From IMG/VR virus record IMGVR_UViG_3300025137_000171, positions 1 through 30,617 of that record: a DNA stretch of 30,617 bases. One strand, written 5' to 3'. Made by a program: the position numbers and the translations under genes. The stretch comes from a virus. Each line of letters starts with the position of its first letter. Position 1 is the stretch's first letter. This document shows positions 1 to 30,617 of the stretch, piece after piece. The notes below the pieces were generated by a model. The model made no database searches and was not told the origin of the DNA. It saw nothing but the letters and a program-made list of their open reading frames with translations.

Positions 1-25
1 AAATTTTATCTATTTTTTTATTCAT
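1..25 (-). CDS. 5' end of a leftward gene cut by the window edge
   Basis: Only the first eight codons are visible (MNKKIDKI). The start is supported by a strong Shine-Dalgarno, AAGGAGAG on the minus strand at 29-36, inside the conserved AACCAAGGAGA leader that precedes many leftward genes in this window. A promoter-like element lies just upstream, overlapping the end of the primase gene. Nothing can be said about function. Confidence 0.6.
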
Positions 26-48
26 ACACTCTCCTTGGTTCTAATTTA

Positions 49-88
49 ATTATATCTTAATGTATTTTAGATGAAAAGTAAACCCCTA
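49..88 (-). promoter_or_regulatory. Promoter candidate with the shared TAGGGGTTTACTTTT motif
   Basis: The minus strand carries TAGGGGTTTACTTTT at 74-88, identical to two other intergenic copies at 16197-16211 and 17830-17844. The -35-like box TTTACT is followed after 17 nt by TAAGAT (54-59). A TATAAT lies further off (49-54, 22 nt). The stop codon of the primase is the TAG of the motif. It would drive the partial gene at 1-25. The -10 match is weaker here than in the other two copies. Confidence 0.5.
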
Positions 89-1609
89 AAAATCATCAGG
101 AAAATCCTCTGCTTTAGGTATAGCAAACTCTTCACTTTGCTCTGAGAACTTAGGTATTGACCAACATTGTATGTTTTTGCCTTTTTCAAAGAACTGATGG
201 TGCTGTGCTCCGCATGTCCGTAAAGCATTCCATAATCTCCTTCCATCAAAACCTAAAAATCTTTGTTGCTGTAAAAACTTTTGAAAATCAGCAGACCTAA
301 AATATGTTCTGTTGTCTTCTTCACTTGTCCAAGGTTTTCCAAGTATCATCTCATCTCTAGTTTGTGCTTGTGCATAACCAGTGCAAAAATCTTCTAAGAA
401 ATTTATTAATTGACCTCTGCTACCAGCATCGCTCGGTGCTTCTTGTTCTTCTGCATTCTCGCATTTTTCTTTCATTAGCCCAGACCACTTTTGTGGCTTG
501 ATTAGAGCAGTTAATATAGTTAATTCTTCTAATACTATTTTTTGAAATCTTCTTTGATTTAGTATGGTATCAGTATCCATCTCTATCCTTGCTCCATTAA
601 TATCAACAATCCAAGTTGGTGGATCTGTTTTAACTTTAATAACTCCAACAATCTCTACTCCAACATCATCACTTCCACCACCAACTCCAAACTTACGACC
701 TAAACATATTTGGCGATTACAAAAATCACATATTGGAGTATCATTACATCTAAAGTTATATTGCTTTTTCATTACAGCTTTTACAACACCAGCAACCTCT
801 TTGTGACCTAATGGTGGGTGCATAAACTTATTATTCATTTCATCAAGGTGGTGAGCAAGATCATCTTCACCATATCTTTTGCGAACATAAACTCCTAAAT
901 TAAATAAACCTTGATTTCTAGATCCTTCTGGGAAGCCCATTTTAGATAAACTTTGTAAACAAGGTGGACCATTATCAAGTGCTGGGTCTTTCTCAAGAGT
1001 AAAGTTTTTTAAATCTTCTTCAGACATTGAAGTCTGCTCAACTAAGGATAGAAAATCTTCAGCTGAAAGTTTGTTGCCACTCTTTATAGCATATCTTGTA
1101 GGGTTGCTCATTTTAAAGTAAGGCATATTTAACCAATTGCCAAAGTCTTTTGCACTAGCTAATCTTACTTGTTTAGGGAATATCTCAACACCACTGTAAC
1201 CTAAAGCAACAGCAACTTCCATTAATTTAGTTCTTACTAATTTAGCATCAGTAAATTCTTTTAAAAATAAATATATGTGAGCACCACCACTTTTAGTTCT
1301 ACACATTATTAATGGTAACTTAATCTTATCTAGATCTTTTTCTAATTTCTTAAAATCAAGATTGTAAATATCAACATCAATAGCACCCCACTTGCATTCA
1401 GCTTTATCATTTAAAGGGAATATGCCTAATCCATAAGATCCTTCTAAATGTTTTAGCCAAAGCTCCTTGCTTGGTGCTTCGTTCTTAGTTAGTGCATTGC
1501 CTTGGTTCTTGCCTTTTTCTGTTATTTTTCCTGATAGCTGAAAAGAACCATGTGCTCTGTCTAATCCCTCGAATATACTAAAAAATCGCTCTTCAATCTT
1601 AATTTCCAT
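86..1609 (-). CDS. Archaeo-eukaryotic-type (AEP) DNA primase
   Basis: This protein probably synthesises primers for phage DNA replication. The 507 residues show AEP catalytic motifs: a DxD metal site at D78/D80 (AIDVD), an S-x3-H nucleotide-binding motif at S107-H111 (SGGAH), and a following VRLASAKDFGNWLNMPYF-like segment near 148-165 as in TOTE-type and plasmid AEP primases. A C-terminal primase domain follows (PPC at 215-217, GSRNQGL near 229-235, HPPL near 264-267) with cysteines at 217, 288, 294, 297 and 302 that could bind an Fe-S cluster or zinc. The last 150 residues are unassigned. No helicase motifs are present; a SNF2-like helicase is encoded separately upstream. The start has only a weak Shine-Dalgarno (GGAAG) directly after an RNA hairpin. 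The family call is firm; the metal cluster is inference. Confidence 0.8.
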   Translation of the reverse strand: MEIKIEERFFSIFEGLDRAHGSFQLSGKITEKGKNQGNALTKNEAPSKELWLKHLEGSYGLGIFPLNDKAECKWGAIDVDIYNLDFKKLEKDLDKIKLPLIMCRTKSGGAHIYLFLKEFTDAKLVRTKLMEVAVALGYSGVEIFPKQVRLASAKDFGNWLNMPYFKMSNPTRYAIKSGNKLSAEDFLSLVEQTSMSEEDLKNFTLEKDPALDNGPPCLQSLSKMGFPEGSRNQGLFNLGVYVRKRYGEDDLAHHLDEMNNKFMHPPLGHKEVAGVVKAVMKKQYNFRCNDTPICDFCNRQICLGRKFGVGGGSDDVGVEIVGVIKVKTDPPTWIVDINGARIEMDTDTILNQRRFQKIVLEELTILTALIKPQKWSGLMKEKCENAEEQEAPSDAGSRGQLINFLEDFCTGYAQAQTRDEMILGKPWTSEEDNRTYFRSADFQKFLQQQRFLGFDGRRLWNALRTCGAQHHQFFEKGKNIQCWSIPKFSEQSEEFAIPKAEDFPDDF

Positions 1610-1626
1610 AAAAAAAGTCTTCCATA

Positions 1627-1662
1627 TATGCTCGTAGGACGATGAAACGACCCACGAGCATA
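1627..1662 (-). promoter_or_regulatory. RNA hairpin just upstream of the primase start
   Basis: TATGCTCGTAGG (1627-1638) and CCCACGAGCATA (1651-1662) form a 12-bp stem. As minus-strand RNA the single imperfect position becomes a G-U pair, whereas on the plus strand it is an A-C mismatch, so the element looks selected as leftward transcript. The 12-nt loop can add a further CG/CG pair. No U tract follows directly (the nearest is TTTTTT about 11 nt on), so a translational operator or weak terminator both remain possible. The primase Shine-Dalgarno begins within a few bases of the stem. Confidence 0.65.
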
Positions 1663-1684
1663 CCTTAACATTCCTCTTATTTTA

Positions 1685-2488
1685 CTAAAAAGAACTATTT
1701 GTTGTTGATGATGAATCAGCTTCAAGTGGGTCACCAGCTACTTTTGCATCTCCAGCCATAGCCATATCACGGAACTCTTGAGCTCTTTTGAAAAGATTTC
1801 TATCCGTTATTGGTTCAGGCTCTCCATCTAAGAAGTAACCAAACCAAGATCCTCTATCATTAGACTCTTGTTTAGTATTTAAAGTCCATGTATGTGAGAA
1901 CATTGGTGCTTGAAATCTAGAGCCGTCTTTTCTAGCCATTGTTAGATTCTGCATCCTAGTCATCCAAGACCGAGATTTTTTAATCTGTGAAGACTTCATT
2001 GTCATCACTACTGGCTCAGGAGCTCCATTAACCACTTGAAGAACAAAATGATATCTAGTATCAGACAAGATATTGCCTTCATCAGTTATAAGTTCCAAAG
2101 GATTTTTTGGTGATTGATTAGCATTCATAACAGTTGGTGAACTTGGTTTGTGAACACCTCTTAATCCTCCACCATTTTCTCTTGGCACCCATTCAACAAA
2201 CTGTCTTGAGTAGTGACAAGGAATAACTTGTATTCCTTTTTTACCATCAAAAAGTTTGCCAGTTGTTAAATTTACAAACATGCCTGCCTTTGCTCCATCA
2301 ATATATGATGAGTGCTCGGGATCTGTTTGATCCGACATCTTTTGTAAAATTTGCAGGAAGGGTATAGAGAAAGAGTCTGCTGTTGCTTCTTCAAATCCAG
2401 CTCCAGCATATTTTTCTATATCTTCCATAGATACAGGCAAAGTCTTACCATTGCCATTAGTTTTAGTCACAGTTTTTTGTTCTGTCAT
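1685..2488 (-). CDS. Conserved phage protein, possible ssDNA-binding protein
   Basis: The product has 267 residues. It has a low-complexity N-terminus, a segment FSIPFLQILQKMS near 41-53, a GKKGIQVIPCHYSRQFVEWVPR-type core near 83-104, and a hydrophilic tail rich in D, E, S and T ending in phenylalanine (DPLEADSSSTTNSSF). A flexible tail with terminal aromatic residue resembles phage and bacterial single-strand binding proteins, and the position between replication genes fits, but no OB-fold motif can be proven by eye. The Shine-Dalgarno is AAAGGAAAC. It is separated from the primase by the hairpin at 1627-1662. Function is inference. Confidence 0.5.
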   Translation of the reverse strand: MTEQKTVTKTNGNGKTLPVSMEDIEKYAGAGFEEATADSFSIPFLQILQKMSDQTDPEHSSYIDGAKAGMFVNLTTGKLFDGKKGIQVIPCHYSRQFVEWVPRENGGGLRGVHKPSSPTVMNANQSPKNPLELITDEGNILSDTRYHFVLQVVNGAPEPVVMTMKSSQIKKSRSWMTRMQNLTMARKDGSRFQAPMFSHTWTLNTKQESNDRGSWFGYFLDGEPEPITDRNLFKRAQEFRDMAMAGDAKVAGDPLEADSSSTTNSSF

Positions 2489-2524
2489 TTTTGTTTCCTT
2501 TTTCTTTTGATATATCCGTCAAAT

Positions 2525-2758
2525 TTAACGACCGACAGACTCAAGTCGTTTTTCAGCTTTGGACCTCTCAGAGCTTCCTACAAGTGTAAGTTTGCACTGA
2601 TCATTGTGAGATCTTGTTTCTAAAAAACCTTTTTCAATAAGAACTTTCTTAACATCAGGATCTTTTGGTTGTAGCCAATAAAATAATGAATGTCTAACTA
2701 ATTCTTTATCTAAATTTTCTTGCTTTATAATTTTGTAAAATTCAATTTGAGTCATCAT
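2525..2758 (-). CDS. Hypothetical protein, 77 aa
   Basis: This is a small basic protein (MMTQIEFYKIIKQENLDKE...) in the leftward replication block. Its first codons overlap the end of the upstream gene (2755-3366) by 4 nt (ATGA), which indicates translational coupling. The content is helical and without transmembrane segments; the segment DVKKVLIEKGFLETRSHNDQ could be part of a winged-helix or Arc-like fold but no family is recognised. Confidence 0.65.
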   Translation of the reverse strand: MMTQIEFYKIIKQENLDKELVRHSLFYWLQPKDPDVKKVLIEKGFLETRSHNDQCKLTLVGSSERSKAEKRLESVGR

Positions 2759-3366
2759 TTAACCTCCTTAACAGTTGCTTGAATAACTCTATTTACTCCT
2801 AACTCTTCAAGAGGAACATTCTTACCTTTTTCAATGTCATCTTTTATTAATGCTTTGAAAGAGCCAGTGTGTATGTTTTCTTCTCTTGTGTAATCAAGTC
2901 CTGAATTTTCTATATATGCACAAACATCTGCAGCAACATTGTCTTTGCCTTTACCAACAGTTGCTACTATTTCATTTTTAATTAAGCCTGTGTGTTGATT
3001 ATCACGCAACCATTTTACAACAAAAGGTTTTCTGTCTTTGCTTATGCTTGCATAATACTTTTCAGCTTTACTTATTTTATAAATCTTTCCATCTACTTGT
3101 ATCTCTTGACTTATCATATCAAGTTCATTCATAAGCTCTGGTAAGTCTTCAAATTGTATTCTATTTAACTTTTTGCTTTCTTCTTTTAAAGCATCAGTTA
3201 AGTCTTCAACAATTTTATTTTGTTCAACTAATTTTTTTGTAAGATTAATTACACCAGAAAGATCGGTGTTATCGAATTTGTCAGATGCTTTCTCAATATC
3301 GTCTATCAGGGTAGATTCTGAATATCCTATTTCTGCTTCTAACAGGTCGTCTATTTCTTTACTCAT
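2755..3366 (-). CDS. Hypothetical replication-block protein, 203 aa
   Basis: The protein is not recognised. Residues about 35-90 are rich in charged heptads (LTKKLVEQNKIVEDLTDALKEE...) and likely form a coiled coil; the C-terminal half contains a compact segment KPFVVKWLRDNQHTGLIKNEIVA followed by a GKGKDN loop. The start is supported by AACAAAGGAGAATAAAATG, a variant of the conserved leader. It is coupled to the 77-aa gene downstream by a 4-nt overlap. Its placement between the helicase and the primase suggests an accessory replication role. Confidence 0.6.
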   Translation of the reverse strand: MSKEIDDLLEAEIGYSESTLIDDIEKASDKFDNTDLSGVINLTKKLVEQNKIVEDLTDALKEESKKLNRIQFEDLPELMNELDMISQEIQVDGKIYKISKAEKYYASISKDRKPFVVKWLRDNQHTGLIKNEIVATVGKGKDNVAADVCAYIENSGLDYTREENIHTGSFKALIKDDIEKGKNVPLEELGVNRVIQATVKEVK

Positions 3367-3395
3367 TTTATTCTCCTTTGTTCTATTTTTATTTA

Positions 3396-3731
3396 TTATA
3401 TAATAATTTTCACACTTATATAATCCTTTATTTTGGAGTCCCAGTAAAGCATATTTACTTTGCCTCCATTGTTACCAGATGCAACCATACCAGCCATAAC
3501 CATAGCAGTTGGGTTACCAATAGCAAGCAGAAAATCATCATCACTAAAATCTTTTAATGATTCCTTTAAATTTCCAATCATTGGATTTATATCTATTGGT
3601 AATGCTCCGTGTGGTAATAAAACTTTTATATCACCGAATTTTTTTGCAGGTGAAAGATCAAATGCCTGAGCCCATTGACCAGTCTTTATGTCTCTCTTCA
3701 TTGGTTCTTGTGGAACGAATACTACAGCCAT
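3396..3731 (-). CDS. Conserved hypothetical phage protein, 111 aa
   Basis: The sequence has the layout of a small conserved phage family: an N-terminal segment KTGQWAQAFDLSPAKKFGDIKVLLPHG, a central FLLAIGNPTAMVMAGMVAS hydrophobic helix-like stretch, and a C-terminal KVNMLYWDSKIKDYISVKI strand segment. No enzymatic motif is visible. It overlaps the 3' end of the helicase gene by 10 nt, indicating co-transcription and coupling. No function can be assigned. Confidence 0.6.
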   Translation of the reverse strand: MAVVFVPQEPMKRDIKTGQWAQAFDLSPAKKFGDIKVLLPHGALPIDINPMIGNLKESLKDFSDDDFLLAIGNPTAMVMAGMVASGNNGGKVNMLYWDSKIKDYISVKIII

Positions 3732-5173
3732 TCTTTTATATTATCTCCTGTTATTATATTTGCTAATTCTTGTTTCTCTATTAATACCTTAATAATCTTA
3801 TAATCCAAAGTGTTTTCTGCGACCAAATCATAATACAACACATTTTTATCCTGACCTATCCTGTGAGCTCTGTCTTCAGATTGTTGCCGATCTCCCAATT
3901 TAAAAGAATTGCTATAATATACCACATTATTTGCTACAAATAAGTTAAGTCCTTCAGCAGCAGTTGCAGGGTTGGCTACAAAAACTTTATACTCTTTATC
4001 TTGGAATTTTTTTAAACTTATAGACCTTTCATTAGAATCTGTCTTGCCATCATATCTGCAATTTGATATTTTTAACTCATTAAGTTTATTAGTAATAATA
4101 TCTATGTCGTAAGTGAAACGACACCAAACAATTAAACTTTCGTCCTCTGGAGTATCATTAATTATTTCTAATAAAGTTTCTAATCTAGGATTATTCTTAT
4201 CGTCTATGGTTCTAGAATTATTTTCTTCTAACATGACGAAGTTACTACTTACTTGTTGAAGTTTCATCATTCTGGTAAGTGCCATTGGCAATGGTATCTC
4301 TGGTTCACTTTCTATCATGATAACAAAATCTTCTTTTATTTTTAAATAAGCATCTTGTTGCTTTTTAGTCATCTTAAAATATCTTTTTGTATAAATTTTT
4401 TCTGGTAAATCTAAACACTCATCTTTTGTAATTCTATAAGAGTGAGGTTTTATTAAAGATTTTAATTCTTCTAAATTTCTATAAGATTTTAATTCATCAT
4501 ATTGTCTACTAGATCCCCAATTAGTTTTCTTTTCAAAAATGCCAAAATAATTTTTAAAACTATAAAAAGAATTATGGTCTATGATTGAAGGATTTAAAAA
4601 CTCAAATTGAGAGTAAAGATCAAAAGGTGAGTTAGTTACAGGTGTTCCTGTTAATATTCTTTTGTAAGGGCAGAATCTTCCTAGCTTAATTACATTTTTT
4701 GTTTGTTGTGCTTTTGGATTTTTTATCCTAGCAGATTCATCTACTATCATCATAACATTCCTTCTTTTGCAGAAAGTTAAGAAATTAAAACAAGCATGTG
4801 GAACTCTAAAAGACTCTATATTAGTAGTAAGTATGCACAGCTTATCGCTGTTAATCATTTCTAAAAATTTAGCTTGGAATGTCTTAGTTTTAGACTTGCC
4901 ATTCTCCCAAAACATACTTTCATATTCTATATCGCTTGGTAAGTGTTTTGGAATCTCTTCATTAATCCAGTTTCTGTGAACTCCATTAGGAGCAACTACA
5001 AAAACAGAATTTATTTCACCTTTTAAAAATAAGTGTCCAAAAGTATCTATAATAACTTTAGTCTTGCCAGTGCCTTGCTCCATTAACAGTCCATAGCTTT
5101 GCATCTCTTTAGTTTTCTCAGTAATAAACTCTTGATGTTTGTATTGCTTTGTTTTGGGTTTATAATCTATCAT
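3722..5173 (-). CDS. SNF2/SF2-type DNA helicase or translocase
   Basis: This ATP-dependent DNA translocase is expected to act in phage DNA replication or recombination. The 483 residues carry Walker A near the N-terminus (EQGTGKTK), a DEAH-box variant DESARIKNP (motif II), LTGTPV (motif III), a motif V-like segment FVANPATAAEGLNL, and motif VI QSEDRAHRIGQ, the hallmark of SNF2 enzymes. The protein is short with no accessory chromatin domain, as in phage members. Motif II reads DESA rather than DEAH, common in this group. It overlaps the upstream 157-aa gene by 4 nt and the downstream 111-aa gene by 10 nt. Family assignment is secure; the exact role is not. Confidence 0.85.
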   Translation of the reverse strand: MIDYKPKTKQYKHQEFITEKTKEMQSYGLLMEQGTGKTKVIIDTFGHLFLKGEINSVFVVAPNGVHRNWINEEIPKHLPSDIEYESMFWENGKSKTKTFQAKFLEMINSDKLCILTTNIESFRVPHACFNFLTFCKRRNVMMIVDESARIKNPKAQQTKNVIKLGRFCPYKRILTGTPVTNSPFDLYSQFEFLNPSIIDHNSFYSFKNYFGIFEKKTNWGSSRQYDELKSYRNLEELKSLIKPHSYRITKDECLDLPEKIYTKRYFKMTKKQQDAYLKIKEDFVIMIESEPEIPLPMALTRMMKLQQVSSNFVMLEENNSRTIDDKNNPRLETLLEIINDTPEDESLIVWCRFTYDIDIITNKLNELKISNCRYDGKTDSNERSISLKKFQDKEYKVFVANPATAAEGLNLFVANNVVYYSNSFKLGDRQQSEDRAHRIGQDKNVLYYDLVAENTLDYKIIKVLIEKQELANIITGDNIKEWL

Positions 5174-5643
5174 TTCATAAATCCTGGAATTCTACCATTC
5201 TTGTATCTTGCAAATTTACTTTTCTCACCGACATAATAATTTCTATATGCTTGTACATAATCATCAGACTTATATTCGTCTGGCATGCACAAAGGTGGGG
5301 TTGTGAACTCGCCACTTAACTCTCTCCACTTTATACAATCAGTATCTAAAGAAGCCCAAACTCTTGTAGTTTTGTGAACATTATCGTATCTATCCATGTA
5401 CTCACAAAGCAAACAACCTAATAATGTAAATGTAAATCTAAAGTTACCACCTGTTTCTCCAACCCATTTAGTCATAGGATGGTGAGGAAATGCAGATTTA
5501 TATAATAAGTCATCATCACCAAAGTGTTTATTGTAAGCTGTTGATAGCATTTGTGCAGATTCTAAAATCATCTTTACAACATGCTTGTCGCAATGGAATT
5601 GTGCACATATAACTGGATCTTTGTGTAAGTGGAATATATTCAT
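5170..5643 (-). CDS. Conserved phage protein with CDKHVVKM motif
   Basis: The 157 residues begin MNIFHLHKDPVICAQFHCDKHVVKMILESAQMLSTA in pieces typical of a conserved family found in many phages. Conserved C18, H21 and the following helix, plus HHPMTKWVGE and a C-terminal YRNYYVGEKSKFARYK segment, suggest an enzyme or nucleic-acid-binding fold. Some databases name relatives as pyrimidine dimer glycosylases, but I cannot confirm that from the sequence, and the classical T4 endonuclease V signature is not visible. It is the first gene of the leftward block and has an AAGGAGAAC Shine-Dalgarno. Confidence 0.6.
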   Translation of the reverse strand: MNIFHLHKDPVICAQFHCDKHVVKMILESAQMLSTAYNKHFGDDDLLYKSAFPHHPMTKWVGETGGNFRFTFTLLGCLLCEYMDRYDNVHKTTRVWASLDTDCIKWRELSGEFTTPPLCMPDEYKSDDYVQAYRNYYVGEKSKFARYKNGRIPGFMK

Positions 5644-5666
5644 ATTTGGTTCTCCTTAGTTATACT

Positions 5667-5730
5667 GGTGATTTTACTCCTTTGTTTTGATCAATCCTCG
5701 GGGGGAGTTTTTTAATATTACAAAATCACC
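5667..5730. promoter_or_regulatory. Nested dyad in the divergent control region
   Basis: GGTGATTTT (5667-5675) is repeated inverted as AAAATCACC (5722-5730). Inside it, ACTCC (5676-5680) pairs with GGAGT (5704-5708), and the centre holds the perfect palindrome TTGATCAA (5687-5694). A run of six G in an otherwise AT-rich gap lies at 5700-5705. The position between divergent operons suggests an operator or a structured leader for the leftward transcript. Confidence 0.5.
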
Positions 5731-5762
5731 AAAACTCATATTAAAAAATATCATAATAACTA

Positions 5763-5791
5763 TTTACTTTTCTATTTACTTTTAATATAAA
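5763..5791 (+). promoter_or_regulatory. Sigma70-like promoter for the rightward block
   Basis: TTTACT (5763-5768) and TATAAA (5786-5791) are separated by 17 nt. The segment TATTTACTTTTC is tandemly duplicated here, so a second TTTACTTTT lies 12 nt further on. TTTACTTTT is also the core of the three shared leftward promoters, suggesting one recognition system. It lies about 40 nt before the first rightward gene. Confidence 0.55.
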
Positions 5792-5828
5792 TGTATTTAT
5801 AGAAAAAATAAAACAAAAAAAGAGCAAA

Positions 5829-6074
5829 ATGAGAATAAAATATAACTTTATAAAAATCAGTGTAAATCAACCACAAAGACGGTTTAATACAAAATCCAAT
5901 AGACAAAAAATATCAGAGATTATACTATCATTACAGCCTGAATGTTATTTATATGATGTTCTTAAACAGTGTGATTGGAAGTATAGTTTAGATATAAAAA
6001 CTGTGATGTCAGTTATTAGCAAGATGAAACAGTCTGGTTATATAAATTTACACGAATCAAAAAGAGAGGAATAG
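5829..6074 (+). CDS. Small winged-helix-like protein, 81 aa
   Basis: This is a basic 81-residue protein. Residues 25-77 (QKISEIILSLQPECYLYDVLKQ...VMSVISKMKQSGYINL) have the rhythm of a winged helix: helix, short turn, recognition-like helix, then a strand-like YINL. It is the first gene after the divergent control region, where a small DNA-binding regulator would be placed. The Shine-Dalgarno is weak. It ends 1 nt before the next start. The regulatory role is inference. Confidence 0.5.
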   Translation: MRIKYNFIKISVNQPQRRFNTKSNRQKISEIILSLQPECYLYDVLKQCDWKYSLDIKTVMSVISKMKQSGYINLHESKREE

Positions 6075-6075
6075 A

Positions 6076-7017
6076 ATGATAATAGCAGGAGCAGGATTGG
6101 CAGGATTAATAGCAGGAAATATATTTAGGAATTACTCTCCTAAAATGATAGAACGACAGGAATCACTTCCTAACAATCACAGAGCAATATTAAGATTTAG
6201 AGATGACTCTGTTTCTAAAGCAACAGGCATAGAATTTAAAAAAGTAAAAGTAAGAAAGGCAATATCTTACAAAGAGCAATGGCTAGATAGATCTAACCCA
6301 AAAGTTTCTAATCTATACTCTTTAAAAGTAACTGGAAAAGTAGATTCAAGATCTGTTTGGAATCTAGCAGATGCAGAGAGGTATGTATCACCAGAAGACT
6401 TTATCATGCGTATTTCTAAAGGTTTAGATGTTCAATATGGTGAAGAGTTACATAAATCTATGTTTGATGGTCAGCCTGTTATATCTACAATACCAATGCC
6501 AGCTATGATGGATTTAGTTGGATGGAAAGAAAAGCCAGAGTTTCCTTACAGAAGCATATGGTCTTGTTGGTGTGTTATTGATGATTTCGAGGTAAATGTA
6601 AATCAGACTATATATTACCCAGATTTGAAAGTTCCTTATTACAGAGCATCGCTACTAGGAAACAAATTAATATTAGAGTACAATCAAGAGCCTTGGCAAG
6701 CACAAGAAGACGTACTTACAGTTTTAAATTCTGACTTCGGAATAGATTCTAAAGTATCAGAGTTAAATGTTAAAAAGCAAAAGTTCGGAAAGATATCTAA
6801 GATAGATGATGATCTTAGGAAAGAATTTTTATATTTTTTAACAAGAGAATACAATGTGTATTCTTTAGGAAGATTCGCAACATGGAAACAAATAATTTTA
6901 GATGATGTCGTTGATGACGCAAATAAAATTATGAAATTAATTAATGTTGAGAATAAAAGAAGAAACTATCATGTTAATTTAAACATAATGAGAGGAGAAC
7001 AAGATGGCAAAAGTTAA
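6076..7017 (+). CDS. FAD/NAD(P)-binding oxidoreductase-like protein
   Basis: The N-terminus MIIAGAGLAGLIAG is a textbook dinucleotide-binding GxGxxG Rossmann motif at residues 4-9 with a second glycine at 14, followed by an acidic residue at the expected end of strand 2 (MIERQ, E27). A further motif ends near residue 285 with YSLGRFATWKQ, resembling the C-terminal FAD contact of flavin monooxygenase or amine-oxidase-like folds. At 313 residues it is compact. It overlaps thyX by 14 nt, so both are translated together. The substrate is unknown; involvement in nucleotide or DNA base chemistry is inferred only from neighbours. Other possibilities are a sugar mutase-like or tRNA-modifying flavoprotein. 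Confidence 0.65.
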   Translation: MIIAGAGLAGLIAGNIFRNYSPKMIERQESLPNNHRAILRFRDDSVSKATGIEFKKVKVRKAISYKEQWLDRSNPKVSNLYSLKVTGKVDSRSVWNLADAERYVSPEDFIMRISKGLDVQYGEELHKSMFDGQPVISTIPMPAMMDLVGWKEKPEFPYRSIWSCWCVIDDFEVNVNQTIYYPDLKVPYYRASLLGNKLILEYNQEPWQAQEDVLTVLNSDFGIDSKVSELNVKKQKFGKISKIDDDLRKEFLYFLTREYNVYSLGRFATWKQIILDDVVDDANKIMKLINVENKRRNYHVNLNIMRGEQDGKS

Positions 7018-7675
7018 GTTAGTTAATTATACTTCTGATGCTAAGAATTTATTAATCTTTACTAAAAATACAAGGTTGTTTGATCATGACGACAGCTATA
7101 ATGAGGTTGCTAAATGGCCAGAAGAAAAGAAACAAGAAGAACTTGATTACATGTTAAAAACTATAAAATCAAGTTGGGAGTTCATAGATTATACATTTGA
7201 ACTTTCAGGAGTAAGTAGAGCATTCACTCATCAGTTTGTAAGGACTAGGAATGCAAGTTACGCACAGCAATCACTAAGAGTAGTTAGTAAAGACGGATTT
7301 GATTATGTAGTTCCAGAAAGATTAAAGCAAGAAGGGGATGAAGAATCACTGAAAGTTTACAGAGAGACTATGGAACTTATAAATAATAAATATGAACAAT
7401 TATTATCTATGGGTGTTCCTATTGAAGATGCTCGTGGAGTACTTCCTACTAATATATGTACTAAAATTATTGGTAAATTTAACTTAAGAACTTTACATGA
7501 AACTGCCAGATCAAGATTGTCGCCAAGAGCACAACATGAGATGAGAGAAACATTTAAGTTAATGGTTGATGAAGTTGTTAAAGTCCATCCTTGGGCAAAG
7601 CCTTTTCTAGAGCCGACTGAATGGTCTGCTCCTAGTATGGGCAATAGCTTAAACAAGGAAAACTTTAAAAAATAA
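7004..7675 (+). CDS. thyX: Flavin-dependent thymidylate synthase
   Basis: ThyX methylates dUMP to dTMP with methylene-tetrahydrofolate and FAD/NADPH, supplying thymidylate for phage DNA. The 223 residues carry the ThyX signature at 80-92 as RTRNASYAQQSLR; the usual RHRxxSxxxxSxR has histidine at the second position, here threonine. The preceding FTHQF (74-78) and the later LRTLHETARSRLSPRAQHEMRE segment, with conserved arginines and histidine, complete the family pattern. The length is normal. The start has an AGAGGAGAAC Shine-Dalgarno. It overlaps the oxidoreductase upstream and touches the HAD gene downstream (TAATG), so it is part of a coupled nucleotide-metabolism operon. Confidence 0.92.
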   Translation: MAKVKLVNYTSDAKNLLIFTKNTRLFDHDDSYNEVAKWPEEKKQEELDYMLKTIKSSWEFIDYTFELSGVSRAFTHQFVRTRNASYAQQSLRVVSKDGFDYVVPERLKQEGDEESLKVYRETMELINNKYEQLLSMGVPIEDARGVLPTNICTKIIGKFNLRTLHETARSRLSPRAQHEMRETFKLMVDEVVKVHPWAKPFLEPTEWSAPSMGNSLNKENFKK

Positions 7676-8142
7676 TGAATGTTGTAACTGATTTAGATGG
7701 GACGATATGTGATTATTCACATAGACTTGCCCATCTAAAGACTAGAAATTTTGATGCTTTTAATAGTTTGTGTTTAGATGATAAACCAATATTGCCAATA
7801 TTAGATATTGTAAAAGCTATGCACAATTATGGTGCTAATGTTTATATATTTACAGCAAGACCAGAGAACTATATAGAAAAAACTATTGCTTGGCTTGATA
7901 AGTACAAAGTTCCTTTCATTGATATTTACATGAGAGGAAAAGACGATCTAAGATCAGACATGGCAGTAAAGTCTGATTTCATAAAAAATTTTAATAAAAC
8001 TAAAAAAGAGAAAATACATTTTGCAATTGACGATAGATTAGCAATATGCAATTTATTCAGATCTAAAGGGATAATTTGTTTACATGCAAGAGATGGCGAT
8101 GATGATTATGATTCTCACAAATTAAAGGAGGAAGAAAATTGA
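7675..8142 (+). CDS. HAD-superfamily phosphatase, polynucleotide kinase-phosphatase-like
   Basis: The 155 residues show the four HAD motifs: DLDGT (6-10, nucleophile D6 and acid D8), T60 in FTARP, a lysine near 99 in MRGKDDLRSDMAVKSDF, and D119/D120 in AIDDR. The segment with RGKDDLRSD...VK resembles the 3'-phosphatase domain of T4 Pnkp and small phage HAD phosphatases. There is no kinase P-loop, so it would only remove phosphate from nucleotides or DNA/RNA ends. The start overlaps the thyX stop by 1 nt. The substrate is inference. Confidence 0.78.
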   Translation: MNVVTDLDGTICDYSHRLAHLKTRNFDAFNSLCLDDKPILPILDIVKAMHNYGANVYIFTARPENYIEKTIAWLDKYKVPFIDIYMRGKDDLRSDMAVKSDFIKNFNKTKKEKIHFAIDDRLAICNLFRSKGIICLHARDGDDDYDSHKLKEEEN

Positions 8143-8444
8143 AAACAACATTAGACTTTTTAAAAGAAGCAACTGAAACCTATAAAGAAAGGAATAAAGT
8201 TTACAAAGATAATTACTATAAATTTGGCAAAGTCATGACAGAGCTTTTCCCTAATGGAGTTAATTTAAAAAGCGAAGGAGATTTCAATAGATGGGGAACT
8301 CTTAATATGATAGTTGCTAAAATAACTAGATATGCAAATGCTTTCGAAGCAGGTGGTCATCAAGACAGCATACATGACTTAGGAGTTTATTCTTTTATGC
8401 AAGAAGAGTTAGATGAATTTTATAAAAAGGAAAATAAAAAATGA
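8139..8444 (+). CDS. DUF1599/DUF6378-like small protein
   Basis: The start is TTG at 8139, supported by AAGGAGG at 8125-8131 and a 4-nt overlap with the upstream stop. The 101 residues (YKERNKVYKDNYYKFGKVM, then RWGTLNMIVAKITRYANAF, then HQDSIHDLGVYSFMQEELDEF) follow the all-helical pattern of DUF1599/DUF6378 proteins, one of which is described as a nucleotide-modification-associated domain. The conserved D, H, D and E residues could form a metal site. Together with ThyX, the flavoprotein and HAD it suggests nucleotide-pool processing. Exact family assignment needs a profile search. Confidence 0.6.
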   Translation: MKTTLDFLKEATETYKERNKVYKDNYYKFGKVMTELFPNGVNLKSEGDFNRWGTLNMIVAKITRYANAFEAGGHQDSIHDLGVYSFMQEELDEFYKKENKK

Positions 8445-8989
8445 TAGTTTTCGATACTGAAACAACTGGATTGCCATTACCATTAACAGCTCCATTAGAA
8501 AGTCAGCCGAGGATAATTGAATTTGCTGGTATAAAATTAGACCATGACATGAATGAAATTGAAAGATTAGAATTTTTAGTTAATCCTGAAATATCAATAC
8601 CAAAGGAAGCAAGTGCAGTAAATAATATAACTGATGATGATGTAAAAGATCAGCCACCATTTGCTGGTTATTACAATCAACTTTGTAATTTTTTCGCTAA
8701 TGATTCTGATATATATGCCCACAACTTGGCTTTCGATATGCAGATGTTAGTCTTTGAATTAAAAAGACTTGGCTATGAACATAAATTTCCTTACCCTCAC
8801 AATCACTTTTGTACAGTTGAATTAAGTCGTCCATTGTTACAAACTCCTGATGATGCTCCAAGATCACTAAGGCAAGTAGATTTATATTGGCATGCTTTTC
8901 AGAAGAAGTACGAAGCACACAGAGCAGTGTCAGATGTTGAAGCATTAGTTGAATATATAAAGTGGATGAGGAAAAATTACTTATTATGA
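8441..8989 (+). CDS. DnaQ-like 3'-5' exonuclease (DEDDh)
   Basis: The product is a proofreading-type exonuclease. Its 182 residues carry ExoI DTETTG at 4-9, ExoII as HNLAFDMQML in the centre, and ExoIII HRAVSDVEAL near the C-terminus, giving the D, E, D, D and H catalytic set of the DEDDh class. The length equals that of the DnaQ exonuclease domain alone. It is immediately upstream of and overlapping the polymerase gene, and the polymerase PHP domain lacks its metal ligands, so this is very likely the trans-acting proofreading subunit. The start overlaps the upstream gene by 4 nt. Confidence 0.88.
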   Translation: MIVFDTETTGLPLPLTAPLESQPRIIEFAGIKLDHDMNEIERLEFLVNPEISIPKEASAVNNITDDDVKDQPPFAGYYNQLCNFFANDSDIYAHNLAFDMQMLVFELKRLGYEHKFPYPHNHFCTVELSRPLLQTPDDAPRSLRQVDLYWHAFQKKYEAHRAVSDVEALVEYIKWMRKNYLL

Positions 8990-11796
8990 TAAATTTAAAA
9001 GTAAGAACAGAATATAGTTTTAGAAAAGTTTATGGAAGAATAGATGATATTATATCAAATACACAACAAGAATATATAGGCATAGCAGACTTCGGAACTT
9101 GGGGTTGGAATAAGTTTAGAAATATATGCAAGAAGAATAACAAGAAATCTATATTCGGTTTAGAATTTGCTGTTGTACTAAATTGTGAAGAGAATACTAA
9201 ACAACCTACAAATCATATGACTATGATTGCTAAAAATTTGAATGGTGTAAAAACTATTTATGACTTGGCAACAGTTGCTCAAAGTTACTTTTATTATGAG
9301 CCTAGAATAGATTATGAAAAATTATTAGACTTTTGTAATGATGATGTAATATTATTGTCAGGTGCTAATCCTCAATTGAGCTTTTTCAAAGACAATAAGA
9401 ATTTTTATTTAGAAGCATCTCCTAGTTCGCCTGCATGGTTGCGTAAAATAAATGAAGTAAGTGAAAAATATGACATACCAATAGTTGCTTGCTCTGATAA
9501 TTACTATCCAAGACCTCAAGACAAAGGTGCTTATGAAATAGTTGTTGGTGAAAGAAATAGATATAATAGAACTACAATACAACACATAGCCAGTGAATGG
9601 GAACTTAAAGCATGTATGCCTATGATAAAACAAGATGCATATGATTTAACATACAAATTAGTTGAACAGATAGAAGATTTTGATTTACCAAAAGCAACTA
9701 ATGTTAAATATTCTTCTAAAGAAACTTTAAAACAAATTTGTGAAACTAATGCAAAAGGCAAGGGTGTTGATCTTTCTGATGAAGTTTATAGTGCAAGGTT
9801 GGATAGAGAATTAAACTTAATAAAAGAAAAAGATTTTGAAGATTATTTTTTTGTAATAGCTGATATGGTTACACATGCTAAAAAGGAAATGTTAGTTGGT
9901 CCTGCTAGAGGAAGTTCTGCTGGCAGTTTAGTTTGCTACTTGTTAGATATAACTGATGTTGATCCTATTGTTCATGGCTTAATGTTTGAAAGGTTTGTTG
10001 ATGTAAATAGATTAGACTTACCAGATATAGATATAGACTTTCCTGATGTAAAAAGAGATTCAGTTATTCAAAGATTAAGAGATGAGTATGGTGAGGATTG
10101 TGTTGCTAGAATAGGAACTGTTTCAAGACTGAAACCAAAGTCAGCATTAACAGAAGTTAGTAAAGCATTAAAGATACCAGTTTGGGAAATAGAAGATTTA
10201 AAAAAGTCTATTGTTGAAAGAAGTTCTGGTGATGCTCGTGCATCTTTCTGTATTCGTGATACATTTGAAACTTTAGACATTGGTCGTGATATGGTTAAAA
10301 AATATCCAGGACTAAGAGCAGCAGAAGATATAGAAAATCACGCAAGACATACAGGTCAGCATGCAGCTGGTGTTATTGTATTGAATAGTCCAGTTAAAAA
10401 TTATTGTCCTGTCAATCGTGATGGAGTAGCACAAATAGAAAAAGATGATGCTGAGTCGCTTAATATTTTAAAGATAGATGCACTTGGACTAAGAACATTA
10501 TCTATTTTAGAAGATGCTGTTAATGAAATAGGTGAAGAAAGAAGTTATTTGATAAATTTAAAGTTAGATAATGAAAAAGCATACAAGGTATTAAATGATC
10601 AAAAGTTTGCTGGAGTATTCCAATTTGAAGGTTACGCATTGCAAAGTTTATGTAAACAACTACATGTAGAAAGTTTTTTAGATATTGCTTACATAACGAC
10701 TCTTGCTCGTCCAGGACCTTTGCATTCTGGTGGCACTACTGAATTTATAAAAAGAAGAACAGGAGAGGAAGAAGTAACTTATCTGCATCCAAAAACTGAA
10801 GAATGGACTAAAGATAGTTATGGAGTAATTATATTCCAGGAACAAGTTATGCAAATTGCTAGGAATGTTGGTAAGCTAAGTTGGGAAGACACTTCTAGTT
10901 TAAGGAAAGCTATGAGCAAGTCTTTGGGTGAAGAATTCTTTAATAGATATTGGGAGATGTTTAAAGAAGGAGCGAAAGAAGAAGGCATAGAAGAAAAAGA
11001 AGCAAGGAATATTTGGGAGCACATGTGTACATTCGGATCATGGGCATTCAATAAAAGTCATGCAATAAGTTATGCGATGATTAGTTATTGGTGTGCTTAC
11101 ATGAAAGCCCATCACCCATTGGAGTTCGCTGTTGCTTGTTTGCGTAATGCAAAAGACGATGATCAAGTTATAAAATTATTAAGAGAGTTAGTTACAGAAG
11201 GAATATCATATCAACCATTCGATAAAGAATTATCAGAATATAGTTGGGCAGTAAAGGATGGAAAACTAATTGGTGGTCTTATAGGCATCAGAGGTATTGG
11301 TCCAAAAAACGCAGAAGACATTTTAGAAAGAAGAAAAGCTAACAGACCATTAACAACAAGACAATCAATACTTATGGATAATCCTGAAATAACTTATCTT
11401 GATGTTTTCGAGTGTCATACTAAGTTTGGAGATTATTATGAAAATCCTAAAAAGTTTAATATTCAAACAGGTAAGGTTGTAGAGATAAAAACAATACAAG
11501 AAAATGACGAGTATATTTTTATTGGTAAGTTGAAAGAAAGAAACTTAAGAGACTTAAATGAGTATGGTAACTTAGTTAAAAGAGGAGGCAGAAAGATAGA
11601 AGGCAATAATCTATTTTTAAATTTAACTTTTGAAGATGATAGTGATATGGTTATTGCTACCATAGATAGGTTTAAATATTTAAGATTTGGTAAAATGATA
11701 ATTGAACAAAGTAAAATTGGTGATTGGTTTTTAATTAAAGGAGAGATAAGAAATAACTGGAGGAAGATATTCGTATCAAACATTAGAAAGATTTAG
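8986..11796 (+). CDS. DNA polymerase III alpha-like replicative polymerase
   Basis: This C-family polymerase is likely the phage replicase. From the ATG at 8986 it has 936 residues; an alternative GTG at 8962 would add eight. Domains in order: degenerate PHP domain (about 1-200; the usual histidine of HSEYS reads RTEYS and DHG reads DFG), palm with GPARGSSAGS near 305 and PDIDIDFPD at 346-354 (two catalytic aspartates), third aspartate in KIDALGLRTL near 497, fingers motifs RPGPL, IIFQEQVMQIA and FNKSHAISYA near 688, and a helix-hairpin-helix GIRGIGPKNA near 767. The C-terminal 130 residues probably form an OB fold. It is shorter than cellular DnaE, lacking the tau-binding tail, as usual for phage. 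I preferred 8986 because it forms an ATGA overlap with the exonuclease stop and aligns with family N-termini. Confidence 0.93.
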   Translation: MINLKVRTEYSFRKVYGRIDDIISNTQQEYIGIADFGTWGWNKFRNICKKNNKKSIFGLEFAVVLNCEENTKQPTNHMTMIAKNLNGVKTIYDLATVAQSYFYYEPRIDYEKLLDFCNDDVILLSGANPQLSFFKDNKNFYLEASPSSPAWLRKINEVSEKYDIPIVACSDNYYPRPQDKGAYEIVVGERNRYNRTTIQHIASEWELKACMPMIKQDAYDLTYKLVEQIEDFDLPKATNVKYSSKETLKQICETNAKGKGVDLSDEVYSARLDRELNLIKEKDFEDYFFVIADMVTHAKKEMLVGPARGSSAGSLVCYLLDITDVDPIVHGLMFERFVDVNRLDLPDIDIDFPDVKRDSVIQRLRDEYGEDCVARIGTVSRLKPKSALTEVSKALKIPVWEIEDLKKSIVERSSGDARASFCIRDTFETLDIGRDMVKKYPGLRAAEDIENHARHTGQHAAGVIVLNSPVKNYCPVNRDGVAQIEKDDAESLNILKIDALGLRTLSILEDAVNEIGEERSYLINLKLDNEKAYKVLNDQKFAGVFQFEGYALQSLCKQLHVESFLDIAYITTLARPGPLHSGGTTEFIKRRTGEEEVTYLHPKTEEWTKDSYGVIIFQEQVMQIARNVGKLSWEDTSSLRKAMSKSLGEEFFNRYWEMFKEGAKEEGIEEKEARNIWEHMCTFGSWAFNKSHAISYAMISYWCAYMKAHHPLEFAVACLRNAKDDDQVIKLLRELVTEGISYQPFDKELSEYSWAVKDGKLIGGLIGIRGIGPKNAEDILERRKANRPLTTRQSILMDNPEITYLDVFECHTKFGDYYENPKKFNIQTGKVVEIKTIQENDEYIFIGKLKERNLRDLNEYGNLVKRGGRKIEGNNLFLNLTFEDDSDMVIATIDRFKYLRFGKMIIEQSKIGDWFLIKGEIRNNWRKIFVSNIRKI

Positions 11797-11797
11797 A

Positions 11798-12331
11798 ATG
11801 AAAGTAAAGAACTGCATAGAATGTAACAAAGAATTTACTGTTAATAAATGGCAACAAGGAAAATTATATTGTACAGAATTATGCAAACCCAATTACAAAA
11901 TAACAAGAGGAAACTCTATGAGTGAAAGTAATTTGTGGAGATACTTTCAAAGAAATATGAAAAGTAAAGGAGTTATTCAAAGAGTAGAAAATGCATTTTA
12001 TAAAGGTATGCCTGATGTTAATTACTTAATTGAAGGGAAAGAAGGCTGGATAGAATTAAAATATTCAAAAGAATATCCAAAGAAAGAAACCACTTCTGTT
12101 AGGCTTCATCACTTTACCAAAGAACAAAGGATTTGGCATCGCGATAGATTAATTAAAAAAGGCAGAACAAATATACTTTGGCAAATAGAAAAAGATTATT
12201 ACTTATTTTGTAATGAAAATATTGCATTGATAGGTACTCTGACAAGAAAACAAATGGGAGAAAAAAGTGATGGATTTTGGTCAAAGAAAATAAATTTTGA
12301 AAATATGAAAAGGTTATTATGCAATCAATAA
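11798..12331 (+). CDS. PD-(D/E)XK (VRR-NUC-like) nuclease with N-terminal zinc ribbon
   Basis: The N-terminal 30 residues hold four cysteines (C6, C9, C25, C29), a CxxC and CxxxC pair typical of a small zinc ribbon. The remainder is a nuclease core: SESNLWRYFQR helix with an acidic residue, GMPDV, then WIELKY (ExK motif), and a HHFTKEQRIWHRDRLIKKG helix as in VRR-NUC and Holliday-junction-type phage nucleases. A second start at 11918 (M41) has its own Shine-Dalgarno AAGAGG (11905-11910), which would give a product without the zinc ribbon. It follows the polymerase gene by 1 nt. Confidence 0.75.
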   Translation: MKVKNCIECNKEFTVNKWQQGKLYCTELCKPNYKITRGNSMSESNLWRYFQRNMKSKGVIQRVENAFYKGMPDVNYLIEGKEGWIELKYSKEYPKKETTSVRLHHFTKEQRIWHRDRLIKKGRTNILWQIEKDYYLFCNENIALIGTLTRKQMGEKSDGFWSKKINFENMKRLLCNQ

Positions 12332-12666
12332 ATTTAACGAACTCAGAAAGGTTTATGTTAGCTAGAAGAAGATTAGACATGTCTAGAGAAGATTATGCTA
12401 CTAAGTTTAACATGACTGTGTATAGAGTTATAAAAATAGAAAATGGCTTCTCTAAAAACTTTAAAGTTGCTATGTTAGTAAAACCAAAAATACATGAAAT
12501 TGCTTTTATACTTAGGAAAAGATGTAATTTAAAAGTTAAAGAATTAGCAAAACTTTTAAAAGTTAGTAAACAAACAATATTGAATAGAGAAGCTGGTAGA
12601 AGAGATCCAATACCAAGTATTGAATTTTTGTATTTTTATAAAGGAGAGTCAAATGATGAATGTTAA
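12319..12666 (+). CDS. Protein with two helix-turn-helix segments
   Basis: The 115 residues contain two HTH-like units. The first (about 8-45) reads NSERFMLARRRLDMSREDYATKF...VYRVIKIENG, in the style of Xre/Cro. The second (about 58-100) reads HEIAFILRKRCNLKVKELAKLLKVSKQTILNREAGR, also Xre-like with the typical ExG/R end. It is likely a DNA-binding regulator or replication accessory. The start is inside the 3' end of the nuclease gene (13-nt overlap) with AAAAGG upstream. Its target is unknown; the CTAATAT array or the shared promoter motif are candidates. Confidence 0.65.
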   Translation: MQSINLTNSERFMLARRRLDMSREDYATKFNMTVYRVIKIENGFSKNFKVAMLVKPKIHEIAFILRKRCNLKVKELAKLLKVSKQTILNREAGRRDPIPSIEFLYFYKGESNDEC

Positions 12667-12856
12667 ATTAAAAGAAGTTATTTTGTTAATATTATTTATG
12701 GCAATACTTGTTACAATGATTTCTATAAATAAGAAATTATCAAAATCAAATTACATTAAAAAACAATACATCAGTGCTGATTGGTGCTCTAAAGAAATAG
12801 ATATTTTAAGGGAGCAAGTTAGTGACATTTGGTACAACAACAATCTTGATGAGTAG
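12653..12856 (+). CDS. Small single-pass membrane protein, 67 aa
   Basis: The start at 12653 is chosen because AAGGAGAG (12641-12648) sits 4-6 nt upstream; a longer frame from 12620 lacks a ribosome site. Residues about 6-25 (LKEVILLILFMAILVTMISI) form one hydrophobic helix, followed by a basic stretch and an amphipathic charged tail (WCSKEIDILREQVSDIW). This N-in or N-out anchored architecture is seen in spanin- or antiholin-like proteins, but its place within the nuclease cluster gives no support for lysis. Function unknown. Confidence 0.6.
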   Translation: MMNVKLKEVILLILFMAILVTMISINKKLSKSNYIKKQYISADWCSKEIDILREQVSDIWYNNNLDE

Positions 12857-13034
12857 AGTTTTCGTTTGGCATGTTAAAGTTTGGGGACATGATAGAACTT
12901 TAATACAAGAAGTAAAGATCCAAGGAGAAGACGAAGCAATAAGACATGAGTGTAATGAATTATTGTTTAATATTAAAAACGCAACAAAGGTAACATATGA
13001 AATTTTGTCACAAGCCGAATCAACAACTGATTGA
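12822..13034 (+). CDS. Hypothetical protein, 70 aa
   Basis: The GTG start at 12822 has a good Shine-Dalgarno AAGGGAG (12808-12814) at 7-nt spacing; an ATG at 12849 has none. The product (…VFVWHVKVWGHDRTLIQEVKIQGEDEAIRHECNELLFNIKNATKVTYEI…) looks like a compact alpha/beta domain with a strand-turn-strand start. It overlaps both neighbours (35 nt upstream, 38 nt downstream), which argues for coupled translation. No family is recognised. Confidence 0.5.
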   Translation: MTFGTTTILMSRVFVWHVKVWGHDRTLIQEVKIQGEDEAIRHECNELLFNIKNATKVTYEILSQAESTTD

Positions 13035-13623
13035 TTCATCAAAGTTATATCATGAAAAGAAATATCTAAGTGTAACTAAATTAACAGGGAAAGAATCAGA
13101 GCAAGCAATAGCTGACTGGAGAAAAAGAGTTGGCGATGAAGTAGCTGATAAGATAATGAAACAAAGTTCACAAAGAGGAACTAACATACACAACTTCATA
13201 GAAAATTATTTATCAAATGAAGAAATAATGGTGCCTGAGTCTGCTATTGAAAATTACTATACATTTAAATCTATGAAACCAGAGCTAAATAAGATAGACA
13301 ACATAGTAGGATTAGAAGTACCTGTGTATTCAGACGAGTATCGTTTACGTGGTAGATTTGATTGCTTAGCTGAATATAATGGTGAATTGTCCATGATTGA
13401 CTTTAAAACAAGCAAGAAAGTCAAGAAAAAAGATTGGATTCAACCATACTTTATACAAGCAACTGCTTATACAGAAATGATAAAAGAACACACAGATTTA
13501 GATATAAAAAATATTGTATTAATATTCGGCATTACAGATTATAATTTATGCAAAGTTGAGATCGAACAGCCGAAGAACTTTATCAAAGAATTAAATAGAA
13601 TAAATAATGTATATAATATTTAA
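12997..13623 (+). CDS. RecB/Cas4/MGME1-like PD-(D/E)XK exonuclease
   Basis: This exonuclease likely processes DNA ends in phage recombination or replication. The 208 residues include an SVTKLTG start motif near 25, RGTNIHNFIENYL (conserved histidine), RLRGRFDCLAEYNGELSMIDFKTS (metal aspartate and D-x-K core) near 117-139, and a QATAYTEM helix (Q-x3-Y of RecB nucleases). The ATG at 12997 is preceded by AAAGG at 6-nt spacing. There are no helicase motifs. Its size matches single-domain phage members of the PDDEXK_1 group. Whether it acts 5'-3' cannot be told. Confidence 0.8.
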   Translation: MKFCHKPNQQLIDSSKLYHEKKYLSVTKLTGKESEQAIADWRKRVGDEVADKIMKQSSQRGTNIHNFIENYLSNEEIMVPESAIENYYTFKSMKPELNKIDNIVGLEVPVYSDEYRLRGRFDCLAEYNGELSMIDFKTSKKVKKKDWIQPYFIQATAYTEMIKEHTDLDIKNIVLIFGITDYNLCKVEIEQPKNFIKELNRINNVYNI

Positions 13624-13631
13624 TATAAAAT

Positions 13632-13988
13632 TTGAACAATACAGAAAAGGGTTATTTCGCAGAGCAACTTGCCATGGCTTGGTTATTGAAACAAGGTTAT
13701 TGGGTATTTAGAAATGTGGCTCCGCAAGGACCAATCGATTGTATTGCTGTAAATTCAAATGGTAGTGAAAAAATCTTAATAGATGTAAAGGTTATTTCTA
13801 AAAATAGATTTGGACAAACAAGATCTAAAATTCTTAAAACAAGACAGAAAGACATGGGTGTTAAAATACTTTATGTTGATATTGATAAACTTGAATGTAG
13901 ATTTAAAAATACTTGGGATGAATACAAAGGCAAAGTTAAAAGAGAAAAAGATGGACAGTTGATTAGACTGCCCACCTCAAAGATCTAG
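13632..13988 (+). CDS. Hjc-like Holliday-junction resolvase family nuclease
   Basis: The 118 residues follow archaeal-type resolvase or restriction-like order: KGYFAEQLAMAWLLKQGYWVFRN (helix with catalytic glutamate), GPIDCIAV (aspartate), then EKILIDVKV (D-x-K), and a short helical tail. This predicts a metal-dependent nuclease that could resolve branched replicative DNA before packaging. The start is TTG at 13632 without a clear Shine-Dalgarno, so it may be lower-expressed or start differently. Its stop lies in the palindrome ATCTAGAT and overlaps the stop of the opposing gene by 4 nt. Confidence 0.7.
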   Translation: MNNTEKGYFAEQLAMAWLLKQGYWVFRNVAPQGPIDCIAVNSNGSEKILIDVKVISKNRFGQTRSKILKTRQKDMGVKILYVDIDKLECRFKNTWDEYKGKVKREKDGQLIRLPTSKI

Positions 13989-14122
13989 ATAATAGAACCA
14001 ACCAAGGAATTCTGTATTTCTATCATCATGATCAATACGAAATAAGATCCAGGAATAAAAGCAATGATTGCAATTATCTTAAAAAATATTTCGAATATTT
14101 CTAACCAGTTAAATTTATTCAT
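13985..14122 (-). CDS. Small membrane protein, 45 aa
   Basis: This small leftward frame encodes MNKFNWLEIFEIFFKIIAII followed by AFIPGSYFVLIMMIEIQ and ends ..LVGSII. It has one long or two short hydrophobic segments, consistent with membrane insertion. Its start overlaps the stop of the upstream coiled-coil gene by 8 nt (ATGAATAA) and has GAGG 8 nt ahead. It is the last gene of the leftward accessory block and meets the rightward resolvase gene tail-to-tail. Function unknown. Confidence 0.55.
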   Translation of the reverse strand: MNKFNWLEIFEIFFKIIAIIAFIPGSYFVLIMMIEIQNSLVGSII

Positions 14123-14249
14123 TAGCACTTACCTCTTTCTCTAGTTGTTGTGATTCTGATATTACCAAATCCAACTGTTTGTGTAACTCTGCTATTTTAC
14201 TTTGTAACTTCTCTAATTTACTTATTGTATTTTGCTCTTGCTTACTCAT
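14115..14249 (-). CDS. Small coiled-coil protein, 44 aa
   Basis: The peptide MSKQEQNTISKLEKLQSKIA...ELHKQLDLVISESQQLEKE shows uninterrupted heptads of hydrophobic residues, so a coiled coil over almost its entire length is likely. A good AAGGAA Shine-Dalgarno lies 7 nt ahead. It overlaps both the upstream 52-aa gene (ATGAGTAA) and the downstream membrane gene, making a tightly coupled trio. It may partner the membrane peptide; that is inference. Confidence 0.55.
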   Translation of the reverse strand: MSKQEQNTISKLEKLQSKIAELHKQLDLVISESQQLEKEVSANE

Positions 14250-14400
14250 AGATCGTTCCTTTCTCTATTTCCCTATTTGTCATATCATTAAGATACTTGT
14301 TCAAGTCTTTGACTGTAAATACTTCAAGCGAAAACCAATGCTTGAGGTCTGTTGTTAAGTGTTGTTTGTCTAGCTCTTTTATTAATGCGTCATATTCCAT
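14242..14400 (-). CDS. Hypothetical protein, 52 aa
   Basis: I chose the start at 14400 because AAAGGAAC precedes it at about 8 nt; an in-frame ATG 24 nt upstream lacks this. The acidic helical product MEYDALIKELDKQHLTTDLKH then WFSLEVFTVKDLNKYLNDM may fold as a small helical bundle. It overlaps the coiled-coil gene downstream by 8 nt. No family is recognised. Confidence 0.5.
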   Translation of the reverse strand: MEYDALIKELDKQHLTTDLKHWFSLEVFTVKDLNKYLNDMTNREIEKGTIYE

Positions 14401-14414
14401 GGTTGAGTTCCTTT

Positions 14415-14696
14415 CTACCAACATTGATAATCTGCTCTAATAGCAATTTTGTCATTAGGCAATTTTTTAATTTTACTAACAGAGCAAGATCCTAAAAAAT
14501 AATCACACCAATCTTCTGCTGAATTATATTTATCAGAATCAACTATAATCGTCCAGGACTTATATGGTATATAAGTCTTAAATATTGGACACTTATTTAT
14601 TGATCTGGCTTTATTAGTATCAAAGCCACCATGATTAAAATTATAAAATTCTTCTGTTTTCATAATCTGTTTAAATTGTTCTTGAGTATATTCCAT
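14415..14696 (-). CDS. Hypothetical protein, 93 aa
   Basis: The protein is not recognised. It has mixed alpha/beta composition with YKSWTIIVDSDKYNSAEDWCDYFLGSC in the middle and three cysteines. Its start codon is part of a 20-bp sequence repeated exactly at another gene junction (15492-15511), which also supplies the GGAGG Shine-Dalgarno. It overlaps the stop of the upstream gene by 1 nt. Confidence 0.55.
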   Translation of the reverse strand: MEYTQEQFKQIMKTEEFYNFNHGGFDTNKARSINKCPIFKTYIPYKSWTIIVDSDKYNSAEDWCDYFLGSCSVSKIKKLPNDKIAIRADYQCW

Positions 14697-14713
14697 TATT
14701 TTAATCCTCCGAT
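14694..14713 (-). repeat. 20-bp exact repeat at a gene junction, copy 1
   Basis: CATTATTTTAATCCTCCGAT covers the IGGLK codons and stop of one gene, the GGAGG Shine-Dalgarno, and the start codon of the next. The second exact copy is at 15492-15511. The flanking genes are not similar, so the repeat looks like a recombination joint or copied coupling cassette. Confidence 0.8.
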
Positions 14714-14965
14714 GAATTTTGTGTCATATTCTCTTAAGGTATTAGTTGCTTTGACTAAGTATGTAGATTTAATCTGAAAGTAATAACCCAAATCAGTAAC
14801 AATTGTTTCACCAACATATGTTATTGGTTGTGTATCTTCAATTATTTCAAAATATTGATCACCTTTAACATCGTGACTTGCTACGACAACTCCGTATCCT
14901 ATGTTGGAATCGCCTTTGTTGAAACTCACTCTGAATTGTGCTTTTGTATTTAATTTTTTTCTCAT
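14696..14965 (-). CDS. Hypothetical protein, 89 aa
   Basis: This is a probably beta-rich small protein (AQFRVSFNKGDSNIGYGVVVASHDVKGDQYFEIIED, then ITYVGETIVTDLGYYFQI). It ends in IGGLK, encoded by a repeat shared with the 84-aa protein at 15494-15748, although the two proteins are otherwise unrelated. It has the conserved AACCAAGGAGAACAAAATG leader. No family is recognised. Confidence 0.55.
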   Translation of the reverse strand: MRKKLNTKAQFRVSFNKGDSNIGYGVVVASHDVKGDQYFEIIEDTQPITYVGETIVTDLGYYFQIKSTYLVKATNTLREYDTKFIGGLK

Positions 14966-14988
14966 TTTGTTCTCCTTGGTTCTAGTTT

Positions 14989-15246
14989 TTAATTGTAACT
15001 TTTATTAATATTATTGCTTACACAATGATCTTTAAAGTCTTCATATTTAAGTCTGTCTGCTTTACTTCTGCCAGTTAGTTCCTCAATTCTATTAAGGTGT
15101 TTTGCTGTAGTAACACTCCATACATTTTCAGATATAAAGATCTCTGTTGGTGTTTCAAATGCAACAGTTGTATTGTAACTGTAGTAAATTTTATTATCGC
15201 CTATATTTTCAAAATATAAACTTTTATTATCTATTTGTGTTTTCAT
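14989..15246 (-). CDS. Hypothetical phage protein, 85 aa (DUF8033-like)
   Basis: The segment YFENIGDNKIYYSYNTTVAFETPTEIF then WSVTTAKHLNRIEELTG resembles a small phage family in which a request for YYSY-TxVAF and WSxTTxKHLN is conserved. It likely has a beta-sheet followed by one helix. An AAAGGAGAA Shine-Dalgarno supports the start. Function is unknown in the family. Confidence 0.6.
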   Translation of the reverse strand: MKTQIDNKSLYFENIGDNKIYYSYNTTVAFETPTEIFISENVWSVTTAKHLNRIEELTGRSKADRLKYEDFKDHCVSNNINKSYN

Positions 15247-15271
15247 TATTGTATTCTCCTTTTTTTATTAA

Positions 15272-15379
15272 TTAATCTTCATGGATAAATTTATATCCGT
15301 CTGCTTGTAATTTATTCAGACCTCTGTAATAATAAAGTCCAAAAAATATGCCTAGATTGAGCCACTCTAAAATATTCAA
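15272..15379 (-). CDS. Possible 35-aa peptide overlapping the upstream gene
   Basis: A TTG-started frame encodes MNILEWLNLGIFFGLYYYRG then LNKLQADGYKFIHED. It overlaps the end of the 15312-15494 gene by 68 nt in another frame and fills an otherwise empty gap, with a hydrophobic N-terminus and a sensible charged C-terminus. No Shine-Dalgarno is seen. It could instead be the original C-terminus of the upstream gene reached by a frameshift around the run of six T in ATATTTTTTGG. Confidence 0.25.
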   Translation of the reverse strand: MNILEWLNLGIFFGLYYYRGLNKLQADGYKFIHED

Positions 15380-15494
15380 AATCTATATCACATAACTCAA
15401 TATTCTCTTTAAGGACATTAATTGCACCTTGATAATCTTTTTTAGCACCAAGTTTCCTTGCTTTGTCTAAAACTTTTTTTGATTTATCTAACAT
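15312..15494 (-). CDS. Hypothetical protein, 60 aa, TPR-like
   Basis: Residues 1-40 (VLDKARKLGAKKDYQGAINVLKENIELC) read as a helix-turn-helix pair of tetratricopeptide type (A..LG...DY..AI..L...I). The last 15 residues (SRHIFWTLLLQRSE) look unlike the rest and may be a frameshifted tail: an adjacent frame continues with a plausible C-terminus. Its start lies in the repeated 20-bp junction that provides a GGAGG site. Confidence 0.5.
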   Translation of the reverse strand: MLDKSKKVLDKARKLGAKKDYQGAINVLKENIELCDIDFEYFRVAQSRHIFWTLLLQRSE

Positions 15495-15511
15495 TATTTT
15501 AATCCTCCGAT
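15492..15511 (-). repeat. 20-bp exact repeat at a gene junction, copy 2
   Basis: This is the second exact copy of the junction sequence at 14694-14713, joining the 84-aa and 60-aa genes with the same stop, Shine-Dalgarno and start arrangement. Confidence 0.8.
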
Positions 15512-15748
15512 ATAAGTTGATGATGAATCTTTCACTGCATAAAACATGAACTTTCTTTTCTCAAAGTTAAATGGCGACATGGTCATACACAGAGCTCTTC
15601 TGTATGCTTGTTTGTAAGTCTTATATTCTTCACGAATAGAGCCACCAGCAACAGCAGACTTATAATACACACAAGTGTAATAATCAGGAGCTGACAATAC
15701 TGCCAACTCCCTTTCTGATAAGTTTCTTTTTTTATTATTAATGTACAT
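15494..15748 (-). CDS. Hypothetical protein, 84 aa
   Basis: This is a basic, tyrosine-rich small protein (YYTCVYYKSAVAGGSIREEYKTYKQAYRRAL). It ends in IGGLK, identical at the DNA level to the end of the 89-aa gene at 14696-14965. The start overlaps the upstream gene by 11 nt. No family is recognised. Confidence 0.55.
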   Translation of the reverse strand: MYINNKKRNLSERELAVLSAPDYYTCVYYKSAVAGGSIREEYKTYKQAYRRALCMTMSPFNFEKRKFMFYAVKDSSSTYIGGLK

Positions 15749-16142
15749 TGATCACCTCTGGCTTGTAAAATTTTTCGTAAAATTTTCTAACATGTTCCAC
15801 GTTTTCTTTACAGTAAGAAACTTCAAGGTTGTAATCTTTCATAGTAGTACCTTGGTGTTCGTTATCAACCATCCAAGAATTACAAGCACTTTCATAACAA
15901 GCTGATAATTCGTTTCTAGTTTTAACATTACACTCAATGATTGCTCTTCTAACTATGTCACGAACTACATCGTTGTCGTCCCACTCGTTTAAAGTTTTTA
16001 GCAAATCAACTTTAGATAATATTTGAACTAAATTAGGGTTGTTTCTTATTTTGTTTGGTGAGCCTATATTAACACCGTCAATAATTAACTCACTTACATC
16101 GTCATAACTGTAATCAACAGTTTTATTTTTTATTGTAGTCAT
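15738..16142 (-). CDS. Hypothetical protein, 134 aa
   Basis: This is the first gene behind the promoter at 16178-16211, with the conserved AACCAAGGAGAATAAAATG leader. The product is hydrophilic and mostly helical; DVVRDIVRRAIIECNVKTRNELSACYESACNSWMVDNEHQ and a C-terminal YCKENVEHVRKFYEKFYKPE are the most structured parts. It has three or four cysteines but no recognisable metal motif. Position suggests an early, strongly expressed protein. Confidence 0.6.
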   Translation of the reverse strand: MTTIKNKTVDYSYDDVSELIIDGVNIGSPNKIRNNPNLVQILSKVDLLKTLNEWDDNDVVRDIVRRAIIECNVKTRNELSACYESACNSWMVDNEHQGTTMKDYNLEVSYCKENVEHVRKFYEKFYKPEVINVH

Positions 16143-16177
16143 TTTATTCTCCTTGGTTATTGTTCGTTCTGGTAATA

Positions 16178-16211
16178 ATTATAATAATAATCAACTAAAA
16201 GTAAACCCCTA
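16178..16211 (-). promoter_or_regulatory. Leftward promoter with the shared TAGGGGTTTACTTTT motif
   Basis: The minus strand has TTTACT (16200-16205), a 16-nt spacer and a perfect TATAAT (16178-16183). TAGGGGTTTACTTTT spans 16197-16211 and is identical at 74-88 and 17830-17844. The promoter drives the 134-aa gene and the small genes to 13985. Its -35 box overlaps the 3' arm of the preceding terminator. Confidence 0.75.
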
Positions 16212-16245
16212 AATACAAAAAAGTTTTGTTTGTATTCAAGGGTTT
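16203..16245 (-). terminator. Strong terminator-like hairpin after ardC-like gene
   Basis: In minus-strand RNA, 16245-16229 (AAACCCUUGAAUACAAA) pairs with 16219-16203 (UUUGUAUUUAGGGGUUU) over 17 bp with two G-U pairs and a 9-nt loop, followed by ACUUUU. On the plus strand these G-U positions would be mismatches, so it acts on leftward transcripts. It begins 8 nt beyond the ArdC stop codon. Confidence 0.75.
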
Positions 16246-16252
16246 ATGATAT

Positions 16253-17209
16253 TTATGCTATTTTCTTTATCCAGCCTACCTTGTTTTTGTCTAATTTTAG
16301 CTCTTCATCTATGATGATTTGCTTTTTAACATCAGCAACATTTTCCTCAATAAAGGTTACTGCTTGTTGTGCTTTGGCACAGGCTTTAAAGATTACATCA
16401 GAATCGTCCTTGATTCTATCGCTCCAGATCTTTAAGTATTGTGCTGACTCTGGCTTTGGTTCTCTAGTAATACCTAACACAACGCACTGAATATGAGCAC
16501 CCATTTCAGCAACCAACTCTTCAAAGGCATAGTCAAACTTACCAAGTCTGTCAAGTCTTTTTTCATTACCAGTAGAGTGAACCATTTCATGAAGTAGTGT
16601 GCTATAATAGTTCTGTGTTGCTGTGCTTTCCTTAGTTGCTTTAAACTTTTCAGCAGGCACCATGTTAATTTGATCAGTACTAGGCGAATAGAAACAACTG
16701 TCTGTATTCTCATTAATAAGATCTATATCTTGCTGTGCCATATAATTCTCACAGTACGCATCAACTTCAAAGCTATTAGCAAAACCATTTGGTTGTAATT
16801 TTAAACTCTCATCAGTTAAGTTAGTTTGATCAAGGTTGAATACAGAGTAAAATCTCTGCATTACTATTTGTTTCTTGTAATCTTGACCTTTCTTTGGACC
16901 TGCTTTGTAAGTATCGTCAACTTGTAAAGGTTTCCAAAGCACGACCTCAGTACCAGATTCACCTTTGTTTACTCTGCCACCTGCTTGGTTGATTTGTTTA
17001 AAGGTTGCCCAAGTATTACTCTCAAAGTTGCGAGACCACTTAGTTAAGCCGAGCCAGAAACAGTTTACTCCACGATAGTTAGTACCACGAATATTTCTAG
17101 GCAGACCAGTAGTGAACCATGGCTTCATCCAGTTCTTACCATGCTTATCTATTTCTGCTACCATCGCACTTGCGATTTGGTTCTTTATTTCTTCATTTGA
17201 TTTTGGCAT
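16253..17209 (-). CDS. ArdC-type antirestriction protein with zincin metallopeptidase
   Basis: ArdC proteins protect incoming DNA from host restriction. The 318 residues have the N-terminal ssDNA-binding domain (NWMKPWFTTGLPRNIRGTNYRGVN near 26-49, then TWATFKQINQAGGRVNKGESGTEVVLWKP near 66-94) and a C-terminal zincin domain with HEMVHSTG (HExxH at 207-211) and the downstream glutamate in YAFEELVAEMG near 227-237. Both halves look complete. The leader AACCAAGGAGAATAAAATG supports the start. It follows two small genes in one transcript and is closed by a strong terminator. In a phage this points to entry-phase anti-defence; a role in DNA replication is an alternative suggested for plasmid relatives. 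Confidence 0.88.
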   Translation of the reverse strand: MPKSNEEIKNQIASAMVAEIDKHGKNWMKPWFTTGLPRNIRGTNYRGVNCFWLGLTKWSRNFESNTWATFKQINQAGGRVNKGESGTEVVLWKPLQVDDTYKAGPKKGQDYKKQIVMQRFYSVFNLDQTNLTDESLKLQPNGFANSFEVDAYCENYMAQQDIDLINENTDSCFYSPSTDQINMVPAEKFKATKESTATQNYYSTLLHEMVHSTGNEKRLDRLGKFDYAFEELVAEMGAHIQCVVLGITREPKPESAQYLKIWSDRIKDDSDVIFKACAKAQQAVTFIEENVADVKKQIIIDEELKLDKNKVGWIKKIA

Positions 17210-17210
17210 T

Positions 17211-17474
17211 TTATTCTCCTTGGTTATATTTATTATTATTTAATAGTTCAGAATCCATTTGGTTCATTAATTCAGCAGCATCAAACTCTTCATACTCACC
17301 ATCATTAACATACTCAATTAGATCATCATTAAATACTTCAAGTTCAATTTCAGAACCAGTATTATCAAAAGTTTGTTTTGCTTGGTTGTATTGGGCTTGT
17401 AAACCTTTAGAAAGTTTATCAAAATCAATATCAAGTATATAACTGAACTTCATTTTTAATTTGGGCTTATTCAT
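17211..17474 (-). CDS. Hypothetical acidic protein, 87 aa
   Basis: The N-terminus is basic (MNKPKLKMKFSYILDIDFDKL), and the remainder is strongly acidic (EIELEVFNDDLIEYVNDGEYEEFDAAELMNQMDSE), a pattern seen in DNA-mimic and inhibitor proteins, though also in unrelated small phage proteins. It ends 1 nt before the ardC-like start. Its leader contains one copy of a 25-bp exact repeat. No family is recognised; the DNA-mimic idea is inference only. Confidence 0.6.
   Translation of the reverse strand: MNKPKLKMKFSYILDIDFDKLSKGLQAQYNQAKQTFDNTGSEIELEVFNDDLIEYVNDGEYEEFDAAELMNQMDSELLNNNKYNQGE
17213..17237 (-). repeat. 25-bp exact repeat in gene leader, copy 1
   Basis: The 25 bp contain the AACCAAGGAGAAT ribosome site and upstream AATAATAAATAT on the minus strand; the second exact copy is at 17477-17501. 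It lies before the ardC-like gene and includes the last codons of the 87-aa gene. Confidence 0.75.
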
Positions 17475-17476
17475 AT

Positions 17477-17501
17477 ATTCTCCTTGGTTATATTTATTAT
17501 T
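17477..17501 (-). repeat. 25-bp exact repeat in gene leader, copy 2
   Basis: This is the second exact copy of the leader repeat at 17213-17237, here before the 87-aa gene and overlapping the stop of the 101-aa gene. Confidence 0.75.
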
Positions 17502-17802
17502 TATTAATTAATTTTAATTCTGCAATCATAACAGAAGTAACAGAAAACTCAGCAACCTCATCAGGAAGAGAACATTTTAATTGAACATTACTAACTACTT
17601 CAGCAAGTTTTATAAAGCCAGTAGAATTTAAACTTTCAACTAACCAATCAGAAGCATTAAGAACTAGCTCAATATTATCAACATCAGTATCACTAAGAGA
17701 GTAGCCAGACTCATAATCCCATACTTTAATTTCATTAATAGCTTCATTTAGATATTTAACATTTAATTTATTCATTTTATTTTCCTCGGTTTTTGTTTTC
17801 AT
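17497..17802 (-). CDS. Hypothetical acidic protein, 101 aa
   Basis: The first gene behind the promoter at 17811-17844. The visible start at 17802 lacks a strong site, whereas the in-frame ATG at 17775 (residue 10, MNKLNVKYLNEAINE) follows a GAGGAAAAT leader, so the true product may be 92 aa. The protein is acidic and helical (WDYESGYSLSDTDVDNIELVLNASDWLVESLNS). No family is recognised. It is co-transcribed with the acidic 87-aa and ArdC-like genes. Confidence 0.55.
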   Translation of the reverse strand: MKTKTEENKMNKLNVKYLNEAINEIKVWDYESGYSLSDTDVDNIELVLNASDWLVESLNSTGFIKLAEVVSNVQLKCSLPDEVAEFSVTSVMIAELKLINK

Positions 17803-17810
17803 TAACTAAA

Positions 17811-17844
17811 ATTATAAGGATAATAGCTAAAAAGTAAACCCCTA
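17811..17844 (-). promoter_or_regulatory. Leftward promoter with the shared TAGGGGTTTACTTTT motif
   Basis: The minus strand has TTTACT (17833-17838), a 16-nt spacer and a perfect TATAAT (17811-17816), the same geometry as at 16178-16211. The 15-nt upstream motif is identical. It drives the 101-aa, 87-aa and ArdC-like genes. If the 101-aa gene starts at 17775, this leaves a normal short leader. Confidence 0.75.
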
Positions 17845-17932
17845 TGTTAGAAAAAGAATCATTTAAAATCAATAGGTTATGACCCTTTTGAATAAAAAGA
17901 AAATTAAATTGCTTAAAAATGATTAAAAATGA

Positions 17933-18277
17933 TTAGATTTTATAAAGGTCATAAGCAAGTGTCAGCTCATCACCTTTACTTATATTTTGTTTTGTAATTA
18001 AAATATATTTAACATCAACGAAAGAACCAATAACATTGAAGCCTTGATCAACTTGCTTTATCTTTTTACAGTTGGGTTGGTCGCTGTGATTTATAAAACC
18101 ACCGAGCGGAGTTCTTATTATATATTCATTATGATAGTGGTGAATGATTCCTAGTTCATGGTTGGCTTTTATATCTTCAGTTGCGAATAATCCTAGCCCA
18201 TGAATGGTTGATTGTTTGATTGTAAGGTTGCTTGGTAATGGTTTGTAACTTATTTCTTTTTGTTCATTTGTTTCCAT
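17933..18277 (-). CDS. SET-domain protein, putative lysine methyltransferase
   Basis: SET enzymes methylate protein lysines using S-adenosylmethionine. The 114 residues hold the essential pieces: HGLGLFATEDIKA (GxG SAM loop, about 27-39), FINHSDQPNC (the NHSxxPN SAM/knot motif, about 81-90) and GDELTLAYD (the C-terminal ExxxxY motif, about 102-110). The length is that of a minimal SET domain without pre- or post-SET zinc clusters, as in bacterial and viral members. Its first codons overlap the upstream 101-aa gene by 28 nt. The target could be a host or virion protein; unknown. Confidence 0.85.
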   Translation of the reverse strand: METNEQKEISYKPLPSNLTIKQSTIHGLGLFATEDIKANHELGIIHHYHNEYIIRTPLGGFINHSDQPNCKKIKQVDQGFNVIGSFVDVKYILITKQNISKGDELTLAYDLYKI

Positions 18278-18555
18278 GCTATTCTTATTCTCTTCTGACT
18301 TTCGTCTGTAAATACTTCTATTGGGTAAACATTTCTATCACCATAACCAATATCATCTTTGACTTGGTATGATGCGAAAGTTCTAACATACTCACGACCA
18401 TCAACAGCTTGAATATCGTACAAGAAACATTCAGTAATTATTTCACAGCATTTCATTTTACTGAAGTCGTCTGTGCTTACTGTGGTTGAATCTCCTGCTA
18501 TATCTATCCAGGTTAGTCTAAGTCTTTGATGCTTGGTTGTACCTATTGTGATCAT
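18250..18555 (-). CDS. Hypothetical protein, 101 aa
   Basis: This beta-rich protein (HQRLRLTWIDIAGDSTTVSTDD, then YDIQAVDGREYVRTFASYQ, and YPIEVFTDESQKRIRIAW) has no recognised family. It is the first gene leftward from the non-coding region at 18556-18991 and overlaps the SET gene by 28 nt, so the pair is probably made together. There is no clear Shine-Dalgarno before its ATG; AT-rich TATAAT-like sequences lie upstream. Confidence 0.55.
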   Translation of the reverse strand: MITIGTTKHQRLRLTWIDIAGDSTTVSTDDFSKMKCCEIITECFLYDIQAVDGREYVRTFASYQVKDDIGYGDRNVYPIEVFTDESQKRIRIAWKQMNKKK

Positions 18556-18637
18556 GGCTATATATTATTATATTTGCAATAATATTATATAAATAAAAAT
18601 ATTTTATTTTGCCCTGTGTAACTTTTCTGCATTTGTA

Positions 18638-18719
18638 CTAATATGCTAATATTTGATAGGAAAACCCTTATTGAATTGATGATATTAGTTCTTAACTGAT
18701 ATTAGATAAAACTAATATA
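18638..18719. repeat. CTAATAT heptamer array upstream of late promoter
   Basis: Five copies occur in 82 bp: CTAATATG (18638-18645) and CTAATATT (18646-18653) in tandem, inverted copies GATATTAG at 18681-18688 and 18698-18705, and CTAATATA (18712-18719), which directly abuts the -35 box. Two more lie at 19456-19471. The arrangement resembles operators for a multimeric DNA-binding protein, or binding sites for the small terminase. Confidence 0.6.
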
Positions 18720-18748
18720 TTGACTTGATTTGAAACTTATCACATAAA
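18720..18748 (+). promoter_or_regulatory. Promoter candidate for the late operon
   Basis: TTGACT (18720-18725) and CATAAA (18743-18748) are 17 nt apart, a good sigma70-type match. The last CTAATAT element touches the -35 box, suggesting regulation. The first certain gene begins 240 nt downstream, leaving room for a leader or packaging site. Confidence 0.55.
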
Positions 18749-18808
18749 AATTACCACACATCTTTGTCTTTTTGTTTTGTATAAACCTAAAATAGATTAT
18801 AAAAGATT

Positions 18809-18925
18809 ATGGCTCATTATAAACGAGCCGAGAACCAAGCACTTTCAAACATAAAGAACCAAGTAAGAGCCATTAATAATAGGTTAATAATGCCTTGGTA
18901 TAGGTTGCACAGATTTAGCGTTTAA
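18809..18925 (+). CDS. Possible 38-aa basic peptide
   Basis: An ATG frame encodes MAHYKRAENQALSNIKNQVR then AINNRLIMPWYRLHRFSV in the gap before the small terminase. The composition is protein-like (basic, helical), but no clear Shine-Dalgarno precedes it, and a short GGCTC/GAGCC hairpin (18811-18829) begins at its start codon. It may be a real small late protein or part of an untranslated packaging region. The remaining gap on either side shows only the repeats and promoter noted separately. Confidence 0.3.
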   Translation: MAHYKRAENQALSNIKNQVRAINNRLIMPWYRLHRFSV

Positions 18926-18991
18926 GACTCATAATTCTAGCACTGCTTCCCCTACTAGGTATTTGCAAAATGAGGAACAAGGAGATAGATT

Positions 18992-19360
18992 ATGGGTATT
19001 AGAGGACCAAAGCCTGGAAATCCAAGGATAGGAGGAAGGCAAAAAGGTACACCAAACAAGAAGACTGCTGAAATACAAGAAAGAGTAAAGAAGTTTATGG
19101 AGCAAATGGGAGTCAAGAACTTTGATCCTCTCATGGCTTTGGCTGGTATCGCAGTTGATAAAGGCACACCACTAAAGTTAAAGGTTGATGCACTTAAAGA
19201 AATAGCACAATACATGCATCCTAAAAGGAGAGCTGTGGAGATTTCTGGAGAACAAACTATAAATGTTCAAGAGAAACAGAAGAAGATAAAAGAACTAGAC
19301 GACTTGCTGAATGAAATTGAAGATGAAAAACTAAAAGAAAATCAAACAACTATAAATTAA
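18992..19360 (+). CDS. terS: Putative terminase small subunit
   Basis: Small terminases bind the packaging site and load the large subunit. The 122 residues begin GIRGPKPGNPRIGGRQKGTPNKKTAEIQER in pieces, a basic N-terminus typical of phage terminase small-subunit-like proteins, followed by a helical region (VKKFMEQMGVKNFDPLMALAGIAVD, VDALKEIAQYMHPKRRAVEI) and a charged coiled-coil tail that could mediate oligomerisation. The position just before the large terminase supports the call. The Shine-Dalgarno AAGGAGA is strong. The family match is moderate, not certain. Confidence 0.7.
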   Translation: MGIRGPKPGNPRIGGRQKGTPNKKTAEIQERVKKFMEQMGVKNFDPLMALAGIAVDKGTPLKLKVDALKEIAQYMHPKRRAVEISGEQTINVQEKQKKIKELDDLLNEIEDEKLKENQTTIN

Positions 19361-19455
19361 TTTCTGGTTTGCAAATTTTTTGCAAGTCAAAATGCATAAA
19401 TAGGTTATACTGCAAAAAACTTTTTTATTTTGACGAGTGTAAAATGAGTAATATC

Positions 19456-19471
19456 CTAATATGCTAATATT
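19456..19471 (+). repeat. CTAATAT tandem pair overlapping a start codon
   Basis: CTAATATGCTAATATT is an exact 16-bp copy of 18638-18653. In both places a TTTATTTTG...GTGTAA segment lies about 25-30 nt upstream. Here the ATG of the 74-aa membrane protein is inside the repeat, so a protein bound to DNA or RNA here would affect its initiation. Confidence 0.6.
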
Positions 19472-19685
19472 AAGATGGAATGCTTTCCTTATAGCATTTA
19501 TTTCTGTTTACATATTAACACAACCAAATGTTGATATGCAATGGTTTGGATGGTCTTTGTCTTCAGTCTCTTGTTTCATGTGGTTTTTAGTTGCAAGAAG
19601 AGACAAAGATATACCTAGAAGCCTTATGGAATTGATGTATCTTTTAATGGGATTATGGGGTATATATAATTGGTATGGCTATTGA
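19461..19685 (+). CDS. Small membrane protein between terminase genes, 74 aa
   Basis: Three hydrophobic segments are visible: about 6-20 (WNAFLIAFISVYIL), about 28-45 (WFGWSLSSVSCFMWFLVA) and about 56-73 (LMELMYLLMGLWGIYNWYGY), with a short basic loop ARRDKD. It is likely a two- or three-pass membrane protein. It overlaps the large terminase start by 11 nt. Holin-like size is suggestive but position argues neither way. No Shine-Dalgarno is seen; a seven-codon frame (19444-19467) overlaps its start and could couple translation. Confidence 0.6.
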   Translation: MLILRWNAFLIAFISVYILTQPNVDMQWFGWSLSSVSCFMWFLVARRDKDIPRSLMELMYLLMGLWGIYNWYGY

Positions 19686-20931
19686 ACTAGAATCGCTATC
19701 TGATATCGAAATAGAAACTAGATTACTAAGACTTAAATGGATTAAATCAGCACGACCCAAACAATTAACACCGAAAGGTGATTGGTCTATTTGGCTGATT
19801 TTAGCAGGGAGGGGATGGGGCAAAACTTTAACAGGTGCACACGACATGGCATGGTTTGGATTAACTAATCCCGATAGTCGTCTAGCAATAGTTGCACCAA
19901 CCTTTGCAGATGGTAGAGATACTTGTATTGAAGGAGAGTCTGGATTGTTATCTGTTCTTAATGAAGAAGTTATTGCAAATTACAATAGATCTTTAGGAGA
20001 ATTAATTTTAAAAAACGGAACAAGGTACAAAACATTTAGTTCTGATACTCCTGAAAGATTACGTGGACCACAGCACCATAGAGTTTGGTGTGATGAGTTA
20101 GGCTCTTGGAAGTATAGTGAGACATGGGATCAAATGATGTTTGGTCTAAGGTTGGGTGATCATCCAAAAGTTATAGTTACAACAACTCCAAAGCCAATAC
20201 CATTAGTGAAAGAGTTACACAAAAGAACAGACACACATGTTACTTCTGGATCTACTTTCGAAAACAAAGCAAATTTAGCAGAAGCAAGTTTAAAACAACT
20301 AAAAGAAAAATACGAAGGCACAAGACTAGGTCGTCAAGAATTATATGCTGAAGTTCTAGAAGATGTAGAAGGAAGTTTATGGAACAGAGAAATGATCGAA
20401 TCGTCCATGATTCGTTTTAATGAAAAGTTGCCAGACTTTAAAAGGATTGTAGTCGCAGTAGATCCTGCAGTTACAGCCAATGTAAATTCTGATGAGACAG
20501 GTATAGTAGTTTGTGCAACAGACTTCAAAGGTAAATTCTACATACTAAATGATCTTTCTGGTAAATATAGTCCTGATACTTGGGCAAAGAAAGCAGTTGA
20601 GGCATATGAAAGTTATAAAGCAGACAAAATCATCGCAGAAGTCAACAATGGTGGGGATTTGGTGCAAAAAGTTGTCAAAACGATAGATCCTAATGTTAGT
20701 TACAAGGCAGTTAGAGCAACTCGTGGTAAATTCGTAAGAGCAGAGCCTATCGCAGCATTATATGAACAAAAAAGAGTCAAACATGTAGAAAGGTTCAATA
20801 ATTTAGAAGATCAACTCTGCAGTTACAACCCTGAAATAACTTCTCAGTCACCAGACAGGCTAGATGCTTTAGTTTGGGGACTAACTGAGTTAAGTGCAAG
20901 GTCTGGAGTTGCTAGTTGGAGGATAAGTTGA
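19675..20931 (+). CDS. terL: Terminase large subunit
   Basis: This is the packaging motor and headful or cos nuclease. The 418 residues have Walker A AGRGWGKT (44-51), Walker B VWCDE (137-141), a coupling motif VTTTPKP (168-174), then the RNase H-like nuclease with D262 (VAVDPA), E321 (IAEVNNGGD) and the C-terminal aspartates in SPDRLDALVW (391-400). The length is normal for the Terminase_6 group found with HK97-type heads. It overlaps the gpF-like gene by 4 nt, with no portal gene between. Confidence 0.95.
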   Translation: MAIELESLSDIEIETRLLRLKWIKSARPKQLTPKGDWSIWLILAGRGWGKTLTGAHDMAWFGLTNPDSRLAIVAPTFADGRDTCIEGESGLLSVLNEEVIANYNRSLGELILKNGTRYKTFSSDTPERLRGPQHHRVWCDELGSWKYSETWDQMMFGLRLGDHPKVIVTTTPKPIPLVKELHKRTDTHVTSGSTFENKANLAEASLKQLKEKYEGTRLGRQELYAEVLEDVEGSLWNREMIESSMIRFNEKLPDFKRIVVAVDPAVTANVNSDETGIVVCATDFKGKFYILNDLSGKYSPDTWAKKAVEAYESYKADKIIAEVNNGGDLVQKVVKTIDPNVSYKAVRATRGKFVRAEPIAALYEQKRVKHVERFNNLEDQLCSYNPEITSQSPDRLDALVWGLTELSARSGVASWRIS

Positions 20932-21713
20932 TTAATTTAAAAACACCAAAACAAAAGTTAAATGAATGGAAGACCCAAAACAACATGAGAAGGAATTACG
21001 AGATAAAACTTGCTTCTTCTTTAAAGAAAGAGTTTTTAAGAGCTTCCAAGAATATATCAACTAATTACATAATTTCTAGAAATAGTGCGGTGGATCTAGA
21101 ATCAAGACCTCATCACAGTCGTTTAAAGTCTATAATATTTACCCACTGGAAAGCTGTAACTGATGTTTTTCGTGATCGTTCCTTGTCTATGTTGCGTAAT
21201 GTAATAGAAAAAGAGCAAAAAGAGTACGAAGATGATTTTGACCGTGAATTTGAAAACTTTTTGTTTACTAGTGGCGCAGAAAAGGTTACTAATATAAGCT
21301 CGACTACTATTGCAAATATTCGTAATGCAATAAACAGTGCACAAGAGGATGGACTAGATGTCTATTCGACTGCTAGAAGAATAATAGAACTAAGTGAGAT
21401 CGATTCAATAACAAGAGCTGTATTAATAGCAAGAACAGAAACACACCAAGCTGCAAATTTTGCAAACTATACAACTCTTGGTGTTGTGAACATTCCTAAC
21501 ATGACAAAGGAATGGTTATCTATTAATGATGCTCGTACAAGAGATGACCACAGCATTGCCAATGGTCAACAAGTCGCAAAGAATGGTGACTTTGTAGTTG
21601 GTGGTTCGCTGTTGAAGTATCCTGGAGATCCTTCTGGTCCAGCTGGACAGGTTATCAATTGTAGGTGTACATTCGTTGTGAATGTACCTGAACCAGACTT
21701 TGGAGGATTTTAA
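20928..21713 (+). CDS. Phage Mu gpF-like head morphogenesis protein
   Basis: These minor head proteins act in procapsid assembly near the portal. The C-terminal region holds the family signature: ARTETHQAANFANYTTLG, KEWLSINDARTRDDHSIANGQ, and NCRCTF at the end, with conserved cysteines and histidine. The N-terminal half is helical. I chose the TTG at 20928 because GGAGG (20918-20922) sits 5 nt upstream and its TGA overlap with terL matches the coupling style used elsewhere (for example at 8139); a TTG at 20916 would destroy that spacing. The product is then 261 aa. Confidence 0.85.
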   Translation: MINLKTPKQKLNEWKTQNNMRRNYEIKLASSLKKEFLRASKNISTNYIISRNSAVDLESRPHHSRLKSIIFTHWKAVTDVFRDRSLSMLRNVIEKEQKEYEDDFDREFENFLFTSGAEKVTNISSTTIANIRNAINSAQEDGLDVYSTARRIIELSEIDSITRAVLIARTETHQAANFANYTTLGVVNIPNMTKEWLSINDARTRDDHSIANGQQVAKNGDFVVGGSLLKYPGDPSGPAGQVINCRCTFVVNVPEPDFGGF

Positions 21714-21714
21714 A

Positions 21715-21849
21715 ATGCTGGAAAAAATTACTGAACTGTTTTGGGATGGAGTTTACTTCGTTCAAGACAAATGGCAAGAAAACAAAAGAAACAAAATAAT
21801 TATAATCGTAGCAATTTTAATTATCTTATCATTAATATTTAAACCATAA
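21715..21849 (+). CDS. Small membrane protein in the head operon, 44 aa
   Basis: The frame encodes MLEKITELFWDGVYFVQDKW then a basic QENKRNK turn and a strongly hydrophobic IIIIVAILIILSLIFKP tail. GGAGG (21702-21706) lies 8 nt upstream, giving solid support for translation, and the stop overlaps the next start (TAATG). A C-terminally anchored peptide with an amphipathic first half could act in lysis or membrane association; no family is recognised. Confidence 0.7.
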   Translation: MLEKITELFWDGVYFVQDKWQENKRNKIIIIVAILIILSLIFKP

Positions 21850-21872
21850 TGTCATTCAAAGAGGAACTCAAC

Positions 21873-22850
21873 ATGAATGAAAAATATCACAAGAAGCCTA
21901 AAGACAAAGACAAAAGGAAAGAAGAAGTAGCGAAAGATACTTTTGACAATCCAGGCGAAGCATCAAAAAGAGCAAAAGAAATAGGTTGCACAGGAATTCA
22001 TTCTATGGATGGAAAATTCATGCCATGCAAAACTCATGATGAATATGTAAGTGCTACATCAGACGACAAGTATGGAAAAAAGCCTAAAGATAAAAAAGCA
22101 GATTGTGATGATGATTGTGATGATTGCGAGTGTACTTATTCAGACTATGATCAACTTAATGATAAAGATTGGGTTGACCAAAGCATTTCTGAAAAAGGAC
22201 AAAGACAAGTTTATGAGTGCGAAATAAAAACAGAAGCAGATGAAGAAGGTGTCTTTGAAGGATATGCTTCTACATTTGGTAATGTTGACAAAGGCAATGA
22301 TGTAGTTGTCAATGGAGCATTTAGAAAAAGTTTAAGAAGAAGACCTTATAGTAAAGTTAAACTCCTTTACCAGCATCGTACTGATGAGCCAATAGGCGTC
22401 TTCAGAAGTATGAAAGAAGATGAAAGAGGATTGTATGTAAAAGGTCAATTAGCAATGGGTACCCAAAAAGGGAAAGAAGTATATGAGCTAATGAAGATGG
22501 GTGCTCTAGACGCAATGTCAATAGGATTTAAAGCAGATCCAAAATCTCAATCGTATGATGAAAGAAGAAGAAAAAGATACTTGAGAGATGTAGATCTGAT
22601 GGAAGTTTCCCTTGTAACTTTTCCGATGAACGATAAAGCTCTTGTTCATCAAGTGAAAGGTTCAGACAGAACTATTCGTGAATGGGAGGATTTTATGCGG
22701 GATGCAGGAGATCTATCACGAATGGAATCAAAGATGGCTGCAAAAGCAGTCGTTGAGGTTCTTGAGCAGCGAGAGGTTGCTGAGGACTTTGGTGATGTTA
22801 TAGAATCTATAGAAAGTCTAAAGAAAGTCTTAACAACAAACAAACCTTAA
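21873..22850 (+). CDS. HK97-type prohead protease (S78) with long N-terminal extension
   Basis: This serine protease matures the capsid. The core shows FEGYASTFGNVDKGNDVVVNGAF, the catalytic histidine in LLYQHRTDEPIG, the catalytic serine in DAMSIGF, and EVSLVTFPMN. The roughly 110-residue N-terminal extension is unusual: it holds an AKEIGCTGIHSMDGKFMPCKTHDEY motif seen in some other phage head proteins and an acidic cysteine cluster (DCDDDCDDCEC). Helical residues after the core may act as scaffold. The ATG at 21873 has AGAGGA at 7-nt spacing; an ATG at 21849 coupled to the previous stop would add eight residues. Confidence 0.88.
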   Translation: MNEKYHKKPKDKDKRKEEVAKDTFDNPGEASKRAKEIGCTGIHSMDGKFMPCKTHDEYVSATSDDKYGKKPKDKKADCDDDCDDCECTYSDYDQLNDKDWVDQSISEKGQRQVYECEIKTEADEEGVFEGYASTFGNVDKGNDVVVNGAFRKSLRRRPYSKVKLLYQHRTDEPIGVFRSMKEDERGLYVKGQLAMGTQKGKEVYELMKMGALDAMSIGFKADPKSQSYDERRRKRYLRDVDLMEVSLVTFPMNDKALVHQVKGSDRTIREWEDFMRDAGDLSRMESKMAAKAVVEVLEQREVAEDFGDVIESIESLKKVLTTNKP

Positions 22851-22863
22851 ATAGGAGGATACG

Positions 22864-24090
22864 ATGGCTGATAATAATCAAGTCAAAGAAGCGATTGATA
22901 GTCTCGGAGTAACATTCGAAGAATTCAAAAAGACTAACGATCAAAGACTTGCTCAAATCGAAGCTAAAGGATCTGCTGATGTTATCACTGATGAAAAACT
23001 AGGTCGTATCGAGGAAGATCTCGATAAGATTGAAGTAATCAATCAGGAAATGACTAAGCAATCCATGGCTACCAAAGAGCAAGACGAAAAACTAGCTCGT
23101 ATAGAGAAAATGTTGTCTAGACCTTTATCATCAAAGGACGAAGTGACAAGTGTCGACGAACAAAAAATGGCATTTGAAAACTACTTGAGAAAAGGAAAAG
23201 ACAATGTCTCTCCAGACGAACTAAAAGTTTTAACAGCATCAACTGATACTGCTGGTGGCTACTTAGCTCCACCTGAGTATGTAAGAGAGCTGACTAAAAC
23301 TATAATAGAAACCTCACCAATAAGAAGTATTGCGAGAGTTAGAAGTACAACTAACAGATCAATTCAAATTCCAGAAAGAACAGGAACTTTCTCTGCTGTA
23401 TTCGTAGCAGAACAAGGTACTCGTTCAGAAACTACTGGATATGCGACTGGTTTGAAAGAAATACCAACTCACGAACTATATGCTTTAGTTGATATCTCTG
23501 AGCAAGAGCTAGAAGATTCTGTCTTCAATCTTGAGCAAGAAATGTCTGCTGAATTCGGTGAGCAGTTCGCAAAAGCAGAAGGCGCAGCATTTGTAAGTGG
23601 TAATGCAGTGGGTAAACCAGAAGGAATTTTAAGTAATTCTTCAGTAGCAACTGTTAATTCAGGTGCTTCAGCAGCATTAACTGCTGATGGTTTAATCGCT
23701 TTATACCATGAGCCAAAAGCTGAGTATGCACAGAATGGCACATTTGTTTTCTCTAGATCAACATTAGCAGAAATTAGAAAGTTAAAAACTTCTAGTAATG
23801 ATTATGTTTTTCAAGCAGGAAATCAATTAGCAGGTGGAATGGTTTCTACTATTCTAGGTGCTCCGTATGTTCAGGCAACTGACATGCCAGCTGTCGGTGC
23901 AGGTAACAAGCCAATTGCTTTCGGTGATTTCAAAAGAGGTTACATGATTGTTGACCGAGTAAGCCTTGCGATCCTAAGAGATCCATTTACTCAAGCAACT
24001 TCAGGTAATGTCCGATACATCGCTAGAAAGAGAATCGGTGGTCAAGTTATCTTGTCTGAAGCAATTAAAACTCAAACAGTAAGCGCATAG
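22864..24090 (+). CDS. Major capsid protein, HK97 fold
   Basis: This is the shell protein. The first 100 residues form a charged coiled-coil delta domain (EEFKKTNDQRLAQIEAKG...), expected to be removed by the protease. The mature region starts near residue 118 with DTAGGYLAPPEYVRELTKTI, followed by SPIRSIARVRSTTNRSIQIPERTG, VAEQGTRSETTGYATGLKEI (E-loop region), DISEQELEDSVFNLEQEMS and AFVSGNAVGKPEGIL, all classic HK97-fold signatures. The Shine-Dalgarno AGGAGG is strong, fitting high expression. Protease, capsid and the next virion gene are consecutive. Confidence 0.95.
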   Translation: MADNNQVKEAIDSLGVTFEEFKKTNDQRLAQIEAKGSADVITDEKLGRIEEDLDKIEVINQEMTKQSMATKEQDEKLARIEKMLSRPLSSKDEVTSVDEQKMAFENYLRKGKDNVSPDELKVLTASTDTAGGYLAPPEYVRELTKTIIETSPIRSIARVRSTTNRSIQIPERTGTFSAVFVAEQGTRSETTGYATGLKEIPTHELYALVDISEQELEDSVFNLEQEMSAEFGEQFAKAEGAAFVSGNAVGKPEGILSNSSVATVNSGASAALTADGLIALYHEPKAEYAQNGTFVFSRSTLAEIRKLKTSSNDYVFQAGNQLAGGMVSTILGAPYVQATDMPAVGAGNKPIAFGDFKRGYMIVDRVSLAILRDPFTQATSGNVRYIARKRIGGQVILSEAIKTQTVSA

Positions 24091-24099
24091 GAGGAAGTA

Positions 24100-24519
24100 A
24101 TGAGAGATCTTAAAAATAATATCGGAGTTGCTCAATCACTAGCACCTGCTGCAAGAGATGCTGATGCTAACGGAACAGGTGTGGATCTTCAGGGATTCGA
24201 ATCTGCTACTGTTGTCATTGACATGGGTGCGGAAGGAATAACTCTATCGACAACTAATAAAATAGAAATAGAATTGGAACATTCTGATGATAATTCTACT
24301 TTCACTGACTGTGCAGCAGCAGACCTAATAGGTGCCTCTTCAGGGACTATTGGTACATTTGATGCTAACTCAGAAATCCCAGCAGTTTCATCTGTTGGTT
24401 ATATCGGTGGTAAGAGATATATCAGAGCAGTTGCAAACTTTTCTGGAACACACGGCACAGCAACACCACTAGGTGTATCTGTAGTCAAAGGACATGCAAG
24501 AAACAACCCAGTTTCTTAA
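24100..24519 (+). CDS. Probable virion protein, possible head decoration
   Basis: The 139 residues are small-residue-rich and probably all beta (SATVVIDMGAEGITLSTTNKIEIELEHSDD, GYIGGKRYIRAVANFSG). It directly follows the capsid gene with an AGGAGG site and before an RNA hairpin. That place is typical for a decoration or head-completion protein. No family is certain. Confidence 0.6.
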   Translation: MRDLKNNIGVAQSLAPAARDADANGTGVDLQGFESATVVIDMGAEGITLSTTNKIEIELEHSDDNSTFTDCAAADLIGASSGTIGTFDANSEIPAVSSVGYIGGKRYIRAVANFSGTHGTATPLGVSVVKGHARNNPVS

Positions 24520-24532
24520 TTGTTAAATTTTT

Positions 24533-24558
24533 AGGGTGGGAGTTAATTCTCCCACTCT
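24533..24558 (+). terminator. RNA hairpin after the capsid and decoration genes
   Basis: AGGGTGGGAG (24533-24542) and CTCCCACTCT (24549-24558) pair over 10 bp around a TTAATT loop. The one imperfect position is a G-U pair in plus-strand RNA. No U tract follows, so it is more likely a partial terminator, RNA processing or stability element than a complete terminator. Confidence 0.6.
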
Positions 24559-24575
24559 AAATAAAAGGAGGAAGA

Positions 24576-24806
24576 ATGAGAATTAAAATGCTAACAAGCT
24601 GTAATGGAGCTTCAAATCCAGAGGGTTCAGTTTCTATGAACTATAAGAAAGATGAAACTTATGAAATGTCACAAGAATGGCAAATCAAAGTAGCTCATGC
24701 TTTCTTGTCTTCTGACTTAGCTATGGAAATTAAAGATGAAGTAGTTAAAGAAGACAAAAAAGAAGATAAAAAAGCTAGTAAAAAGAAGAGCAAACTAGTA
24801 TTATAA
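24576..24806 (+). CDS. Hypothetical protein, 76 aa, lysine-rich tail
   Basis: It begins MRIKMLTSCNGASNPEGSVS, then a short alpha/beta part (KKDETYEMSQEWQIKVAHAFLSSDLAMEI) and a tail of alternating K, E and D (KEDKKEDKKASKKKSK). Such small proteins with a charged tail are frequent in head-tail regions of marine phages. AAGGAGGAAG gives a strong start, and the stop overlaps the next gene by 1 nt. Confidence 0.6.
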   Translation: MRIKMLTSCNGASNPEGSVSMNYKKDETYEMSQEWQIKVAHAFLSSDLAMEIKDEVVKEDKKEDKKASKKKSKLVL

Positions 24807-25177
24807 TGGCAAGTGCAGGCATTCATCATTTTCTATGTGATCAAGGTGCTACTTTTAGGAAAACAATAACCTTAAAAGAGAGTGATGGTTCATTAGTAAA
24901 TTTAAATGGATATACTGCTAGAATGAAAATAAAAGATGAAGTTGGTGGAACTTTGATTAAAAGTTTAACTAGTGCTGCTAATGGTGGACTTACTATTGGT
25001 GGATCAGCTGGAAACAGTGCCAATGGAGAGATCGATATATTAATTAGTGCTTCTGATACTACAAGTTTCTCAGCACCAACAACTGCTGTTTATGATATTG
25101 AAACATTAACCAGCGGAGGTATAGTTGATAGAATATTACAAGGTAAATTTATAATTAACCCAGAGGTGACAGACTAA
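24806..25177 (+). CDS. Conserved phage protein, BppU-like baseplate or fibre domain
   Basis: The segment CDQGATFRKTITLKESDGSLV, NLNGYTARMKIKDEVGG and YDIETLTSGGIVDRILQGKFIINPEVT follows a phage family with an immunoglobulin-like beta sandwich found at N-termini of baseplate and fibre proteins (BppU type). Here it is a stand-alone 123-residue protein. It is coupled on both sides by 1-nt overlaps. The structural role is likely; the exact place in the virion is unknown. Confidence 0.6.
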   Translation: MASAGIHHFLCDQGATFRKTITLKESDGSLVNLNGYTARMKIKDEVGGTLIKSLTSAANGGLTIGGSAGNSANGEIDILISASDTTSFSAPTTAVYDIETLTSGGIVDRILQGKFIINPEVTD

Positions 25178-25398
25178 TGGCAAATCAAAGGAACTCAGTA
25201 ACAGTATCAGATTCAGGAGTTGTACAGATAGTCTCTGTAGGAACTCAAGGACCAGCAGGTAGTGATTCTTTGATGACTAAAGCAGTTATATCTGCAACAG
25301 CACAGGCTAATATGATTTTACAATTTAACTCAAGCAATGATCAATGGGAAGGTGTTACATCTACTGATGGACTTACTATTGATGCAGGCACATATTAA
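25177..25398 (+). CDS. Small probable fibre-associated protein, 73 aa
   Basis: The sequence contains a short GTQGPAGSD collagen-like patch and ends SSNDQWEGVTSTDGLTIDAGTY. The terminal TIDAGTY is shared with the 379-aa protein that follows, where it comes after TLTNK. The protein probably trimerises or docks with the same partner. The next gene starts 12 nt on with AAGGAGG. Confidence 0.6.
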   Translation: MANQRNSVTVSDSGVVQIVSVGTQGPAGSDSLMTKAVISATAQANMILQFNSSNDQWEGVTSTDGLTIDAGTY

Positions 25399-25409
25399 GG
25401 AGGAAAAGT

Positions 25410-26549
25410 ATGGCTAATACAATTAAGATAAAAAGAAATACTGGCTCTACAGCACCAACAACTTCTAATATTGCACAAGGTGAATTAGGTATATCGGAAA
25501 GTAATAAGATTCTTTTCTATCGTGATGCCAGTGACAATATTTTAAAAATCGGTGGTGAGGGAGCTTTTTTAAGATCCGATCAGAATGATACATTTACTGG
25601 TAACTTAACAATTACAGGAAACTTAGAAGTACAAGGTGATACAGTACAAACTGATGTTGCTACTTTAACTGTGGAAGACCCACTAATTGAATTAGCAAGA
25701 GCCAATACAGGATCAGATGCAGTTGATATTGGTTTCTTTGGTAACTATGACACTTCAGGATCGCAAGATCTATATGCTGGTATTTTTCGTGATGCCAATG
25801 ATAGTGGTAAATTTAAGTTATTTAAAGACACACAAGCAAAACCGACTACAACAGTAAATACATCAGGCACAGGATATTCAGTAGCGACTTTAGTTGCAAA
25901 CATTGAAGGTAACTTAGCTGGATCTCCAACTATTACTGCAGGTGTTGTAGCAACTTCACTCGACATGAATGGTCAAGAATTAATTTTAGATGCTGACCAA
26001 GATACAAGTATTCATGCAGAGAATGATGATGTAATTGACTTTAGAGTTGCAGGTGCAGATCAGTTTAGTATTAGTGATGGTGCAATCACTCCAGAAAATA
26101 CTAACGACATTGATCTTGGATCTTCTTCTAAAAAGTTCAAAGACATTTACATTGATGGCACAGCACAATTAGATGCTGCTAATGTTGGTGGCTCGGCTGT
26201 TGTCAATGTAGGATCTACTCAAACAATAACAGGTGTAAAAACTTTACAAGTGCCTATCCTACAAGATAGTTCCGACACAAGTAAAAAAGCACAGTTTGTA
26301 ATGTCAAGCATTGGATCAAGTACAACTAGATCATTTACTTTCCCAAATGCTAATACAATTTTGGTTGGTACTGATGTAGCACAAACTTTAACTAATAAAA
26401 CTCTAACAACACCTACAATCGCACAGATTCAAGGTGGTGGTAGTAATACATCAGGTCATACTGTTCCGAACTTATCAGATGATACATTTGCTTTATTGGC
26501 TGCTAGTCAGACTTTAACAAACAAGACTATTGATGCAGGAACTTATTAA
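25410..26549 (+). CDS. Tail fibre-like structural protein, 379 aa
   Basis: The N-terminus KIKRNTGSTAPTTSNIAQGELGISESNKILFYRDA resembles the N-terminal docking domain of phage fibres (Mtd_N-like). Then come fibre repeats (GNLTITGNLEVQGDTVQTDVATLTVEDP, GSSSKKFKDIYIDGTA) and a C-terminal part with TLTNKTLTTPTIAQI and TLTNKTIDAGTY repeats. These features indicate a trimeric fibre or a baseplate spike. The final 7 residues match the preceding 73-aa protein. Confidence 0.78.
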   Translation: MANTIKIKRNTGSTAPTTSNIAQGELGISESNKILFYRDASDNILKIGGEGAFLRSDQNDTFTGNLTITGNLEVQGDTVQTDVATLTVEDPLIELARANTGSDAVDIGFFGNYDTSGSQDLYAGIFRDANDSGKFKLFKDTQAKPTTTVNTSGTGYSVATLVANIEGNLAGSPTITAGVVATSLDMNGQELILDADQDTSIHAENDDVIDFRVAGADQFSISDGAITPENTNDIDLGSSSKKFKDIYIDGTAQLDAANVGGSAVVNVGSTQTITGVKTLQVPILQDSSDTSKKAQFVMSSIGSSTTRSFTFPNANTILVGTDVAQTLTNKTLTTPTIAQIQGGGSNTSGHTVPNLSDDTFALLAASQTLTNKTIDAGTY

Positions 26550-26556
26550 TGAATAG

Positions 26557-26985
26557 ATGAAAAATATGTCACAAGAAGAATTAACTAGAACCAAAGAACA
26601 ATTAAAATATAAAACTGCAGAAACCATAGTAAGCAACAATAAGGTTGGTGAATATGTTGGTAAACTTATGGATGCAGAAACAAAACTTTTATTGTTCTCT
26701 GAAGATAATAAAGTTCTAAAAGAAAAATTAGATGAACATGATCAAGTTAAAGCTGATCTAAATGAAAAGAATAAAAGAGTTCACTCTCAAGAAACCAATA
26801 ATGTTGCTTTGAAAGATAAACTAACTGGTATTAAAAATCAGCATCAAGCTGAACTAGAACACCATGGTAAGATTATTGATGATCTACAGCTTCAGCTTAA
26901 AGGCAAAGAGAAGATGATAGAAACAATGAGTGATGAACTCAAAATTTTAAAAGGTAGTAAAAAGAAAAGGAGTAAAGCTAAATGA
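26557..26985 (+). CDS. Coiled-coil protein among the fibre genes, 142 aa
   Basis: From residue 5 to about 130 the protein is highly charged with heptad spacing (EELTRTKEQLKYKTAETIVSNNK, KDKLTGIKNQHQAELEHHGKIIDDLQLQLKG), ending in a lysine and arginine tail KKKRSKAK. It probably forms a long coiled coil and may be a fibre assembly helper or virion rod. The Shine-Dalgarno is weak; an in-frame ATG at 26566 is an alternative start. It overlaps the next gene by 4 nt. Confidence 0.6.
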   Translation: MKNMSQEELTRTKEQLKYKTAETIVSNNKVGEYVGKLMDAETKLLLFSEDNKVLKEKLDEHDQVKADLNEKNKRVHSQETNNVALKDKLTGIKNQHQAELEHHGKIIDDLQLQLKGKEKMIETMSDELKILKGSKKKRSKAK

Positions 26986-27179
26986 CTAATACTGTAATAG
27001 TTAAAAAGAACAGTTCTTCAGGAAATGAACCATCAGCATCAGATTTATCAGCAGGAGAATTAGCTGTAAACACAGCAGACGGAAAATTATTTACTAAGCA
27101 CACAGACGGAACTATTAAAACCATAGCACAGGATCAAATTAATTCTGATGCTACTGCATTAGCTATTGCTTTAGGATAA
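26982..27179 (+). CDS. Fibre N-terminal docking domain protein, 65 aa
   Basis: The product VIVKKNSSSGNEPSASDLSAGELAVNTADGKLFTKHTDGTIK matches the N-terminal domain of phage receptor-binding proteins such as major tropism determinant (SxSDLxxGELAxNTADGKLFxK). Normally this caps a longer fibre; here it stands alone, ending IALG*. It may be an adapter joining a fibre to the tail, or a fibre cut down by recombination. Confidence 0.7.
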   Translation: MTNTVIVKKNSSSGNEPSASDLSAGELAVNTADGKLFTKHTDGTIKTIAQDQINSDATALAIALG

Positions 27180-27180
27180 T

Positions 27181-27540
27181 ATGGCAAATACATTTAAAGT
27201 TGTATCACATGATGTAATGCCTGCAAGTGCAGGTACAGCAGAAGACTTATACACTTGTCCAGGAAGTACAACAACAGTCGTCTTAGGTTTAGTAATGTCA
27301 AATGTTCATACAAGCCAAGTTACAGCTAGTGTTAAATTAGTTTCTGATACAAGTGGTGGTGGAAGATCAGCAACCAACACGACAACATTTTTATTAAAAG
27401 ATGCACCAATACCAACAGGTTCTTCTTTAGAGATTCTATCTGGTAACAAAGTCGTCTTGGAGGCAACTGATAAATTACAAATTGATTGCTCTGTCGCTGA
27501 CAAAGTTTCAATTACATTATCAATAATGGAGATTAGCTAA
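27181..27540 (+). CDS. Conserved small virion protein, 119 aa
   Basis: The sequence is beta-rich (FKVVSHDVMPASAGTAEDLYTCPGSTTTVVLGLVMSNV, SLEILSGNKVVLEATDKLQIDCSVADKVSITLSIMEI) and follows a pattern known from small phage proteins near fibre genes, with a galactose-binding- or jelly-roll-like strand order. It overlaps the next gene by 1 nt and follows the previous stop by 1 nt. The function is probably structural. Confidence 0.6.
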   Translation: MANTFKVVSHDVMPASAGTAEDLYTCPGSTTTVVLGLVMSNVHTSQVTASVKLVSDTSGGGRSATNTTTFLLKDAPIPTGSSLEILSGNKVVLEATDKLQIDCSVADKVSITLSIMEIS

Positions 27541-30404
27541 TGCCATATGTCGGTAGCGTCCCTCTTGCTGTCACCGATACAGTTTCTGTAAATGTTGCGA
27601 ATACAGTAACTGCAGGCGATCTCGAAGTCGATTCAGGCACACTTTCAATAGACGCTACTAATAATAGAGTTGGTATTGGGACAACAAGCCCAACAGGAAA
27701 GCTGCACATAGAAACAGATGCTGGTGGTGTTAAATTATTAACTAGAGGTGCTTCTAGTTCAACAACTACATCTAATGATGCAGATGAATTATTAGTAGAT
27801 AATGCTGGTAATTCAGGAATAACTATTGGTTCAGGCACTTCTAATTCTGGTTCAATTCATTTTGGAGATAGTGGCGATAACGATATAGGGAAAATAGTTT
27901 ATAATCATAATGGTAATTCTTTAGCATTCACTACAAATACAAGTGAGGCTATGCGTATAGATAGTTCTGGTCGAGTAGGGATTGCAAATACAAGTCCTGG
28001 TTCATTCAATTCTCAAGGACAAAATTTAGTAATTGGTTCTGGCTCTGGTGATGCTGGAATGACAATTTATAGTGGCAGTGGTTCAGGCGATTCAGGAAAT
28101 ATTTTCTTTGCAGATGGTACATCTGGTAGTGACCCTGTAAGAGGTGGTGTAACTTACAAGCATGATACTAATCAAATGATGTTTAGAGTTAATGATGCAA
28201 ATAGATTAGAAATTGCTAGCGATGGCAAAGTTGGAATTGGTGATGCTGCACCAGACACACTTCTTCACATTAATCAAGGTGGTGAACCACCAGCAGAAGG
28301 AATGTTAATACTTGAAGCAAACTCTGCTAGTCGTCAAATAAGAATACAACCACCAACAGATGCAGATAATGGGTTTATAGATTTTAGAGGTGGTAACTTA
28401 ACATTTCAAGATGATGGTACTGAAGTTGCTCGTTTTCAAGGCACAACAGGATTTGGGATTGGTATAACAAATGTAACTAATAAATTAGACATAGCTACTG
28501 ACTCATCTAATCACATTAGACTGAGAAGTGCTACAACAGAAGCTAAAGGTCTTTCTCTAATTTATGACAATACCAATGACCGAAGTGAAATAAGAAGTGA
28601 TCAACAAGGTGTGAATCAAAAAGATTTACAGTACTATGCATTAAATCATAACTTTGGTCGTAATGCATCTGATATTAATTTTAAAATTACTGATGCAGGT
28701 AAAGTAGGAATCGGAACTACAAGTCCAGGTGTACTAATAGATGCAGCTTTCACAGAAAATACTACAAGTCCACCTAGTAACTATGGTGCTTTAGGCACTG
28801 TTGGTATGCGTATTACCAATGACAGTGTATCAAATAATCAACATGGTTCTGCCCTTCTTCTAATAGCAAATAGGCTTACAACAACAGACCAAGCTGGACA
28901 AGTTTCACTAGCTTGTGATGTAAGTGCTAACAAAACTGCTAATATGATTTTTGCTACTCGTAATGGTGGCAATGTTGAAGAAAGAATGCGTCTTTCTGCT
29001 GATGGCAAATTAGGAATTGGCACTACAAGTCCAACAACTACCTTATCAGTAAATGGAGTAATTACACACATAGGCGGAACAGCTTCTTCAACAAGTGATT
29101 TAACATCAGGTGGATTACATTTTCACGATGCCTCAACTTCCGCAGGTGATATTATGCCAATCACTTTTACTCCAAGCGCAACAGCAGACAGAGCAAGAGC
29201 AGGTATAGGATTTATTTCACAAGCCCAAGATGGTTCAGCAGGTTTTGCTGCTGATATTGCTTTCTATACTAGAGGTGCTGCTGATGGATCAACACTTGGT
29301 ACTTCTGATGAGAGAATGAGAATTAATAAAGATGGTCGGATTGGAATTGGTACTGCAACTTTAGATACTAATGCACAAGTACAAATTGAAGGTGCAGAAG
29401 AATATTTTGTGATTAAACACACAGCACAAATGGGTATTAAATTGTATGGTAATGATACTAATGTTATTTATTCATACGATAAAGATAATAACAGTTTTAC
29501 AGGTGGAATAACTTTTAATCACGCAGACGGAACAACAATATTTAACACTGGTGGTAGTAATGAAAGAATGCGTATTGCTAGTGATGGTAAAATATCAATG
29601 GGGTTTGCAGGTACATCAGGCTCAGTATTTCATTACATAAGAACAGGTGCAAATGAGGAAGTAGTTTTGCTTGACGCAACTAATGCTTCTTATGGAGAAG
29701 ATACTTTACACATCGATAATAATAGAGCAGCAACTACCTCATATAACTCTATGAGAATAACCTCTGGAGGAGACGCAGATAGTGAGTTTATTATTCAAGG
29801 CAATGGAAATGTTTTTGCAGATGGCTCATTTAGTCCTGGTGGTGCTGACTATGCCGAGTATTTTGAATGGAAAGATGGTAACAGTTCTAGTGAAGATAGA
29901 CGAGGGTACTCAGTTGTTCTTGATAGTAATAAAATAGTTAAAGCCACAGATAGTGATGATACTTCTAAAATTGTAGGTGTTATATCTGCCAATCCAACAG
30001 TTGTTGGTGATAGTGATATTGAAAGATGGAAACAAAAACATTTAACAGATGATTATGGTAGTTACATTTATGAAGATTACACTCAAACAGAATGGACAAT
30101 AGTTGAAGAAGGCAAAGATGATATTTTCCATAGTTACCAAACAGATTTAATTCCTGATGGACTTACTGTACCTGATAATGCCATTGTTACTACAAAAGAT
30201 GAAGATGGTGAAAATTTACAAAGAAGAAAAGTAAATCCTGATTGGAATAAAGACACTGCTTATATATCAAGAGCAGATAGAAAAGAATGGGACACAGTTG
30301 GTCTTATGGGTAAATTAAGATTACGCAAAGGACAACCAACAGGCTCAAATTGGATCAAAATGAGAGACATCTCAGACACAGTAGAGGAGTGGTTAGTTAG
30401 ATGA
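27540..30404 (+). CDS. Long tail fibre with C-terminal peptidase G2-type chaperone domain
   Basis: The 954-residue fibre starts MPYVGSVPLAV and is built of repeats centred on VGIGTTSPxxxLxI and ERMRIxxDGKxGIG, which probably form a triple beta-helix shaft. From about residue 768 (GGADYAEYFEWKDGN), then RRGYSVVLDSNKIVKA and KIVGVISANPTVVGD, it matches the intramolecular chaperone, self-cleaving domain of peptidase family G2 (neck appendage of phage GA-1 type). That domain trimerises the fibre and is then released by autoproteolysis. The final residues ISDTVEEWLVR end the chaperone. Its gene is coupled to neighbours by overlaps at both ends. Confidence 0.82.
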   Translation: MPYVGSVPLAVTDTVSVNVANTVTAGDLEVDSGTLSIDATNNRVGIGTTSPTGKLHIETDAGGVKLLTRGASSSTTTSNDADELLVDNAGNSGITIGSGTSNSGSIHFGDSGDNDIGKIVYNHNGNSLAFTTNTSEAMRIDSSGRVGIANTSPGSFNSQGQNLVIGSGSGDAGMTIYSGSGSGDSGNIFFADGTSGSDPVRGGVTYKHDTNQMMFRVNDANRLEIASDGKVGIGDAAPDTLLHINQGGEPPAEGMLILEANSASRQIRIQPPTDADNGFIDFRGGNLTFQDDGTEVARFQGTTGFGIGITNVTNKLDIATDSSNHIRLRSATTEAKGLSLIYDNTNDRSEIRSDQQGVNQKDLQYYALNHNFGRNASDINFKITDAGKVGIGTTSPGVLIDAAFTENTTSPPSNYGALGTVGMRITNDSVSNNQHGSALLLIANRLTTTDQAGQVSLACDVSANKTANMIFATRNGGNVEERMRLSADGKLGIGTTSPTTTLSVNGVITHIGGTASSTSDLTSGGLHFHDASTSAGDIMPITFTPSATADRARAGIGFISQAQDGSAGFAADIAFYTRGAADGSTLGTSDERMRINKDGRIGIGTATLDTNAQVQIEGAEEYFVIKHTAQMGIKLYGNDTNVIYSYDKDNNSFTGGITFNHADGTTIFNTGGSNERMRIASDGKISMGFAGTSGSVFHYIRTGANEEVVLLDATNASYGEDTLHIDNNRAATTSYNSMRITSGGDADSEFIIQGNGNVFADGSFSPGGADYAEYFEWKDGNSSSEDRRGYSVVLDSNKIVKATDSDDTSKIVGVISANPTVVGDSDIERWKQKHLTDDYGSYIYEDYTQTEWTIVEEGKDDIFHSYQTDLIPDGLTVPDNAIVTTKDEDGENLQRRKVNPDWNKDTAYISRADRKEWDTVGLMGKLRLRKGQPTGSNWIKMRDISDTVEEWLVR

Positions 30405-30617
30405 GCAGAGCAAGAGAAAGAGCAGACGGAAGTTTTGGTGATTTAGATATTACTGATGTAGGTAGTATTCAGCTAGATACTATTACTAATGATGGAGCAA
30501 ATATTACTTTAGATTCTTCTGGAGATATTATTTTAGATGCTGGTGGTTCTGATATTACTTTAAAAGATGATGGAACAGAAATTGCAAATATATCTCTAGC
30601 TTCATCTAATCTTTTAT
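30401..30617 (+). CDS. Fibre-like protein, cut by window edge
   Basis: The first 72 codons are visible: MSRARERADGSFGDLDITDVG then repeats such as GDIILDAGGSDITLKDDGTEIA. This repeat type is common in fibres of marine phages. It overlaps the preceding fibre stop by 4 nt (ATGA). The remainder, including any receptor-binding tip, lies beyond the window. Confidence 0.75.
   Translation, partial: MSRARERADGSFGDLDITDVGSIQLDTITNDGANITLDSSGDIILDAGGSDITLKDDGTEIANISLASSNLL

Follow-up and report, generated by a model that had tools for sequence, protein, structure and literature searches.

Several phage and plasmid regulators are known to act through clusters of short repeats in promoter regions. The Alt protein of phage TP901-1 binds four imperfect direct repeats located between positions -76 and -32, and repeats at -107 to -42 are needed for promoter activity in Phi13 (PMC13123087). 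Late-activator repeat arrays of this type are the closest functional precedent for the locus described here, which shares with the targets of Alt, of Ltr from the Staphylococcus aureus phage Phi13 and of the RinA class the presence of short repeats in a promoter region by packaging and late genes, a likely target for a phage protein (PMC13123087). Unlike those sites, however, the repeats of this locus have another motif and a mixed orientation, form two arrays around the small terminase gene (terS), and keep a fixed spacing to a leftward promoter-like box and not to a late promoter. A second comparison is offered by omega, the ribbon-helix-helix protein of pSM19035, which recognizes 7-bp heptads arranged in both orientations across promoter regions (PMC9499535). 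The units of our locus are likewise non-palindromic 7-bp repeats, direct and inverted, near a putative promoter region, but whereas omega sites consist of 7-10 contiguous heptads, here each array has two to three units at 8-bp spacing, together with spaced inverted units.

The window analyzed is the whole 30,617-base stretch of the IMG/VR virus record IMGVR_UViG_3300025137_000171 (record class linear), from an uncultured tailed phage. It contains replication genes (primase, helicase, DNA polymerase III alpha, and exonuclease), a cluster of small leftward genes at 14.1-18.6 kb, and a rightward late operon. The latter begins with a probable terS of 122 aa (18992..19360, plus strand) and continues with an ORF for a 74-aa membrane-protein-like product (19461..19685, plus strand), the large terminase gene terL (19675..20931, plus strand; Terminase_6N/6C), and genes for head morphogenesis, protease, and major capsid proteins. 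The probable terS precedes terL and matches phrog_15261/8771, with no function assigned in PHROG; an alignment was also used for this assignment, and the predicted structure of the product is of low confidence (pLDDT 65, pTM 0.31).

Two arrays of the heptamer CTAATAT were found, one at each side of terS. Site 1 comprises five units in a span of 81 bp (18638-18718): two tandem units on the plus strand (18638..18644 and, 8 bp later, 18646..18652), two inverted units on the minus strand (18682..18688, a constant 36-37 bp after unit 2, and 18699..18705, 16-17 bp after unit 3), and a fifth unit on the plus strand (18712..18718). All the elements listed in the earlier note, five heptamers of which two are tandem and two inverted, are therefore present, except that the fifth one does not touch the proposed -35 box but sits one base from TTGACT. 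Site 2, between terS and terL, has two exact heptamers on the plus strand (19456..19462 and 19464..19470), the second of which overlaps codons 2-4 of the 74-aa ORF. Upstream of them lies a degenerate third unit, GTAATAT (GTAATATC; 19448..19454, plus strand), which is a full unit in most relatives (CTAATAT in L004, L006, L009, L012, L016, and L031). The exact 16-bp copy of the tandem pair previously reported at 19456-19471, overlapping the start codon of this ORF, was found as described, and the 16-mer CTAATATGCTAATATT has exactly two occurrences in the whole record.

The motif is clustered in this putative promoter region beyond what chance would give. The window has 15 copies of CTAATAT where 8.8 ± 2.8 would be expected, and 7 of the 15 copies fall in the two arrays. 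The remaining eight correspond to background density. When the window was shuffled 400 times under an order-1 Markov model, no 82-bp span contained more than two copies and the array 16-mer was absent from all of them, which bears out the claim that the region holds more order than an AT-rich background should give. Chains generated with the local AT-rich intergenic composition (2000 in total) reached a maximum of four copies per 436 bp. Outside the two arrays, no pairs of units at 8, 16, or 17 bp were detected in the window or in the late-operon contigs G009 (24.5 kb) and G005 (21.2 kb).

A search with TerL yielded 42 viral loci, all relatives being contig fragments. Site 1 is kept in 12 other contigs (TerL identity of at least 79%, region spanned): L003, which is nearly identical to the window, L004, L005, L006, L008, L009, L010, L012, L013, L014, L016, and L017. 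Site 2 is kept in these 12 relatives and also in L007, L011, L015, and L031. The loss of the array in close relatives sharing these late genes, which according to the earlier note would have spoken against it, was thus not seen: in the alignment, all relatives that span the region retain it. As several of these relatives are close kin (L010/L013/L014 with L008/L134; L012/L016/L017; L005/L006), they represent approximately five independent lineages. No arrays were found in nine records with TerL at 62-65% (L019-L027), and in the six of them that were read an HTH-type TerS is encoded immediately 5' of terL.

Conservation is concentrated in the units and in a nearby box. In 10 nonredundant relatives, the mean pairwise identity of the four core heptamers is 0.97 vs. 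0.50 in the array spacers, and none of 20,000 random block placements reached the identity of the four core units. TAATAT of unit 1 is invariant in these relatives, and unit 5 shows a weaker conservation (mean identity 0.78). Identity in the same set reaches 0.94 in the box TTTGCCC, 0.56 in the stretch between box and array, and 0.58 in the upstream 45 bp. Counted from the box, the starts of the site 1 units fall at +30, +38, +74/75, +90/91, and +103/104, offsets that hold in all relatives except for being one base shorter in L004; unit spacing and distance to the box are constant within 1-2 bp, and the box is located 29-30 bp from the first unit in all array-bearing relatives. Hence, both the sites and their spacing are under selection in the relatives. 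A pattern scan for the complete site 1 in the viral collection retrieved 13 contigs, 12 in this genus and L214, which has none of the proteins of the window, whereas the same scan in the bacterial collection gave merely two single matches, in unrelated bins. These comparisons demonstrate two conserved arrays of fixed geometry, restricted to two places in the sequence examined.

The box associated with site 1 (18608..18614, minus strand), which reads GGGCAAA on the minus strand and lies 30 bp before unit 1, is a candidate -35 or activator box for leftward transcription. Read in this direction, AGGGCAAA has TATAAT, TATACT, or TTTACT at 26-30 positions from it, and the start codon of the leftward operon comes next. 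The candidate -10 of the window is TATAAT (18584..18589, minus strand), and TWTAMT is found at an offset of 26-30 from the box in the relatives read. The predicted element AGGGCAAA-N17-21-TATAMT, tied to array 1 and the box, is likely to be a leftward promoter. Eight of 10 relatives have the leftward start codon 60-65 nt away from the box, and L006 and L017 have it at 120 and 172 nt, respectively. The first gene of the leftward operon (18250..18555, minus strand) is an unrelated ORF in the window, and its place is taken by a gene for an HExxH metallopeptidase (M78/IrrE-like, weak match) in 8 of 10 relatives; altogether, array 1 precedes three unrelated leftward first genes, the window and L006 both carrying unrelated ORFs. 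The small HExxH protein (approximately 115-125 aa), encoded by the first leftward gene in L014, L012, L009, L004, and others, shows weak matches to Peptidase_M78/IrrE and DUF6782. Proteases of the HExxH M78/IrrE-like kind can inactivate repressors.

Array 1 lies 340-354 bp from terS in 7 of 10 relatives, 485-489 bp from it in L012 and L016, and 1093 bp in L017. In these last three contigs, insertions part the array from the terS leader, and both the 29-30 bp spacing to the box and the leftward promoter-like sequence are retained. The flanks of array 1 show 42-bp and 27-bp tandem repeats in L017 (945-1037 and 1267-1862), and other DNA inserted 5' of terS in L012 and L016. Since array 1 can be displaced from terS yet remains tied to the box and to the leftward promoter-like sequence, box and array constitute a unit of their own, most plausibly a regulated leftward promoter that has its binding sites upstream. 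Against this stand the weak conservation of the leftward -10 region (identity of 0.58 in the upstream columns) and the chance rate at which promoter-like matches arise in AT-rich DNA. The late promoter TTGACT-17-CATAAA, formerly proposed as the partner of the array, did not withstand the comparison: its letters are present in the window, but they are conserved in no relative.

Site 2 has a comparable layout. A box TTGMCG is followed by units at 18-21, in exact 8-bp steps. In the window, this box is CGTCAAA on the minus strand (TTTGACG on the plus strand; 19429..19435), which resembles the box of site 1 (27-nt repeat, 81%), and a candidate minus-strand -10, TATAAC (19404..19409), corresponds to an exact TATAAT in L010, L013, L014, L134, and L015. 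The ancestral site 2 probably consisted of three 8-bp units, as in L006 (CTAATATGCTAATATGCTAATATT), of which the window would retain two plus the degenerate one. The 74-aa ORF, which starts inside site 2, is absent from L006, L007, and L031, yet the site is retained in them just 5' of terL. Where the ORF is present, its codons 2-3 are CTA (TTA in L015) or GTA, followed by ATA, in all lineages; except for the TTA of L015, these are minority codons in the late genes, with CTA accounting for 20% of Leu, GTA for 33% of Val, and ATA for 36% of Ile. Because it is kept without the ORF and minority codons are held in all lineages, site 2 is, judging from these comparisons, not a coding by-product. Although it repeats the arrangement of box and -10, a leftward promoter at this place would run antisense to terS, and the site could just as well act on the terL leader. 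A rightward promoter formed by TTGACG and the first TAATAT of site 2 as -10 was also considered, and is unlikely since the spacer is of 13-16 and differs among relatives.

The best explanation for these data, and in our opinion a probable one, is that the sites are paired operator or enhancer arrays for one phage DNA-binding protein, which would coordinate the leftward operon with the expression of terS and terL. The suggestion of an operator array for a phage regulator, already put forward in the earlier note, is thus the reading favored by a non-random array retained in close relatives. Both arrays would provide cooperative binding sites for one sequence-specific phage DNA-binding protein. 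Site 1 would occupy approximately positions -66 to -140 relative to a leftward promoter with the conserved box AGGGCAAA as -35 region, and site 2, with two or three direct units at 8-bp spacing beside a similar box, would lie over the leader of the terL-capsid operon. Once bound, the protein would regulate the leftward operon from an upstream position while acting at the start of the terL operon, either as a roadblock or through a bridge between the arrays that spans terS, and as an outcome leftward expression and packaging/structural expression would be opposed to each other. Binding by a protein, activity of the leftward promoter, and the effect on expression, including its sign, are what we infer from the sequence comparison; the weakly conserved -10, the antisense orientation of the site 2 promoter, the distant start codons of L006 and L017 (120 and 172 nt from the box), and the failure to detect a ribbon-helix-helix protein among those scanned count against the operator function. 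A bolder version, which we hold to be rather unlikely, would have a single phage protein bridging both arrays with the terS segment looped, the packaging genes being silent during leftward expression and the opening of the loop representing the early-to-late switch of the genus; in a variant of it, TerS itself would bridge the arrays, joining packaging-site recognition and autoregulation. The control signals of uncultured phages are almost never known, and here the comparison of related contigs alone leads to a base-level footprint of two co-conserved candidate binding arrays. The motif so defined, CTAATAT on an 8-bp lattice and set apart from a second element at fixed distance in the terS leader, provides testable oligonucleotides and reporter constructs, as well as a marker for this phage genus.

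This second element, TTTTTGTTTTG-N7-CTAAAATAGATT (18769..18798, plus strand; also written TTTTTGTTTTG-N7-CTAAAATAGRTT), is separate from the array and is found 201-205 bp 5' of the terS ATG in all 13 records, the same 12 viral contigs holding both the element and site 1. It is a candidate late promoter or cos-like site. The terS leader (18769-18991 in the window) is noncoding and of near-fixed length, with conserved islands (AGAACCAAGCA, ATTTAGYGTTT, and TAGGTATT) and a dyad, AAYCTA-AAA-TAGRTT. A fixed length together with this dyad would fit a cos-type site or a late promoter. A conserved RNA fold of the leader was also tried and discarded, as it was weak and without compensatory pairs. The cos site of lambda-like phages spans approximately 200 bp and comprises cosQ, cosN, and cosB (PMC4669245). 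The window similarly has a conserved noncoding stretch of about 200 bp right before terS (18787-18991), but unlike in the cosQ-cosN-cosB organization, this stretch lies apart from the heptamer arrays. In L019-L024, TAAAATAGCG appears at a fixed distance, approximately 140 bp 5' of the unrelated HTH-type TerS; farther upstream, these records have three TATTA repeats with approximately 10-bp spacing beside a leftward promoter-like TTTACA-16-TATAAT.

The leader element seems a better packaging-site or late-promoter candidate than the heptamers, and its fixed position at 201-205 bp before terS argues against the arrays being themselves pac- or cosB-like recognition sites for the small terminase, in which the core that separates units 1-2 from units 3-4, inverted relative to each other, might be the region that is cut. 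We regard recognition by the small terminase, also raised in the earlier note, as unlikely, even though both arrays flank terS, some conservation is seen in the core CCTTATNNAAC that separates the inverted units, and all array-bearing records have this TerS type (70-99% to that of the window) where terS is present in the record, whereas the sister clade (TerL 62-65%) lacks arrays and encodes a different TerS, of HTH type. The co-occurrence with this TerS type therefore holds, but none of 31 distant TerS relatives, scanned for exact heptamers, has a comparable array nearby, and the arrays as a general feature of the TerS family were discarded. The pac site of SPP1 provides a precedent, in which short repeats occur in several sets at the gene of the small terminase (PMC6316719); nevertheless, it is one region over the promoters and start of gene 1, while here the arrays lie at either side of terS, one of them overlapping the next gene. 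Site 2, being located beyond terS, is unlike the cos or pac sites considered, and site 1 is found upstream of the gene at a variable distance, displaced by insertions in L012/L016/L017 and with its spacing fixed to the promoter-like box. The contig-end coordinates of the relatives showed no obvious pile-up.

It is improbable that the arrays are the iterons of a replication origin, present twice and with unwinding at the AT-rich stretch next to each box. As in oriL and oriR of SPP1, two copies of direct repeats adjoin AT-rich DNA, although in a genome that is itself AT-rich; but the SPP1 origins are approximately 13 kb apart, and the copies in the window are separated by merely 0.8 kb, around terS. 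In addition, GC skew tracks gene orientation with no separate origin signal at the arrays, no initiator gene adjoins them, and mixed orientation and overlap with a start codon, as at site 2, are unusual for iterons. Action of the repeats at the RNA level, whether through a leader structure or as a translational operator, is very improbable. The inverted units of site 1 could pair, and the 74-aa ORF has its start codon within site 2; however, with direct units 8 bp apart but inverted units at 16-17, only isolated 7-bp stems can form, the invariance of the units leaves no compensatory change supporting pairing, and site 2 is retained where the ORF is missing. Searches for Rfam families and tRNAs gave no match. 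Finally, a functionless chance clustering or mini-satellite in AT-rich DNA is scarcely credible: 8-bp CTAATAT repeats do form long tandem arrays in unrelated AT-rich contigs, but the shuffle tests and a phylogenetic footprint with fixed geometry in 13 records contradict such an origin. The tandem arrays of this kind in L071, L065, L125, and others were discarded as relatives of sites 1 and 2, as they are simple repeats in unrelated contigs; that of L071, a contig of 33 kb, is a long array of CTAATATG/CTAATATT 8-mers (6153-6416).

Regarding the protein that would bind the proposed operators, the product of the gene at 12319..12666 (plus strand), singled out in the earlier note, is a genuine double-HTH protein and the sole clear HTH regulator among the proteins scanned. 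Its homologues were found only in the array-bearing L006 (62-63%) and in L216, a contig that apparently stops short of terS. The protein thus remains a candidate binder kept in an array-bearing relative, but nothing in the sequence ties it to the arrays. Homologues of Alt/Ltr/RinA-type regulators were not seen in the proteins scanned. An 8-bp direct period is present at both sites, with two to three contiguous units per site, and it resembles the lattices of ribbon-helix-helix repressors such as omega; MetJ boxes are of 8 bp. No member of the ribbon-helix-helix family was detected with Pfam in the part of the proteins of the window that was scanned, the genome extending beyond the window. Among the leftward genes, the phage also encodes a SET-domain protein (17933-18277, minus strand; PF00856, E 3.6e-10), present in several relatives too, and an ArdC-like anti-restriction protein (ArdcN plus MPTase-PolyVal; 16253-17209, minus strand), whose gene has a different orientation in L013, L014, and L134.
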